Below, one piece after another: positions 1 through 64,000 of a stretch of DNA of 64,000 nt. Within the stretch, counting starts at the first letter, position 1. Each line of letters starts with the position of its first letter. The stretch is from NCBI RefSeq assembly GCF_001545035.1, contig NZ_FCOJ02000013.1, positions 1 to 64,000 of the forward strand, read 5' to 3'. Made by a program: the position numbers and the translations under genes. This DNA is from Caballeronia glebae (GTDB lineage Bacteria > Pseudomonadota > Gammaproteobacteria > Burkholderiales > Burkholderiaceae). The notes under the pieces are model-generated. The model was given only the letters and a program-made list of their open reading frames with translations. It was not told the DNA's origin and did no database searches.

Positions 1-1035
1 GTCCAGTACCTCGCGACGCTCATGTCGCGGCCGCTCGCGGGCCGCACCGCCGATACGCTCGGGCCCAAGAAAACGGTGTTATACGGTCTGGCGGCATGCG
101 CGGCAAGCGGCGTGCTGCTGCTCGGCTCGGCGCTCGCCGCTCAGTGGCATGGGGTGAGTCTCGTGCTGCTGGTGATCGCGCGGCTCGTGCTCGGCTTCGG
201 CGAGAGCTGGGTCGGCACGGGGTCGATCACGTGGGGTATCGGGCGCGTCGGCGTGACGAATAACGCGAAGGTGATTTCGTGGAACGGCATCGCCACTTAC
301 GGCGCGCTGGCGATCGGCGCGCCGCTCGGCGTCGCGATCGAACACTGGCTGGGCTTCGCGTCGCTCGGACTGATCGTGATCGCGCTCGGCGGCTTCGGCT
401 ACTGGCTCGCGACGCGCATGGCGAGCGTGCCCATCGTGCACGGCGAGCGCATGTCGTATCGGAGCGTGTTCTTCCGTGTGCTGCCGCATGGACTGGGACT
501 CGCGCTCGGATCGGTGGGATTCGGCTCCATCGCGACGTTCATCACGCTCTACTACGCGGCGCACAACTGGCCGAATGCGGCGCTTTCGCTCACGGTGTTC
601 GGCACGATGTTCATCGGCGCGCGGCTGTTGTTCGCGAATACGATCAAGGCATACGGCGGGTTCCGCGTGGCGATCGTGTCGTTTGCTTTCGAGTGCGCGG
701 GCCTGGTGATGCTGTGGCTCGCCGCCGAGCCCACCTTTGCGCTCGCGGGCGCGGCGCTGACCGGCTTCGGCTTCGCGCTGGTGTTTCCGGCGCTGGGCGT
801 CGAGGCGGTCGGGCTCGTGCCGCCGGCCAGCCGTGGCGCGGCGCTTTCGGCGTATTCGGTGTTTCTCGATTTGTCGCTCGGGCTGACCGGGCCGCTCGCG
901 GGGTATGTCGCGGGGGAGCTGGGGTATGGATCGGTGTTTCTGTTCGCCGCGCTGGCGGCGGCCGCGGCGGTGGCGTTGTCGGTTGCGCTTTATATGCGCG
1001 GCGGGCGCGGGGTGGGTGGGCCGGCTACGGCTTGA
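1..1035 (+). CDS. MFS transporter, 5'-partial (YhhS/YfcJ-like)
   Basis: This is an inner-membrane carrier of the major facilitator superfamily, cut by the left edge of the window. The reading frame is open from base 1, so the ATG at 22 is probably internal. The loop [13 protein letters not shown] (from about base 31) is the conserved MFS loop 2-3 signature. It is followed by alternating hydrophobic helices and a central cytoplasmic loop near residues 130-150. The segment [18 protein letters not shown] resembles the YhhS/YfcJ branch of putative sugar or drug exporters. The substrate cannot be told from sequence. The gene stops at 1033-1035; the next gene is a GntR regulator 117 nt downstream, which may or may not control it. 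Confidence 0.85.
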
Positions 1036-1152
1036 GCCTGCGGGCGTTGGGACGGCTTTCGTGAAACTTGCTTTCGGGATCCGGCAAGAAACGCAGCAAA
1101 TACCCCCTCTATTTACCTTAAAATCCCCGCTTGGCCCATTAGCGTCCGCTTT

Positions 1153-1899
1153 ATGAACCCGACCTCGGAAGACCGTTGGCGCGACTTGCGCCCGGACCCG
1201 GACAGCGACACACCGCTCTATCTTCAACTCGCCCGCAAGCTCGCCAACGCCATCCACGACAATCGTTGGAACGCAGGTGAAGCGCTGCCGTCCGAGCGTG
1301 TGCTGTCGGAGGCGCTTGGCGTCTCGCGGATCACATCGCGAAAGGCGATCGCGCTACTGGTCGAACAAGGGCTCATTCGCCGCGAGCAAGGCGCGGGCAG
1401 CTTCATCACGCCGCGTTACGAAGATCCGCTCTCGCGGCTGTCCAGTTTCTCCGAGATGCTCAGGCGCCGCGGCTTCAAGCCCAGCTCCAAGTGGCTCTCG
1501 CGCACCATCGAGCCGGCCAATCGCGAAGAAGTCATCCAGCTCGGTCTCTCTCCCGCCGCCGCCGTCACGCGTTTGAAACGCCTGCGTCTCGCCGATGACA
1601 TCGTCATGGCCGTCGAGAACTCCACCTTTCCCGCGTCGTGCATTCCCGATCCGCAAACCATCGGCGATTCGCTCTACAGCTATCTCGACGCGCGCGGGCT
1701 TTCCATCGTGCGCGCGCTGCAACATTTCCGCGCGGTGAACGCGAGCCCGGAGATTGCTGAGCAGATGGGCATCGCGCCACACGACGCGCTCCTGCTCATC
1801 ACGCGCGTTGGCTATACGGCCGATCAACGCGCGATCGAGCTCACCGATACCTACTGCCGCAACGACTACTACGACTTCGTCGCCGAGCTGCGAAAGTAA
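1153..1899 (+). CDS. GntR family regulator with UTRA domain
   Basis: DNA-binding repressor of the HutC/DasR branch of the GntR family, 248 residues. The N-terminal winged helix covers about residues 20-85 (PLYLQLARKLANAI, LPSERVLSEALGVSRITSRKAI, GAGSFI). The UTRA effector-binding domain covers about 100-240. UTRA members usually sense phosphorylated sugars or small metabolites, but the ligand here is unknown. The stop codon lies 10 nt before the ATG of a DHA2 exporter on the same strand, so the two are probably cotranscribed and the regulator may respond to a compound handled by that exporter (inference). No convincing operator was found in the 117 nt upstream. Confidence 0.9.
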   Translation: MNPTSEDRWRDLRPDPDSDTPLYLQLARKLANAIHDNRWNAGEALPSERVLSEALGVSRITSRKAIALLVEQGLIRREQGAGSFITPRYEDPLSRLSSFSEMLRRRGFKPSSKWLSRTIEPANREEVIQLGLSPAAAVTRLKRLRLADDIVMAVENSTFPASCIPDPQTIGDSLYSYLDARGLSIVRALQHFRAVNASPEIAEQMGIAPHDALLLITRVGYTADQRAIELTDTYCRNDYYDFVAELRK

Positions 1900-1909
1900 G
1901 CCCCGCCCA

Positions 1910-3343
1910 ATGACCGACACCGCCACAGCACAGCCGTCCGACCGATCGCTCTCCATCATGCTGTGGCTCGTCGCCACGGGCTTCTTCATGCAGACGCTCG
2001 ATTCGACGATCGTCAACACCGCGCTCCCCGCGATGGCCCGAAGCCTGGGCGAAGCGCCGCTGCGCATGCAGGGCGTCGTGATCGCCTACTCGCTCACGAT
2101 GGCGATGATGATCCCCGTCTCCGGCTGGCTCGCCGACAAGCTCGGCACGAAGCGCGTGTTCTTCAGCGCGATTCTCGTGTTCACGATCGGCTCGCTGCTC
2201 TGCGCGAACGCGCAGTCGCTTTCGGCGCTCGTCGCGTATCGCGTCGTGCAGGGCGTCGGCGGCGCGATGCTGCTGCCGGTCGGACGCCTCGCCGTGCTGC
2301 GCGTGTTTCCGGCCGAGCGCTATCTTTCCGCGCTCGCGTTCGTCGCGATTCCGGGGCTGATCGGCCCGCTCATCGGCCCGACGCTCGGCGGCTGGCTCGT
2401 GCAGATCGCATCGTGGCACTGGATCTTCCTGATCAATTTGCCGGTCGGCGTGATCGGCTGCATCGCGACCAATCTGTACATGCCCGACAGCCGCAATCCG
2501 GCGACCGCGCCCTTCGATCTCGCCGGTTATGTGCTGCTCGCGGTCGGCATGGTTGCGCTCACGATTTCCCTCGACGGCCTCGCCGACCTCGGCCTCGCGC
2601 ACGCAATCGTGATCGTGCTGCTCGTGCTCTCCTTCGGCTGCTTCGTCGCCTACGGCCTGCACGCGACGCGCGCCGCCCAGCCGATCTTCTCGCTCGATCT
2701 CTTCAAGATCCACACGTTCAGCGTCGGCCTGCTCGGCAATCTCTTCGCGCGCATCGGCAGCGGCGCGATGCCCTATCTGATTCCGCTGCTGCTGCAAGTG
2801 AGTCTCGGCTACACGCCGTTTCAGGCCGGCATGATGATGCTGCCCGTCGCAGCCGCCGGCATGGCGTCCAAGCGCGTCGTCACGCGGCTCATCGAAAGGC
2901 ACGGCTACCGGCGCGTACTGGTCGTGAACACGGTGCTCGTCGGCTTGATGATGGCCAGTTTCGGGCTCATGAGCGCACATCAGCCGCTCTGGTTGCGGCT
3001 CGTGCAACTCGCGATTTTCGGCGCCATCAATTCCATGCAGTTCACCGCGATGAACACGCTCACGCTGAAGGACCTCGGCACCGGCGGCGCGAGCAGCGGC
3101 AACAGTCTCTTCTCGCTCGTGCAAATGCTCTCGATGAGTCTCGGCGTGACCGTCGCGGGCGCGATTCTGTCGACCTTCACGGGAATCCTGCCGCAGGTGA
3201 CGGAGACGAACTCGTTGCCGGCGTTCCACGCGACGTTCCTGTGCGTCGGCATCATCACGGCGGCGACGGCGTGGATCTTCGGCCAGCTCGCGCCGGAAGT
3301 GCGCGCGGCGCGCAGAAAGCCCGATCCGTCCGAATCGAACTGA
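1910..3343 (+). CDS. MFS drug exporter, DHA2 family (MdtD-like)
   Basis: Inner-membrane proton-coupled exporter of about 477 residues. The length and hydrophobic pattern fit the 14-helix DHA2 (EmrB/MdtD) family. The first helix carries the family signature around LDSTIVNTALPAMA. Loop 2-3 has GWLADKLGTKRVF, and helix 5 has the motif C region (GLIGPLIGPTLGGWLV) typical of antiporters. The frame is open further upstream, but the ATG at 1910, 10 nt after the GntR gene, gives the family-typical N-terminus. It is closest in feel to MdtD. No EmrA-like periplasmic adaptor gene lies nearby. Confidence 0.88.
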   Translation: MTDTATAQPSDRSLSIMLWLVATGFFMQTLDSTIVNTALPAMARSLGEAPLRMQGVVIAYSLTMAMMIPVSGWLADKLGTKRVFFSAILVFTIGSLLCANAQSLSALVAYRVVQGVGGAMLLPVGRLAVLRVFPAERYLSALAFVAIPGLIGPLIGPTLGGWLVQIASWHWIFLINLPVGVIGCIATNLYMPDSRNPATAPFDLAGYVLLAVGMVALTISLDGLADLGLAHAIVIVLLVLSFGCFVAYGLHATRAAQPIFSLDLFKIHTFSVGLLGNLFARIGSGAMPYLIPLLLQVSLGYTPFQAGMMMLPVAAAGMASKRVVTRLIERHGYRRVLVVNTVLVGLMMASFGLMSAHQPLWLRLVQLAIFGAINSMQFTAMNTLTLKDLGTGGASSGNSLFSLVQMLSMSLGVTVAGAILSTFTGILPQVTETNSLPAFHATFLCVGIITAATAWIFGQLAPEVRAARRKPDPSESN

Positions 3344-3346
3344 AGC

Positions 3347-3429
3347 GCCGCAGAGCCGGATCATCCGATCGCGCACCGCGCCGGTGCCCGCACGCACGTT
3401 TGCACGGCGCGCGCTCCCGGCTCTGCGGC
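3347..3429. repeat. 13-bp perfect inverted repeat
   Basis: The arms GCCGCAGAGCCGG (3347-3359) and CCGGCTCTGCGGC (3417-3429) are exact reverse complements separated by 57 nt. They lie just after the DHA2 exporter stop codon. No T-run follows, so this is not a classical intrinsic terminator. It may be an mRNA 3'-end stabilising structure or a Rho-linked element. The rest of 3344-3580 shows no gene. Confidence 0.6.
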
Positions 3430-3580
3430 ATGCGGCGCCCAATCCGCACACGAATAGGCCCACCGGCAGCACGCGATAACCCCTCGGCGCCGCTTGGATA
3501 TTGAATTTGCACGCTTTTTGCTCGAACGGTCGAATGCCGATCCGATAAACTATCTCGATAAAGTTATTCGCCCCGCCACC

Positions 3581-4852
3581 ATGAGCATGGTTGACCTCGA
3601 CCCTCCCCGCTTCCAGCCGCCGCGCCCCGTCGCCGGCGACGATGGATCGCGTCGCACCGTGCTGTACGGCGAGTACACCGTTTTCAGCGTGTTTCAGCCC
3701 GTGTTTTCGGTGTCGCACCGGCGCGCGATCGGCTATCACGCCTCCTTGCGCGCGCGCGACGACGCGCATCGCCACATTCCGTCCCACGAAGTGTTCACGC
3801 AGGCCGCGCGGCGCGGCGATCTGCTCGAACTCGGCCGGCTCGCGGAATCGCTGCATCTGGGCAACTTCAACGCATTCGACAGCCACGACGAATGGCTCTT
3901 TCTGAGCCTGCATCCCGCCGCGCTGATGGACACGAGCTACGGCGATGCGCTGCTCGCGTCGCTGAAGAACATCGGCCTTTCGCCGCAGCGCGTGGTGCTC
4001 GAAGTGCCCGAGCAGGCGGGCGGCGAGACGACGCGCTTCGCCGAAATCGTCGATTCGCTGCGCAAGTCGGGGTTCCTGATCGCGCTGGACGGCTTCGGCG
4101 TGAAGCATTCGAACATCGATCGCGTGTGGCATCTGCGGCCCGACATCGTGACGCTCGACCGCTGCATCCTTCAGCAGGCGACCGAGCACTCGCATATCGA
4201 GCGCGTGCTGCCGCGCCTCGTGTCGCTGCTGCATGAATCCGGTCAGCTCGTTCTGATGGGCGGCCTCGCGACCGAACGCGATGCGCTTATCGCGCTGGAA
4301 TGCAATGTGGACTTCGTGCAGGGCGCGTATTTCGCGCAGCCGAGCGTCGATTCGGTGCACAGCGAAGTCGCGGCCGGCGTGATGGATGCGTTGTCGGCGG
4401 CCTCGCGCGAGCGCGTCGCGGCGCGCGAGCGGGCGCAAATCGCGCGTCTCGAACCTTACGTGAGCGGGCTGGGGCGCGCGTCAGTCAAGCTGATGGAAGG
4501 CGAGTCGCTCATAACCGCGACGTGCGAACTGCTGCAACTCGCCGACACCGCGCGCTGCTTCCTACTCGATCAGGCCGGCCGGCAGATCGGCGACAACGTC
4601 GTGCCGATCGTGCGCACGTCGCAACGCGCGAAGCGTTTCAGCCCGCTGCTGCATTCGGAGGGCGCTAGCTGGGAACGCCGGCCGTATTTCATCGAGGCGC
4701 TGCGCGCGCCGGGGCGCATGCATCTGACGGCGCCGTATCTGTCGATCAACGAGGCGCACCTTTGCGTGACGGCGTCGATCGCCGCGCAGACGCCTTATGG
4801 CTTGCAGGTGCTGTGCGTCGATATCAACTGGGAAGGCGCGAAGCAGCGATAA
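3581..4852 (+). CDS. Degenerate EAL protein with Cache-like C-terminus (YkuI-like)
   Basis: Soluble protein of about 423 residues with no signal peptide or membrane helix. Residues about 20-265 form an EAL domain whose catalytic motifs are eroded. The EAL signature position reads HAS (YHASLRA). DDFG reads DGFG (ALDGFGVKHSN). The EGVET position reads GGLAT, losing the glutamate, although the VQGAYFAQP end is kept. It is therefore probably a c-di-GMP receptor or a dead enzyme, not a phosphodiesterase. The last about 130 residues (RPYFIEALRAPGRMHLTAPYLS) resemble a PDC/Cache fold, the layout of Bacillus YkuI. I chose the ATG at 3581; a TTG at 3494 in the same frame would add 29 residues. Confidence 0.75.
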   Translation: MSMVDLDPPRFQPPRPVAGDDGSRRTVLYGEYTVFSVFQPVFSVSHRRAIGYHASLRARDDAHRHIPSHEVFTQAARRGDLLELGRLAESLHLGNFNAFDSHDEWLFLSLHPAALMDTSYGDALLASLKNIGLSPQRVVLEVPEQAGGETTRFAEIVDSLRKSGFLIALDGFGVKHSNIDRVWHLRPDIVTLDRCILQQATEHSHIERVLPRLVSLLHESGQLVLMGGLATERDALIALECNVDFVQGAYFAQPSVDSVHSEVAAGVMDALSAASRERVAARERAQIARLEPYVSGLGRASVKLMEGESLITATCELLQLADTARCFLLDQAGRQIGDNVVPIVRTSQRAKRFSPLLHSEGASWERRPYFIEALRAPGRMHLTAPYLSINEAHLCVTASIAAQTPYGLQVLCVDINWEGAKQR

Positions 4853-4853
4853 G

Positions 4854-5024
4854 CTACGAGCCGCGCCCCGATTCCGGACGAAGCAGATCGAAGCCGGCGA
4901 GCGCGAGCACGCCGGAGAGCACGATGAGCGCGGCGCTATTTCGGCCGAAATAGAGTAATGCGGCGGCCGACCAGGCCGTGAGGCACAGCCCTGCGAAGCG
5001 TTTCATGACGATGTTGCGATTCAT
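4854..5024 (-). CDS. Small hydrophobic protein, 56 aa
   Basis: Short frame reading MNRNIVMKRFAGLCLTAW, then two hydrophobic stretches (about residues 9-26 and 31-45), ending FDLLRPESGRGS. It fills the gap between two genes, starting 51 nt beyond the 3' end of the acyltransferase and ending 1 nt from the EAL-protein stop. An internal ATG at 5006 could also be used. The residue pattern (basic start, two candidate membrane segments, charged tail) looks coding. I do not recognise a family, and the function is unknown. Confidence 0.5.
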   Translation of the reverse strand: MNRNIVMKRFAGLCLTAWSAAALLYFGRNSAALIVLSGVLALAGFDLLRPESGRGS

Positions 5025-5074
5025 TGCGGCGAGCCGTTATTTTAGGCTCGCGTTCCGATCCGCGCAGCAACGGC

Positions 5075-6211
5075 CTACGATCTCGCGCCGAGCGTCGCTC
5101 TGCCGCGCTGCTTTCCCCGCGTGAGATAACGCCCCAATCGAATCGACGGTTTTTCGATCGCGTAATACCCCGCGATGCTGACCGGAAGAATCAGCACGGC
5201 GGCGATGATCAGCGACATATCTTGATACGTGTCGCCGAAATAATGCAGGACGCCCAGCAAAACGATGCAGTGCAGGAGATAAAGGCTGAAGGAAATCTGG
5301 CCGAGGAACACCAATGGCCGTGCAGTCAGAAAGGCGGCGAATGGCCTGAGCGAAATCGCCAGAAGCAGAATGCCGGTCACGGCCGGAAGGACAACCCAGT
5401 CGTCCGCGAAACTGCGCAGCACATCGTTGGAAATCGAATGGCGCGTTATCGAGCCCACCAAACCATATAGGGCGAGAGAAATCGCCAATGCGCCGAAAAG
5501 CGATCGCGCGGAATATGAGCCAAGCTTCGATGCGATGGCTTCGCGATACCGCGCAATGAGCGCGCCGAGCATGAACATCGAAATGTAATGGATGGTCGGC
5601 ATCCATTCGCCCTGAATGCTCGCGTCCATGAGCGTGCGTTGCAGATGATGGTAATAGCCGAACGCCGCGAGCGACAAACAAACGCTTAGTGCTACAGAGA
5701 ACCATGCGGGCATGGCGAATACTATGACGACGAGAATCGGAAAGATAAGCGAGATGCGCATCTCGTAGACCAGCGACCAAAGCACCGGATCGAGCGTACA
5801 GTTGCTGAATGGAATCAGAAAATAGATGTGATTCAGCAGATCATGTCGATCGATGCCCGCGTGCCATGCCTGATTGGCCCATTCGCCGGTCCAGGACAGA
5901 TTCGACTGGTAGAGCACGCAATACGTGGCGTAGGCAGCGAGAACCGCAACCAGATAAGGGATGTAAATACGGCAGACGCGCTTGACCAAAAATTCGGCGA
6001 AACCTGGTTTGCTGTCGCCGGTAATTTGCATGGCGAGGGCGAACCCGCTCAGCGCAAAGAACAGAATCACGGCGGAATGCCCTTCCGCGATTACGCGCCA
6101 TGGAACGTGCTGCAGCCATCGCGTCGGCGTGATCTGCGCATAGTGATTGAACACGACCGTCAAAGCGGCAATGCCGCGCAGCGAATCGAGTTGATGATAG
6201 CGTGTCGTCAT
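5075..6211 (-). CDS. Membrane acyltransferase, OafA/Acyltransferase_3 family
   Basis: Integral membrane protein of 378 residues with about ten hydrophobic helices. The N-terminus YHQLDSLRGIAALTVVFNHY holds the family signature (D-x-L-R-G and the catalytic His in FNHY). A second conserved segment is LFFALSGFALA. These enzymes move acetyl or other acyl groups from cytoplasmic acyl-CoA onto sugars of LPS, exopolysaccharide or peptidoglycan. It stands alone between a small ORF and sodB, with no polysaccharide cluster around it, so the acceptor is unknown. Confidence 0.85.
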   Translation of the reverse strand: MTTRYHQLDSLRGIAALTVVFNHYAQITPTRWLQHVPWRVIAEGHSAVILFFALSGFALAMQITGDSKPGFAEFLVKRVCRIYIPYLVAVLAAYATYCVLYQSNLSWTGEWANQAWHAGIDRHDLLNHIYFLIPFSNCTLDPVLWSLVYEMRISLIFPILVVIVFAMPAWFSVALSVCLSLAAFGYYHHLQRTLMDASIQGEWMPTIHYISMFMLGALIARYREAIASKLGSYSARSLFGALAISLALYGLVGSITRHSISNDVLRSFADDWVVLPAVTGILLLAISLRPFAAFLTARPLVFLGQISFSLYLLHCIVLLGVLHYFGDTYQDMSLIIAAVLILPVSIAGYYAIEKPSIRLGRYLTRGKQRGRATLGARS

Positions 6212-6338
6212 TGTTCAGCTCGCGTCTGTGTTGGCAAAACCAACATGGAAATCGGAGGCCGATTCGGCGACCAGAATCCCGTTAGACTAAGTGAGACTTC
6301 GACGTTCCCTAAAAGAACTCATACCCGACACATCAACG

Positions 6339-6365
6339 AAAAAAGCCCTCTCACGAGGGCTTTTT
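6339..6365 (-). terminator. Intrinsic terminator after sodB
   Basis: AAAAAGCCCTC, loop TCAC, GAGGGCTTTTT: an 11-bp perfect stem with an A-run on one side and a T-run on the other. It sits 59 nt downstream of the sodB stop. Confidence 0.85.
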
Positions 6366-6423
6366 ATTCTGATTGCGGCCTTCGCAGTTCACTTTAGAAT
6401 GCCGCAATCATTTTCACGCGAGC

Positions 6424-7005
6424 TTACGAACCGAAATTCTTCGACGCGAAATCCCAGTTCACGATATTCCAGTAAGCCTCGATGAACTTCGGACGCGCAT
6501 TGCGATAGTCGATGTAATAAGCATGCTCCCACACGTCGATGGTCACGAGCGCTTTCGCGTCCGTCGTGAGCGGCGTGGCGGCATTGCTCGTCGAGACGAT
6601 ATCCACCGTGCCGTCGGTCTTCCTCACGAGCCACGTCCAGCCCGAGCCGAACGTGCCGGTCGCGACCTTGGCGAATTCTTCCTTGAACTTGTCGTAGGAA
6701 CCGTACTTGGCGTTGATCGCGTCAGCCAGCGCGCCCGTCGGAGCGCCGCCGCCGTTCGGCGACAGGCTGTTCCAGAAGAACGTGTGATTCCAGACCTGCG
6801 CCGAGTTGTTGAAGACGCCGCCCGACGACTTCTTGACGATTTCTTCCAGCGGCAGATTTTCGAATTCGGTGCCGGGGATCAGCTTGTTCAGGTTCGTCAC
6901 ATAGGTCTGGTGGTGCTTGCCATAGTGATACTCGAGCGTTTCTTCCGACATGTGCGGAGCGAGCGCGTTCTTGTCGAACGGCAGCGGCGGGAGCGTATGT
7001 TCCAT
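6424..7005 (-). CDS. sodB: Iron superoxide dismutase
   Basis: Cytoplasmic enzyme that converts superoxide to hydrogen peroxide and oxygen; 193 residues, the same length as E. coli SodB. Metal ligands are visible in [11 protein letters not shown] (His), [13 protein letters not shown] (His) and [13 protein letters not shown] (Asp, His). The Fe-type pattern is supported by FGSGWTWLV and the WNHTFFW block. The frame is open upstream to 7164, but [12 protein letters not shown] at 7005 is the family N-terminus and is preceded by a GGAAG Shine-Dalgarno. The gene has its own terminator and looks monocistronic. Confidence 0.95.
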
Positions 7006-7067
7006 GATGCGAGCTTCCTTTCTATGTGGATTGTGGGATTGTGAGGCGTCCAGCAGTGGAGCACTGG

Positions 7068-7073
7068 ATTGTA
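7068..7073 (-). promoter_or_regulatory. Possible -10 box for sodB
   Basis: On the minus strand a TACAAT hexamer lies 63 nt upstream of the sodB ATG. A weak TTTGCT hexamer sits 18 nt further upstream. Plausible sigma-70 promoter, not strong. Confidence 0.35.
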
Positions 7074-7214
7074 GGCGAGTTGGGATAACCCAGCAAACCG
7101 TGTGCCCTTTATGAGCAATATTGCTTTCGATTCGCCTCAGGCTGCGTAAAAAGTGCTCTGACAAGCCTTTTCAGGCACGTCAAATGTACGCCGATTCCAC
7201 GCGTCGCGCCGGGC

Positions 7215-8615
7215 TCAGAATTCATCTGACAGACGCGCCTGCACGTCGGCGAGCACCACGTCCGCCGATCCTTCCGCGAGATGGACGGTGAGCGGCCGCT
7301 TCGGCTTCAATGCGTTCGGCGCACGCACGGCGCGGCCGGTTTGCGCGTCGATCAAGGCGGCATAGCCGCGTTCGAGTGTGCGCTGCGGGCTCAGCACAAG
7401 CAAGCGCGCCGCCAGTTCCGAAACGCACGCTTTCTCTCGTTCCGCGCGCCGCTCGTGCGCGCTGCCGATGCGCTGCGCGAGCCTCAGCAGATGCTCGCGC
7501 TCGACGGCGACATTCGGACGTTTGCGCTGCCAGCGGTAATGCGCCAGCGCGAAATGCGCCCGCGCATCCCGCACGGGCCGCGCGCCCGCCGCCGTGAGCC
7601 GGCTTGCCAGCTGCCGCAGATGCGTTCGCTGCCGCGCCAGCCGTTCGACGGGACTCACGAGCCGGCGCGTGAGCCAGTCGAGTTGCTGCGCGCGGCGTTC
7701 CATCGTCCGGCCAAAGCCGCGCGCGAGCGCCGCATGCCGATGATCGAGATCGCGCAACAGCAACACGCGCTGCGGACTGACGAGCTCGGCGGCGGCGGTC
7801 GGCGTAGGCGCACGCACGTCGGCGGCGAAATCGGCGATGGTGAAATCGGTTTCGTGGCCGACGCCGCTCACCACCGGCAACGCGCTCGCCGCGATCGCGC
7901 GCGCGAGGACTTCCTCGTTGAACGCCCACAGATCCTCGATCGACCCGCCGCCGCGACACACGATCAGCACATCGACCTCGCGCCGCGCGTTCGCGGCTTC
8001 GACCATCGCCGCCAGCTTCGCGCCGACGCCCGCGCCCTGCACCGGCGCCGGATACACGACGACCGGCACATGCGGCGCACGGCGCGCGAGGGTCGTGAGC
8101 ACATCGCGCAACGCGGCCGCCTGCAACGACGTCACGATGCCGATGCCTCGCGGATGCGCCGGCAATGCGCGCTTGCGTTCGGCCGCGAAGAGTCCTTCGC
8201 TTTCGAGTTGCGCCTTCAGGCGCAGAAACGCTTCGTAAAGCCGGCCCTGCCCCGTGCGACGCACCGCTTCGACGTTGAGTTGCAGTTCGCCGCGCGGCTC
8301 GTACATCGTGACGAGTGCGCGCACCTCGATCTTGTCGCCCTCGCGCGGCGTGAACTCGGCGTACTGCGCGCGGCCGCGGAACATCACGCAGCGCATCTGC
8401 GCGTTCGCGTCCTTGATCGAGAAGTACCAATGGCCGCTCGCCGCGCGCGTGAAGTTCGACACCTCGCCCGAAACCCAGACGAGTGGAAACGACCGTTCGA
8501 GCATCGAGTTGATCGCGCGGTTGAGCACGGAAACGAGGATGACGGCATCGCCGCTTTGCGACGGCTGGGAATCGGGAATCATGGCTGGACGGGAAAAAGC
8601 TTCAGGCGCGGCCAT
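7215..8615 (-). CDS. xseA: Exodeoxyribonuclease VII large subunit
   Basis: Catalytic subunit of ExoVII, which degrades single-stranded DNA from both ends together with several copies of XseB (not encoded here). The N-terminal OB-fold covers about residues 20-120 ([35 protein letters not shown]). The nuclease core follows, with [55 protein letters not shown] and [10 protein letters not shown], then a coiled-coil-rich tail. The start is uncertain: ATG codons at 8615 and 8582, and a start at 8663, share the frame without a good ribosome-binding site. Confidence 0.93.
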
Positions 8616-9078
8616 TGTCTGCGAGGCACAACCGCCGCTTAACGAGGTACGCAAGTGTAACAAGTGTCCACACAGAAAGACTTACCGCCGTGCGCCGCGC
8701 GACATTGGCTCAGGCCGATGAGTTCGTTGCAAGCGACTGATTTTTCTACGATAAATTTTTACGAACACTGTCACTCCCGGAGCAACTCTTTCCTGAGAGG
8801 CGATCGCGGTTTGTCGGCTGGAAGTTCTCCACAGAGTTATCCACAGGCGTCCGAATGGCACGGAATCGAATCGTCGCCCTCGCTCGCGACTGGCGCCCAC
8901 GGCCCGCGCGCGCTAGAGTGCCGGGTTCCAGCACCGGCTGGCGCGGCCGAATCCTGTTCGATTGCGAGCCGCGAAACGCCGGGCGTCGTCCAACGCCAAC
9001 CGTGATCCGAGGAGCTGCCGTTGCACGCCATGCCGTACCCGACCTGCCGCCCGCCAGCGTTCAGCGCGAAGGCGGTCC
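8616..9078. other. Gene-poor gap between xseA and lpxK with one DnaA box
   Basis: About 460 nt between the divergent xseA and lpxK genes. Short frames exist on both strands but none has recognisable family motifs or a good start. The one clear site is TTATCCACA at 8837-8845, a perfect DnaA-box consensus. In related genomes, as I recall, exbB/exbD-like genes precede lpxK; they are not here. Confidence 0.5.
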
Positions 9079-10095
9079 ATGTCTGATCTCAAGCCGCCGC
9101 TCGAAAACTTCCTCGCCCGCGAATGGCGTCGGCGCGGCCCGGTCGCCTGGGCGCTGACGCCTTTCGCCTGCATCTTCGGCGCGATTGCGGCCACGCGCCG
9201 CGCCTTCTACGAATTCGGCTGGATGAAGCGCGTCGAGGTGGGCGCGCCAGTGGTCGTCGTGGGCAACGTGACCGTCGGCGGAACGGGCAAGACGCCGACC
9301 GTCATCGCGCTCGTCGAAGCGTTGCGCGCCGCCGGGTTTCAGCCGGGCGTGGTCTCGCGCGGCTACGGCGCGAAGGTCGCGAAGCCCACGAGCGTCACGG
9401 CGAGCTCCGCCGCCGCGCAGGTCGGCGACGAGCCGCTCCTGATCGCGCGGCGCACGCACGCGCCGGTGTTCGTCTGCCCGGATCGCGTCGCCGCCGCGAA
9501 GGCGCTGCTCGAAGCGCATCCGCACGTCGATGTCCTCGTTTCCGACGACGGCCTGCAGCACTATCGCCTCGCGCGCGCGTTCGAACTCGTAGTCTTCGAT
9601 GCCCGTCTCGGCGGCAACGGCTTTCTGCTGCCAGCGGGCCCGTTGCGCGAGCCGATGTCGCGCCGCCGCGATGCGACGCTCATCAACAGTCCCTACGAGC
9701 GCACGCTGCCGCCGTGGCCGAACACCTTCGCGCTGGAACTCGAATCCGGCGACGCATGGCTGCTCGACGATCCGCACCAGCGCCGCCCGCTCGATCAGTT
9801 CGCCGGAGAAAAAGTGGTCGCGGCGGCGGGCATCGGCTCGCCCGAGCGCTTCTTCGCGACGCTGCGCGCGGCGGGCATCGCGCCGGCGACGCGCGCGTTT
9901 CCCGATCACTATTCGTATCGCGAGAATCCGTTTGCCGGCATCGACGCCGATGCGATCCTGATCACCGAAAAGGATGCAGTAAAATTGGGCGCCTGGCGCG
10001 ACGCACGCATCTGGGTCGTCCCGGTGCAAGCCGTGCTAAGACCGCGCCTCATCGCTCTAGTTGTGGAGAAACTCCGTGGACGCACGTCTGCTTGA
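9079..10095 (+). CDS. lpxK: Tetraacyldisaccharide 4'-kinase
   Basis: Inner-membrane-associated kinase that phosphorylates the 4' position of the lipid A disaccharide precursor. It has 338 residues. A hydrophobic N-terminal stretch ([15 protein letters not shown]) is followed by the Walker A motif [12 protein letters not shown] near residue 60. Further motifs are [26 protein letters not shown] and LPAGPLREP, with the C-terminal ITEKDAVKL block. The frame is open upstream to 8962, but [16 protein letters not shown] at 9079 is the family-like start. It is the first gene of a lipid A/KDO run (lpxK, Trm112-like, kdsB). Confidence 0.95.
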
Positions 10096-10282
10096 AATCC
10101 TCGTTTGCCCGATCTGCAAAGGGCCGCTCACTTACGATCGCGCGGCGCAGGAACTCGTCTGCAGCGCGGACAAACTCGCCTACCCCATCCGCGACGGCAT
10201 TCCCGTGATGCTCGTCGACGAAGCGCGTCAGACCGTGGAAGGCACGCCCGTCGAGCCGCTCAAACCGGCCGGCGAAGCCTGA
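10076..10282 (+). CDS. Trm112 family (YcaR-like) small protein
   Basis: A 68-residue zinc-ribbon-like protein, [18 protein letters not shown], then [17 protein letters not shown]. Only one CxxC pair (CPIC) is obvious, as in bacterial YcaR-type members. The chosen start is GTG at 10076 with GGAGA nine nt upstream, so it overlaps the end of lpxK by 20 nt and is translationally linked to it. Eukaryotic Trm112 activates methyltransferases; the bacterial role is not settled. The lpxK-ycaR-kdsB order is widely conserved. Confidence 0.88.
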
Positions 10283-10292
10283 GCACGCCGGT

Positions 10293-11084
10293 ATGTCCGT
10301 TCCGTTCATCGCGGTCATTCCCGCGCGCCTCGCGTCCACGCGCCTGCCGAATAAACCGCTCGCCGACATCGGCGGCAAGCCGATGGTCGTGCGCGTCGCC
10401 GAGCGCGCGCGCGAATCGGGCGCGAGCCAGGTGCTCGTCGCGACCGATTCCGACCGCGTGGTCGAGGCCGCGCGCGATCACGGCGTCGAAGTGATGCTGA
10501 CGCGCGCCGATCATCCGACCGGCACGGATCGTCTGGCCGAAGTGGCGACGCGCCTGAACTGGAGCGACGACGCCATCGTCGTGAATGTTCAAGGCGACGA
10601 GCCGCTCATCGATCCGCAACTCGTGCGCGATGTCGCCGATCACCTCGCGGCGCATCCCGCATGCGCGATCGCGACGGCCGCGCATCCGATTCACGATCCC
10701 GCCGACGTGTTCAATCCGAACGTTGTGAAAGTCGTGCTCGATGCGAAGAGCGTCGCGCTCTACTTCTCGCGCGCGCCGATTCCGTGGACGCGCGATCTCT
10801 GGCAACCGCACTGGCCGGACGTCGCCGCGCTCGGCAAACTGCCGTCCGTGCCGGAAAATGTGCTGCGGCATATTGGCCTCTACGCGTATCGCGCGAAATT
10901 CCTGCGCAACTTCCCGAACCTCGCGCAAGCGCCGATCGAAGAAGCCGAAGCGCTCGAACAACTGCGCGCGCTGTGGCATGGCGAACGCATCGCGGTGCGC
11001 GTGACGCAGGACGCCCCGCCGCCCGGTGTCGATACGCCGGCCGATCTCGTGCGCGTCCAGGCGCTCTTCCCTAAAGCCGACTGA
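10293..11084 (+). CDS. kdsB: CMP-KDO synthetase
   Basis: 3-deoxy-manno-octulosonate cytidylyltransferase, which activates KDO with CTP for addition to lipid A. It has 263 residues. The nucleotidyltransferase signature [20 protein letters not shown] is at the N-terminus, followed by [17 protein letters not shown] and HIGLYAYR. It starts 10 nt after the Trm112-like gene and ends just before a hairpin terminator. Confidence 0.95.
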
Positions 11085-11105
11085 AAGCCGCGCGGCAACC
11101 CGTGT

Positions 11106-11138
11106 AAACCCCGCTGAACGCCCCATTCGGCGGGGTTT
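11106..11138 (+). terminator. Intrinsic terminator after kdsB
   Basis: AAACCCCGC and GCGGGGTTT arms form a stem around a 14-nt loop, 22 nt after the kdsB stop. The T-run is short (three to four). Confidence 0.6.
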
Positions 11139-11193
11139 GTGGCGTTTTCTATGCGCGTTATTACGGTCGCAATCGTAAAGCGCCGTGGCATAA

Positions 11194-12039
<846 letters not shown>

Positions 12040-12064
12040 CGCGTCCGCCGGCTCGCGTTCCGTG

Positions 12065-12094
12065 AAAACCCGCTCTTCGTGAGCGGGTTTTTTT
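12065..12094 (+). terminator. Intrinsic terminator after adk
   Basis: AAAACCCGCTC, loop TTCGT, GAGCGGGTTTTTTT: an 11-bp stem followed by a seven-T run. Confidence 0.88.
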
Positions 12095-12250
12095 GTGCCG
12101 TGAAATCGCATGACCATCGTGCGAATTTGCAGCCTGCGGCTTCGCTACAATCGACGCGTTTCGCACGAGGTTTCCCACGAGGAATGACATCGGCGCGAGC
12201 GGCTTTACCCTGGCTTCCGCGCGCACGAATCACACAAAAGGAGAAGAAAC

Positions 12251-13009
12251 ATGGAGATGCAAGGCAACGTCTTTCTGATCACCGGCGGCGCGTCGGGTCT
12301 CGGCGCGGCGACCGCGCAGCTCATCGCGGCGCAAGGCGGCAAGGTCGTGCTCGCCGACATGAACGAAGCAGCGGGCGTGGCGCTCGCGAAAGAACTGTCC
12401 GGCGCGTTCGTCAAATGCGACGTGAGCCAGGAAAGCGACGGCCAACGCGCCATCGATACCGCGTCGAGCCTCGGCGCCCTGCGCGGCCTCGTGAACTGCG
12501 CGGGCATCGCGCCGGCGGCGAAAACGGTCGGACGCGACGGTCCGCACGCGCTCGATCTCTTTTCGAAGGTGATCGCGGTGAATCTCATCGGCACCTTCAA
12601 CATGATCCGGCTCGCGGCCAACGTGATGTCGAAGAACGAAGCGAACGCGGCGGGCGAGCGTGGCGTGATCGTGAACACGGCGTCGGTGGCGGCGTATGAC
12701 GGACAGATCGGCCAGGCGGCCTATGCGGCGTCGAAGAGCGGCGTCGCGGGCATGACGCTGCCCATCGCGCGCGACCTGAGCAAGAGCGGCATCCGCGTGA
12801 TGACGATTGCACCGGGCCTGTTCGAAACGCCGATGCTGCTCGGCATGCCGAAGGAAGTGCAGGACACGCTCGGCGCAATGGTGCCGTTCCCGCCGCGTCT
12901 CGGCAAACCCGACGAATACGCGATGCTCGTCAAGCAGATCTTCGACAATCCGATGCTCAACGGCGAAGTGATCCGCCTCGACGGCGCGATCCGCATGCAG
13001 CCGAAATGA
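12251..13009 (+). CDS. SDR dehydrogenase, 3-hydroxyacyl-CoA dehydrogenase-like
   Basis: Short-chain dehydrogenase/reductase of 252 residues. The cofactor loop TGGASGLG is at residues 11-18. NCAGIAPA is the NAG-equivalent motif, and catalytic Ser ([11 protein letters not shown]), Tyr and Lys (YAASK) are present. LADM after strand 2 (Asp) suggests NAD(H) preference. The insertion [15 protein letters not shown] resembles type II 3-hydroxyacyl-CoA dehydrogenases (HSD17B10-like), which act on short branched acyl-CoAs. A good Shine-Dalgarno (AAGGAG) precedes the ATG. The exact substrate is unproven. Confidence 0.88.
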
Positions 13010-13021
13010 CGCCGCGCATGT

Positions 13022-13054
13022 GAAAACGGCGGGCTTCTCCCGAAGTCCGCCGTT
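13022..13054. terminator. Hairpin between convergent genes
   Basis: AAACGGCGGGCTT and AAGTCCGCCGTTT arms (one mismatch) around a short loop. It sits between the SDR stop (13009) and the convergent SirB1-like stop (13071), so it can serve both strands. Confidence 0.65.
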
Positions 13055-13070
13055 TGCGTTCAGTCTGCGT

Positions 13071-13913
13071 TCAGTCGCCTTGCTGCGTGCGCTGTCGCAA
13101 CTCGTGCAGTTCGGTTTCGACGACGGTCGCGTCTTCGGCATCCGGACGAATCTCGATGTATCGCTCAAGGTCTTCCAGCGCCGGCCGCAGATAATCCAGC
13201 CGCGCATACGCGAAGCCGCGATCGCGCACTTCCTCGATGCTGTGCGGCAACGCGATCACGAGCCGCTGCTGAACCGCGAGCAAACGCTGCCAGCGCTCCG
13301 TCTGCAAATAAATGCCCTTCAGATTGCGCAGCATGCGCGCGACGATCTCGCGCCGCGTCGCGGGTTGCAACAGCACGCGCAACGCACTGCCGATCGATTC
13401 GCCCACGCGCTGCACGTACGGCTCCAGCATTTCGACCATCTGCGCTTCGGAGAGCGTCTGGCCGGTCGTCGGGTCGAGCATCAGATCCTGGCCGGGCGTC
13501 GCGACGCGCAGCAGGAAATGCCCCGGAAACGACACGCCGCGCACCGGCAGGCCGAGTTGCTCGGCCATTTCCAGATAGATCACCGCGAGCGAGATCGGAA
13601 TGCCGCGCCGGCGTCGCAACACCACATGCAAATGGCTGTTGTCGGGATCGTAGTAATCGTTGAGGTTGCTGGAAAAGCCCAGCTCACGGAAGAAGTAGCG
13701 ATTCAGCGCATCGACTTTATGCTTCGCGTCGGCGTCGTCGGGTATGCGGCGGCGCGCGCGCACGACGAGTTCGTCGATCTCCGCGAGCACGGCCTGCAGG
13801 TCGAGATCGGGATACGCGTCCTGTGCGAGCGACAAGGCCGCTTCCGTGAGCGGAAGGCTGTCGTCGTCCGCCATCAGCGAAGAGAAGTAATCGAGGATAC
13901 GCGTTGTCGTCAT
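13071..13913 (-). CDS. SirB1 family protein (transglutaminase-like plus TPR)
   Basis: 280-residue protein. The central part (RYFFRELGFSSNLNDYYDP, LRRRRGIPISLAVIYLEMAEQLGLPVRGVSFPGHFLLR) is the transglutaminase-like SirB1 domain, without an evident catalytic cysteine (SLAV at that place). The C-terminus, from about residue 195, has TPR-like helices (ALEDLERYIEIRPDAED). The molecular role of SirB1 proteins is not known. Its ATG overlaps the murJ stop by one base (TGATG), so the two are translationally coupled. Confidence 0.87.
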   Translation of the reverse strand: MTTTRILDYFSSLMADDDSLPLTEAALSLAQDAYPDLDLQAVLAEIDELVVRARRRIPDDADAKHKVDALNRYFFRELGFSSNLNDYYDPDNSHLHVVLRRRRGIPISLAVIYLEMAEQLGLPVRGVSFPGHFLLRVATPGQDLMLDPTTGQTLSEAQMVEMLEPYVQRVGESIGSALRVLLQPATRREIVARMLRNLKGIYLQTERWQRLLAVQQRLVIALPHSIEEVRDRGFAYARLDYLRPALEDLERYIEIRPDAEDATVVETELHELRQRTQQGD

Positions 13914-15463
13914 CAAAGCGTGCGTCTCTTGAAATAGGCGTATTTGAAGCCCATTGCGGCAAGAATACCGAAATATAGCGCGGCGAACACAACGAGACTC
14001 GCACCGAGAAGCGCGATGCGCAGGAACGGCGTCGCGCGCATGGCGATCCAGTCGAAATTGATCGCCACCCAGTGCATCGTGCCCGCAAGAATCAGGCACG
14101 CGCCGAACAGTTGCGCGAAAAAGCGCAGCCAGCCCGGCGAAGGCCGGTAGATCTTGCGGCGGCGCAGCCCCGTGAACAACAGGAACGCGTTGGCGAGCGC
14201 GCCGAGGCCGATCGAAAGCGTCAGACCCGCGTGCGAGAAGATCGGCACGAAGACGTAGTTGCTCACCTGCGTCATGATCAGCACGAAGACCGCGATCTTC
14301 ACCGGCGTCTTGATGTCCTGCTTGGCGTAGAAGCCCGGCGCGAGAATCTTGATGAGGATGAGGCCGACCAGCCCGATCCCGTATGCCGACAACGCGCGGC
14401 CGACCATCACAACGGAATGGTTGTCGAACTTGCCGTAGTGAAAGAGCGTCGCGGTGAGCGGCTCGGCGAAGAAGAACAGCGCGACCGCGCTCGGCGCTGC
14501 CAGCAAAAACGTGATGCGCAGCCCCCAGTCGAGCAACGCGGAGTATTCGTCGTGATTGGCGTCGACGTGCGCTTTCGAGAGGCTCGGCAGCAGAATCGTG
14601 CCGAGCGCCGCGCCGAGCAGCGCGGTCGGGAATTCCATCAGCCGGTCGGCATAGTTGATCCACGACACCGCGCCCGCCCCGATGTTCGACGCGATATTCG
14701 TGTTGATGATGAGGCTCAACTGCCCGACCGAGACCGCGAACATCGCCGGGACCATCTTCAGCAACACGCGCTTGACGCCCGGATGCGCGAGCGCGGCGCG
14801 GAAGTTCAGCCCGATGCGCGGCGTCATGTCGATCTTCTTCAGGCCGGGCAGTTGCACGAGCAATTGCAGAACGCCGCCGACGATCACCGCATACGCGAGC
14901 GCATAGACCGGAATCTTCAGATGCGGCCCCACGAACACGGCCGCGAAAATGAACGATACGTTCAGCAGCACGGGCGCGAACGCGGGCAGCGAGAACTGTT
15001 TGTACGTGTTGAGCACGCCCGAGGCGAGGGTCGTCATCGAAATGAGGACGATGTACGGGAACATGATGCGCGTCATCGAGACCGCGAGGCCATACGCCGC
15101 GCCCTCGTGCTGAAGCCCCGACGCGACCGCGAACACCACCCAGCTCGCGCCCAGCATGCCGGCCACAGACAGTACGACGAGGAAGCAGGTGAGCACCGTC
15201 GACATCGCGTCGACGAGCGCCTTGGTCGGATCGTGGCCCTTGCTGTTCTTGAACTCGGCGAGGATCGGCACGAACGCCTGCGCGAACGCGCCTTCCGCGG
15301 AGAGACGCCGCAGCAGGTTGGGAATTCGGAAGGCGACGTAGAACGCGTCGGTATAAATACTGGCGCCGAAGGCTCGGGCGATCAGCGTTTCGCGGATCAG
15401 GCCGGTCACGCGCGACAGCAGCGTGAAGCCGCTGACCGTCAGGAGGGCTCGAAATAGATTCAT
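13913..15463 (-). CDS. murJ: Lipid II flippase MurJ
   Basis: Inner-membrane protein of 516 residues with about 14 hydrophobic helices that moves lipid II to the periplasmic face for peptidoglycan synthesis. Family signatures are SGFTLLSRVTGLIRETLIARAFG at the N-terminus, FRIPNLLRRLSAEGAFAQAFVP, and FPTALLGAALGTILLPSLSK. Conserved arginines fall in the first and second helices. A TATAAT-like hexamer on the minus strand (15473-15478) sits only 10 nt upstream of the ATG. Confidence 0.95.
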   Translation of the reverse strand: MNLFRALLTVSGFTLLSRVTGLIRETLIARAFGASIYTDAFYVAFRIPNLLRRLSAEGAFAQAFVPILAEFKNSKGHDPTKALVDAMSTVLTCFLVVLSVAGMLGASWVVFAVASGLQHEGAAYGLAVSMTRIMFPYIVLISMTTLASGVLNTYKQFSLPAFAPVLLNVSFIFAAVFVGPHLKIPVYALAYAVIVGGVLQLLVQLPGLKKIDMTPRIGLNFRAALAHPGVKRVLLKMVPAMFAVSVGQLSLIINTNIASNIGAGAVSWINYADRLMEFPTALLGAALGTILLPSLSKAHVDANHDEYSALLDWGLRITFLLAAPSAVALFFFAEPLTATLFHYGKFDNHSVVMVGRALSAYGIGLVGLILIKILAPGFYAKQDIKTPVKIAVFVLIMTQVSNYVFVPIFSHAGLTLSIGLGALANAFLLFTGLRRRKIYRPSPGWLRFFAQLFGACLILAGTMHWVAINFDWIAMRATPFLRIALLGASLVVFAALYFGILAAMGFKYAYFKRRTL

Positions 15464-15588
15464 GGGGCGCTTATTATACGGGCCGCGCGCCCCGCGCCCA
15501 TGAGACTCCGCTCATTGCTGGCGGCCAACACCGCACGTTTGACCGATGTCGAGGGCGTCGTCTCGCGCCAGCGCGGTCCACGCCGCGC

Positions 15589-15618
15589 TTGTCATGTCTC
15601 ATATTCCCTTGCTATAAT
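15589..15618 (+). promoter_or_regulatory. Sigma-70 promoter of rpsT
   Basis: TTGTCA at 15589-15594 and TATAAT at 15613-15618 are separated by 18 nt. This gives a 5' leader of about 220 nt before rpsT. The leader may be where S20 autoregulates its own mRNA, as known in E. coli; no specific structure was identified. The rest of 15464-15842 shows no gene. Confidence 0.75.
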
Positions 15619-15842
15619 CGCGGGTTTCGAGGCTCCAAAATTCCATTGGCTTTCCATGGATCGAGCAGCTTCGCGTCTTTTCCGGCTCCGGCCGGCTATG
15701 TTTTAGAGGTTCTCGGGCAATCGTTCCCGGGATTCGAGATCAAAGGCAGCGCGCGATCGTCCGCATCAGGGCTTTTCAAAGCCTTCGCCGGCCCGGCGCG
15801 CTCCGGACAAGTAACAGCTGAAACAGGAAAAAGGAAACCGTC

Positions 15843-16121
15843 ATGGCAAATTCCGCACAAGCTCGCAAGCGCGCCCGTCAGGCCGCCAAAGCCAACTCGC
15901 ACAACTCGGCGCTGCGCTCGAAGTTCCGCACGGCCATCAAGGCAGTTCGCAAGGCTATCGACGCCGGCGATCAAGCCAAGGCCGCCGAGGTGTTCAAGAC
16001 GTCGATCAAGACGCTCGACATCATCGCGGACAAGAAGATCGTCCACAAGAACAAGGCCGCTCGTCACAAGAGCCGCCTGGCTGCAGCCATCAAGGGCCTG
16101 CAAGCCCCCGCTGCCCAGTAA
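15843..16121 (+). CDS. rpsT: 30S ribosomal protein S20
   Basis: Small basic protein of 92 residues that binds 16S rRNA early in 30S assembly. The N-terminus [20 protein letters not shown] and the C-terminal [17 protein letters not shown] are typical of S20. A Shine-Dalgarno-like AAAGGAAA lies just upstream of the ATG. It is flanked by a strong promoter and a strong terminator and is monocistronic. Confidence 0.97.
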
Positions 16122-16217
16122 TTCTGGCTCGCTTCGGGCGGGCGCTTTCCGGTTTTCGCGAATTTCGCGTTCGGGGCGTTCGTCGAAGCAGCTTCCTGTT
16201 TCCGCTGCGCAGTAACG

Positions 16218-16244
16218 AAAAAGCCCGCTTCGGCGGGCTTTTTT
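16218..16244 (+). terminator. Intrinsic terminator after rpsT
   Basis: AAAAAGCCCGC, loop TTCG, GCGGGCTTTTTT: an 11-bp stem capped by a UUCG tetraloop and followed by a T-run. It also faces the convergent DUF3579 gene. Confidence 0.92.
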
Positions 16245-16270
16245 GCGTCTGCTGCTTGGTCAGGCCAGCG

Positions 16271-16609
16271 TCACGGCTGGGGCTGCTGAGTCTGCGTGCC
16301 GTGATGCGGCGGCAGTTCGCACGCCTCGGTCACGACCAGATCGTTGTCTTTCGCGAAGTTCAGGACGAAGTCGAACGCCATTGGCTCGATGTCACGTAAG
16401 CGCGAATCGACGATCACGACCTTGATGTCGCCGATCATCGTCGGACGAACGTAGATGGAATATTGCAGGCGGGCATTGGGCCCTTTCGCTTTTGGGCCGA
16501 AGCCCGACATCACGCCGGCCAGGCGCTCGCACCAATCGCTCGGCCGAAACTTTCTCCCGCTCTTGGTGATGCCTTGTATGAAGTATTCGGTAGGGGATGA
16601 TTCAGCCAT
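16271..16609 (-). CDS. DUF3579 domain protein
   Basis: 112-residue cytoplasmic protein beginning MAESSPTEYFIQGITKSG. The core GRKFRPSDWCERLAGVMSGF and SIYVRPTMIGDIKVVIVDSR matches what I recall of DUF3579, a family mostly found in beta-proteobacteria. The function is unknown. It often lies beside argF or rpsT, as here. The frame extends upstream to 16780, but that part has no conserved look. Confidence 0.82.
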   Translation of the reverse strand: MAESSPTEYFIQGITKSGRKFRPSDWCERLAGVMSGFGPKAKGPNARLQYSIYVRPTMIGDIKVVIVDSRLRDIEPMAFDFVLNFAKDNDLVVTEACELPPHHGTQTQQPQP

Positions 16610-17127
16610 GTAGCAATACCTTTTGACGGCCGGTGACGCGCACCGGAACGCACATGCCTGACGCAGGGAACCGCAGGAGCCGGCAGCGAAAAGCGCCGGG
16701 CGGTCTTCGCGGGCCGGTTCTGGCGGAACCTTCCGCGCCCGCGACAGGAATGGCGGACTCGACAGCACTGGACAATCCACGCGAAATCGGAACGCACAAA
16801 GTCACGCCGACCGGATTCTTGCAAACCCCTGGCCGCAGATGGCAGATGCGCGTGAAACGGTGCTGAATGTTGCAGAACTGTTGAAACGAGCGAGCGTGAT
16901 TATACCGCAGGGGCCTCCTTTCCGCAGCGCACACAGACAAGGGGCGTGTCCATCGGGGGCGGCCCGAGGCCGTGGGCCGGGCCTGCGCGCGCCATCGTCC
17001 TTTTGGCCAGCCTCGTCAAACATCGGAAAATCCTTTATGCTCAAAATCGATACCACTCCCGACGGCGGCGCCGTCCGGCCTCGACGCTCACGCGCGGTGG
17101 CCGGTTCGAAGCCGCCGCTTGCGTTTC
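16610..17127. other. Gap between DUF3579 gene and argF
   Basis: 518 nt upstream of two divergent genes. Short frames cross it on both strands, but none has a recognisable domain or a good start. It presumably carries the promoters of both genes. I saw no ArgR-like palindrome and no hairpin-plus-T-run. Confidence 0.5.
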
Positions 17128-18057
17128 ATGACCGCCAAGAAAATTCGCCACTATCTTCAGTTCAAGGATTTTTCCCTCGACGACTATGAGTACGTGCTCG
17201 AACGCGCGCGCATTCTGAAGCGCAAGTTCAAGAACTACGAGACCTATCATCCGCTGCACGATCGCACGCTCGCGATGATCTTCGAGAAAAGCTCGACGCG
17301 TACGCGCCTTTCGTTCGAAGCGGGCATCTTCCAGCTCGGCGGTCATGCGGTGTTCATGAACACGCGCGACACGCAACTCGGCCGCGGCGAGCCGATCGAG
17401 GATTCGGCGCAGGTCATCTCGCGCATGGTCGACATCATCATGATTCGCACGTTCGGCCAGGACATCATCCGGCGTTTCGCGGAAAGCTCGCGCGTGCCGG
17501 TCATCAACGGGCTGACCAACGAATATCATCCGTGCCAGGTGCTGGCGGACATCTTCACGTTCTACGAGCATCGCGGTCCGATTTCCGGCAAGACCGTCGC
17601 GTGGGTCGGCGACGCGAACAACATGCTCTACACGTGGATCGAAGCGGCGCAGATTCTCGGCTTCAAGTTGCGCCTGTCGACGCCGACGGGCTACAAACTC
17701 GATCCCGCGCTGGTTTCCGAGCAAAGCAAGCCGTTCTTCGAGGAATTCGACGATCCGAACGAAGCCTGCGCGGGCGCCGATCTCGTCACGACGGACGTCT
17801 GGACGAGCATGGGATACGAAGCCGAGAACGAAGCGCGCATGAAGGCGTTCGCCGACTATTGCGTCGACGTCGAGATGATGGCGCGCGCCAATCCCGATGC
17901 GCTCTTCATGCACTGCCTGCCCGCGCATCGCGGCGAGGAAGTGAGCGCGGACGTCATCGACGGTCCGCAAAGCGTCGTCTGGGACGAAGCGGAGAACCGT
18001 CTCCACGTCCAGAAGGCGCTGATGGAGTATCTCCTGCTCGGCAAGCTCAATCACTGA
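17128..18057 (+). CDS. argF: Ornithine carbamoyltransferase
   Basis: Makes citrulline from ornithine and carbamoyl phosphate in arginine synthesis; 309 residues, the anabolic length. The carbamoyl-phosphate site is [12 protein letters not shown] (about residues 50-61), followed by [13 protein letters not shown], and the HPxQ motif reads YHPCQVLAD. The ornithine-binding loop is VWTSMG, and the catalytic Cys loop is [11 protein letters not shown]. The ATG at 17128 gives the family N-terminus [16 protein letters not shown]. argG follows 173 nt downstream, with a hairpin between. Confidence 0.95.
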
Positions 18058-18088
18058 GCGAATACCGGGCAAATCGGCGCTGTCGCCG

Positions 18089-18125
18089 AGCCGCGTATCT
18101 CAGATTTACGGAAGCGCGGCTTTTT
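18089..18125 (+). terminator. Hairpin plus T-run between argF and argG
   Basis: AGCCGCG (18089-18095) and CGCGGCT (18115-18121) form a 7-bp stem with a 19-nt loop, ending in TTTTT. It could terminate argF transcription or act as a partial terminator within an argF-argG unit. Confidence 0.6.
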
Positions 18126-18230
18126 AATGTCAAAATAGCTTTTTTCCGCGCTCTTCATGCCCGTCGCGCGCCCGGCGGACGCGAAGCGGCGCACAACCGC
18201 CGCACCGGCTTTTCCGCATACGAGTTCACC

Positions 18231-19460
18231 ATGAGCGATATCAAGAAAGTCGTGCTCGCCTATTCGGGCGGTCTCGACACCTCCGTCATCCTGAAATGGT
18301 TGCAGGACAACTACGACGCCGAAGTCGTGACCTTCACGGCCGACATCGGCCAGGGCGAGGAGCTGGAACCCGCGCGCAAGAAGGCGCTCCAGCTGGGCAT
18401 CAAGCAGGAAAACATCTTCATCGAAGATTTGCGTGAAGAGTTCGTCCGCGACTTCGTGTTCCCGATGTTCCGCGCGAACACCGTCTATGAAGGCGAGTAT
18501 CTGCTGGGCACGTCGATCGCGCGTCCGTTGATCGCGAAGCGCCAGATCGAAATCGCGCGCGCAACCGGCGCGCAGGCCGTCTCGCACGGCGCGACCGGCA
18601 AGGGCAACGACCAGGTTCGCTTCGAGCTCGGTTATTACTCGCTCGAACCCGGCATCAAGGTGATCGCGCCTTGGCGCGAATGGGACCTGCTTTCGCGCGA
18701 AAAGCTGCTCGCGTATGCCGAAAAGGCCGGCATTCCGATCGAAATGAAGCACAAGCAAGGCGGCGCGCCCTACTCGATGGACGCGAACCTGCTGCATATT
18801 TCGTTCGAAGGACGCCATCTGGAAGACCCGAAGGCCGAGGCCGAAGCCGATATGTGGCGCTGGACCGTGTCGCCGGAAGAGGCGCCGGATCAGGCCGAGT
18901 ACGTCGATATCGAATTCGAGAAGGGCGACCCGGTCGCGCTGAACGGCAAGCGCCTGTCGCCCGCTGACATGCTGACCGAGCTGAACCGTCTGGGCGGCAA
19001 GCACGGCATCGGCCGTCTGGATCTGGTCGAAAACCGTTACGTCGGCATGAAGTCGCGCGGCTGCTACGAGACGCCGGGCGGCACGATCATGCTGAAGGCG
19101 CACCGCGGCATCGAGTCGATCACGCTCGATCGCGAAGTGGCGCATCTGAAGGACGATCTGATGCCGCGTTACGCATCGCTGATTTACAACGGCTACTGGT
19201 GGAGCCCGGAGCGTCGCGCGCTGCAAGTGCTGATCGACCACACGCAAGACAAGGTCAACGGCTGGGTGCGCGTGAAGCTCTACAAGGGCGGCGTGTCGGT
19301 CGTCGCGCGCGATTCGAAGGAAACGCTGTTCGACAAGACCATCGCGACGTTCGATGACGACGGCGGCGCCTACAACCAGGCCGATGCCGGCGGCTTCATC
19401 AAGCTGAACGCGCTGCGCATGCGCATCGCCGAGAACGCGCGCCGCCAGCGCGGAGCGTGA
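18231..19460 (+). CDS. argG: Argininosuccinate synthase
   Basis: Condenses citrulline and aspartate with ATP cleavage, the step after ArgF; 409 residues (short, type 1 form). The N-terminal PP-loop [15 protein letters not shown] starts at residue 9. Other family blocks are [42 protein letters not shown] and the C-terminal [19 protein letters not shown]. The frame remains open far upstream, but [14 protein letters not shown] at 18231 is the family start; no strong Shine-Dalgarno is visible. Confidence 0.96.
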
Positions 19461-19479
19461 TTCGCGCGGTTCTGGACGT

Positions 19480-19515
19480 AAAAAACCCGCCGGACTTTCG
19501 TTCGGCGGGTTTTTT
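19480..19515. terminator. Bidirectional terminator argG/murB
   Basis: AAAAAACCCGCCG and CGGCGGGTTTTTT arms around a 10-nt loop lie between the argG stop (19460) and the convergent murB stop (19527). Confidence 0.92.
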
Positions 19516-19526
19516 GTTGGCCGCGT

Positions 19527-20543
19527 TCAGAGCGCGACCGGCTCCATCTCCAGTTCGACGTGAAAGCGCGCGAGCACGTCGCGCTTGATGGCTTCGGCGA
19601 GTTCGAGCACTTGCGCACCCGTCGCGCCGCCGCGATTCACGAGCACGAGCGCCTGACGATCGTGCACCGCCGCGCCGCCGATGCCGCGCCCTTTCCATCC
19701 GCACTGATCGATCAGCCAGCCCGCCGCGAGCTTCACTTGGCCGTCCGCCTGGCGGTACGAAACGACCCCGGGTTCGCGCTGTTTCAGCGTCTCGAACGCC
19801 GGCGCGCTCACGACCGGATTCTTGAAGAAGCTGCCCGCATTGCCGAGCACGGTCCAGTCGGGCAGCTTGGCGCGACGCACGGCGACGACCGCATCGAAAA
19901 TAGCCTGCGCGTCGGGTTTCGCGGCGGCGTCGAGCGCGCGCGCGAGGTCGGCGTATTCCGCGCGCGGCGTCCACGCTTTCGGCAGCCGGAACACGACCGA
20001 GGTGATCATGAAGCGCCCGCGCCCTGCCCGCTTGAAGAAGCTGTCGCGATAACCGAAGGCGCATGCAGCGCGATCGAACTCCATGCGTGCGCCGGTTGCG
20101 AGCTCGACCGCGCCGAGCCGCTCGAAGCGCTCGCCCATTTCCAGCCCGTATGCGCCGATGTTCTGGATCGGCGCCGCGCCGACCGTGCCCGGAATCAGCG
20201 CGAGATTTTCGAGTCCCGGGATGCCCTGCGCGAGCGTCCAGGCGACGAAATCGTGCCAGTTCTCGCCCGCGCCGGCTTCGACGAGCCACGCGTCGCCGTC
20301 TTCGCCGATCACGCGTTTGCCGCGCATGCCGACGATCAGCGCGACGCCGTCGAAATCGCGCGTCAGCACGATATTGCTGCCGCCGCCGAGCACGAGTTGC
20401 GGCATGTTCGCGATGCGCGCGTCGGTTGCGAGCGCGACGGCCGCGTCGACGGAATCGATGCGCATAGCGTGACGCGCGCGCGCGTCGAAACCGAACGTGT
20501 TGTGGGCGAGCAGAGAGAAATCGGAGAGAAGCTGGAGCGACAT
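19527..20543 (-). CDS. murB: UDP-N-acetylenolpyruvoylglucosamine reductase
   Basis: FAD enzyme that reduces UDP-GlcNAc-enolpyruvate to UDP-MurNAc, the second committed step of peptidoglycan synthesis; 338 residues. Visible motifs are [12 protein letters not shown] (FAD binding), [17 protein letters not shown], and [10 protein letters not shown] with the catalytic serine. [21 protein letters not shown] and the long C-terminal domain mark the E. coli-like type I enzyme. The start [19 protein letters not shown] at 20543 is chosen over a longer open frame reaching 20783, because the family begins there. Confidence 0.95.
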
Positions 20544-20643
20544 TAGCGAATCGCGTCGGTAGAATGACGACAGGACCGTGATTATAGCGATTGCGCGAGC
20601 CGCGCTTCGGCGGCGCGCTCGCCTCAATGAAGGAGAAAGACAG

Positions 20644-21129
20644 ATGCCATCGTTTGACGTCGTCAGCGAAGCAAACATGATCGAAGTGAAGAACGCGATC
20701 GAACAATCGAACAAGGAAATCTCGACGCGCTTCGATTTCAAGGGTTCGGATTCACGCGTCGAGCAGAAAGAGCGCGAACTCACGCTCTACGCCGACGACG
20801 ACTTCAAGCTCGGCCAGGTGAAGGACGTTCTGCTGAACAAGATGGCCAAGCGCGGCGTCGACGTGCGTTTTCTCGACTACGGCAAGCAGGAGAAAATCGG
20901 CGGCGACAAGCTCAAGCAAGTCGTGACCGTGAAGAAAGGCGTGTCGGGCGATCTGGCGAAGAAGATCGTCAAGACCGTGAAGGACAGCAAGATCAAGGTG
21001 CAGGCGAGCATTCAGGGCGACGCGGTGCGCGTGCAAGGCACGAAACGCGACGACCTGCAAAGCGCCATCGCGCTGCTGAAGAAGGAAGTGACGGACACGC
21101 CGCTCGACTTCAACAACTTCCGCGACTGA
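20644..21129 (+). CDS. YajQ family nucleotide-binding protein
   Basis: 161-residue protein with the family start [19 protein letters not shown] and the blocks [14 protein letters not shown] and [20 protein letters not shown]. Members bind c-di-GMP (Xanthomonas) or other nucleotides and can act with transcription factors; which nucleotide applies here is unknown. AAGGAGAAAGACAG gives a strong Shine-Dalgarno before the ATG. It diverges from murB across a 100-nt promoter gap. Confidence 0.93.
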
Positions 21130-21150
21130 TTTGCCATCGCTTCAGAAGTG

Positions 21151-21185
21151 AAAAAGCCGTTCCGGTTCGCGCCGAACGGCTTTTT
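21151..21185. terminator. Bidirectional terminator YajQ-family gene/plsY
   Basis: AAAAAGCCGTTC and GAACGGCTTTTT form a 12-bp perfect stem with an 11-nt loop, between the convergent stops at 21129 and 21189. Confidence 0.93.
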
Positions 21186-21188
21186 GTC

Positions 21189-21824
21189 TTATTCGGCCGC
21201 TTCCGCCGCCTTCTTCTTTTCGCCGATGCGGCTTTCCTTGCCCGCCAGCAGCTTCGAAATATTCGCGCGATGCCGCCAGATTAGCAGCACGCCCATCGCC
21301 AGCACGGCGAGCGAGATGCGGCTCGGCCCGAACAGAAACACCTGAAAGAGCGGCGCGAACACGGCCGCGACGAGCGCCGCGAGCGACGAATAGCGGAAGA
21401 AGAACGCGATGATGAGCCAGGTGAGCAGCGTCGCGAGACCGAGCGCCGGATGGATCGCGAGCAGCACGCCCGCCGCCGTCGCGACGCCCTTGCCGCCCTG
21501 GAACCGGAAGAAAACTGGGTACAGATGCCCGAGAAACACCGCGATGGCCGCGAGCGCCGTCGCCGTGTTGATGCCCGTTTGATCCCAGCCGAAGCTCGCG
21601 CCGAAGTGCGCGACGACCCACACGGGCAGCCAGCCCTTGAACGCATCGCCGATCAGCGTAAGGATCGCGGCCTTCTTGTTGCCGGTGCGCAGCACGTTGG
21701 TCGCGCCGGGATTGCCCGAGCCATACGAACGTGGATCGGCCAGTCCCATCGCGTGACTCACGACGACGGCGAATGAAATCGAGCCGATCAAATAGGACAC
21801 GACGGCGACGATCGGAAAAATCAT
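21189..21824 (-). CDS. plsY: Glycerol-3-phosphate acyltransferase PlsY
   Basis: Inner-membrane enzyme of 211 residues with five to six helices that transfers acyl from acyl-phosphate to glycerol-3-phosphate, the first step of phospholipid synthesis. Family motifs are [14 protein letters not shown] (motif 1), [14 protein letters not shown] (motif 2) and [13 protein letters not shown] (motif 3 region). A lysine-rich, Ala-rich tail follows (KKKAAEAAE). Confidence 0.95.
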
Positions 21825-21860
21825 GATGTTTTTTCGGTTGTGGCGAGAGCGGAACGCATT

Positions 21861-22361
21861 CTAATCGACGCTCGCGCACTGCACGGGTTTCGCGCTCAGC
21901 AACGCGGTCAGCACTTTCGGATCGATGCTCACGAGATACCCGCGCCGGCCGCCGTTCAGATAGACGCGATCGAGTTCGAGAATGGTCGATTCGACGTACA
22001 CCGGCATCGCTTTTTTCGTGCCGAACGGCGACGTGCCGCCGACGAGAAACCCCGAATGCCGGTTCGCCACTTCAGGCTTGCACGGCTCGATGCGCTTCGC
22101 GCCCGTCTGCCGCGCGAGATTCTTCGTGGATACCGTGCGATCGCCGTGCATGAGGACGATCAGCGGCTTCGCGTGCTCGTCTTCCATCACGAGCGTCTTG
22201 ACGACGCTATGCTCGTCCACGCCGAGCTGCCGCGCGGATTCCTCCGTGCCGCCATGCTCGACATAATCGTAAGGATGCTCGCCGAATTCGACCTTGTGAC
22301 GACGCAGGAATTGCGTCGCGGGCGTTTCGGACACGTGTTTGGCTTTCGACATGCCACGCAT
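21861..22361 (-). CDS. ybaK: Cys-tRNA(Pro)/Cys-tRNA(Cys) deacylase YbaK
   Basis: Trans-editing enzyme that hydrolyses Cys-tRNA(Pro); 163-166 residues. The YbaK fold shows as VVKTLVMEDE, TVSTKNLARQTGAKRIEPCKPEVANRHSG and VGGTSPFGTKKAMPVYVE, including the conserved lysine in STKNLARQ and the GGTSPFG loop. The ATG at 22352 (MSKAKHVSETPA) may be the true start instead of 22361. Confidence 0.93.
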   Translation of the reverse strand: MRGMSKAKHVSETPATQFLRRHKVEFGEHPYDYVEHGGTEESARQLGVDEHSVVKTLVMEDEHAKPLIVLMHGDRTVSTKNLARQTGAKRIEPCKPEVANRHSGFLVGGTSPFGTKKAMPVYVESTILELDRVYLNGGRRGYLVSIDPKVLTALLSAKPVQCASVD

Positions 22362-22457
22362 TGTAGCGGCGCGCCGGGGCGCTCACCATCGGCCATTCGG
22401 CCAATGGCGCGAGCACGAAAATCTGTGGCACGATCGTTCGCGAACGACGCCCAAATC

Positions 22458-23387
22458 TCACCCGCGCGGATGATGCTCGCGATGCAGCTTCTGCAAGCGC
22501 TCGCGCGCGACGTGCGTGTAGATCTGCGTCGTCGAGATGTCCGAGTGGCCGAGCAGCAATTGCACGACGCGCAAGTCCGCGCCGTGATTGAGCAGATGCG
22601 TGGCGAACGCGTGACGCAGCGTGTGCGGCGAAAGCGGCGCGTGCACGCCGCCGTTCAGCGCATGGCGCTTGATGATGTTCCAGAACTGCTGGCGCGTCAT
22701 GCCTTCGCCGCGCGCGGTGACGAAGAGCGCATCGGCGGAACGCGCGCCGAGCAGCACCTGACGCGCTTCGCGCAAGTAGCGTTCGAGCCAGTCGTGCGCC
22801 GTCTCGCCGAACGGAATCAGGCGCTCTTTCGAGCCCTTGCCCATCACGCGCACGACGCCTTCGTTCAGGCCGAGTTCGACCGTCTTCAGCGTGACGAGCT
22901 CGGTCACGCGCAGGCCGCTCGCGTACATCAGTTCGAGCATCGTGCGATCGCGCAAACCGAGCGGCGTGTCGACGTCGGGTGCGCCGAGCAGCGCCTCGAC
23001 TTGCGACTCGTTGAGCGTCGAAGGAAAGCGCGGCGGCTGCTTGGCCGAGCGCAGCTTGAGCGTCGGATCGGAGGATACGCGGTGCTCGCGCAGCGCCCAC
23101 GCGTAGTAGCGGCGAAAGACCGACAAACGCCGGTTCGCGGAGGTCGCCTTGTCGCCGCGGCGCGCGGCCATGTAGCCGTTCATGTCGGCTTCGGTGGCGA
23201 TGTCGATCGACGCGCCGCGCGTCCGGGCGAGCCATTCGGCGAAGAGTTTGAGGTCGCGCCGGTACGCTTCCAGCGAGTTCTTGGCGAGTCCGTGTTCGAG
23301 CCAGAGCGCATCGCAAAAGAGATCGATCGCGTCGTGACTCGCGCTCAGTTCCGGCGTTTGTATTTCTTCAGTCGTTGCGCTCGTCAT
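22458..23387 (-). CDS. xerD: Tyrosine recombinase XerD
   Basis: Site-specific recombinase that acts with XerC and FtsK at dif to resolve chromosome dimers; 309 residues. The N-terminal SAM-like core-binding domain covers about residues 20-110. The catalytic domain has Arg in ASGLRVTEL, Lys in GKGSKERLIPFG, His and Arg in HTLRHAFATHL, His in LLGHSDIS and the nucleophile Tyr in TTQIYTHV. Its start overlaps the ogt-like stop by 4 nt. The location in a housekeeping run, its length and the lack of any island nearby argue for XerD, not an integrase. Confidence 0.93.
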   Translation of the reverse strand: MTSATTEEIQTPELSASHDAIDLFCDALWLEHGLAKNSLEAYRRDLKLFAEWLARTRGASIDIATEADMNGYMAARRGDKATSANRRLSVFRRYYAWALREHRVSSDPTLKLRSAKQPPRFPSTLNESQVEALLGAPDVDTPLGLRDRTMLELMYASGLRVTELVTLKTVELGLNEGVVRVMGKGSKERLIPFGETAHDWLERYLREARQVLLGARSADALFVTARGEGMTRQQFWNIIKRHALNGGVHAPLSPHTLRHAFATHLLNHGADLRVVQLLLGHSDISTTQIYTHVARERLQKLHREHHPRG

Positions 23388-23866
23388 GCGATCGAAACAC
23401 CCTCATGCGCCAGCAGCCAGCGCTTCACGTTGCGATAAAAACCTTCGCCGGGATGATGCGCGAAACCGCCGATCCCGCCCGAAGCCACGACCCGGTGGCA
23501 CGGTATCACGATCGGCAGCGGATTGGAGCCGCACGCCTGCCCGACCGCGCGCGGCACGCTGCCGATCTCGCGCGCGAGCTGGCCGTAGGTCCAGACCTGC
23601 CCCGCCGCGATGCCCGAGATGCCCTGCCACACGCGCTGCTGAAACGCGGTCCCGCGAAGCGCGAACGGCAGATCGAAGCGCATCGAAGGTGTCTGAAAAT
23701 ACGCCCGGATCTGCGCGGCGGCTTCTTTCGCGAGCGGCTTTTCAGGCGCGATGCTGTCGACGTCGTCGGGCAAATACACGATCTCGCGCACGCATTGCGC
23801 ATCAGCGCGAATGCCGACCTTGCCGAACGGCGCGTCGATCACAGCGTCGAATGCGGTGTTCTTCAT
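23384..23866 (-). CDS. ogt: Methylated-DNA--protein-cysteine methyltransferase
   Basis: Suicide DNA-repair protein that removes methyl or alkyl groups from O6-guanine; 160 residues. The acceptor cysteine is in VIPCHRVV. GTAFQQRVWQGISGIAAGQVWTYGQLA is the DNA-binding helix-turn-helix region, and the residues SGGIGGFAHHPGEGFYRN complete the family block. Its stop overlaps the xerD start and its start overlaps the queG stop, each by 4 nt. Confidence 0.93.
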   Translation of the reverse strand: MKNTAFDAVIDAPFGKVGIRADAQCVREIVYLPDDVDSIAPEKPLAKEAAAQIRAYFQTPSMRFDLPFALRGTAFQQRVWQGISGIAAGQVWTYGQLAREIGSVPRAVGQACGSNPLPIVIPCHRVVASGGIGGFAHHPGEGFYRNVKRWLLAHEGVSIA

Positions 23867-25098
23867 GATTGCTCCAGCGCCCAGCGAACATGCTCGCGGA
23901 CCAGTTCGGACGGGTCGTCAGCGCGCGCTTCCAGTGCGTCGACGATCGCCTTGCGTTCGCCCGCATCGAGCGACGACGCGCGCAACGCGTTGCCCATCGC
24001 GACCGCGATATTGCGCAGCCAGCGTTCATGCCCGATGCGCCGGATCGCGCTGCCCTGCATGCGTGTGTCGAAATCTTCCGCGCTCCATGCAAACAACTCG
24101 ACGAGCGTCGCGCGATCGAGCCCGTGCCGCACGTCGAAATCCGCGACCGGCGCGGCCTGCGCGAACTTGTTCCACGGACAGACGAGCTGACAATCGTCGC
24201 ATCCATACACGCGGTTGCCGATCAGCGGACGCATGTCTTCGGGAATGCTGCCGTGCAGTTCGATCGTCAGATACGAGATGCAGCGCCGCGCGTCGACGCG
24301 ATACGGCGCCACGATCGCGCCCGTCGGACATGCGCCGATGCAGCGCGTGCACTGGCCGCAATGCGCGCCGTCCTGCTCGGGATGCGGATCGACGGGCAAC
24401 GGGACATCGACGAAAATCTCGCCGAGAAAGAAGAGCGAACCGGCGTCGCGATCAAGCAGCAGCGTATGCTTGCCGCGCCAGCCGTTGCCCGCTTTCTGCG
24501 CGAGCGCGACCTCCAGCACCGGCGCGGAATCCGTGAACGCACGATGCCCGAACGGCCCGATCTCCTTCTCGATGCGCTCCGCCAGTTGCTGCAGCCGGTT
24601 ACGCATGACCTTGTGATAATCGCGGCCGCGCGCGTAAATGGAGACCAGCGCCTGCGACGGCTTCGCGAGCCGCGACCATTCGATCGCGCGCCAGTCGTTC
24701 TTCTGACCATCGGCTGTCGCGACACTTTCATCGCCCTTTTTCGCGAGCGTGCGCGCCGGAAGATAGGCCATGCGCGCAGTGATGACGCGTCGCGTTCCGG
24801 CCACAAGCTCGGCCGGTCTTGCGCGTTTCATCCCATGTTTGGCCATATAATCCATTTCGCCGTGATAGCCTGCTTCGAGCCAGTCAGCGAGGCCCTTCTC
24901 GGCATCCGTCAGGTCGATATCGCTGATGCCGACCGCACCGAACCCCAACTCGCGCCCCCACAGCTTGATGCGCTGCGCGAGTTCTGTCAGCGCGTTTTCA
25001 TCGAGATCGAAGACGCGTGACTCTGAATCGGATTCAGCGGCGGCGTCGCTGGACGCTGTCGTGATTTCAACGGAATGTGCCGGCAATCGGTTCATCAC
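23863..25098 (-). CDS. queG: Epoxyqueuosine reductase
   Basis: Cobalamin- and Fe-S-dependent enzyme for the last step of queuosine synthesis in tRNA; 411 residues. Two [4Fe-4S] clusters are marked by CGQCTRCIGACPTGAI and CDDCQLVCPW. Earlier blocks are WLEAGYHGEMDYMAKH, SIYARGRDYHKVMRNRLQ and KHTLLLDRDAGS. The C-terminal extension (about residues 345-411) has HEAT-like helices as in QueG proteins. It leads the queG-ogt-xerD overlapping run and diverges from tsaE with only 15 nt between starts. Confidence 0.95.
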   Translation of the reverse strand: MMNRLPAHSVEITTASSDAAAESDSESRVFDLDENALTELAQRIKLWGRELGFGAVGISDIDLTDAEKGLADWLEAGYHGEMDYMAKHGMKRARPAELVAGTRRVITARMAYLPARTLAKKGDESVATADGQKNDWRAIEWSRLAKPSQALVSIYARGRDYHKVMRNRLQQLAERIEKEIGPFGHRAFTDSAPVLEVALAQKAGNGWRGKHTLLLDRDAGSLFFLGEIFVDVPLPVDPHPEQDGAHCGQCTRCIGACPTGAIVAPYRVDARRCISYLTIELHGSIPEDMRPLIGNRVYGCDDCQLVCPWNKFAQAAPVADFDVRHGLDRATLVELFAWSAEDFDTRMQGSAIRRIGHERWLRNIAVAMGNALRASSLDAGERKAIVDALEARADDPSELVREHVRWALEQS

Positions 25099-25113
25099 GA
25101 CATTTTACGAGCA

Positions 25114-25698
25114 ATGCCCGAAAGCCCCGTACAAACGACGCAAGACCTTCCTCCCGCGCTTCTCGAACGCCGCTTCGACCTGCGCGACGAAGCCGCGACG
25201 CTCGCTTTCGGAGAACGCTTCGCGCACGTCGTCGACGGCACGCGACAACACGCATCGCACGCTTCGTCTGAACGATTTCACGGTCTGCAAGTCCAGTTGA
25301 TCGGGGACTTGGGCGCGGGCAAGACGACGCTCGTGCGCGCGACCTTGCGCGCGCTCGGTCACGTTGGCCGCGTGAAGAGTCCGACATACACGCTCGTCGA
25401 GCCGTATTCGCTCGTCATCGAAAGCGGCCCGCTCGACGTTTATCACTTCGATCTCTATCGCTTCGTCGATCCGGCCGAATGGGCCGATGCCGGCTTTCGC
25501 GAATATTTCGATGCGGGCGCGGTGTGCCTCGTCGAGTGGCCGCAACAAGCGGGCGGCCTGCTCGGCGTGCCGGACCTCGTGTTCCAGTTGTCCTTGCCGG
25601 ATGACCTCGGCGCACAAGCAGATTCGAACGAAGAAGGCCGCGTGCTGACTGCGCGGGCGTTTAGCGAAACAGGAAAGTCATGTCTCGAAAGATGTTGA
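25114..25698 (+). CDS. tsaE: tRNA t6A synthesis ATPase TsaE
   Basis: P-loop ATPase that works with TsaB and TsaD to make N6-threonylcarbamoyladenosine in tRNA; 194 residues. Walker A is GDLGAGKTTLVRATLRALG, followed by VKSPTYTLVEPY and VYHFDLYRFVDPAEW, then CLVEWPQQAGGLL. It is about 30 residues longer than E. coli TsaE at the N-terminus. An upstream in-frame start at 25075 lies inside queG and is unlikely. The end overlaps the amiC start by 19 nt. Confidence 0.93.
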   Translation: MPESPVQTTQDLPPALLERRFDLRDEAATLAFGERFAHVVDGTRQHASHASSERFHGLQVQLIGDLGAGKTTLVRATLRALGHVGRVKSPTYTLVEPYSLVIESGPLDVYHFDLYRFVDPAEWADAGFREYFDAGAVCLVEWPQQAGGLLGVPDLVFQLSLPDDLGAQADSNEEGRVLTARAFSETGKSCLERC

Positions 25699-27206
25699 TC
25701 AAGCCATTTCATTCGATCGAATCGAGCGCCGGCGCGCCGCACAACTGGCGTCGCCGCCAGGTGCTGCGCGCGGGCGCTTCGACGCTCGTGCTCGCGCTCG
25801 TCGGACCGAAGCTCGCGCATGCAAGCAGTGTGCTCGGCGTGCGCGTGTGGCCCGCGCGCGACTACACGCGCGTGACCATCGAATCGGACCAGCCGCTGCA
25901 GAACGCCAACCAGACGTTGCAGGGACCGGACCGGCTCGTGGTCGATCTCTCCGGCATCGATCTCGATCAGGCGCTGCGCGATCTCGTCTCGAAGATCACG
26001 CCGAACGATCCGCAGATTCAATCGGTGCGCATCGGGCAGTATCAGCCGCATGTCGTGCGCATGGTGTTCGACCTGAAAGGTTCGGTGAAGCCGCAGGTGT
26101 TCACGCTCGGGCCGATCGGCAGCTACAAATATCGGCTCGTGTTTGATTTGTATCCGGCCGTCGCGCCCGATCCCTTGATGGACCTGCTCGCGCAGACCGA
26201 GCGCAAGCAGGACGCGTTCGACCGCGCGAATCCGGGTCCGTCCGCGCCGCCGCCCGCGACGCTTGCCGGCCCGGCGACCGCGCCGAATCCGACGAACGCG
26301 ACGAACCCGACGACGCCCGACTCCACCGACGATTTCTTCCAGAAGTACGCGCAAAACGCAGCGCCCGTCGAAGCCGCGCCGAAACCGGCGGTCAAACCGC
26401 GCGTGCCGACGACGCCGCCGCCGCCCGTCATCGCGAAGAAGGACGACGACAACGACGAATACGCATTCTCCACGCCCAAGCAGGCCTCGGGCACGACGCG
26501 CCTGCTCACCGTCGCGATCGATCCCGGTCACGGCGGCGAGGACCCCGGCGCGATCGGCGGCCAGGGCACTTACGAGAAGCACATTGCGCTCGACATCGCG
26601 AAGAAGCTGCGCGCGAAGATCGACGCCCAGCCCAACATGCGCGCGATGATGACCCGCGACGCCGACTTCTTCGTGCCGCTCAACGTGCGCGTGCAGAAGG
26701 CGCAGCGCGTCTCCGCCGACCTGTTCGTGTCGATTCACGCGGATGCCTTCACTTCGCCCGAAGCACGCGGCTCGTCGGTGTTCGCGCTGTCGGATCATGG
26801 CGCGTCGAGCGCGGCCGCGCGCTGGATGGCGGCCAAGGAGAATTCGTCGGACCAGGTCGGCGGCATCAACGTGAAGTCGCAGGACGCGAGCGTGAACCGC
26901 GCGCTCTTCGACATGTCGACGACCGCGCAAATTCGCGATTCGATGCGCTACGGCAGCTTCGTGCTGAACGAGATTGGCGGCATCAACAAGCTGCACAAAG
27001 GCTCGGTCGAGCAGGCGGGCTTCGCCGTGCTGAAGGCGCCGGACATTCCGTCGATCCTCGTGGAAACCGCGTTCATCAGCAATCCGGACGAGGAAACGCG
27101 CCTGAACGACGACGCCTATCGCGACCGGATGGCCAACGCGATCATGAAGGGCATCAAGCGCTATTTCGCCGCGAATCCGCCGCTCGCGAAGAACCGGATG
27201 ACGTAA
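25680..27206 (+). CDS. amiC: N-acetylmuramoyl-L-alanine amidase, Tat-exported
   Basis: Periplasmic hydrolase that cleaves the peptide from MurNAc during cell separation; 508 residues. The N-terminus carries a Tat signal (NWRRRQVLRAGASTLVLAL, cleaved near AHA-SS). An AMIN domain covers about residues 40-150, then a Pro/Ala/Thr-rich linker about 175-270. The zinc amidase_3 domain covers about 275-505, with IDPGHGGEDPGA (His), TYEKH (Glu), FVSIHADAF (His) and VETAFISN (catalytic Glu). The tsaE-amiC pairing is common in proteobacteria. Confidence 0.94.
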   Translation: MSRKMLIKPFHSIESSAGAPHNWRRRQVLRAGASTLVLALVGPKLAHASSVLGVRVWPARDYTRVTIESDQPLQNANQTLQGPDRLVVDLSGIDLDQALRDLVSKITPNDPQIQSVRIGQYQPHVVRMVFDLKGSVKPQVFTLGPIGSYKYRLVFDLYPAVAPDPLMDLLAQTERKQDAFDRANPGPSAPPPATLAGPATAPNPTNATNPTTPDSTDDFFQKYAQNAAPVEAAPKPAVKPRVPTTPPPPVIAKKDDDNDEYAFSTPKQASGTTRLLTVAIDPGHGGEDPGAIGGQGTYEKHIALDIAKKLRAKIDAQPNMRAMMTRDADFFVPLNVRVQKAQRVSADLFVSIHADAFTSPEARGSSVFALSDHGASSAAARWMAAKENSSDQVGGINVKSQDASVNRALFDMSTTAQIRDSMRYGSFVLNEIGGINKLHKGSVEQAGFAVLKAPDIPSILVETAFISNPDEETRLNDDAYRDRMANAIMKGIKRYFAANPPLAKNRMT

Positions 27207-27225
27207 GACGCGGCGCGTACTTCGT

Positions 27226-28104
27226 TCAGCGCGCCGGCAAGATGCGCTGAACGAGCCGCGCGCCGAACACGTTCACCGCGAGTCCCGCCATCACGAGCGC
27301 CGCGCCCGCCACTTGCGCCGCGCTCAGTGCCTCGCCGAGAAACACCGCCGCCGATGCCAGCCCGATCACCGGGACGAGCAGCGAGAACGGCGCGACGCTT
27401 CCCGCCGGATAGCGCGCGAGCAACTTTCCCCACAAGCTGTAACCGACGATCGTCGCGATGAACGCGAGATAGAGAATCGCGAACACGGACACGAGCGGGA
27501 TGGACGCGAGACTCGTTTCGATGCGCGCCGGACCTTCGAAGATGAGCGAAAGCGCGAGGAACGGCAGCGGCGGAATCAGGCTGCCCCAGACCACGAGCGA
27601 GAGCAGATCGACGGGGCCCATGCGCTTCGTGACGATATTGCCGAGTGCCCACATCGCGGCGGCGGCGAGCGTGAAAAGAAAGCCGGTGATGGTCATCGCC
27701 TGGCCGCCGCGCATGCCGATGAGCGCCAGTCCCGCCGCCGCGATCACGAGCCCGGCGACGTTCGCCGCGCGGATACGCTCGCCCAGAAACATCGACGCGA
27801 AGATGAGCGTGAAGAACGCTTGCGCCTGCAAGACGAGCGATGCGAGGCCGGCGGGCATCCCGACGTACATGCCGTAAAAGAGCAGCGAGAACTGGCCGAG
27901 GGAAATCGTAAGGCCGTAGGCGAAGAGCCAGCGCAGCGGAATTTGCGGGCGTTTCACGAAAATCGCCGGCACGGCGGCGAGCGCGAATCGCAGCGCGCCG
28001 AGCAGCATCGGCGGCACACCGTGCAGTCCCAGCTTGATGACGACGAAATTCACGCCCCACGCGAGAATGACGACCGATGCGATCAGCAAATCCTTTGGCG
28101 ACAT
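27226..28104 (-). CDS. eamA: EamA family exporter
   Basis: Inner-membrane drug/metabolite transporter of about 292 residues with ten helices in two EamA repeats. Alignment from memory with E. coli EamA (O-acetylserine/cysteine exporter) is close throughout: AWGVNFVVIKLGLHGVPPML, MPAGLASLVLQAQAFFT, LVVWGSLIPPLPFLALSLIF, FIATIVGYSLWGKLLARY. The ATG at 28104, behind AGGGGAAGG, starts MSPKDLLIA like E. coli EamA; a longer start at 28146 is less likely. Monocistronic. Confidence 0.88.
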   Translation of the reverse strand: MSPKDLLIASVVILAWGVNFVVIKLGLHGVPPMLLGALRFALAAVPAIFVKRPQIPLRWLFAYGLTISLGQFSLLFYGMYVGMPAGLASLVLQAQAFFTLIFASMFLGERIRAANVAGLVIAAAGLALIGMRGGQAMTITGFLFTLAAAAMWALGNIVTKRMGPVDLLSLVVWGSLIPPLPFLALSLIFEGPARIETSLASIPLVSVFAILYLAFIATIVGYSLWGKLLARYPAGSVAPFSLLVPVIGLASAAVFLGEALSAAQVAGAALVMAGLAVNVFGARLVQRILPAR

Positions 28105-28209
28105 CGCCCTTCCCCTCGTGTCATGTGCGTCGTTGGCGAGGCGCAAAGTTTAGCCGAGGGCGCGGCGGCGGGCTTGTCGAATCCTGCGCGACATGACGAA
28201 GGGCACGAC

Positions 28210-28245
28210 AAAGCGCCCGCGCCGGGTGAACGGCGCGAGCGCTTT
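28210..28245. terminator. Hairpin after the small secreted protein gene
   Basis: 15-nt arms (AAAGCGCCCGCGCCG and CGGCGCGAGCGCTTT, one mismatch) around a 6-nt loop. It sits 18 nt past the stop of the gene at 28263. The T-run is short, but the stem is very stable. Confidence 0.65.
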
Positions 28246-28262
28246 CAATGCGAGGCCTGAGA

Positions 28263-28529
28263 TTACTTGCTCTGGCCGGACTCCGTGGCCGAGTCGTTGC
28301 CGGTTTCGGCGGCCGGCGTCTTCTTGGTCGCCGTCGAATGCGTCGTATGCTTATGCATCTTTTGCTTCTTGGGCGTCGTGGCGGTCGAATTATCGGTGGT
28401 CGCGCCGGCGGTGTCGTTGCCCATCGCTGCCGATGAATTTCCCGACGAGGTCTGCGCCAACGCGCCCGTTGCGGCGGTGGCGGTGAAAAGGCCGGCGGCG
28501 ATGGCGATCAAAAGCTTGTTCTTGCTCAT
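28263..28529 (-). CDS. Small secreted Ala/Thr/Lys/His-rich protein
   Basis: 88-residue protein with a clear Sec signal peptide (MSKNKLLIAIAAGLFTATA, then TGALAQ with cleavage after ALA). The mature part is low-complexity and hydrophilic: Asn/Ser/Thr/Asp-rich, a basic centre PKKQKMHKHTTHSTATKK, and an acidic Ser-rich tail. No cysteines are present and no domain is recognised. Such small periplasmic proteins are frequent in Burkholderiaceae and may bind metals or acid; that is inference. Confidence 0.75.
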   Translation of the reverse strand: MSKNKLLIAIAAGLFTATAATGALAQTSSGNSSAAMGNDTAGATTDNSTATTPKKQKMHKHTTHSTATKKTPAAETGNDSATESGQSK

Positions 28530-28709
28530 TTTCAACTCCCTATCCAGATTGTCAGGTTGCAAAGCTTGCATGAAGCCGCGCGTGCGCTCAGGCACGGCGA
28601 CCGAAAAAACGAGAGCCTCACGGCACGTCTGCGCCGCGCGGCATCGGCCGGTAGAATCGACGGATCCACGCGCCACTCCGGCGCGCGATCTTTCCTTCCG
28701 GAACCCGCC

Positions 28710-29609
28710 ATGCCATCGACGATCCGCGCATTGCTGAAGCCACACGAACACGACGTCGGCGGCCTCATGGTGCGGCGCGTGCTGCCCGCGCTCGCGGCGC
28801 GCACCGTCGGACCCTTCATTTTTTTCGACCACATCGGTCCCGCAACGCTCGTGCCCGGCAAGGGACTCGACGTGCGCCCGCATCCGCATATCGGGCTCGC
28901 GACGGTCACGTATCTGTTCGACGGCGCGATCATGCATCGCGACAGCGTCGGCTCGGTGCAGAAGATCGTTCCCGGCGACGTCAACTGGATGACAGCGGGC
29001 CGCGGCATCGTCCATTCGGAGCGCACGCCCGAGGAAGAACGCGCCTCCGGCCAAACGATGCATGGCATTCAGACGTGGGTGGCGATGCCCGCAGCGAGCG
29101 AGGATATCGAACCGGCGTTCGAGCATCACGCGGCGGCGGCCTTGCCGCAGATCGAGCGCGACGGCGTCACGCTGCGGGTGATCGCGGGCACGGCGTTCGG
29201 CGCGAAGGCGCCCACGCGCACGTTCTCGCCGACGCTCTACGTCGCCGCGCAGTTCGCCCCCGGCAGCGCGATCACGCTCGATACCGAGCACGAGGAGCGC
29301 GGCGTGTATCTCGTGAGCGGCGATTTGTCGATCGACGGCGAACCCCTGCCCGAACAGCAAATGGCCGTGCTCGCGCCCGGCGCCGACGTGAAGCTGCAAA
29401 GCGCGAACGGCGCGGTCGCGATGCTGCTCGGCGGCGCGCCGCTCGACGGGCCGCGCTTCATCGAATGGAATTTCGTGTCGAGTGCGCGCGAGAAGATCGA
29501 CGCGGCCAAGATCGCATGGAGCGAGCAGCGCATGGGTCACGTGCCCGGCGAGACCGAGTTCATTCCGCTGCCGCCGCAGCGCCGCGAGAATCGCGCGCCC
29601 GAGGCATGA
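28710..29609 (+). CDS. Pirin family protein
   Basis: 299-residue bicupin. The N-terminal cupin holds the pirin block VGPFIFFDHIGPATL, then VRPHPHIGLATVTYLFDG with His ligands, and WMTAGRGIVHSERTPE. The C-terminal pirin domain contains TLYVAAQFAPGSAI and a final GGAPLDGPRFIEWNFVSS. Bacterial pirins are quercetinase-like or regulatory metal proteins; the substrate is not evident. The ATG at 28710 gives MPSTIRALLKPHEHDVGG; the longer frame upstream is not conserved-looking. Confidence 0.9.
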   Translation: MPSTIRALLKPHEHDVGGLMVRRVLPALAARTVGPFIFFDHIGPATLVPGKGLDVRPHPHIGLATVTYLFDGAIMHRDSVGSVQKIVPGDVNWMTAGRGIVHSERTPEEERASGQTMHGIQTWVAMPAASEDIEPAFEHHAAAALPQIERDGVTLRVIAGTAFGAKAPTRTFSPTLYVAAQFAPGSAITLDTEHEERGVYLVSGDLSIDGEPLPEQQMAVLAPGADVKLQSANGAVAMLLGGAPLDGPRFIEWNFVSSAREKIDAAKIAWSEQRMGHVPGETEFIPLPPQRRENRAPEA

Positions 29610-29688
29610 CCCGGGCGCGAAGCGCTTGAGAGTTGCGCGGATCGTCCCTACCTAACCGGGATAGACCGCAAGCATTAGGAGAAAACAC

Positions 29689-30537
29689 ATGGAAACGACT
29701 CTCGCCACGTTCGAGAACGATGTCATCAACGCGTCGATGCTCGCGCCCGTGCTCGTCGATTTCTGGGCGCCCTGGTGCGGCCCGTGCAAGACGCTCGGGC
29801 CGATGCTGGAGAAGCTCGAAGCCGAAGCCGCGGGACGCTGGAAGCTCGTCAAGGTCAACGTCGACGAAAATCAGGAACTCGCCGCGCATTTTCAGGTACG
29901 CAGCATTCCGCACGTGGTCGCATTCGCGGACGGACAGCCCGTCGATCAGTTCATCGGCGTGCTGGCGGAAGGCCAGTTGCGCGAGTTCATCGACCGGCTC
30001 GTGCCCGCCGGCGCCGACGCCGAACGCCAGGCCGCCCAGAGCGCGTGGGCGGCAGGCGAGTGCAAGACCGCGATCGACACCATCAAGGCCGCGCTCGCAC
30101 TCGATCCCGGCTATGACGACGCGCGTCTCGACCTGATCGAATGGCTGATCGCGGAGCGCCGCATCGACGAGGCGAAGGATGAGGAGAAGATGCTGTCGCC
30201 GAAGACGACGCAGGGCATCGACGCGCGCTACAACGCGCTGAAAACCGAGCTGGATGCCGCCGATGCCGCCGCCGATCTGCCGCCCGCCGACGCGCTGATC
30301 GAGGCCGTAAACGCGAGCCCCGACGATCTCGATGCGCGCTTCGCGCTGGCCAATCGGCTGATCGCGGGCCGCGATTACGGCGGGGCGCTGGAGCATTTGC
30401 TTGCGATCGTCGTGCGCGACCGCGCCTTCATGGACGATGTCGGCCGCAAGACGATGCTTTCCGTGTTCGAACTTGCCGCGAATCAGCCCGATATTGTGTC
30501 GCAATGGCGGCGCAAGCTGAGCGCGGCGATCAACTGA
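29689..30537 (+). CDS. cnoX: Thioredoxin-TPR chaperedoxin CnoX
   Basis: 282-residue cytoplasmic protein: a thioredoxin domain (residues about 5-110) followed by TPR-like helices. The active site is intact, FWAPWCGPCKTLGPML, unlike the E. coli protein, which has SQHC. Conserved cis-Pro is in SIPHVVAF. Family members hold unfolding proteins and pass them to GroEL/DnaK under oxidative stress. Here a redox role is also possible. AGGAGAAAAC precedes the ATG. It is convergent with tcdA. Confidence 0.9.
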   Translation: METTLATFENDVINASMLAPVLVDFWAPWCGPCKTLGPMLEKLEAEAAGRWKLVKVNVDENQELAAHFQVRSIPHVVAFADGQPVDQFIGVLAEGQLREFIDRLVPAGADAERQAAQSAWAAGECKTAIDTIKAALALDPGYDDARLDLIEWLIAERRIDEAKDEEKMLSPKTTQGIDARYNALKTELDAADAAADLPPADALIEAVNASPDDLDARFALANRLIAGRDYGGALEHLLAIVVRDRAFMDDVGRKTMLSVFELAANQPDIVSQWRRKLSAAIN

Positions 30538-30580
30538 TAACCCGCTGAAAACCGGCCGACGGTCAGCCGGGAATGAATCA

Positions 30581-30610
30581 ATGGCCAGCTAGTCAAGCTG
30601 GCCATTTTCG
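30581..30610. terminator. Hairpin between cnoX and tcdA
   Basis: ATGGCCAGCT and AGCTGGCCAT arms around a short AGTCA loop, followed by TTTTCGTTT. Lies between the convergent stops at 30537 and 30613. Confidence 0.8.
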
Positions 30611-30612
30611 TT

Positions 30613-31467
30613 TCAGGCCGCGCGCTTCGCCAGTTCCCGCAGGACATGCGCGGCCGCCGCGAAGCCGAAGCTCGCCGTCACGCACACGCTCGAACCGAAG
30701 CCCGCGCAATTGAGGCCGACCGGCCCGGAATATCCCGCGCCGGTTTCGAGATGCTCGGCGCCTTCGCTGATATCGCACGCGGGCGCTTCGGGGTAGATCA
30801 GCGGCTCGTCCGAATACACCGCGCTCACCTTGAAGCGCGCTTTCGGTCCGCGCGGAAAACCGTGTAGCTTGCGCAACTGGCCGCGCACCTTCGAGAGCAG
30901 CGGGTCCTGAATCGTGAGCGCGAGATCGTCGATGCGAATGCGCGTCGGATCGAGTTGCCCGCCCGCGCCGCCGACCGTGATGAGCGGCTGCTTGCGCGCC
31001 ACGCACCACGCAATGAGCGCCGTTTTGGTACGCACGCTGTCGATCGCGTCGATCACGTAATCGACGCCGCCGCCCAGCGTTTCATCGAAATTGCCCGGCT
31101 CGACGAAGTCCTCGATCTGCCGCACGTCGCACGCCGGATCGATCAGTTTGATGCGCTCGGCCATTGCCGAGACTTTCGCCTTCCCGTAGTTGCCGTCGAG
31201 CGCATGGATCTGCCGGTTCGTATTGCTTTCGGCGACATTATCCAGGTCGATCAGCGTCAGCTTTCCGACAGCACTGCGCGCGAGCGCTTCGGCAACCCAC
31301 GAGCCGACGCCGCCGATACCGATCACCGCGATATGCGCGCGCTCGAACGCGGCGAGCGCGGGCGCGCCATACAGGCGCGCGATGCCGCCGAAGCGCCGGT
31401 CACGATCGGCGATTTCATCGGCTGAGGGCGTTACAACGGTTTCGATTGAAGCATTCATGTCGTGCAA
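30613..31467 (-). CDS. tcdA: tRNA t6A dehydratase TcdA (CsdL)
   Basis: E1-like ATP-dependent enzyme that cyclises t6A to ct6A in tRNA; 284 residues. The adenylation motifs are IGIGGVGSWVAEALARSAVGKLTLIDLDNVAESNTNRQ, with GxGGxGS and the D-N-R-Q residues. Later blocks are DYVIDAIDSVRTK, GGAGGQLDPTRI and NCAGFGSSVCVTASFGF. A start at the second Met (about 31458) is also possible. It is a single gene facing cnoX. Confidence 0.93.
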   Translation of the reverse strand: MHDMNASIETVVTPSADEIADRDRRFGGIARLYGAPALAAFERAHIAVIGIGGVGSWVAEALARSAVGKLTLIDLDNVAESNTNRQIHALDGNYGKAKVSAMAERIKLIDPACDVRQIEDFVEPGNFDETLGGGVDYVIDAIDSVRTKTALIAWCVARKQPLITVGGAGGQLDPTRIRIDDLALTIQDPLLSKVRGQLRKLHGFPRGPKARFKVSAVYSDEPLIYPEAPACDISEGAEHLETGAGYSGPVGLNCAGFGSSVCVTASFGFAAAAHVLRELAKRAA

Positions 31468-31748
31468 ATGGATGAGTTCGGATGCATTGAAAGCAAACTA
31501 AAAGCTAGCGTAATGCCGCGCTCGTTGTGCTGCGTCAAATGACGCGCTTACAGGCGGCTGTCGGGCGTGCTAACCCGGCTTCCCGATCATGCAAAATTCG
31601 TTCGAATTGCGTATTCTGCCTTATCGAAACCATAGCCGTGATAGCCGTTAAGCGCCGTACTCCGCGACGCGCAGCACCTACATGGGGAATCGGGGCAAGA
31701 TCGTTTTACCTTGGCTATACTGACGCGACTGTAGCGCTTGCATAAAAA

Positions 31749-32390
31749 ATGACCACACTCGCAGACCTTCGCAAAAACTATTCGCGCGGCGCGCTCGATG
31801 TCACCGACGTCGACCCGAACCCGGTGCGCCAGTTCCAGACCTGGTTCGCCCAGGCGCTCGATGCGAAGCTGCCCGAACCGAATGCCATGACGCTTGCGAC
31901 CGTCGATTCGCAAGGCCGTCCATCCGCGCGCATCGTGCTCATCAAGGGCGCCGACGAACGTGGATTTGTTTTTTTTACCAATTACGATAGCCGCAAGGGC
32001 CGCGAACTCGCCGTGAATCCCGCGGCGAGCCTGCTATTCCACTGGATCGAACTCGAACGTCAGGTGCGTATCGAGGGCCGCGTCGAAAAGACGAGCGATG
32101 AGGAGAGCGACGTATATTACGCGTCGCGTCCGCTCGGCTCGCGCATCGGCGCTTGGGCATCGGATCAGAGCCAGCCGCTCGAAAACCGCGAGGCGCTGGA
32201 AGCGCGCGAGCGCGAGATGACCGCCAAATACGGCGACGCTCCGCCGCGTCCGCCGCATTGGGGCGGATATCGCCTCGTGCCCGATACCGTCGAATTCTGG
32301 CAGGGACGCCCGTCGCGCCTTCACGATCGCATCGTCTATACGCGGGACGACGCGAGCAATCCGTGGCGCATCGCGAGGCTCGCTCCGTAG
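31749..32390 (+). CDS. pdxH: Pyridoxamine 5'-phosphate oxidase
   Basis: FMN enzyme that oxidises PNP and PMP to pyridoxal phosphate; 213 residues. The FMN-binding block is [20 protein letters not shown] followed by SRKGREL. LEREVR-like [32 protein letters not shown] and [16 protein letters not shown], ending RLAP, are the family C-terminal motifs. The PLP-requiring enzymes KynU and GlyA lie elsewhere in the window. Confidence 0.96.
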
Positions 32391-32492
32391 CGAGGCGCGT
32401 TGCACCGGAACGTTGAAGCGGCGAAGCGGCAGGCAGCACGAACATGGAGGCGCAAGCTTTCACTTGATTTCATCTAGCGCGGAGAAACAAGC

Positions 32493-33707
32493 ATGTTCTG
32501 GGAGAAGAAGCTGACGCAGTGGGTTGAAGAAGTGCGACACCGGGCCAATCTGCCCGCGCGACTGGTGCTGTGGGATGGCCAGCAGCATGATTTCGGCCAG
32601 TTCGCCGCGCCTCAGGTGACGTTGCACGTCAAGAGCGCGACCGCGCTGCCCTATCTGCTCGAACCGAGTCTCGACAATCTCGGCGAAGCTTACGTGAAGG
32701 GCAAGATCGACATCGAAGGGAAGCTTTCCGACATCATCAACATCGGCTATTCGCTCGCGAAAAACACGGTGACGAGTGCGGGCAAGCTCGCGCGCGTACG
32801 ACGCTACTTCACTCACTCGAAGACGTCTGACAAGAAAGCCATTCAGTACCACTACGATGTGTCGAACGAGTTCTATGAGCTCTGGCTCGACAAGAACATG
32901 GTGTACTCCTGCGCGTATTTCGAGAACGGCGACGAAGACATCGACACCGCGCAGCTGAAAAAAATCGACCACATTCTCACGAAGATTCAGGTGCAGCCGG
33001 GGCACCGTCTGCTCGATATCGGCTGCGGCTGGGGCGCGCTCGTGATTCGCGCGGCGCAGAAGTTCGGCGCGAAGTGCGTGGGCGTCACGCTCTCGGAAAA
33101 TCAGTTCAAGCTCGCGACCGAGCGCGTGAAGGCGGCGGGTCTCGAAGGCCAGATCGAGATTCGCTTGCAGGATTATCGCGATATTCCCGGGCAGTTCGAC
33201 CGCATCACGAGCGTCGGCATGTTCGAGCACGTCGGGCGCAAGAATATGCCGACGTACTTCGCGAGAATTCACGATCTGCTCGTCGATGACGGCATCGCGA
33301 TGAACCACGGCATCACCTCTTCCGACGCCGACAGCGGCGAAACGTCGCTCGGCGGCGGCGAGTTCATCGACAAATACGTGTTTCCGGACGGCGAACTGCC
33401 GCACATCAGCCTCGCGCTCGAATGCATGCAGCGTGGCGGGTTGGAGGCGATCGACATCGAAAGCCTGCGGCGGCATTACGCGCATACGCTCGACATCTGG
33501 GCCGACCGGTTCGAGGCACACGCCGAGCAAGCGAAAAAGTTCGTCGACGATGAGCACTTCCGCATCTGGCGCCTGTATCTCGCGGGCTGCGCGTATGCCT
33601 TCGAGAACGACGACGTGTCGATCTATCAGGTGATTTGCCGCAAGGCGGGACGCAGCGCGACGACGCTGCCGTGGTCGCGGCGGTATATCTACGAGAAGGC
33701 GCTCTGA
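32493..33707 (+). CDS. cfa: Cyclopropane-fatty-acyl-phospholipid synthase
   Basis: SAM-dependent enzyme that methylenates unsaturated acyl chains of membrane lipids, usually in stationary phase or acid; 404 residues. The N-terminal lipid-binding domain covers about residues 1-100. The catalytic part begins HYDVSNEFYELWLDKNMVYSCAYF. The SAM motif is LLDIGCGWGALVIRAA, followed by GVTLSENQ, ITSVGMFEHVGRKN and the C-terminal IWRLYLAGCAYAFENDDVSIYQ. The DUF72 gene follows with an overlapping or abutting start. Confidence 0.95.
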   Translation: MFWEKKLTQWVEEVRHRANLPARLVLWDGQQHDFGQFAAPQVTLHVKSATALPYLLEPSLDNLGEAYVKGKIDIEGKLSDIINIGYSLAKNTVTSAGKLARVRRYFTHSKTSDKKAIQYHYDVSNEFYELWLDKNMVYSCAYFENGDEDIDTAQLKKIDHILTKIQVQPGHRLLDIGCGWGALVIRAAQKFGAKCVGVTLSENQFKLATERVKAAGLEGQIEIRLQDYRDIPGQFDRITSVGMFEHVGRKNMPTYFARIHDLLVDDGIAMNHGITSSDADSGETSLGGGEFIDKYVFPDGELPHISLALECMQRGGLEAIDIESLRRHYAHTLDIWADRFEAHAEQAKKFVDDEHFRIWRLYLAGCAYAFENDDVSIYQVICRKAGRSATTLPWSRRYIYEKAL

Positions 33708-34795
33708 ACCACGATTCAAACCGCGTCGAAGCGGGCGAGCCGGAAGATCAGTCCGATCTGTTCGGGGAATCCGCGCCCGCTTCGGTGGAACCTGCGAAAC
33801 CCGCAAAAGCGCCGAAGCCGCCGAAGCCACGCGGCGTGCTTCCCGCGCCCGCGCAGCCCGAACTCGAAGCCCTCGCGAAGCGTCTGCCGGACGCGATTCA
33901 TCTCGGCACATCGACATGGTCGTTTCCCGGCTGGCGCGGCATCGTCTATGGCGACGAATACTCGAACAGCAAGCTATCCCGCGACGGCCTCACCGCTTAC
34001 GGCGCGCATCCGCTGCTGAAGAGCGTGTCGATCGACCGCTCGTTCTACGCGCCGCTCACGCTCGCCGACTACGCGCGCCATGCGTCGCAAGTGCCCGCGC
34101 ATTTCCGCTTCATCGTGAAAGCGCCCGCTTCCGTCACCGATGCCTTCATTCGCGGCGAGCGCGGCGCGCCGGACGCGGAGAATCCCGCGTTCCTGAACGC
34201 GCAAATCGCCATCGACGAATTCGTGACGCCGTGCATCGGCGGTCTCGGCGCGAAAGCGGGCGCGCTCGTGTTCCAGTTCTCGCCGCTGCCCGACGCGATG
34301 ATCGTCGAGCCGGCGCGCTTCATCGATCGGCTGTCGGCGTTTCTGCACGCGCTGCCGCCGCTCGAAGGCGAGTCGTGCTACGCGGTCGAAATCCGCGACG
34401 CGGTCATGCTCACGCCGCGCTTCATCCGCGCACTGGGCGAAGCGAACGTGCGCTACTGCATCGGCGTGCACGCGCGCATGCCGGACGTGCGCCGTCAGGC
34501 GAAGGCACTCGCGCTGCTCGATGAAGAAAAGATGGGACCGCTCGTCGTGCGCTGGAGTTTGCACAGCGGCTTTCGCTATGAACAGGCGAAAGCCAAGTAC
34601 GAGCCGTTCGACAAGATCGTCGATGAAGACCGCGACACGCGCGAAACGCTCGCCGAACTGGCCGCGCGCTACGCCATCGCGGGCCAGCCGGTCGTGATCG
34701 CGGCGAACAACAAGGCGGAAGGCTCCGCGCCGCTCACCTGCTTCGAACTCGCGCGCGGCATCGCAGAGGAATGCGAGCGCGCGCGGATCGGCTAG
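33635..34795 (+). CDS. DUF72 (YecE-like) protein
   Basis: Up to 386 residues, probably fewer. The DUF72 TIM-barrel begins about residue 90 with AIHLGTSTWSFPGWRGIVYG. It continues with SVSIDRSFYAPL, HFRFIVKAPASVT, FQFSPLP, CYAVEIRD and the end GQPVVIAANNKAEGSAPLTCFELA. The N-terminal about 80 residues are Ala/Pro/Lys-rich and low in complexity. No clean start exists: TTG at 33635 and GTG at 33671 lie inside cfa, and GTG near 33785 is internal. The biochemical function of DUF72 is unknown. Confidence 0.8.
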   Translation: MPQGGTQRDDAAVVAAVYLREGALNHDSNRVEAGEPEDQSDLFGESAPASVEPAKPAKAPKPPKPRGVLPAPAQPELEALAKRLPDAIHLGTSTWSFPGWRGIVYGDEYSNSKLSRDGLTAYGAHPLLKSVSIDRSFYAPLTLADYARHASQVPAHFRFIVKAPASVTDAFIRGERGAPDAENPAFLNAQIAIDEFVTPCIGGLGAKAGALVFQFSPLPDAMIVEPARFIDRLSAFLHALPPLEGESCYAVEIRDAVMLTPRFIRALGEANVRYCIGVHARMPDVRRQAKALALLDEEKMGPLVVRWSLHSGFRYEQAKAKYEPFDKIVDEDRDTRETLAELAARYAIAGQPVVIAANNKAEGSAPLTCFELARGIAEECERARIG

Positions 34796-34802
34796 ACGCG
34801 CA

Positions 34803-35372
34803 TCACGCCTTCAGGCGGTGCACGAACTTCTTGCGAAACTTCGCGACCTTCGGCCCGACGACCGCCGCGCAATAGCCCTGATTCGGATGTTGCGCGAAGT
34901 AGTTCTGGTGATACGCCTCGGCCGGATAGTAATCGTCGTCGAGCGGCACGACTTGCGTGACGATCTTGCCGCCGTAGACATCCTCCCGCTGCAACTCGTC
35001 GATGAGGTCGAGCGCGATCTTGCGCTGTTCGTCCGAATGCGTGAAAACGGCCGAGCGATACTGCGTGCCCACGTCGTTGCCCTGCCGGTTGAGCTGGGTC
35101 GGATCGTGCGTCGCGAAGAAAATTTCGAGAACCTCGCGATAGCCGATGACGGACGGATCGAACACGACCTTCACCACTTCCGCGTGACCGGTGCCGCCGT
35201 CGCAAACCTGCTCGTACGACGGATTCACCACCTTGCCGCCCGCATAGCCCGATTCGACCGACTCCACACCCTGCACCGCGAGAAACACGGCTTCGGTGCA
35301 CCAGAAACATCCGCCGCCGAGCGTCGCGGTTTCGGTTTTCGCCTGCTCGTTCTGCTGGTTAGGCTGGGTCAT
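34803..35372 (-). CDS. msrA: Peptide methionine sulfoxide reductase MsrA
   Basis: Repairs the S-epimer of methionine sulfoxide in proteins; 189 residues. The catalytic cysteine is in GGGCFWCTEAVF. Further family blocks are VESGYAGG, THDPTQLNRQGNDVGTQYRS and YYPAEAYHQNYFAQHPNQGYC with a likely resolving cysteine. There is no signal peptide, so it is cytoplasmic. It is convergent with the DUF72 gene across 7 nt. Confidence 0.95.
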   Translation of the reverse strand: MTQPNQQNEQAKTETATLGGGCFWCTEAVFLAVQGVESVESGYAGGKVVNPSYEQVCDGGTGHAEVVKVVFDPSVIGYREVLEIFFATHDPTQLNRQGNDVGTQYRSAVFTHSDEQRKIALDLIDELQREDVYGGKIVTQVVPLDDDYYPAEAYHQNYFAQHPNQGYCAAVVGPKVAKFRKKFVHRLKA

Positions 35373-35695
35373 AGGCGCAACTCCTCATCAAGTGCATGCG
35401 GCCAAGCCGCGGATCATGCATATGGATGCGTCCGGCCGATTCTTCAATCTTCCGGACGCGACGAGTCGAGCTTACTGGGTTTGGACTCGCCGCGCAGAAA
35501 GCCCCCGCGATGCAGAAAACTTGCTGCTGCAGTACGGTCATTTGACGGCCGGCAGCAGCCGATTCCGATAGAATCGACACAAATCCCCTGCTTTTACATG
35601 ACTTCTGAAAAGGTTCTTCCGACTGAAGCGCGACGCGCGGCCGGCTCGGCAGCACACGACACACTCGACCGCCCATTTGCCTGCTCATCTGCCAA
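35373..35695. other. Intergenic gap msrA/flavin reductase
   Basis: 323 nt between divergent genes, containing no supported frame. Presumably both promoters lie here; no clear -35/-10 pair or palindrome stood out. Confidence 0.5.
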
Positions 35696-36208
35696 ATGAA
35701 ACGCGCCAAATCTCCGAATTTCGATCCGGCCGCATTCCGTGCCGCGCTCGGCCAGTTTGCGACCGGCGTCACGGTCATCACGACGCGCACCGATTCCGGC
35801 CAGTTGGTCGGCATCACCGCGAGTTCGTTCAACTCGGTGTCGCTCAATCCGCCGCTCGTGCTGTGGAGCCTCGCGACGAAATCGGCGTCGATGCCGGTGT
35901 TTCGCGCGAATAGCCATTACGTGGTGAACGTGCTCGCGGCGTCGCAAATCGACCTGTGCCGGCGTTTCGCCACGGTCAAGGGCGACCGTTTCGCGGGCGT
36001 CTCGCACGCCGCCGGCGACACGGGCATGCCGGTGCTCGACGGCGCGCTCGCGTGGTTCGAATGCCACAATCGCAGCCGCTACGACGAAGGCGATCACGTG
36101 ATCTTCGTCGGCGAAGTGGAGCGTTGCGGCGTGCGCGAAGACGCGGGCGACGTCGCGCCGCTCGTCTTCCAGGCGGGCGGCTTCCATACGCTGGGGCCGA
36201 TCGAATAA
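35696..36208 (+). CDS. Flavin reductase-like FMN-binding protein
   Basis: 170-residue protein of the flavin_reduct family (HpaC/DIM6 type). Core blocks are AALGQFATGVTVITTR, LVGITASSFNSVSLNPPLVLWSL and HYVVNVLAASQIDLCRRFA, ending DHVIFVGEVERC and PLVFQAGGFHTLG. Such proteins reduce FMN or FAD with NAD(P)H for a partner monooxygenase. No partner gene is adjacent, so the role is open. It is convergent with kynR over 4 nt. Confidence 0.9.
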   Translation: MKRAKSPNFDPAAFRAALGQFATGVTVITTRTDSGQLVGITASSFNSVSLNPPLVLWSLATKSASMPVFRANSHYVVNVLAASQIDLCRRFATVKGDRFAGVSHAAGDTGMPVLDGALAWFECHNRSRYDEGDHVIFVGEVERCGVREDAGDVAPLVFQAGGFHTLGPIE

Positions 36209-36212
36209 GACC

Positions 36213-36716
36213 TCAGGGCGCGTGCGGGCGCCCCGGCTGCTCGATCAGCGCGACCGGCACGCCCGCGTCGTCTTTCATCGTCTGCAGCACGATGTTCGAG
36301 CGGATGTCGATCACGCCGGGCGCCTTGTAGAGCTTCGAGAGAATGAAGTCGGAATAGTGCTTGAGGTTGTGCGCGAGCACGCGCAGCACGTAATGCGTGT
36401 CGCCCGTGACGACGAACGCGCCGACCACTTCAGGCCATTCGCGCACGGCGGCGGCGAACTTCTCGTGCCAGTTTTCCTGGTCGTTGCGCATCGAGACGTG
36501 GACGAACGCTTCCAGTTCGATGCCAAGCCGCTCGCGGTCGAGGCACGCGCGATAGCTCGCGATCACCCCTTCCTCTTCCAGCAGCCGCATTCGGCGCAGA
36601 CACGCCGACGGCGAGAGCGAGATTCGCTCCGCCAGGTCCAGGTTACTGATCCGTCCATCTTCCTGCAGTACCGCCAGAATTCGGCAATCCGTTGCATCGA
36701 GCGTGAATCCGGTCAT
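36213..36716 (-). CDS. kynR: Lrp/AsnC family regulator, probable KynR
   Basis: 167-residue regulator. Winged helix at residues about 8-60 (DATDCRILAVLQEDGRISNLDLAERISLSPSACLRRMRLLEEEGVI) and an AsnC/RAM ligand domain at about 70-150. It is divergent from kynB across 132 nt. In Pseudomonas and Burkholderia the Lrp-type KynR beside kynBUA is known to respond to kynurenine and activate the operon, so the same role is inferred from position. Confidence 0.85.
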   Translation of the reverse strand: MTGFTLDATDCRILAVLQEDGRISNLDLAERISLSPSACLRRMRLLEEEGVIASYRACLDRERLGIELEAFVHVSMRNDQENWHEKFAAAVREWPEVVGAFVVTGDTHYVLRVLAHNLKHYSDFILSKLYKAPGVIDIRSNIVLQTMKDDAGVPVALIEQPGRPHAP

Positions 36717-36848
36717 TTTTGAGTCCCCTAGCCCGTTTCATCGAATTATGTTCTAAGCGCGACACTTTTGGGTGGTTATTTCGCAAGCACCTTTCGAGAT
36801 AACGCGACTATGATTTGACGCATATCCACGCTTTCTGCTAGGCGCGTC

Positions 36849-37475
36849 ATGACGCTTCTGGACATTTCTCCGCCGATCAATACCGAAACACCCGTTTGGC
36901 CGGGCGATACGCCGGTCGGTATCGAGCGCGTGTGGCGCATGGAGGCGGGCTCGCCCGTCAACGTCGCGCGGCTCACGCTTTCGCCGCATACCGGCGCGCA
37001 TGCCGACGCGCCGCTTCACTACGACGAACATGGCCAGCCGATCGGCGATGTCGCGCTGGACACGTACATCGGTGCGTGCCGGGTCGTGCACTGCATCGGC
37101 GCGTCGCCGCTCGTCACGCCCGGGCACGTCGCCGCGCATCTCGACGGCATCCCGGCGCGCGTTTTGTTTCGCACCTACGCGAACGCGCCGCTCGACGCGT
37201 GGGACAGCGCTTTCACCGCCGTCGCGCCCGAAACCATCGACTTGCTGGCCGAGAAAGGCGTGAAGCTCATCGGCATCGATACGCCTTCGCTCGATCCGCA
37301 AGACTCGAAGACGATGGATGCGCACAAGCGCATCCGCGCGCACGGCATGGCGATTCTCGAAGGCCTCGTGCTCGATGCCGTCGCGCCGGGCGATTACGAA
37401 CTGATCGCGCTGCCGCTGAAATTCACGACGCTCGATGCGAGTCCCGTTCGCGCCGTCCTGCGTCCGCTTTCCTGA
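36849..37475 (+). CDS. kynB: Kynurenine formamidase (arylformamidase)
   Basis: Hydrolyses N-formylkynurenine to kynurenine and formate, step two of tryptophan breakdown to anthranilate; 208 residues. The bacterial cyclase-like family motif [12 protein letters not shown] supplies metal ligands. Other family segments are [30 protein letters not shown] and HAKRI-like [16 protein letters not shown]. The stop overlaps an ATG of kynU (TGATG). Confidence 0.95.
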
Positions 37476-37501
37476 TGATCTTCAAATTTATGGACTTTTC
37501 G

Positions 37502-38752
37502 ATGAAACATCGTGACGAAGCCGCGGCGCTCGACCGCGACGATCCGCTCGGCGCCTTGCGCGACCAGTTCGCCCTCGCCGACGGTGTGATCTATCTCGAC
37601 GGCAACTCGCTCGGCGTGCCGCCGAAAGCCGCCGCCGCGCGCGCCGCCGACGTCATCGCCGCCGAATGGGGCGAAGGATTGATCCGCAGCTGGAACACGG
37701 CCGGCTGGTTCGCGCTGCCCAAGCGCCTCGGCAACAAGTTGGCGCCGCTGATCGGCGCGGGCGAGGACGAAGTCGTCGTCACGGACACGATTTCCGCGAA
37801 TCTCTTCAAGATTCTCTCGGCCGCGCTCAAGTTCGCGAACGAGCGCGATCCGAAGCGCCGCGTGATCGTCTCCGAACGTTCGAACTTTCCGACCGATCTC
37901 TATATCGCGCAGGGTTTGATCGAGCAACTGGATCGCGGCTACGAGCTGCGTCTCGTCGACGATCCGTCGGAACTGTCCACGGCCATCGACGAGAACACCG
38001 CGATCGCGATGATCACGCACGTCAATTACCGCAGCGGCTACATGCACGACATGGCGGCGTTGACCGAGACGATTCATCGCGCGGGCGCGCTCGCCGTCTG
38101 GGATCTGGCGCATTCGGCGGGCGCGGTGCCGGTGGATCTGAACGGCGTCGGCGCGGATTACGCCGTTGGATGCACGTACAAGTATCTGAACGGCGGGCCG
38201 GGCTCGCCCGCGTTCGTCTGGGTGCCCAAGCGCCATCAGAATGCGTTCTCGCAGCCGCTTTCCGGCTGGTGGGGGCACAAGAAACCGTTCGAGATGGACC
38301 CGGTGTATCGGCCGGACGACGGCATCGGCCGCTTTCTTTGCGGCACGCAGCCGATCGTGTCGATGTCGCTCGTCGAATGCGGGCTCGACGTGTTTCTGAA
38401 AACCGACATGCAGGCGCTGCGCCGCAAGTCGCTCGCGCTGAGCGACCTGTTCATCGCGCTGGTCGAGCAGCGTTGCGGCCAATTCCCGCTGTCGCTCGCG
38501 ACGCCGCGCGATCACGCACAACGCGGTTCGCAGGCGAGCTTCGAGCATCCGAATGGCTACGAGGTAATGCAGGCGCTGATCGCGCGCGGCGTGATCGGCG
38601 ATTATCGCGAGCCGCGCATCCTGCGTTTCGGCTTCACGCCGCTCTACACGCGTTTCGTCGATGTGTGGGACGCCGTGGAAATCCTGCGCGACGTGCTCGC
38701 GACCGAAAGCTGGCGCGCGCCCGAGTTCGCCGAGCGCGCATCGGTGACTTGA
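37502..38752 (+). CDS. kynU: Kynureninase
   Basis: PLP enzyme that cleaves kynurenine to anthranilate and alanine; 416 residues from the ATG at 37502, the same length as the Pseudomonas enzyme. ATGs at 37475 (overlapping the kynB stop) and 37490 share the frame. Conserved blocks are [53 protein letters not shown] and the PLP-lysine segment [15 protein letters not shown]. It ends 11 nt before kynA. Confidence 0.95.
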
Positions 38753-38763
38753 GGACGACGATC

Positions 38764-39630
38764 ATGAACGAAACCAAAGGCTGTCCGTTCGGCCACGGTG
38801 CGACGCAAGAAAAAGGCTGGCACGATGCCAAGCTCGATTTCTCCGATTCGATGAGTTACGGCGATTATCTCGGCCTCGATTCGATCCTCAACGCGCAGCA
38901 TCCGCTCTCGCCGGATCACAACGAGATGCTGTTCATCGTGCAGCATCAGACGAGCGAGTTGTGGATGAAGCTCGCGCTCTACGAACTGCGCGCGGCGCTC
39001 GCGGCGGTGCATCGCGATGAGTTGCAGCCCGCGTTCAAGATGCTGGCGCGCGTGTCGCGGATCTTCGAGCAACTGGTGCAGGCGTGGAGCGTTCTCGCGA
39101 CGATGACGCCTTCCGAATACACCGCGATGCGCCCGTATCTGGGGCAGTCGTCGGGGTTTCAGTCGCATCAGTATCGGCAGATCGAGTTCATGCTCGGCAA
39201 CAAGAACGAGGAGATGCTCAAGCCCCACGCGCATCGGCCGGAGATTCTCGCGCAGGTTCGCGAGACGCTCGAAGCGCCCTCCTTCTACGACGAAGTGATC
39301 CGCCTGCTCGCGCGACGCGGCTTTGCCATCGATCCGGCGCGCCTGAACCGCGACTGGACGCAGCCGATGACGCACGATCCATCCGTCGAGGCGGCGTGGC
39401 TCGCGGTGTATCGCGATCCGTCGCATCACTGGGATTTGTACGAGATGGCGGAAGAACTCGTCGATCTGGAAGACGCGTTCCGGCAATGGCGCTTTCGGCA
39501 CGTGACGACGGTGGAGCGCATCATCGGCTTCAAGGGCGGCACGGGCGGCACGGCGGGCGCGTCGTATCTGCGCAAGATGCTCGATGTCGTGCTGTTTCCG
39601 GAGCTTTGGCAGGTCCGGACGTTGCTCTGA
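38764..39630 (+). CDS. kynA: Tryptophan 2,3-dioxygenase
   Basis: Heme enzyme that opens the indole ring of tryptophan, the first step of the pathway; 288 residues. Family blocks are [37 protein letters not shown] (with the distal pocket His), [39 protein letters not shown] and [15 protein letters not shown]. It closes the kynB-kynU-kynA operon and is convergent with the IclR gene across 4 nt. Confidence 0.96.
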
Positions 39631-39634
39631 ACCG

Positions 39635-40423
39635 TCACGCGAGACGCGCGGCGAGCGCCTTCAGCTTCGGCCCGATCGTCTCGCGGAAATACGCTTCGCC
39701 CATCGACGAAGCCGGCCCGCTACTCGACAGCACGAGCCAGCGCCCGTTACGCAGATCGCGCAATGGCGCGGCAATGGCGTTCACGTCGTCGTGCCACTCG
39801 CGAAACGAGTAGCAGCAGCCGTCGCGCGCGAAATCCTCGATCGAGCGGCGCGCAGCGTCGACCTCCGCCTCGCCTTCTTTCTTGCCGAGTTCCTCGAACA
39901 GCGCCTCGCGCGCCGCCGGTTCCTGCACGGCGAGATAGGCGCGGCCCATCGAACTCGTGAGCATGGACAGGCGCGAGCCGGGCGCGAGGCCGAGCGTCAG
40001 CGCCGTCTCGCTGCGAATAGTTTCCAGATAGATCATGTCGAGCCCGTCGCGGCAGCCGAGCGACACCGCCGCGCCGATCTCCCGCGCGAGGGCGCGCAGA
40101 TGCGGTCGCGCGAGTTCGAGCGTGTCCGCGCCCGCGAGCAGCGTGAAGCCGAGCGACAGCACGCCCGTATCGAGCGCGTACTTGCCGGCCGGTTCGTCGA
40201 AGCGCAAATAGCCGAGCGTCGTCAGCGTATAGGCGAGACGATTGACCGTCGCCTTCGGCAAACCTGTGCGCTCGACGAAATCGCGATTGCCCAGCAGCGT
40301 TTCGCCGGGACGGAACGCGCGCAGCAGATCGAGTCCACGTGCGAGCGCGACGACAAACTTGCGCTCGTCGATTTCCTCCGACGATATAGGGCGCAAGGAA
40401 TTTCGATTGGAATCTGTCGGCAT
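39635..40423 (-). CDS. IclR family regulator
   Basis: 262-residue regulator. Winged helix at residues about 25-85 ([31 protein letters not shown]), then the GAF-like IclR effector domain about 95-258 ([37 protein letters not shown]). The arrangement resembles PcaR/PobR-type aromatic regulators. It is divergent from the glutaryl-CoA dehydrogenase gene with a perfect palindrome between, so it probably controls that gene. Confidence 0.9.
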
Positions 40424-40458
40424 CGAATGATAGACTCGGGATTGATTTGCAAAACATT

Positions 40459-40475
40459 GTTCCGCTTAGCGGAAC
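40459..40475. promoter_or_regulatory. Palindromic operator, probable IclR site
   Basis: GTTCCGC, TTA, GCGGAAC: a perfect 7-bp inverted repeat with a 3-nt spacer in the 146-nt gap between the IclR and gcdH starts. Its size and centre spacing suit IclR-family operators. Confidence 0.65.
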
Positions 40476-40569
40476 TCATGTCAAGCGCCCTTCGCGCCGG
40501 CCGATCGCCAAGACTTTTTTCGACCCGATTCGCTTCCGGCGCTTTTCGATGAAATCAGGAGACAAGCAC

Positions 40570-41760
40570 ATGGCCGACGCCGCCCGTTTCAACTGGGAAG
40601 ATCCGCTCTTGCTGGATCAGCAATTGACCGAAGAAGAACGCATGGTGCGCGACGCCGCTCGCGCTTACGCGCAAGACAAGCTGCAGCCGCGTGTGACGCA
40701 GGCGTTTCGCGACGAAAAAACCGATCCGGCGATCTTCCGCGAAATGGGCGAACTGGGCCTGCTCGGACCGACGATCCCGGAGCAGTACGGCGGCCCGGGC
40801 CTGAATTACGTTTGCTACGGGCTGATCGCGCGTGAAGTGGAGCGCGTGGATTCGGGTTATCGGTCGATGATGTCCGTGCAGTCGTCGCTCGTGATGGTGC
40901 CGATCAACACCTTCGGCAGCGACGCGCAAAAGGAAAAATACCTGCCGAAACTGGCACGCGGCGAGTGGATCGGCTGCTTCGGTCTCACCGAGCCGAACGC
41001 GGGCTCCGACCCGGCCAGCATGACGACGCGCGCGAAGAAGGTGCAGAACGGCTTCTCGCTGTCGGGCACGAAGATGTGGATCTCGAACTCGCCTATCGCG
41101 GACGTGTTCGTCGTCTGGGCGAAGCTGGAGGAAGACGGGCGCGACGAGATTCGCGGCTTCATCCTGGAGAAAGGCTGGAAGGGTTTGTCGGCGCCGGCGA
41201 TTCACGGCAAGGTCGGCTTGCGCGCGTCGATCACCGGCGAAATCGTGATGGACGAAGTGTTCGTCCCCGAAGAGAACATGCTGCCGGACGTGCGCGGCCT
41301 GAAGGGTCCGTTCACGTGTCTGAACTCGGCGCGCTACGGCATTTCATGGGGCGCGCTCGGCGCAGCCGAAGCATGCTGGCACACGGCGCGTCAATACACG
41401 CTGGATCGCAAGCAGTTCGGCCGTCCGCTCGCGGCGAATCAGCTCATTCAGAAAAAGCTCGCCGACATGCAAACCGAAATCACGCTCGGTCTTCAAGGCG
41501 TGCTGCGTCTCGGCCGCATGAAGGACGAGGGCACGGCGGCCGTCGAAATCACGTCGATCATGAAGCGCAATTCGTGCGGCAAGGCGCTCGACATCGCCCG
41601 GCTCGCGCGCGACATGCTCGGCGGCAACGGCATCTCCGATGAATTCGGCGTCGCGCGTCACCTCGTGAACCTCGAAGTGGTGAACACTTACGAAGGCACG
41701 CACGACATTCACGCGTTGATCCTTGGACGCGCGCAGACGGGAATCCAAGCGTTTTTCTAA
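40570..41760 (+). CDS. gcdH: Glutaryl-CoA dehydrogenase
   Basis: FAD acyl-CoA dehydrogenase that oxidises and decarboxylates glutaryl-CoA to crotonyl-CoA, in lysine and aromatic catabolism; 396 residues. The C-terminal [20 protein letters not shown], with the catalytic glutamate, closely follows human [36 protein letters not shown] and [21 protein letters not shown] are further family blocks. The ATG at 40570 has CAGGAG upstream; one at 40549 is also in frame. Confidence 0.93.
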
Positions 41761-41782
41761 ACAAGCTTCATTCACAATCGAC

Positions 41783-41820
41783 AAGGGCCGGCGCTGAATT
41801 GCGTCGGCCCTTTGTCTTTT
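41783..41820 (+). terminator. Intrinsic terminator after gcdH
   Basis: AAGGGCCGGCGC and GCGTCGGCCCTT arms (one G-T pair) around CTGAATT, then TTGTCTTTT. Confidence 0.82.
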
Positions 41821-42020
41821 CTCTCGTGCATTTGGGCATCGGCTTGTGTAACTTTCGATGAACGCCTGAAACTTTTACGGGTCAGATCGTATCAACGCGA
41901 AGCAATGTCATGTAAATCACGAGGTACCGCACGCCTGCGCGCGGCTTTACGCGACTGGAACGGAAACTGCGTCAGTTCGCGCGGCAGGACGCATGCCTCC
42001 TCGTCAGCGATCCCATCTTT

Positions 42021-42039
42021 GGTTACGATTCGCGTAACC
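42021..42039. promoter_or_regulatory. Perfect palindrome before the DUF883 gene
   Basis: GGTTACG, ATTCG, CGTAACC: 7-bp perfect arms with a 5-nt centre, ending 19 nt before the ATG at 42059. It could be an operator or a leader hairpin close to the ribosome-binding site. The rest of 41821-42058 holds no supported gene. Confidence 0.5.
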
Positions 42040-42058
42040 TCACCGATTGGAGTCTTTA

Positions 42059-42361
42059 ATGTCAGAAATCAACAAGGAGCGATTCATGTCGGATATCAAA
42101 TCAGTACTCGCTGACGCCGAAGATCTCTTGAAGCAAGCGGCTACCGCCACTGGAGAACGCGCCTCCGAATTGCGCGAGACCGCACTCACCCGTCTGAAGC
42201 AAGCGAAGGAAAAAGCTGCCGATGCACAAGTCGTCGTGATTGAGCGAGGCAAGAAAGCCGCGCGCGCCACCGACGATTACGTGCACGAGCATCCGTGGGC
42301 GTCCATCGGGATCGCGGCCGGACTCGGCATGGTGATCGGGCTTCTGATCAACCGCAAGTAA
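42059..42361 (+). CDS. DUF883 (ElaB/YqjD-like) membrane-anchored protein
   Basis: 100-residue protein: a charged amphipathic helix (about residues 10-75), the motif YVHEHPWASIGIAAGLGMVIGLL as a C-terminal membrane anchor, and the end NRK. This is the ElaB/YqjD pattern, inner-membrane proteins induced in stationary phase and reported to tether ribosomes. The start at 42059 (MSEINKERF) is favoured; 42086 has a stronger AAGGAG. It heads a three-gene cluster like E. coli yqjD-yqjE-yqjK. Confidence 0.88.
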   Translation: MSEINKERFMSDIKSVLADAEDLLKQAATATGERASELRETALTRLKQAKEKAADAQVVVIERGKKAARATDDYVHEHPWASIGIAAGLGMVIGLLINRK

Positions 42362-42544
42362 GCTCCTGACTTTTCGACTCAATGGCCCGCAGATTGCTAA
42401 TCTGCTTTCTGTCGCGGTCCGCGCTGGACTGAACCGCGAGCGCCTTACCCGGGCGCGCGGTTCGACACTCGCACCGGCCGGCTGCTTCACTCGCCGACCG
42501 GAACCACAACATAGCGGCACCAACGCGCCTCTCGCACTCAACCC

Positions 42545-42925
42545 ATGACGACCGAACGGCCTATGCAGCAATCGTCTCCCGGACCATTGCGACGAATTCT
42601 GAGCTCCGCCTTCGCCATCTTCGAGACGCGCCTTGAACTCATCGGCATCGAGCTTCAGGAAGAAAAGGAGCGGCTCATCGGCGTGCTCTTCCTCGGGCTC
42701 GCCGCCATGATGCTCGCGATGATGGCGCTCATCTCGCTGACAGTGCTGATCGCCATTTTCTTCTGGGACACGTATCGCTGGCAGGCGCTCGGCGGCATCA
42801 CTCTTCTGTACGCGCTCATCGCGATTGCCTGCGGCCTGCGCGCGCGCAGCAGCCTGCGCGATGCGCCGAACATGTTCGACGACACGCTCGCCGAATTCCG
42901 CAAGGACCGCGACACTTTCCGTTGA
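42545..42925 (+). CDS. Phage holin family (YqjE-like) membrane protein
   Basis: 126-residue inner-membrane protein. A short amphipathic N-terminus (LRRILSSAFAIFETRLELIGIELQEEKERL) is followed by two membrane helices (VLFLGLAAMMLAMMALISLTVLIAIFF and ALGGITLLYALIAIAC region). This is the YqjE/DUF1469 pattern. Despite the holin family label, its position after a DUF883 gene argues for an envelope stress role, not lysis. Confidence 0.88.
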   Translation: MTTERPMQQSSPGPLRRILSSAFAIFETRLELIGIELQEEKERLIGVLFLGLAAMMLAMMALISLTVLIAIFFWDTYRWQALGGITLLYALIAIACGLRARSSLRDAPNMFDDTLAEFRKDRDTFR

Positions 42926-42946
42926 TTCCCGCGCCCAAAACAAGCC

Positions 42947-43450
42947 ATGAGCCAACACGACGACACTTTCAAGTCTCCCAAGCGCGACAAGATGCAAAAG
43001 CTGCGCACGCCGCACATGCGCGCGCTGCGCAAAGAACTGCTGATCGCCCGCGCGGATGTCGAGCGCATGGAACTGCGGCAAGCCACGCATGATCTGCGCG
43101 CGTCGGTCACGCACTTCAGTGTCCTGCGCTTCCTGATGCCGGGCGGCGGTGGCGGGTCGCGTCGCTGGGGCAAGCGCGGCGGCTCGGCAGGCGGCATCGG
43201 CGGCATGCTCGGTTCGCTGCTCGGATCGGGCAATGTCGGCGTCCTGTTCAAGCAGTATCCGGTCATCGGCTCGCTCGCGTCGCTCGTCCTTACCAAGCCC
43301 GTAAGAACGAAGCTGCTGCACAGCGCGAAGCCCGTGCTCAAATGGGGCGGTCTCGCGCTCGCCGGATGGGAAGGCTGGCGCATTTATCAGCAGATGAAGA
43401 GCGCCGCGCCCGAAACATCCAGCGATGCCGCCGATCCAACGGTGTTCTGA
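42947..43450 (+). CDS. DUF3318-like protein, YqjK position
   Basis: 167-residue protein with a basic N-terminal helix (RALRKELLIARADVERMELRQATHDLRAS), a glycine-rich stretch (MPGGGGGSRRWGKRGGSAGG) and a C-terminal hydrophobic region (VGVLFKQYPVIGSLASLVL). It follows the YqjE-like gene by 21 nt and completes the cluster. The family name is from memory and the function is unknown. Confidence 0.75.
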   Translation: MSQHDDTFKSPKRDKMQKLRTPHMRALRKELLIARADVERMELRQATHDLRASVTHFSVLRFLMPGGGGGSRRWGKRGGSAGGIGGMLGSLLGSGNVGVLFKQYPVIGSLASLVLTKPVRTKLLHSAKPVLKWGGLALAGWEGWRIYQQMKSAAPETSSDAADPTVF

Positions 43451-43458
43451 TTCCGGCA

Positions 43459-43911
43459 TCAACTCTTACCCGCCCAGCATGACGCCGACTGTGCCGCATC
43501 GAGCGGCGCGGTTGCGTCGGGCGGACGGTTCCAGCGCAGCCCGGTCGCGTCGATGACGAACGCGCCGCACGCATCATCCTGCATCGTGCCGGGCGTAATG
43601 GGCACGGCTTCGATCGCATAACCACCGTTCGTCGGCGATTCCGGCAGCACGGCCACGCTGTACACGGCCGCCCCGCTCGGCGGCGCTCGATTGAGGCCGG
43701 CACTGAGCGCAATGGCTTCGCCGCTTTCCGATGTCTGCGCAAGACGCGCGCTTTCGACGAACTGAACCGCGCGCATCAACGCCGATGCGGCATCGAGCCG
43801 ATGCGCCTTTACCACGTGCGTTCGATACGCCGGAACGGCGAAAGTCGCGATGATCGCGGCCACGCCCAGCGCGATCATCAGTTCGAGCAGACTGAAGGCC
43901 TTTTCGTACAT
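43459..43911 (-). CDS. Type IV pilin-like protein (PilE-like)
   Basis: 150-residue minor pilin. The short leader MYEKA precedes FSLLELMIALGVAAIIATFAVPAYR, with Glu5 present. The residue before the cleavage site is Ala, not the usual Gly. Two cysteines near the C-terminus (DDACGAFV and SASCWAGK) could form the D-loop disulfide. It is the last gene of the pilin operon and ends 8 nt from the convergent DUF3318-like gene. Confidence 0.83.
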   Translation of the reverse strand: MYEKAFSLLELMIALGVAAIIATFAVPAYRTHVVKAHRLDAASALMRAVQFVESARLAQTSESGEAIALSAGLNRAPPSGAAVYSVAVLPESPTNGGYAIEAVPITPGTMQDDACGAFVIDATGLRWNRPPDATAPLDAAQSASCWAGKS

Positions 43912-43919
43912 GTCGATCC

Positions 43920-44405
43920 TCAAAACGGCCTGCCGACTACGCGCCGCCAATGTCGCGCGCTCACGCCATCGGCGATATCGAGCCGAAGTTGCAGCCATGC
44001 CTCGGAATCCGCCGTCGCGCCAAAGCCCCGCGCGGTGATCAGATACGACGCGTTCGCCCAAGATTCGATCAGGCACTGCGGAGCGCGGCGCGCGTAAGGC
44101 CAGGAAGCGAACGGCGTGATCGCGGCAGCGAATGGCCCTTCAAACGATGTCTTCGCGCGCCATCGCGACGGTTCGACCTTGAGCGACGAATTCATCGACG
44201 GCAGCGCGAGGGATAGCATCCGGCTGCAACGAATCAGCGCGCTGTCCGCGGCATGAAGCGCCTGCGCGCGCTCACGCGTGGCGACGCTCGCGCGCGCCGC
44301 CACGAGCGACGTCTGCAACCATGCGGCGGTCGTGACCAGCATGGTCGCGGCGAGAATCAGAACGATCGGCAGCGTGGCGCCGCGCGTGCGCGAACGTCGC
44401 TTCAT
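43920..44405 (-). CDS. PilX-like pilus assembly protein
   Basis: 161-residue protein starting MKRRSRTRGATLPIVLILAATML, the PilX_N pattern: basic leader, G before ATLPIVL, long hydrophobic helix, and no Glu5. The rest is pilin-like with WANASYLITARGFGATADSEAWLQLRLD. The start overlaps the end of the PilW-like gene by 4 nt. The frame is open beyond the start, but only this part fits the family. Confidence 0.78.
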   Translation of the reverse strand: MKRRSRTRGATLPIVLILAATMLVTTAAWLQTSLVAARASVATRERAQALHAADSALIRCSRMLSLALPSMNSSLKVEPSRWRAKTSFEGPFAAAITPFASWPYARRAPQCLIESWANASYLITARGFGATADSEAWLQLRLDIADGVSARHWRRVVGRPF

Positions 44406-45190
44406 TGCGCGCCTCCGGATGCCATCGCCGGCGAATTGCGTATCGCGACGCGCCGCCAGAAGACCTGGCGCACGCGGCCGTCCTCGACGTAAGCGGGCGA
44501 GCCGTTGCAATCGATGTAGCTCGTTCTTCGTTTGGCGTGCGTAGCGAAACCGCGCACGACGATGCACACGTCCGCGGCGTAGGCATCGCGCCAGCGTTCG
44601 CGCGAGATCGCCGACGCGTCCGATGCCGATGACGAGCCCGTGAGCCAATACATCACGCGGAGCCGTTCGATGCCTTCGACGATCGGTTGCGCCTGCCTGC
44701 CGCTGCCCTCGCAGTACAACTCGGGCTCGCCAGTGGAGCTGCTGGCCTTGGCATAAAGCCGATTCGTGACGATGGCGTCGGCGACGGCCTGGCCGAGGCA
44801 ATCCGTTGGCATGCCCGAGCTAGACGGCCATGTGGACACCGAGTCGGCGGCATAGCGAACCTGCAGGCCGTCCGAGCGGCTCGCGAGCGATTCGCACGAT
44901 GCCGTGGTATCGGCGCCGACGACGCGGCTTTGCGCGCAGCCGACTATCGGGACGTCGACGGCCGGCTCTCCGCTCGACGGGAATCCGGCCATCTGGATCT
45001 GCTGGCCGAGCATGTCCAGCGCGTTCGAAGCGGCGTCGTGAATGCGCGCGGCATCGGCGGCACGATCGAACGCGGCGCGCTGACCGCGATAGAGCGACAG
45101 CGAAGCGAGCACGATCAACAAGCCGAGCGCGAGCGCGATCGTCATTTCGAGCAGCGTATGACCGCGCGATGAGAACGGGCGTGAGGTCAT
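44402..45190 (-). CDS. PilW-like minor pilin
   Basis: 262-residue protein. The leader ends SSRG and the helix reads HTLLEMTIALALGLLIVLASLSLYRGQ, so the cleavage site is G-H. The body has paired cysteines and an Ala-rich amphipathic region. In known systems PilW, PilX, PilV, FimU/FimT and PilE form the priming tip of type IV pili. Overlaps both neighbours by 4 nt. Confidence 0.83.
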   Translation of the reverse strand: MTSRPFSSRGHTLLEMTIALALGLLIVLASLSLYRGQRAAFDRAADAARIHDAASNALDMLGQQIQMAGFPSSGEPAVDVPIVGCAQSRVVGADTTASCESLASRSDGLQVRYAADSVSTWPSSSGMPTDCLGQAVADAIVTNRLYAKASSSTGEPELYCEGSGRQAQPIVEGIERLRVMYWLTGSSSASDASAISRERWRDAYAADVCIVVRGFATHAKRRTSYIDCNGSPAYVEDGRVRQVFWRRVAIRNSPAMASGGAQ

Positions 45191-45570
45191 CGCGCGAACG
45201 CCACCGCAATGCACGAAGCGAACGGCTTCGCTTGAGGCTCGGTACAGGGATCGGATCGGTCTTCGGCGCGCCAGCTCACCGTCGCGACGCGCACGCCGTC
45301 GGCACGATCGGATATCGCGACCTCGCCCGAGGGCAGCATCGACGCCGCCCTCGCCTGCCATTGCGACACGATCGCCGCACGGTCCGCATCGCTACGGACG
45401 CCTTCCGTGACCGAATCCGCGATGAGCGCGGCGCGTTCGCGCAGCAACGCCGCCCGTTCGCCACGCGCGAGCGCGCTTTGCACCGCGACGAGCCCGAGCG
45501 CGGTCACGGCCGTCAGCATGAGCGCGATCATCACTTCGATCAGCGAATCTCCATGTTGCGCGCGCTTCAT
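45187..45570 (-). CDS. PilV-like minor pilin
   Basis: 127-residue protein starting MKRAQHGDSLIEVMIALMLTAVTALGLVAVQ. This fits the PilV signature, with Gly before Asp and Glu5 in place. Cleavage before Asp is unusual among pilins but common in PilV-like members. Overlaps the FimT-like stop and the PilW-like start by 4 nt each. Confidence 0.83.
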   Translation of the reverse strand: MKRAQHGDSLIEVMIALMLTAVTALGLVAVQSALARGERAALLRERAALIADSVTEGVRSDADRAAIVSQWQARAASMLPSGEVAISDRADGVRVATVSWRAEDRSDPCTEPQAKPFASCIAVAFAR

Positions 45571-46115
45571 GCCGACGCTCCGCAGCTTCCCTGAGTCATG
45601 CGCGGCCGGCCGCCCGCCGCGAGCCGTATGCATCGTCGTGAAGCTGGATTGGCGGCGGGATCGGAACCGCGCGGACCGAAATCGAAACTGCGAAATCCGC
45701 CGATCACCTGCCCCGAAGGCGGCGTGAACGAAAGCTCGCTCGACGTCCCTGCAATGGAGACAGCGGTCATGGCCGGCTGCATGCGCAGGAGCGCCGGGGC
45801 ACCGTCGCGGTCGACGAACAAGCCCCAGCCGCACGACCAGTCCGTGACGCCGTTTTCGCAGCTTCGACCTGACGCGAGGCAACGGCGCGACGCATCGATC
45901 CTGCAGAGCGTGACGCGTGCGCCGCGCCTTACGGCTTCGGCGCGCGCAAGCGACAGCGTGGAAAAGAGCGAGCGCGCCCGCGCATCGACCTGATCGCGCG
46001 TCTGCCACGCGATGAACGAAGGCGCGCCGAACGTCGCGAGCACGGCCATCACGGCGAGCACTACGCATAGTTCGACGAGCGTGAAACCTAGATTTGCTGC
46101 GCGGATCATCTGCAT
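45567..46115 (-). CDS. FimT/GspH-type minor pilin
   Basis: 182-residue protein, first gene of the pilin operon. The leader ends NLG, followed by FTLVELCVVLAVMAVLATFGAPSF, a canonical cleavage site. The C-terminal GspH/FimT domain includes SLARAEAVRRGARVTLC and LSFTPPSGQVIGGF. FimT proteins have been linked to DNA binding in natural transformation; whether that holds here is unknown. Confidence 0.85.
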   Translation of the reverse strand: MQMIRAANLGFTLVELCVVLAVMAVLATFGAPSFIAWQTRDQVDARARSLFSTLSLARAEAVRRGARVTLCRIDASRRCLASGRSCENGVTDWSCGWGLFVDRDGAPALLRMQPAMTAVSIAGTSSELSFTPPSGQVIGGFRSFDFGPRGSDPAANPASRRCIRLAAGGRPRMTQGSCGASA

Positions 46116-46286
46116 GCCTTATCGATCGAGTCGAGCGGAAAAGCTCAATCTAGCGATAACTCACGCGCGCCGCCATTAGCCGAATGGCCGAGTGTTCACG
46201 CCGTCCGATAGCCGGCACACTGCGCGGGCGGACGTCAGGAAATCAGGCCTGGGAGGGAAACGATGCGGAAAGGAAAAAGAAAAGGA

Positions 46287-46769
46287 TCAGCGCTTGCGCG
46301 AACTCGACTTCTTCGGCGCGGCACGCCGGAATTCATCGAGCACGTCTTCAAATTCGGAGACGTCTTCGAAACGCTTGTAGACGGAGGCGAAACGCACGTA
46401 GGCGATGGTGTCGAGCTGTCGCAGTTCGTTCATGACGAGCTCGCCGAGACGCTCGCTCTGCACTTCGCGCTCGCCGCTGCCGAGCAACTGATACTCGATG
46501 CGCGACGCGGCGGCGTCGATCGCGTCGGCTGCGACCGGGCGCTTTCGGAGCGCAAGCTGCATGCTCGCGACGATCTTGCGACGGTCGAACTCCGTGCGGC
46601 TGCCGTCCTTCTTGACGACAGTCGGCAGCGCGAGTTCAACGCGCTCATACGTGGTGAAACGCTTGTCGCACGCGGGACAGCGCCGCCGCCGCCGAATGGC
46701 CGCGCCATCCTCCGACACGCGAGAATCCACGACCTGGGTATCTTCGTGTCGGCAAAATGGGCAGCGCAT
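46287..46769 (-). CDS. nrdR: Transcriptional repressor NrdR
   Basis: 160-residue repressor of ribonucleotide reductase genes. The N-terminal zinc ribbon is [17 protein letters not shown] with [15 protein letters not shown] (two CxxC pairs), and the ATP-cone domain spans about residues 50-140 ([17 protein letters not shown]). It senses ATP/dATP. It lies 18 nt downstream of glyA, a conserved pairing that suggests cotranscription. Confidence 0.96.
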
Positions 46770-46787
46770 CGGCGGTGTGCTCGCGAA

Positions 46788-48035
46788 TTAACGGTAGACC
46801 GGGAAACGCTTGGTCAGGTCGGACACCTGCGCGCGCACGCGTTCGATGTTCGCCTGGTCTTCCGGATTGTCGAGCACGTCGGCGATCAGGTTGCCAACGA
46901 TCTCCGCTTCCTTCGTGCCGAAGCCGCGCGTGGTCATCGCGGGCGAGCCGAGGCGCACGCCGCTCGTGACGAACGGCTTCTCGGGATCGTTCGGAATGGC
47001 GTTCTTGTTCACCGTGATATGCGCGGCGCCGAGCGCGGCTTCCGCAGCCTTGCCGGTGATCTTCTTCGCGCGCAGATCGACGAGCATCACGTGGCTTTCG
47101 GTGCGGCCCGAAACGATGCGCAGGCCGCGCTTTACCAGCGTTTCGGCGAGCACGCGCGCGTTGTCGACCACGGCTTGCTGATACGTCTTGAACTCCGGCG
47201 ACAGCGCTTCCTTGAACGCGACGGCCTTGGCCGCGATCACGTGCATGAGCGGACCGCCCTGAATGCCCGGGAAGATCGCCGAGTTGATCGGCTTCTCGAA
47301 CTCGGCCTTCATCAGAATGACGCCGCCGCGCGGGCCGCGCAGGCTCTTGTGCGTCGTCGTGGTGACGAAATCCGCGTGCGGAACCGGGTTCGGATAGACA
47401 CCGGCGGCGACGAGACCGGCGTAGTGCGCCATGTCGACCATGAAGTAAGCGCCGACGCTCTTCGCGATCTTCGACAGACGCTCGAAATCGATCTTCAGCG
47501 CAAACGCCGACGCGCCCGCGACGATCAGCTTCGGCTTGTGTTCCTTGGCGAGCGCTTCGGTCTTTTCGTAGTCGATATCTTCGGCTTCGTTCAGGCCGTA
47601 ACTCACGACGTTGAACCACTTGCCCGACATGTTGACCGGCGAGCCGTGTGTAAGATGGCCGCCTTCGGCGAGGCTCATGCCCATGATCGTGTCGCCCGGC
47701 TTGAGCACCGCGAAGAACACGCCCTGGTTCGCCTGCGAGCCCGAGTTCGGCTGAACGTTCGCGGCTTCGGCCCCGAACAGCTGCTTCACGCGGTCGATCG
47801 CGAGCTGCTCGACGATGTCGACGTATTCGCAGCCACCGTAGTAGCGCTTGCCGGGATAGCCTTCGGCGTATTTGTTCGTGAGTTGCGAGCCTTGCGCCGC
47901 CATCACGGCCGGGCTGGTGTAGTTTTCCGACGCGATCAGCTCGATGTGATCTTCCTGGCGGCGGTTTTCCTGCTCGATCGCCTTGAGCAATTCGGGATCG
48001 ACATTGGCGAGGGTACTTTCGGCTCTGTCAAACAT
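46788..48035 (-). CDS. glyA: Serine hydroxymethyltransferase
   Basis: PLP enzyme that converts serine and THF to glycine and methylene-THF; 415 residues. The N-terminal block [37 protein letters not shown], and the PLP-lysine segment [18 protein letters not shown] are all intact, with [17 protein letters not shown] before it. It is the first gene of glyA-nrdR, a nucleotide/one-carbon unit. Confidence 0.97.
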
Positions 48036-48505
48036 ACGTTTTCCGTGAGATCAAAACAGGTTGACCGGATCGCGCGCGCGCCACGTTTGAAGCAGACGCA
48101 AAAAACGCTGGAAACCGAAGGAGTCCAGGCGCGACGGATAGAGGATGAATCCGGTTTCGCGGAACGGACAGCCACCGGCAACGCAGCGACGGCGTGCGGA
48201 TCTCAGCTGCCCAGGCGAACGGCAAAACGACGCTCCGCGCTTCCTGGTGGGTCGCTCCACCTTGAATCCGAAGATTCTATCGCCAGTCACGCGGGGTTTG
48301 AGCGTTGTAGTGTAATGGGCGACCATGCTTTAGGCAACCGGCTTACAGCCCATTTCGGCGGGCGCGCCAACGCCGTTAAAGCACGATCGTTCGCACCCAC
48401 GATTGCTTGCCGCGCCGCACCAATGGAAGTACGCTTTGCGCCGTCGCCGGACGCATTCCCGTGCGCGCATCGGCTTTACTTGTTCCATCCCATCGGAGTC
48501 CGCTC
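48036..48505. other. Long gap upstream of glyA
   Basis: 470 nt between the divergent glyA and SDR genes. Minus-strand frames cross it, but no frame has a recognisable domain. No glycine or THF riboswitch consensus was recognised by eye, though a structured leader cannot be excluded. Confidence 0.45.
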
Positions 48506-49252
48506 ATGATCGTTTTTGTCACCGGCGCGTCGGCCGGATTCGGCGCCGCCATCGCCCGCACGTTCGTCAAAGGCGGCCATCGCGTGATCGCCGCCGCGCG
48601 CCGCAAGGAACGTCTCGTGGCGCTGTCGAACGAACTCGGCGACGCGCTCCTGCCGGTCGAACTGGACGTGCGCGACGAGAACGCGGTCCGCAACGCCGTC
48701 GCAACGCTGCCCGATGCATTCGCACAGATCGACGTGCTCGTGAACAACGCCGGTCTCGCGCTCGGCCTGGAGCCCGCGCAACGCGCGAATCTCGACGACT
48801 GGAAGAACATGATCGAGACGAACTGCACGGGCCTCGTGACGGTCACGCACGCGATCCTGCCGGGCATGATCGAGAGAAATCGCGGACACGTGTTCAACCT
48901 CGGGTCCGTGGCGGGCACGTATCCGTATGCCGGCGGCAACGTGTACGGGGCCACGAAGGCGTTCGTGCGGCAGTTCAGCCTGAACCTGCGCGCCGATGTC
49001 GCCGGCACGGCCTTGCGCGTGACGGACATCGAGCCGGGGCTCGTGGGCGGCACCGAATTCTCGAACGTGCGCTTCAAGGGCGACGACGGCAAAGCGGCGA
49101 CCGTCTACAAGGACGTGCAGGCGCTCACGCCCGAGGATATCGCCGACGCGATCTACTGGATCGCCACGCGCCCGGCGCACGTGAACATCAACGCAATCGA
49201 GATGATGCCGCTCGCCCAGACGTTCGCACCGTTGCAAATTCACCGCGGCTAA
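48506..49252 (+). CDS. ydfG: SDR oxidoreductase, YdfG-like
   Basis: 248-residue short-chain dehydrogenase. The cofactor loop TGASAGFGAAIARTF is at residues 6-20, and AARRKERL suggests NADP(H). NNAGLALGLEPAQ, SVAGTYPYAGGNVYGATKAFV and IEPGLVGGTEFSNVRFKGD follow E. coli YdfG (3-hydroxy acid/malonic semialdehyde reductase) closely from memory. The start ATG is at 48506. A gene of its own, ending before ybgC. Confidence 0.87.
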   Translation: MIVFVTGASAGFGAAIARTFVKGGHRVIAAARRKERLVALSNELGDALLPVELDVRDENAVRNAVATLPDAFAQIDVLVNNAGLALGLEPAQRANLDDWKNMIETNCTGLVTVTHAILPGMIERNRGHVFNLGSVAGTYPYAGGNVYGATKAFVRQFSLNLRADVAGTALRVTDIEPGLVGGTEFSNVRFKGDDGKAATVYKDVQALTPEDIADAIYWIATRPAHVNINAIEMMPLAQTFAPLQIHRG

Positions 49253-49378
49253 TTGGATATCTGCCTAAGGATTTGGCGGGGGTGCTTCCGGTTCCGGTAA
49301 AATGCCGCCGATGAATATTCGTCATATTTCGAGCGGGACCGTGCCGACGAGCCTCCGCGCGAGCGAGGCAGCGCCAAG

Positions 49379-49840
49379 GTGAGTGATCCGTTGATTTTCG
49401 AGTGGCCGATTCGGGTGTATTACGAGGACACCGACGCGGGCGGCATCGTCTTCTACGCGAACTACCTGAAGTTCTTCGAACGGGCGCGCACCGAGTGGCT
49501 GCGCGCGTGCGGAATCGATCAGCAGCGCCTCGCCGATGCGAACGACATCTTGTTCGTCGTGAGACGCACGGCGGTCGAATATTCGTCGCCGGCGCGTCTG
49601 GACGACGTCATTCGCGTCGTGAGCCGCATCGAGCGCCTGGGCCGTGCATCGGTGGATTTTCATCAGGAAGCGTGGCGCGACGGCGTGCTGCTCGCGAGCG
49701 GAGACATTCGCGTCGCCTCGGTGGATCGCGCGTCGATTCGCCCGGCCGCCATTCCGGACGCGGTGCTCGACGGACTGAAGCGCGGCCCGCACGCGACGCC
49801 CGGCGCGGCATCATCCAGCGCAAATCCTGACCGAGCCTGA
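49379..49840 (+). CDS. ybgC: Tol-Pal-associated acyl-CoA thioesterase YbgC
   Basis: 153-residue hot-dog-fold thioesterase. The active-site segment is YYEDTDAGGIVFYANYLKFFERARTEW, with the catalytic Asp. FVVRRTAVEYSSPARLDD follows. It starts with GTG at 49379. It heads the ybgC-tolQ-tolR-tolA-tolB-pal-cpoB cluster, the standard proteobacterial order, though the gap to tolQ is 163 nt. Confidence 0.94.
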   Translation: MSDPLIFEWPIRVYYEDTDAGGIVFYANYLKFFERARTEWLRACGIDQQRLADANDILFVVRRTAVEYSSPARLDDVIRVVSRIERLGRASVDFHQEAWRDGVLLASGDIRVASVDRASIRPAAIPDAVLDGLKRGPHATPGAASSSANPDRA

Positions 49841-50003
49841 ACGATGAACTCATCGCACCCCGAAGCGAACCAAGGCATCGGGAACAAAGGAAGCACTAAC
49901 GAGCATGAGCCGGCCACGGCACGGCTTTCGTTTGATTCACATCCATTTCACGAAAGCATGACGCTTTGACCGGACGCCCTTCGGGACGTAACAGCGGACC
50001 TTT

Positions 50004-50681
50004 ATGAACAATACACAAGACCTGTCGATCATTTCTCTCGTCATTCACGCGAGCCTGCTCGCGCAGGCGGTGATGGCGCTGCTGCTGCTGCTGTCGCTCC
50101 TGTCGTGGACTTTCATTTTCCGCAAGTGGTTCGCCATTCGCCGGGCGCGCGCGCAAACCGAGCGTTTCGAGCGCGATTTCTGGTCGGGCGGCGACCTGCA
50201 GGCGCTTTATCAGAGCGCGGCGAACAACCGCCACACCATCGGCGCGCTGGAGCGTATCTTCGAATCCGGCATGCGTGAATTCCTGAAGGGCAAGGAACGC
50301 CGCATCACCGATCCGGGCGCGATTCTCGACGGCTCCCGCCGCGCGATGCGCGCCGCCTTCCAGCGCGAGATGGACGTGCTCGAAGCGAACCTCGCGTTCC
50401 TCGCGTCGGTCGGCTCGGTGAGTCCGTATATCGGCCTTTTCGGCACGGTCTGGGGGATCATGAATTCGTTCCGCGGCCTGGCCAACGTGCAGCAGGCTAC
50501 GCTCGCGAACGTGGCGCCGGGCATCGCCGAGGCGCTCGTCGCAACCGCGATCGGCCTCTTCGCCGCGATTCCGGCGGTGGTCGCATACAACCGCTACGCG
50601 CACGACATCGACCGTCTGGCGATCCGCTTCGAGACCTTCATCGAAGAGTTCTCGAACATTCTGCAACGTCAGGCGCACTAA
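50004..50681 (+). CDS. tolQ: TolQ, inner-membrane motor subunit
   Basis: 225-residue protein of the MotA/TolQ/ExbB family. Helix 1 is about residues 14-38 (LLAQAVMALLLLLSLLSWTFIF), a cytoplasmic domain follows, and helices 2 and 3 lie at about 130-200 (ASVGSVSPYIGLFGTVWGIMNSFRGL, then PGIAEALVATAIGLFAAIPAVVAYNRY). It forms a proton-driven complex with TolR and pulls on TolA during envelope constriction. Confidence 0.96.
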   Translation: MNNTQDLSIISLVIHASLLAQAVMALLLLLSLLSWTFIFRKWFAIRRARAQTERFERDFWSGGDLQALYQSAANNRHTIGALERIFESGMREFLKGKERRITDPGAILDGSRRAMRAAFQREMDVLEANLAFLASVGSVSPYIGLFGTVWGIMNSFRGLANVQQATLANVAPGIAEALVATAIGLFAAIPAVVAYNRYAHDIDRLAIRFETFIEEFSNILQRQAH

Positions 50682-50694
50682 GAAGGAGTCCGCG

Positions 50695-51138
50695 ATGGCA
50701 GGCCCCATTCGTTCCAGCATGCGTGGCAGTTCGCGCCGCGCGATGTCCGACATCAACGTCGTGCCATACATCGACGTGATGCTCGTGCTGCTCGTCATCT
50801 TCATGGTGACGGCGCCGCTCGTTTCGCCGTCCATCATCAATCTGCCGACTGTCGGCAATGCGCAGCCGCAGGAGCAACAGCCGCCGCTCGTCATCAACAT
50901 CAAGGCGGACGGCAGCATGAACGTGCGCTACAAGGAAGAAGGCGGCGCGACGCAGGAGCAGAAGATGTCGAAGGAGGAGTTGAACACCTTCGTGCTCAAT
51001 CGTCAGGAATCGCATCCGGATCAGCCCGTCGTGATCGCGGCGGACAAGACCGTGAAGTACGAGGTCGTGATGAACGTGATGTCCGATATGAAGGCGCGCG
51101 GCGTGAAGCGCGTCGGATTGCTCGTCAAATCGCAATGA
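50695..51138 (+). CDS. tolR: TolR
   Basis: 147-residue protein with one N-terminal helix bearing the channel aspartate (SDINVVPYIDVMLVLLVIFM) and a periplasmic ExbD/TolR domain ending GVKRVGLLVKSQ. Starts 13 nt after tolQ with AAGGAG just upstream. Its stop overlaps the tolA start (ATGA). Confidence 0.95.
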   Translation: MAGPIRSSMRGSSRRAMSDINVVPYIDVMLVLLVIFMVTAPLVSPSIINLPTVGNAQPQEQQPPLVINIKADGSMNVRYKEEGGATQEQKMSKEELNTFVLNRQESHPDQPVVIAADKTVKYEVVMNVMSDMKARGVKRVGLLVKSQ

Positions 51139-52235
51139 CGCTTTTGCACAAGCAGACACGCGCATTGTCCGCGCGACCGATTCGCCCGCCGCGCGAGCGC
51201 GGCACGGGCAAGGCGTTCGCGCTCGCGGCGTTGATGCACCTGCTGCTCGGCTGGCTGCTATACCACGGCATCAACTGGCAAAACAACACGCCCGCCGGCT
51301 CCGAAGCGGAAATCTGGACCGAGATTCCCGATACCTCCGCGCCGACGCCCCGTCCTGCTCCGCCGCCGCCCACGCCGGTCAAGGTGCAGCCCGCGCCTCC
51401 CCCGGCGAAGGATGAGGACGCGGACATCGCGCTGCAGGAAAAGAAGCGCAAGCAGCAGGAAGCCGCGCGCGAAGCGCAGCTTGCCGAGCAGCGCCGTCAG
51501 CAGGAACAGACGCGTCAGGAAGCGGAAGCCAAGCGCCAGCAGCAACTGGCCGCGCAAGCCGCCGCCGCGACCGCGCAGCAGAAGGCGATGCAGGACAAAC
51601 AGAAGCAGATCGAGCAGCAGCGCCAGGCCGATTTGCAAAAGCAGCAGCAGAAAGCGCAGCAGGACAAGCAGCGTCAGCAGCAGCAAGCCGAAGCGCAGAA
51701 GCAGGATCAACTCAAGGAACAGAAGGAACAGCAGGAAGCCAAGGCGAAGGCCGACGCACAAGCCAAGGCCAAGGCTGAATCTGAAGCGAAGGCGAAGGCT
51801 GCCGCGCAGGCAAAAGCCAAGGCCGACGCGGAAGCGAAGGCGAAGCTCGACGGCGAACGCAAGGCGCGTCTCTCGCAGTTGCAGGGACAGTTGGGCGGCG
51901 GCACGGCGGGCAGCGGCGAAGGCCTCGCGAAGAGCGGCACCGGCAAGGGCGCGGGCGGCAATGCAACCTCGCCTGGCTACGCCGAGAAGGTGCAGCGCCG
52001 CGTGCGGCCGAACATTCATTGGGGCGGCGAAACTGCCGGCCTCGAAACCGTGGTTTCCGTTCGTTGTTCGCCCACGGGCACTTTGTTGTCCGCGAACATC
52101 ACGCGTTCGAGCGGCAACGAACAATGGGATGCGGCGGCGCTGCGTGCAGTGCAGAACTCGGATCCGATGCCCGTGGATATCGACGGCAAGGCGCCTTCGA
52201 GCTTCACGATCACGCTGCGTCCGGCGGGAGGCTGA
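51135..52235 (+). CDS. tolA: TolA
   Basis: 366-residue protein anchored by one N-terminal helix (AFALAALMHLLLGWLLYHGI). A Pro-rich segment (about residues 70-95) leads to a very long Gln/Lys/Ala/Glu helical rod (about 100-240). The globular TolA C-terminal domain starts near residue 275 (YAEKVQRRVRPNIHWGGE) and contains VRCSPTGTLLSANITRSSGN. It links the TolQR motor to TolB-Pal across the periplasm. Confidence 0.94.
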   Translation: MTLLHKQTRALSARPIRPPRERGTGKAFALAALMHLLLGWLLYHGINWQNNTPAGSEAEIWTEIPDTSAPTPRPAPPPPTPVKVQPAPPPAKDEDADIALQEKKRKQQEAAREAQLAEQRRQQEQTRQEAEAKRQQQLAAQAAAATAQQKAMQDKQKQIEQQRQADLQKQQQKAQQDKQRQQQQAEAQKQDQLKEQKEQQEAKAKADAQAKAKAESEAKAKAAAQAKAKADAEAKAKLDGERKARLSQLQGQLGGGTAGSGEGLAKSGTGKGAGGNATSPGYAEKVQRRVRPNIHWGGETAGLETVVSVRCSPTGTLLSANITRSSGNEQWDAAALRAVQNSDPMPVDIDGKAPSSFTITLRPAGG

Positions 52236-52369
52236 TCGCGAATTGCGTGACGCCTGGCAGGAAATGCGCGTGAAAGCGCGCATTAAGCTGCGGGAACGAA
52301 TTGTGCGAGCGCGGGTCTGTTCTGCAGTCCGCGGACACTTGAAAACGCTTTTACTGGAACCTATACAGC

Positions 52370-53662
52370 ATGAGTTTGATGACGAAGCTTGGCCTGAAAA
52401 CGCTGGTCGCGTCCTGCCTGATCGCAGCCGGCACCGCCGCACACGCCCAGTTGAACGTACTCGTGACCGGCGTCGGTTCGACCCAGTTTCCGATCGCGAC
52501 GGCCACTTTCGCCAATGAAGCGAATTCGCCGCAGCAGGTCAGCGCGATCATTCGCCAGGATCTGCAGCGAAGCGGCAAGTTCACGAATATCGACGCGGGC
52601 AGCACGCCCGTTTCCGAAACCGATTCGGTCGACCTCGGCTCCTGGAAGGCGAAAGGCGCGGACGCCTTCGTCTCGGGTAGCGTGAACAAGCTGCCGAACG
52701 GCCAGTACGAAGTGCGCTTTCGCCTCTACGACACCGTCAAGCAGCAGAATCTGGGCGGCCTGTCGCTCGTCAGCGCCGAAAGCGGCCTGCGCATGAGCGC
52801 GCACAAGATCGCGGACTACATCTACGCGAAGCTGCTCGGCGGCCGCGGCGCGTTCGCGACGCGTCTGTCTTACGTCATTCAGACAGGCGGCCGTTATCAA
52901 TTGCAGATTTCGGATTCGGACGGTCAGGACGCGAAGATCGCCCTCTCCAGCCCGGAGCCGATCATTTCGCCGGCGTGGTCGCCGGACGGCACGAAGGTCG
53001 CCTATGTGTCGTTCGAGAAGAAGAAGCCGGTGGTGTACATCCACGATCTGCCGACGGGACGTCGCGTGGTCGTGTCGAATCAGAAGGGCAACAATAGCGC
53101 CCCGGCGTGGTCGCCCGATGGCCGCAAGCTCGCGATCGCGCTCTCGCGCACCGGCAACACGCAGATTTTCGAAGTCAACGCAGACGGCTCCGGCCTGCGC
53201 CGTCTGACGCAAGGCAGTTCCATCGACACCGAGCCGTACTTTTCTCCCGATGGCAACTGGATTTATTTCACGAGCGATCGCGGCGGCCAACCGCAGATCT
53301 ACAAGATGCCGGCGGCGGGTGAAAGCGCCGGCACGGCCCAGCGGGTCACGTTTGCGGGTGCCTACAACACCAGCCCGCGCGTGAGTCCGGACGGCAAGCA
53401 ACTCGCGTACATTTCGCGCACTGGCGGCGGTTTCAAGCTGTATCTGCAGGACCTCGCGTCCGGGACGGCGACGGGGCTGACCGACACGACGCATGACGAA
53501 TCGCCGAGTTTCGCGGCGAATGGTCAGTACATCCTCTACGCCACCCAAGTGAACGGACGTGGCGTGTTGGCAGCCGTTTCGACCGACGGTCGCACGCGGC
53601 AAGTCTTGTCAGTTCAGGGCGGTGTGGTGCGCGAGCCGTCCTGGGGTCCGTTCATGCAATAA
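52370..53662 (+). CDS. tolB: TolB
   Basis: 430-residue periplasmic protein with a Sec signal ([17 protein letters not shown]). The N-terminal domain covers about residues 25-165, then a beta-propeller built of [12 protein letters not shown]- and [12 protein letters not shown]-type blades. It binds Pal and TolA. It is 135 nt downstream of tolA. Confidence 0.96.
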
Positions 53663-53717
53663 GTCCAGCAATAACGTATCAAATACAACGTTCAGCTACA
53701 ACACAAGGAGAGGTACC

Positions 53718-54224
53718 ATGATGTCGAAACTTCGTATCGGCCTGGCAGTTGCGATGGTCGGCGCATTGGCGGCGTGTCATTCGGGCGTGAAGCTCGATGA
53801 AGGCCAGAACAAGGGTGCAGTCGGCACGCAACCGAACCCGACGGACGTGAAGCAGGTCAACATCGACCCGCTGAACGATCCGAATAGCCCGCTCGCGAAG
53901 CGCAGCATCTATTTCGACTTCGACAGCTACGCCGTGAAGGACGACTATCAGCCGCTGCTGCAGCAACACTCGTCGTACCTGAAGAGCCGTCCGGAGCGTC
54001 ATGTCCTGATCCAGGGCAACACCGACGAGCGCGGCACGAGCGAGTACAACCTGGCGCTGGGTCAGAAGCGTGCGGAAGCCGTGCGTCGTGCAATGTCGCT
54101 GATGGGCGTCGCCGATTCGCAGATGGAAGCCGTGAGCCTCGGCAAGGAAAAGCCGACGGCGACGGGTCACGACGATTCGTCGTGGGCACAGAACCGCCGT
54201 GCGGACCTCGTGTACCAGCAGTAA
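53718..54224 (+). CDS. pal: Peptidoglycan-associated lipoprotein Pal
   Basis: 168-residue outer-membrane lipoprotein. The lipobox is LAAC at about residues 17-20. After a short linker the OmpA-like domain has IYFDFDSYAVKDDY and the peptidoglycan-binding GNTDERGTSEYNLALGQKRAEAVRR. Starts behind AAGGAGAGGTACC. It anchors the outer membrane to peptidoglycan with TolB. Confidence 0.96.
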   Translation: MMSKLRIGLAVAMVGALAACHSGVKLDEGQNKGAVGTQPNPTDVKQVNIDPLNDPNSPLAKRSIYFDFDSYAVKDDYQPLLQQHSSYLKSRPERHVLIQGNTDERGTSEYNLALGQKRAEAVRRAMSLMGVADSQMEAVSLGKEKPTATGHDDSSWAQNRRADLVYQQ

Positions 54225-54260
54225 TCAACTTAACGTAACCAGTTGCGGGTGAGTCGCTCT

Positions 54261-55010
54261 ATGTTGTATCGCTTTCCCTTGCTGCGCATGGCCGCAGCCG
54301 CGTGTGTGGTTGGCTCGACGATGCTGAGTGCGCCCGCGCACGCCGGCGTCTTCGACGACAACGAAGCGCGTAAAGCCGTGCTCGATCTGCGCACGAAGTC
54401 TGACAGCCTGTCGAGTCAGTTGCAGGCCGCGCAGCGCACGATCCTCGATCAGCAGAACCGTATCGACCAGCTCAATCAGCAGGTCGCGACGATTCGTGGC
54501 CAGAACGAGGATCTGGCCAACCAGGTCACGACGCTGCAAAAGCAGCAGAAGGACTATTACGCCGATCTCGATTCGCGCTTGAAGAAATTCGAGCCGCAGC
54601 AAGAGACGATCGACGGCGTGAGCGGTTCGGTGCAGCCTGGCGAGACGGAAGCGTTCAACGCAGCGTCGACTCAATTCCGTAACGGTGACTACAAGAATGC
54701 CGCGGCGTCGTTCAAGTCGTTCGTGGCGAAGTACCCGCAGAGCCCGTATCAGCCGACGGCGCGGTACTGGCTCGGCAATGCGCTCTATGCGCAGCGCGAC
54801 TACAAGGGATCCACTGCGATCTGGCAGGAACTGGTGAAGAGTTATCCGACGCATCCGCGAGCGCCCGAGGCGTTGCTCGCAATCGCGAACAACCAGATCG
54901 AGCAAGGTCAGAAGGCGGCGGCCAAGCAGACGCTTCAGCAGATCATCTCGCAATACTCCGGCACGGAAGTCGCGCAGACGGCGCAGAGCAAGATGTCGCA
55001 GGTGAAGTAA
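54261..55010 (+). CDS. cpoB: CpoB (YbgF) cell-division coordinator
   Basis: 249-residue periplasmic protein with a Sec signal (MAAAACVVGSTMLSAPAHAG). A trimerising coiled coil (about residues 35-110; QQNRIDQLNQQVATIRGQNE) is followed by TPR repeats (ARYWLGNALYAQRDYKGSTA). In E. coli it couples Tol-Pal to PBP1B activity. An upstream TTG at 54243 is also in frame. Last gene of the tol cluster, followed by a hairpin. Confidence 0.93.
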   Translation: MLYRFPLLRMAAAACVVGSTMLSAPAHAGVFDDNEARKAVLDLRTKSDSLSSQLQAAQRTILDQQNRIDQLNQQVATIRGQNEDLANQVTTLQKQQKDYYADLDSRLKKFEPQQETIDGVSGSVQPGETEAFNAASTQFRNGDYKNAAASFKSFVAKYPQSPYQPTARYWLGNALYAQRDYKGSTAIWQELVKSYPTHPRAPEALLAIANNQIEQGQKAAAKQTLQQIISQYSGTEVAQTAQSKMSQVK

Positions 55011-55055
55011 GCGAAGCTTTTCGCGTTTTCGAGTTTCGCGCCTCTCAGGGAGAAT

Positions 55056-55088
55056 GCCCGTGGGCATTGAAGCCGCGGGCGTTTTTCT
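55056..55088 (+). terminator. Intrinsic terminator after cpoB
   Basis: GCCCGTGG and CCGCGGGC (one G-T pair) around a short loop, followed by GTTTTTCTTT. Confidence 0.75.
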
Positions 55089-55121
55089 TTCGACGATTCG
55101 AGGATTCTTCGGCCGAACGGG

Positions 55122-55151
55122 TTGACAGATTCGCGAATCGAAGGTTATAAT
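55122..55151 (+). promoter_or_regulatory. Promoter of tRNA-Lys
   Basis: Consensus TTGACA (55122-55127) and TATAAT (55146-55151) with an 18-nt spacer, 12 nt before the mature tRNA start. Confidence 0.88.
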
Positions 55152-55163
55152 TTCGCCTCTTTT

Positions 55164-55239
55164 GGGTCGTTAGCTCAGCTGGTAGAGCAGCGGACTTTTA
55201 ATCCGTTGGTCACAGGTTCGAATCCCGTACGGCCTACCA
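55164..55239 (+). tRNA. tRNA-Lys (UUU anticodon)
   Basis: 76-nt cloverleaf with encoded CCA. The acceptor stem GGGTCGT pairs with ACGGCCT (two G-U pairs), the D-arm is GCTCAGCTGGTAGAGC, the anticodon loop is CTTTTAA with TTT, and the T-loop is GGTTCGAATCC. A single gene with its own promoter and terminator. Confidence 0.97.
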
Positions 55240-55250
55240 AAGAATCAAGT

Positions 55251-55282
55251 AAAAAGCCCGGTCATCGCGACTGGGCTTTTTG
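55251..55282 (+). terminator. Intrinsic terminator after tRNA-Lys
   Basis: AAAAAGCCCGGTC and GACTGGGCTTTTT (one G-T pair) around ATCGC. Confidence 0.85.
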
Positions 55283-55526
55283 CTTTCTGACGTTCGCGTT
55301 CGCCCGGTTCGCCCATCGTCAGCCGTACCGCGCCGATCTCGTAGGCGCCAAGCCGAAGCCCTCCTCTCTCTAAGAAGCCTCTGCCTTCCATCTGACTTTC
55401 GGCCTTCTCCGATAGTACGCACCGCCTCGCCTCCTTAATATCCATTTGATTGATATTGAGATACGGACCCGAGCCGGCCACGCGGCGTGCCGTCCGGCGA
55501 AAACAGGTCGTCACAAGGAGCGTTTC

Positions 55527-57692
55527 GTGCAAGAGAAGTCCATCGCTGAGTCAGCCTCTATTGAAGATCCGAAGGTGAGACTCGCGCAGGATATCGCGGC
55601 TCGTCCCGAATCGGCGCAAGCGCACTACGAGCTGGGCAAACTTCTCTCGATGCGCGGCCGTCACGACGAAGCGCTTCTTCACCTCGAAAAAGCAACGCGG
55701 CTACGAGCCGACTGGCCCGAAGCGCTGAACAGTCTCGCCATCGTGCTGATCGGAAACGGCAAGCGAGACGCCGCCGAAGCCGCATTGCGTCAGGCACTCG
55801 CCGCGCGACCGGGGTTTGCGGAAGCCCATTGCAATCTCGCCAATCTGCTTTCGGATTCGAATCGCCCACAGGAAGCCGAAACCGCGTTTCGCCACGCACT
55901 CGACGCCGCGCCCGGCTTCGAAGGCGCGCGTCTTGCGCTCGCGAAGCTCTTCGTTCGCATGAGTCGCATCGACGAAGCCGCCGAACAGCTTCAGATCGTT
56001 CTGGAATCGGCGCCAACGAATGCCGACGCGCATCACACGCTCGGCAAGCTGTATCTGGACAGCAATCGGCTCGACGAAGCGCTCGCCCCGCTGCGGAAAG
56101 CGTGCGAGCTGAGCCCGGATGACGCGCATGCGCACGCCAAGCTCGGCGTCGCGTTGTACGACCTCTCGAAATGGGGGGAAGCAGAACCGCCCTTGCGCCG
56201 CGCGCTCGAACTGGACGAGGACATCAATTACGCCTGGGTCGCGCTCGGTATCGTGTTGAGAGTCAAGCGCAAGCTCGATGAATCCGAAGCCGCCATTCGC
56301 CGCGCGCTCGCCAACAGGCCGAACTATGCGGCTGCTCACGTCGAACTCGGAAATGTACTGCTCGCCAAGAATAGCGGCGATATCGAAGGCGCGTTGCGCG
56401 CGTTCCACCGGGCAACGGAAATCGATCCGGCGATAGGCTCCGCGCACAGCAACCTCAGCTATTCGCGCTATTTCAACTGCGAGGACGGCTTTCAGTTGCT
56501 CGCCGAAGCCCGTCGTTTCAACGCGCATCACGAGGCGGAATTACCGCACGGGCCGCTCCATTTCGACAACGACCGCTCACGCTCACGCAGGCTGCGCGTG
56601 GGGTATGTGTCGCCGGATTTCCGGCAACACTGTCAGTCGCTATTCATGACTCCGCTTCTGACCGGTCACGATCACGATGTCGTCGAAGTGTTTTGCTACT
56701 TCACTTCGCGCAACGAGGACGACACGACGCGCCATCTGAAAACATGCGCCGACGAATGGCGAGACGTCCACCGTCTGAGCGACGACGAACTCGCCGATCA
56801 AATCAAGACAGATCGAATCGACGTGCTCTTCGATCTGACCATGCACATGTCGGCGTGCCGGCCGCGTCTGTTCGCGCTTCGCCCCGCGCCGATCCAGATC
56901 GCGTGGCTCGCTTATCCCGGCACGACAGGCAGCAAGGCGATCGGCTACCGGCTGACCGACCCGTGGCTCGATCCCGTCGATGCGTCCAATGGCGACGCCC
57001 GCTACAGCGAAAAGTCGATCCGCCTGCCCGATACGTTCTGGTGCTACGACCCGCTCACGACAGAGCCGCAAGTGAGCCCGCTCCCGGCCGACGACGCCGG
57101 GTTCATCACCTTCGGTTGCCTGAATAATCCGTACAAGCTCACCGATCGCACGTTCGCGCTCTGGGCGGCGGTGCTGCGCGAAGTCCCGCTCTCGCGTCTG
57201 CGTCTGCTGGTGGCGCACGGCGAGGCGCGGGCGTCGGTCGCGTCGAAGTTCGCGGCGCTCGGCATCGACCCCGAACGCGTGATCTTCACCGACTATCAGC
57301 CGCGCAATGCTTATCTGCGAAGCTATCGGGAAATCGACATCGCGCTCGACACGTTCCCGTACAACGGCCACACGACGAGCCTCGACGGACTGTGGATGGG
57401 CGTGCCGATGGTAACGATCATCGGCAGAACGCCGGCGAGCCGGGCGGGATATGCGCTGCTCTCCAACGTCGGGCTGCCGGAACTCGCGGCCGACTCGGAC
57501 GCCGGATTCGTCGCGAAAGCCGCGGCGCTCGCGACCGACCTGCCCCGCCTGCGCGAATTGCGCGCCGGCCTGCGTGCGCGCATGGAAAGCTCGGCGCTCA
57601 TGGATGGCGCGCGTTTCGCTCGCGGCATCGAGCAGGCTATCCGGACGGCGTGGGCGGACTGGTGCGATTCCGACGAAGCCGCGCGCGTTTAA
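55527..57692 (+). CDS. TPR protein with O-GlcNAc transferase-like domain
   Basis: 721-residue cytoplasmic protein. Residues about 15-310 hold eight or so TPR repeats (AHYELGKLLSMRGRHDEALLH, AHHTLGKLYLDSNRLDEAL). The C-terminal Glyco_transf_41 (SPINDLY/OGT) domain begins RRLRVGYVSPDFRQHCQSLFM. It contains AYPGTTGSKAIGYRLTDPWLDP, ITFGCLNNPYKLTDRT and DTFPYNGHTTSLDGLWMGVP. Such proteins transfer GlcNAc or other sugars to Ser/Thr (or Asn). Start chosen: GTG at 55527 behind AAGGAG. A second, N-truncated copy begins at about 63170. Confidence 0.87.
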   Translation: MQEKSIAESASIEDPKVRLAQDIAARPESAQAHYELGKLLSMRGRHDEALLHLEKATRLRADWPEALNSLAIVLIGNGKRDAAEAALRQALAARPGFAEAHCNLANLLSDSNRPQEAETAFRHALDAAPGFEGARLALAKLFVRMSRIDEAAEQLQIVLESAPTNADAHHTLGKLYLDSNRLDEALAPLRKACELSPDDAHAHAKLGVALYDLSKWGEAEPPLRRALELDEDINYAWVALGIVLRVKRKLDESEAAIRRALANRPNYAAAHVELGNVLLAKNSGDIEGALRAFHRATEIDPAIGSAHSNLSYSRYFNCEDGFQLLAEARRFNAHHEAELPHGPLHFDNDRSRSRRLRVGYVSPDFRQHCQSLFMTPLLTGHDHDVVEVFCYFTSRNEDDTTRHLKTCADEWRDVHRLSDDELADQIKTDRIDVLFDLTMHMSACRPRLFALRPAPIQIAWLAYPGTTGSKAIGYRLTDPWLDPVDASNGDARYSEKSIRLPDTFWCYDPLTTEPQVSPLPADDAGFITFGCLNNPYKLTDRTFALWAAVLREVPLSRLRLLVAHGEARASVASKFAALGIDPERVIFTDYQPRNAYLRSYREIDIALDTFPYNGHTTSLDGLWMGVPMVTIIGRTPASRAGYALLSNVGLPELAADSDAGFVAKAAALATDLPRLRELRAGLRARMESSALMDGARFARGIEQAIRTAWADWCDSDEAARV

Positions 57693-57717
57693 ACAGGCTT
57701 CATTCGTCGGAGTCCAT

Positions 57718-58500
57718 ATGAAGAGCGCAGATTCACCTACAATTGCCATCATCACGCCGACGGCGAACCGGCATGCGTTCCTGCCGGCGCTCGCGCACTG
57801 CGTGATGCGTCAAACGGTTTCGTGGGAGTGGCTCGTGCACGACGACAGCCCCGAGCCGAGTCATTTCATGCAGGCATTATCGGCCGCCGACAGCCGCGTG
57901 CGGTATTTTCACGACGGCGCGAAGCGTCTTTCCATCGGAGCCAAGCGCAATGCCTCGATCCGCGAAACGAGCGCGCCGATCATTGCGCATTTCGACGACG
58001 ACGATTACTATGCGCCGCACTATCTCGCGGACATGCATCGGCTCATGTGCGAGCAGAAGGCAAGTCTCGTTAAGCTGTCCGAGTTCTACGTGTACTCGCC
58101 GGCCGCGGCCTTCTTCGGCTACATGGACCTGAACGCGAAGACGGGCACTCATTTCGCGCTAACAGGGCCGCGCGTCAAAGTGATAGAGTTTCACGAGAAG
58201 ATGCAGATCGGTGCGGATTTCATCATGTTCTACGGCTTTTCATACGTGTACGAGAAGACTCTCGCGCTTGCGCAGCCGTTCGAGGACGTGAGCCTGTACG
58301 AGGACGAGCACTTCATCCGAAAAGTGATCGCAAGTGACAACAAGGTGATCGCCGTCGACGATCGTGGCGCATCATGTCTGCATCTCGTGCATCCCGCGTC
58401 GACTTCGCGTTGCTTCTCGCGCTACATGATGCCCGGCTTTCTCATGCAAAGACTCTTTCCGGACTACGAGGGCTATCCCCTCGCTCCTGCTTTACCCTGA
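57718..58500 (+). CDS. Family 2 glycosyltransferase
   Basis: 260-residue GT-A enzyme. The N-terminal Rossmann block IAIITPTANRHAFLPALAHCVMRQ, WEWLVHDDSPEP and the metal motif HFDDDDYYAPHYLADM are intact, and a C-terminal region follows EDVSLYEDEHFIRKVI. It starts 25 nt after the OGT-like gene, with GGAG upstream, and is probably cotranscribed. Acceptor unknown. Confidence 0.87.
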   Translation: MKSADSPTIAIITPTANRHAFLPALAHCVMRQTVSWEWLVHDDSPEPSHFMQALSAADSRVRYFHDGAKRLSIGAKRNASIRETSAPIIAHFDDDDYYAPHYLADMHRLMCEQKASLVKLSEFYVYSPAAAFFGYMDLNAKTGTHFALTGPRVKVIEFHEKMQIGADFIMFYGFSYVYEKTLALAQPFEDVSLYEDEHFIRKVIASDNKVIAVDDRGASCLHLVHPASTSRCFSRYMMPGFLMQRLFPDYEGYPLAPALP

Positions 58501-58537
58501 GCGGCGTTAGGCCAGCCATTCAACCGACGATAAAATA

Positions 58538-60178
58538 ATGAGCATAACTGACCAATATCCTTCACAGACACAGCTGATCACCTTCCGGGAATTCGTATGC
58601 CATGCCGTCGCCGCCGATCGTGACGGCGACGCCCGCGCACGGGAAATCTGGCTGGCCGCCGCCGCCAAACTGCATCCGGTCTCGGACGACGCACTCGATG
58701 CGTTGCTCCTTCATCTGACTTCGTTCAGCGCTGGCGACGACGCCGTCGCCATCGCCGAAGCATTCGTGAAGCTATATCCCGCGAACGCTCGCAGTCACTT
58801 TCGCCTCGGTCTTACGTTTCAGCTTCTCGATCGTCACGAGGAAGCGCTCGCTCCTTATCGCGCGGCGCTCGCCATCGATCCCGAGGCGCTTAATCTGCGC
58901 AACAATCTCGCAAGCGCGCTCATTACGCTGAAACGATCGAATCAGGAAGCGAAACAATTGCTGGAAGCCGCACTTGACCGCGCCCCCGACGATGTCAATG
59001 CGACGATCAACATCGCGCGTGTGCATCTGAGAAGTTTCGATCTGGACGCCGCGATGCAGGCCGAGGAAAAGGCCGAGCGTATGCAGCCCGAAAGTGCCGT
59101 GTTGATGTCGAATCGCTCGCAAACGCTGCGCGAGGCACAGCGCTGGGAAGACGCTGAGCGCTATGCGGCCGCGGCACTCCAACGCGACCCGGGCAACCGG
59201 ATGTACCTGTGGAATCTCGGCATGATTCACTTGCTGAGAGGAAATTATGCGGACGGTTGGCGCGAACACGAAGCGCGCTGGGACGGATCGAGCGAGCTGC
59301 GCGGCAGGCGTCCCGTGCTCCCCGGACCCACATGGCGCGGCGAGCCGCTCGCCGGCAAGACCCTGCTCCTGTGGGGCGAACAAGGCATGGGCGATCTGCT
59401 GCAGTTCTGCCGATATGTGCCGATGCTCGCCGCGCATGTCCATAGTCAGGGCGGCCGGCTCGCGTGGAATTCGTTTCCACAGATGGGCGGATTGGTGGCG
59501 CGCTCCCTCGCCCGGCACGCGGACGAATTTACCCTCGGCGGCGGTGTCGAATCATTGCCGCATTTCGACTATGAATTGTCGCTGGTGACGTTGCCGCTCG
59601 TTTTCGGCACTCAGCTCGAAACCATTCCCGCCGACGTGCCCTATCTTCACCCGGACCCGCAATCGGTCGAACAATGGCGCAAGCGCCTCGGCAGCGAGCC
59701 TCGGCTCAAGGTGGGTCTGACCTGGACAGGGAGTCTGACGCATCAGCGGAATCCGTATCGGCGCGTCGGGCTTGAGCGATATGTTGATTACTTCCGCGAT
59801 CTCGGCAATGTCGCGTTCTATTCGCTGCAACCGGGCGCGCATGCGGAAGTCGCAGCCGCGCGTTCGGCGGGGCTAGATATCGCCGACCACTCCAGCGAAT
59901 TTTCCACGTTCGACGACACAGCCGCGTTCATTGGCGCGCTCGACCTCGTGATCTCGGTTTGCACGTCGGCAGCGCATCTGAGCGGCGCTATCGGGCAACG
60001 CACGTGGGTACTGCTCGACGTGAATCCGCACTGGACCTGGCTGACCGATCGCACCGACAGCCCGTGGTATCCGACGGCGACGCTATATCGGCAGACACGC
60101 TTCGGCGACTGGACCGGGCCGATGGAGCGCATTTCGCGCGATCTGGCCGAACTCGCGGAAAAGCACTGCGCCGCCTGA
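58538..60178 (+). CDS. TPR protein with glycosyltransferase-like C-terminus
   Basis: 546-residue cytoplasmic protein. Residues about 60-240 are TPR repeats. The rest matches TPR proteins with a GT-B (family 9-like) tail: LLLWGEQGMGDLLQFCRYVPML, VGLTWTGSLTHQRNPYR, DLVISVCTSAAHLSGAIGQ and WTWLTDRTDSPWYPTATLYRQ. In relatives the residue before TS is usually Asp (VDTS-like); here it is Cys. It follows the GT2 gene by 37 nt in the same direction and may serve the same surface modification. Confidence 0.82.
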   Translation: MSITDQYPSQTQLITFREFVCHAVAADRDGDARAREIWLAAAAKLHPVSDDALDALLLHLTSFSAGDDAVAIAEAFVKLYPANARSHFRLGLTFQLLDRHEEALAPYRAALAIDPEALNLRNNLASALITLKRSNQEAKQLLEAALDRAPDDVNATINIARVHLRSFDLDAAMQAEEKAERMQPESAVLMSNRSQTLREAQRWEDAERYAAAALQRDPGNRMYLWNLGMIHLLRGNYADGWREHEARWDGSSELRGRRPVLPGPTWRGEPLAGKTLLLWGEQGMGDLLQFCRYVPMLAAHVHSQGGRLAWNSFPQMGGLVARSLARHADEFTLGGGVESLPHFDYELSLVTLPLVFGTQLETIPADVPYLHPDPQSVEQWRKRLGSEPRLKVGLTWTGSLTHQRNPYRRVGLERYVDYFRDLGNVAFYSLQPGAHAEVAAARSAGLDIADHSSEFSTFDDTAAFIGALDLVISVCTSAAHLSGAIGQRTWVLLDVNPHWTWLTDRTDSPWYPTATLYRQTRFGDWTGPMERISRDLAELAEKHCAA

Positions 60179-60642
60179 TCGGCGCGCCAAACTCGTCAGT
60201 CACTTTCTTTCGGATACGCTTCGCCGGGATCGGCGAGCGCTATCCAGCGTTCCAGGACGCTCATCCCTGGCCTGCGCTCCCACGTCATCTGATTCGCATC
60301 ACCCAAGCGCCGCGCAAGCGCTTCGGGCCGTCTGCGCGAGGCGTTAAAACGATTCGCCTTCGTTTCGAGAATCGATATAGCGCGGGTTTGCCGTCGTTGC
60401 TTTTGCAATGGTCCGCAGGACAGCCCGCGACCGACTAGCGAACGAAAGCCTGCCTTCCGCCGATTTCCTTTCTCTGCGTCATCCTCATTGCAAAAATCGC
60501 ATGCCGCGTCGATGAGACCGGCAACCTGCCCGGTCGACAGATGATTCACCAAAGCTGACGCACAAAAAAAGGTCCGAGCCCAGAAATGGACTCGGACCTT
60601 GCTTCGCCTTAAACCGGGTTCAGGTCGAAACCTGATTCTCGA
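60179..60642. other. Gap between glycosyltransferase cluster and OmpA gene
   Basis: 464 nt with no convincing gene. A minus-strand frame at 60196-60552 has no recognised domain and only a weak start. A terminator sits at 60566-60600. Confidence 0.5.
60566..60600 (-). terminator. Intrinsic terminator for the OmpA-type lipoprotein
   Basis: AAGGTCCGAG and CTCGGACCTT arms. Read on the minus strand, the stem is followed by a run of seven T. Confidence 0.87.
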
Positions 60643-61359
60643 TTATTGTCCTTCGGAGCGAATTTCGACGCCGCTCGTCGAGATCTCGACGCGTCGATTC
60701 TGGGCACGACCTTGCGGCGTAGCGTTCGACGCGACAGGCACGGTCGCGGCAAAACCGCGAACGTCGTAGGAGTTAGCCGTCAACCCGTGGGAAACGAGAT
60801 ACTCCTGCGCCGAGCGAGCACGCGCTGTCGAAAGACGCTGGTTCAGAGCCTGCGAACCCGTCGAATCCGTGTGACCGGAAATAACCAGGCGATCAATCCT
60901 GTAACCCTTGTTCGCTGCCACGAATTCGTCGAGCTTGCGTTGTGCGACCGGGCTGAGCTGTGCGCTGTTCGTCGCAAAGTTCGCGTCGCCCTCAAGGGTC
61001 AGCGAGCGAAGCTGCTTCGGCACGGGAGCGGGAACCGGAACAGGCGCCACGACCGGCTTGGCTGCCGCCGGCTCATCACCGCACTTGAACGTGATCTCGT
61101 TCGGATCTCCCTTGGCGCCTTGCTTGGAGTTCATGTGATCCACGGCTCCGATCAGACGAATTTTCTGATCTTTACAGATCTTCTTCGCCACATCGACGCA
61201 GGTCTTGCTGGTTTCCAGCAAACCCAGACACTGGACGCGCCACGCCTGATCGCCGGATGCCAGCGTGACCACGTCCGCGTTGTGCATGGGGCCGGAATAG
61301 CTCGTACAGCCCGTTACAACCGCCGCAATGACGGCGGCCATAAGTACTCGAATGTACAT
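60643..61359 (-). CDS. OmpA family lipoprotein
   Basis: 238-residue outer-membrane lipoprotein. The signal and lipobox are VLMAAVIAAVVTGC (Cys at about residue 18). A cysteine-containing middle (about residues 40-95) and a Pro/Val linker precede the OmpA domain, with ANFATNSAQLSPVAQRKLDEF and ISGHTDSTGSQALNQRLSTARA. Its start lies 69 nt downstream of the adhesin stop and it is probably in one operon with it. It may anchor or assist the adhesin, as SadB/OmpA-type partners do (inference). Confidence 0.88.
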   Translation of the reverse strand: MYIRVLMAAVIAAVVTGCTSYSGPMHNADVVTLASGDQAWRVQCLGLLETSKTCVDVAKKICKDQKIRLIGAVDHMNSKQGAKGDPNEITFKCGDEPAAAKPVVAPVPVPAPVPKQLRSLTLEGDANFATNSAQLSPVAQRKLDEFVAANKGYRIDRLVISGHTDSTGSQALNQRLSTARARSAQEYLVSHGLTANSYDVRGFAATVPVASNATPQGRAQNRRVEISTSGVEIRSEGQ

Positions 61360-61428
61360 AATCTTCTCTACTAAATATGGAATTAGGTATCGCGAACTGG
61401 GGCGGCTTGCGCCGCCCCGCGCCTCAAC

Positions 61429-63171
61429 TTACCACTGATACGCTGCGCCGATACCCACCGTCGTGCCCGCCTGACTGTAGCCCGCACCCACCTTCATCTT
61501 GATGTTTTGGGTGATACGCGCCGACGCGCCGATAGCCGTAGCCTGGTAGCCCTTGTAGTTGGCGGTAGCAATGCCCATGGCGATCGTCTTGCCCTGATCG
61601 ACATCCGGGATCATCGTCAGCGCTGTCGCAGCCGCAACACCCGAGTAGGCAGCACGTGCAGTCGAACTGATCTGATCGCCCAGTGCGTTGACCTTCTGGT
61701 CCGTATAGGAGTTGGCTTGGCTGATGCCCTGATTCAACTGATTCAGGTTCACAGCGTCCGTACCTTGCGTACCAGCCGCAACGTTGGTGATCTGGCGTTC
61801 GCTGCCCGCCGAACCAACCGACACGGTGTTGTCACGATCCGCCACCGAGTTCGCACCCAGCGCCACGGCGTTGTTAGCCGAAGCGGTAGCGCCCGCACCG
61901 ATCGCCGTTGCCTGGTTGCCCGACGCGTTAGCGCTGGCGCCCATTGCAGTAGCGTGCGTGCCAGTTGCTACGGCACCCTCGGTATCGCGATCGCCCTGAG
62001 CCGTGAAGAACGGGTTCGCAGCATCTTCAGCGATATTCACCACGTTGCCGAGTGCATCCTGCAACTGCTGGTAGTTCACCGCATCGCTGGCGGACGAGCC
62101 GTTCGCGACGTTGTGAATGATCGTGCCGCCGGTTTGCGTCGTGGTGTTGTACGTGTCGCCGCCCAACGTAAGGCTGTTGTGCGTCGAGTCGTCGTACTGA
62201 ACCGCATTCTTCGTCAGCGTGTTCACGCTGTTGGTGATGTTCGTGACCTCACCCTGCAGCGAATTCACCGCCGAGTTGGTCGCGTACAACTGCGAGCCGT
62301 TCACAGCATCGGTCGAACCCGCCGAGACGCGTCCTGCCGCCACGTTCGTGATCGTGCGCTCAGCGCCCGGCGAACCGACGCTCACCGTACCGATCGGGGT
62401 CGAGCCTGCATACCCGTAGTACTGTCCAGCAATCGAATCGCCAACGGTGCCGACAGCTTGGGTCGAAATCGAACCCGCGCCGAGAGCCACGTCGTTCTTG
62501 TTGTTCGCAATGGCGCCCATACCGATTGCAACCGAGTCCTCACCCAACGCTTGCGAGTCCGCTCCCGTGCTGTTCGCATGGAAGTACTTCGTGCCCGAAC
62601 CGTAGATGTTGTTGACCGAGTTGCTGATGTTCGTGACATTGCCCGCAACATTCGACAACTGCGAGTAGTTCACTGCGTCGCTATCGTTCGTGCCGTCAGC
62701 GAGGTTCGTGATCTTCGTGCCGCCCGTGTGCGTCGTGCTGTTGTACGCCGGACCCGCCAGCGTCACGCTGTTGTAGTTCGACGTGTTGTCGTACTTCACA
62801 GCGCCTTCACCCGACGCGTTGATCGCGTTCCCGAGCGCCTGATTCGTCGCGTACAGCTGCGAACCGTTGATCGCATCCGTCGAGTCGGCCGTGATCTGGC
62901 CCGCTCCAACGTTCGTGATCGTGCGCTCTTGGCCCTTGCTACCGACCGACACCGTGCTCTGCGCGTTCGAACCCGCGAACGAGTAGTACTTGCCGTGGAG
63001 CGTCGCGCCCGGGGTGTTCACCACCGGCGCCGTCGTCGAGTTTGCACCCAGCGCTACGTCGTTCGTGAAGTTCGCAACCGCACCCGTACCGATTGCAACC
63101 GAGTCCGCACCCTTACCCACCGAGACCACGCCCGTCGCGTCCGAGCCTGCGTACGAGTAAGCCTTGCCGCC
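61429..63171 (-). CDS. YadA-type trimeric autotransporter adhesin, 5'-truncated
   Basis: About 580 residues of a collagen-binding-type adhesin. Head repeats of the YadA type recur (SVAIGTGAVANFTNDVALGA, ATAIGAGATASANNAVALGA) with neck motifs (INGSQLYATN, AVNYSQL). A final coiled coil leads to the four-strand membrane anchor from about 61.72 kb, ending GIGAAYQW. No signal peptide or ESPR is present. At the 5' end the head pattern GKAYSYAGS stops at about 63170, followed by unrelated sequence and an in-frame stop at 63205-63207. The gene is cut by a rearrangement or by a wrong join. Confidence 0.85.
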   Translation of the reverse strand, partial: GGKAYSYAGSDATGVVSVGKGADSVAIGTGAVANFTNDVALGANSTTAPVVNTPGATLHGKYYSFAGSNAQSTVSVGSKGQERTITNVGAGQITADSTDAINGSQLYATNQALGNAINASGEGAVKYDNTSNYNSVTLAGPAYNSTTHTGGTKITNLADGTNDSDAVNYSQLSNVAGNVTNISNSVNNIYGSGTKYFHANSTGADSQALGEDSVAIGMGAIANNKNDVALGAGSISTQAVGTVGDSIAGQYYGYAGSTPIGTVSVGSPGAERTITNVAAGRVSAGSTDAVNGSQLYATNSAVNSLQGEVTNITNSVNTLTKNAVQYDDSTHNSLTLGGDTYNTTTQTGGTIIHNVANGSSASDAVNYQQLQDALGNVVNIAEDAANPFFTAQGDRDTEGAVATGTHATAMGASANASGNQATAIGAGATASANNAVALGANSVADRDNTVSVGSAGSERQITNVAAGTQGTDAVNLNQLNQGISQANSYTDQKVNALGDQISSTARAAYSGVAAATALTMIPDVDQGKTIAMGIATANYKGYQATAIGASARITQNIKMKVGAGYSQAGTTVGIGAAYQW

Positions 63172-64000
63172 AAGCCGCCGCTTCGCGAAGCATTTCGAGA
63201 CGCCTTACCTCGCGCGCGAAGCGGTGTATCCGAACGACCGTTCTCCCGCGCGGCGACTGCGCGTAGGCTATGTCTCGCCCGATTTCCGCAACCACTGTCA
63301 GGCGCTGTTCATGCGCCCGCTGTTGAAGAGCCACGATCACGAAGCGGTCAAGGTGTATTGCTATTCGAGCGCTTCGACGCCGGATAACGTGACACAGGAG
63401 CTAAAGGGTTACGCCGACATCTGGCGCGACGTCCACAAGCTCGACGACGACGAGCTAGCCGCGCAAATCAGGGAAGACCGCATCGACATTCTGGTCGATC
63501 TGACCATGCACATGTCCACCGCGCGGCCGCTGCTTTTCGCGCGCCGTCCCGCGCCGGTGCAGGTGGCGTGGCTCGCGTATCCGGGCACGACGGGCCTGAG
63601 TTCCATTGGCTACCGCTTCACCGATTCATGGCTCGATCCGCTTGGCGACACCGCCGCGGACGCCCGCTACAGCGAAAAGTCGATTCGCCTCGCCGATACC
63701 TTCTGGTGCTACGAACCGCTGAACGGCGATATCGAACCCGGTCCGCTTCCCGCCGATTCGGCGGGCCACATCACCTTCGGCTGCCTGAACAACCCGTGCA
63801 AGCTGACCGATCACACGTTCGGCCTTTGGGCGGAGGTCTTGCGCGCGGTGCCGGATTCTCGGCTGAAACTCCTTCTCGGGCATGGCGGCGCGCGCGAGGC
63901 GGTGAGGGGCAAGTTCGCGGCGCTCGGCATTGATCCCGCACGGCTGGATTTTCTCGAATATCAGCAAAGAGAGCAGTACTTGCGCACGTATTGCGAGATC
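63161..64000 (+). CDS. O-GlcNAc transferase-like fragment, N-truncated and 3'-partial
   Basis: Reading frame open from the in-frame stop at 63158-63160 to the window end. From 63176 it encodes RRFAKHFETPYLAREAVY, then LRVGYVSPDFRNHCQALFM. It continues with DILVDLTMHMSTARP, AWLAYPGTTGLSSIGYRFTD and ITFGCLNNPCKLTDHT. It is clearly a paralogue of the Glyco_transf_41 domain at 55527-57692, beginning at the residue matching Arg of EARRF there. The TPR half is absent, and no start codon lies at a sensible place; ATG at 63311 would cut into the domain. Probably broken. Confidence 0.8.

What the first reader, a model, noticed from the sequence alone, without database searches (positions are those of the whole stretch)
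63140..63230. Two unrelated genes broken at one point: adhesin 5' end joined to O-GlcNAc-transferase-like 5' end
The minus-strand YadA-type frame keeps its repeat pattern up to about 63170. At 63176 the plus strand starts matching the inner part of a Glyco_transf_41 protein at the residue equivalent to EARRF in the 55527-57692 gene. Neither gene has its own start; each has an in-frame stop just beyond the join. Both belong to repetitive multi-copy families, so an inversion, a deletion or a mis-join during assembly are all possible. GCCGCC-type microhomology lies at the junction.
Basis: seen in the sequence. Interest (0 to 1): 0.72.

Follow-up and report, generated by a model that had tools for sequence, protein, structure and literature searches.

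The report
Small inversion splitting two neighbouring genes
A 2.75-kb piece of a Caballeronia chromosome sits backwards in this assembly, cutting a surface-adhesin gene and the sugar-transferase gene beside it; it is a clean but ordinary rearrangement, more likely real than not, though an assembly error is not excluded.

Summary
The join at 63172-63173 is one end of a 2752-base inverted segment that runs to 65923 on the same contig (G000:C144), past the window's end. Nothing is missing: the adhesin's 5' end (with ESPR signal) lies at about 64.85-65.92 kb on the plus strand, and the TPR half of the Glyco_transf_41 gene at about 65.92-67.3 kb on the minus strand. Intact transferases of four relatives and the 30-residue adhesin unit independently give the same breakpoints to the base, so the exchange is reciprocal and lossless. 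Only 2 bp (AA/TT) are shared; there is no inverted repeat. Otherwise the 145.7-kb contig is collinear with Caballeronia peredens, and neither join was found in 57 other genomes of the genus. A deletion is refuted. Losslessness favours a real inversion (about 0.6). The repetitive adhesin, three further frame breaks in its 5' piece, the draft assembly, and published inversions needing longer homology keep a mis-oriented contig open (about 0.35). Relatives show a conserved OGT-like/adhesin gene pair whose adhesin is damaged in some of them. A rearrangement of a known kind; modest interest.

The parts
63172..63173 (.). Left crossover dinucleotide (AA; TT on the other strand), join of adhesin (minus) and transferase (plus). 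The partner join is at C144 65922-65923, outside the window.
63172..64000 (.). Visible part of the inverted segment; it continues to C144 65923 (2752 bases in all; contig and window share numbering)
61429..63171 (-). C-terminal piece of the YadA-type trimeric autotransporter adhesin (heads, stalks, membrane anchor); its 5' end is at C144 about 64851-65923 on the plus strand
63174..64000 (+). C-terminal (Glyco_transf_41) piece of the OGT-like gene; it continues to its stop at C144 64342; its TPR half is at C144 about 65924-67314 on the minus strand
63180..63191 (.). 12-base perfect palindrome, 6 bases from the left crossover
60643..61359 (-). OmpA-family gene, downstream neighbour of the adhesin here and in L043

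Best explanation
A real, recent, base-conserving inversion of 2752 bases (C144 63172-65923). Ancestrally an OGT-like TPR/GT41 gene lay about 0.5 kb upstream of an ESPR-type trimeric autotransporter adhesin on the same strand, with an OmpA-family gene after it. One cut fell inside the transferase gene, the other inside an adhesin head unit; the piece between was flipped and rejoined with only 2 bp shared. Both genes are split and swapped halves lie side by side at each end, so neither full product can be made. Shown: the geometry, its exactness, and the unflipped order in relatives. Inferred: that it happened in the cell; that the route was illegitimate end-joining of two breaks; and that the adhesin was already decaying.
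For: In C. peredens the transferase is one 833-aa frame to which the two pieces map in opposite directions, up to base 3849 and from base 3851. Two independent length constraints, the transferase in 4 of 4 intact relatives (in the fourth, L043, extrapolated by one residue) and the adhesin unit in 8 of 8 intact copies, give the same breakpoint sum to the base. No N in the window or in L009 and no inverted repeat. It is the only flipped same-locus block along the 145.7-kb contig. Ku genes are present: 3 matches.
Against: No reads were available. The genome is a draft of 194 contigs. Adhesin genes of this kind assemble badly from short reads (PMC8859334, passages), and contigs of two relatives end inside this gene. 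Three further frame breaks lie in the adhesin 5' piece, two of them beside exact repeats shared with the other piece. In Salmonella the inversions confirmed by experiment had at least 12 bp of inverted homology, and the two candidates with 7 and 9 bp failed (PMC3411829, passages).
Confidence: 0.6

Rival explanations
1. Assembly error: a small contig bounded by a break in the repetitive adhesin and a break in the transferase gene was placed in the wrong orientation; the living strain has the ancestral order and an uncut transferase.
For: Draft assembly; repeats of up to 46 nt exact between the adhesin pieces; contigs of C. peredens and G024 end inside this adhesin; clustered frame breaks in the adhesin 5' piece; all pieces except that one are open and constrained, dN/dS 0.16-0.26.
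Against: Both ends are lossless to the base; there are no N and no shared repeat at the crossovers; the join sequence matched at full length only itself in this genome. Contig ends that butt exactly at two places without overlap or gap would be unusual (general knowledge, not tested).
Confidence: 0.35
2. Programmed, reversible inversion (phase variation) that switches the adhesin and transferase genes by a site-specific recombinase.
For: The exchange is reciprocal and conservative with a 2-bp core, as serine recombinases make (recalled); the genome has 8 resolvase-domain matches.
Against: No inverted repeat at the ends; none of the 8 resolvase matches is on contig C144; neither join was found in 57 relatives; both cuts are inside coding sequence. 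Tyrosine recombinases were not searched.
Confidence: 0.03
3. Deletion or fusion that removed the 5' ends of both genes.
For: Inside the window alone both genes look truncated.
Against: Both missing halves are on the same contig within about 4.2 kb, and no base is lost at the crossover.
Confidence: 0.01

Closest known systems
Spontaneous chromosomal inversions in bacteria (Salmonella LT2 survey, PMC3411829, abstract and passages seen)
   Same: An inversion with short matching sequence at the endpoints
   Different: The confirmed Salmonella inversions had at least 12 bp of inverted homology; here 2 bp. Here both reciprocal joins are seen.
Rearranged and pseudogenised trimeric autotransporter loci, such as badA of Bartonella henselae (PMC8859334, passages seen)
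   Same: A modular, repeat-rich adhesin gene with frame-broken copies and rearrangements
   Different: There the proposed events reshuffle adhesin repeats; here the flip joins adhesin to an unrelated neighbouring gene, without repeats at the crossover
HMW1C-type GT41 glycosyltransferase and the trimeric autotransporter Knh of Kingella kingae (PMC9592894, passages seen)
   Same: A transferase matched by the GT41 family model beside a trimeric autotransporter
   Different: The Caballeronia enzyme is a TPR/OGT-like protein; no activity is known and the pairing rests on gene order alone
Site-specific DNA inversion systems (general knowledge)
   Same: A conservative flip of a few kb
   Different: No inverted repeat at the ends and no resolvase-family gene on the contig

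Membership tests
Trimeric autotransporter adhesin (YadA-like) | ESPR, head, stalk and membrane-anchor domains | tested here: met
   Met on the pieces searched apart: ESPR 6.6e-16, YadA_head, YadA_stalk, YadA_anchor 2.9e-18
Trimeric autotransporter adhesin (YadA-like) | One continuous reading frame from signal to anchor | tested here: not met
   Split by the inversion, plus three frame breaks in the 5' piece; this copy is broken as assembled
OGT-like GT41 glycosyltransferase | TPR array followed by a Glyco_transf_41 domain | tested here: met
   Both domains found on the two pieces; joined in one frame in relatives L040-L043
OGT-like GT41 glycosyltransferase | Sugar-transferase activity | not testable with these tools
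   No assay possible
Programmed invertible element | Inverted repeats at the two ends | tested here: not met
   Longest inverted shared words 9 nt, out of register; alignment score 12 against shuffles with mean 9.95 and maximum 16; 2-bp crossover identity
Programmed invertible element | Recombinase gene nearby | tested here: inconclusive
   0 of 8 resolvase-domain matches lie on contig C144; tyrosine recombinases were not searched
Assembly misjoin | Reads do not cross the joins | not testable with these tools

The most novel reading that the evidence does not exclude
A base-exact inversion without inverted repeats that disables an adhesin and its partner GT41 glycosyltransferase in one step, made by a recombinase or end-joining route that flips segments in Caballeronia at minimal homology, possibly reversibly.
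Probability: 0.06. Interest if true: 0.6.

Novelty: new member of a known kind. Interest (0 to 1): 0.3.

Why it matters
It turns an apparent fusion of two unrelated truncated genes into one small inversion with both ends known, so the two genes should not be recorded as having lost their starts. If real, it is a clear case of a nearly homology-free, lossless inversion in a bacterium with Ku genes. The side result, a conserved OGT-like/adhesin gene pair in some Caballeronia, makes adhesin glycosylation by that enzyme testable.

Tried and rejected
Deletion or fusion: rejected, all pieces are present. Homologous inversion between adhesin repeats: the long inverted repeats found (25 of 37 pairs shown) are adhesin copies that face each other because of the flip; the nearest such pair (I4) ends 33 bases from the left crossover and 90 from the right one. 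GCCGCC as recombining sequence: rejected. The joins elsewhere: in 57 other genomes of the genus only halves matched (in nearly all genomes only 14 candidate places were scored). A missing adhesin piece on another contig: with the C piece as query, the hits off C144 (C134, C186) are other adhesins at 39-56% identity. A first dN/dS run on the TPR half was out of frame and was dropped; it was redone, where the adhesin comparison used only the last 375 codons of the C piece. Strains of the same species: none available; whole genomes are held one per species, and notes that the window's own records may be left out. A check of indels in flanking genes against relatives, judged by eye, showed the frame-changing gaps inside the two transferase pieces in compensating pairs; it was not scored formally. 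Literature: titles and abstract starts of 20 of 83 papers on inversion, trimeric autotransporter, phase variation and Burkholderia (at least 3 of 4 terms) and of the 3 papers with Caballeronia and trimeric autotransporter showed none on this locus; searches were seen as listings only, apart from the four papers whose passages I read (the last, PMC6127331, on an adhesin cluster of Burkholderia cenocepacia, was not used).

Full report
What was checked. The window is bases 1-64000 of contig C144 (145,657 bases) of a 7.84-Mb draft genome in 194 contigs. The best match to the transferase piece in the named collection is Burkholderia (Caballeronia) peredens LMG 29314, whose contig has the same length (103,936) as G023:C75.

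The other half lies outside the window. A genome search with the adhesin piece found more adhesin sequence at C144 65385-65789 on the plus strand. Reading on, the plus strand at about 64851-65923 holds the adhesin's start with an ESPR domain (6.6e-16), then stalk and head repeats. The minus strand from about 67314 down to the join at 65923 holds a TPR array, the missing first half of the transferase. Both missing halves are thus to the right, in swapped orientation: the signature of an inversion.

Relatives show the unflipped order. In C. peredens the transferase is one 833-aa frame; the window-side piece maps to it in reverse up to base 3849 and the far piece forward from base 3851. Single open frames of 837, 861 and 885 aa occur in G024, G016 and G043. 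Of 58 genomes of the genus (own included), 15 had a strong match to the transferase piece; I read 5 of the 14 relatives. In all 5 an ESPR adhesin start lies downstream of the transferase on the same strand, 432-526 bases away in the 4 measured, against 508 here inside the flipped segment.

The exchange is exact. Call the inverted segment a..b in locus L009 (L009 position = C144 position minus 59999). In the four intact transferases the residues on either side of the cut are 3 residues apart (three read directly, L043 by one-residue extrapolation), which fixes a+b at 9097 (one search agrees). The adhesin unit from its VALG motif to its F/Y-A-G motif is 30 residues in 8 of 8 intact copies here and in relatives, which independently fixes a+b at 9097. 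In that register the run of identical bases at the crossover is only 2 bp, L009 3173-3174 against 5923-5924. The segment is therefore C144 63172-65923, 2752 bases, with nothing lost or gained at either end. There is no inverted repeat: the longest inverted shared words are 9 nt and out of register, and the local alignment score of 12 lies within 200 shuffles (mean 9.95, maximum 16). A 12-base palindrome lies 6 bases from the left crossover.

Scope. Along the contig, matches of 400 bases or more to C. peredens run down C49 and then up C75 in one order. The only same-locus blocks in the wrong orientation are those inside this segment; other off-diagonal rows are cross-matches between gene or repeat copies. 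Neither join was found in the 57 other genomes of the genus; only halves matched.

Real or assembly? For real: exactness at both ends, no N and no repeat at the cuts, and 3 Ku matches in the genome, so end-joining is possible. For an artefact: a draft assembly; adhesin genes of this type are hard to assemble from short reads (PMC8859334, passages); contigs of C. peredens and G024 end inside this same gene; and the adhesin 5' piece carries three more frame breaks near 64.99, 65.39 and 65.77 kb, the last two beside exact repeats of 22 and 46 nt shared with the other adhesin piece. In Salmonella, 5 of 7 tested inversions were confirmed, all with at least 12 bp of matching sequence at the junction; those with 7 and 9 bp failed (PMC3411829, passages). 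That Salmonella lacks Ku is recalled, not tested. I put a real inversion at 0.6 and an artefact at 0.35.

State of the genes. Pairwise dN/dS against C. peredens is 0.26 (440 codons) and 0.16 (388 codons) for the two transferase pieces; for the last 375 codons of the adhesin C piece against Caballeronia sp. L043 it is 0.21, and for OmpA against L043 0.14. These are averages over long branches (dS 0.8-1.7), but they fit constraint until recently, or genes that are not really cut. The adhesin here is damaged elsewhere too: in L043 it is split between two frames, and in G016, a five-contig genome, a short frame-broken remnant runs into the end of an OmpA-family gene; in G014 the transferase itself is split between frames. 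Decay of the adhesin, with the inversion as one more lesion that also cuts the transferase, is the simplest history if the inversion is real; the order of events is not shown.

Function. With halves on opposite strands neither gene can make its full product. By analogy with the HMW1C homologue that glycosylates the trimeric autotransporter Knh in Kingella (PMC9592894, passages), the intact pair may glycosylate the adhesin with the neighbouring GT41 enzyme. That is inference from gene order alone.

Noticed in passing
L040, L041, L042, L043, L044: An OGT-like GT41 gene lies directly upstream of an ESPR-type trimeric autotransporter in all five relatives read, suggesting an enzyme-adhesin pair.
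   Followed up: partly
L042 about 7607-8635 (minus strand), from a five-contig genome: The adhesin is reduced to a short frame-broken remnant that runs into the C-terminal part of an OmpA-family gene.
   Followed up: partly
C144 about 64.99, 65.39 and 65.77 kb: Three further frame breaks cluster in the adhesin 5' piece, two of them beside exact repeats shared with the other adhesin piece; decay and assembly trouble both fit.
   Followed up: partly
L040 base 1, L122 base 1, L041 base 1, L123 end: Contigs of C. peredens (C75, C49) and G024 (C85, C37) end inside the same adhesin gene, so it breaks assemblies repeatedly.
   Followed up: partly
window 55446-57692 and contigs C95, C96, C70: The genome holds several Glyco_transf_41 genes (9 matching stretches), one of them in the window 5.5 kb from the broken one.
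   Followed up: no
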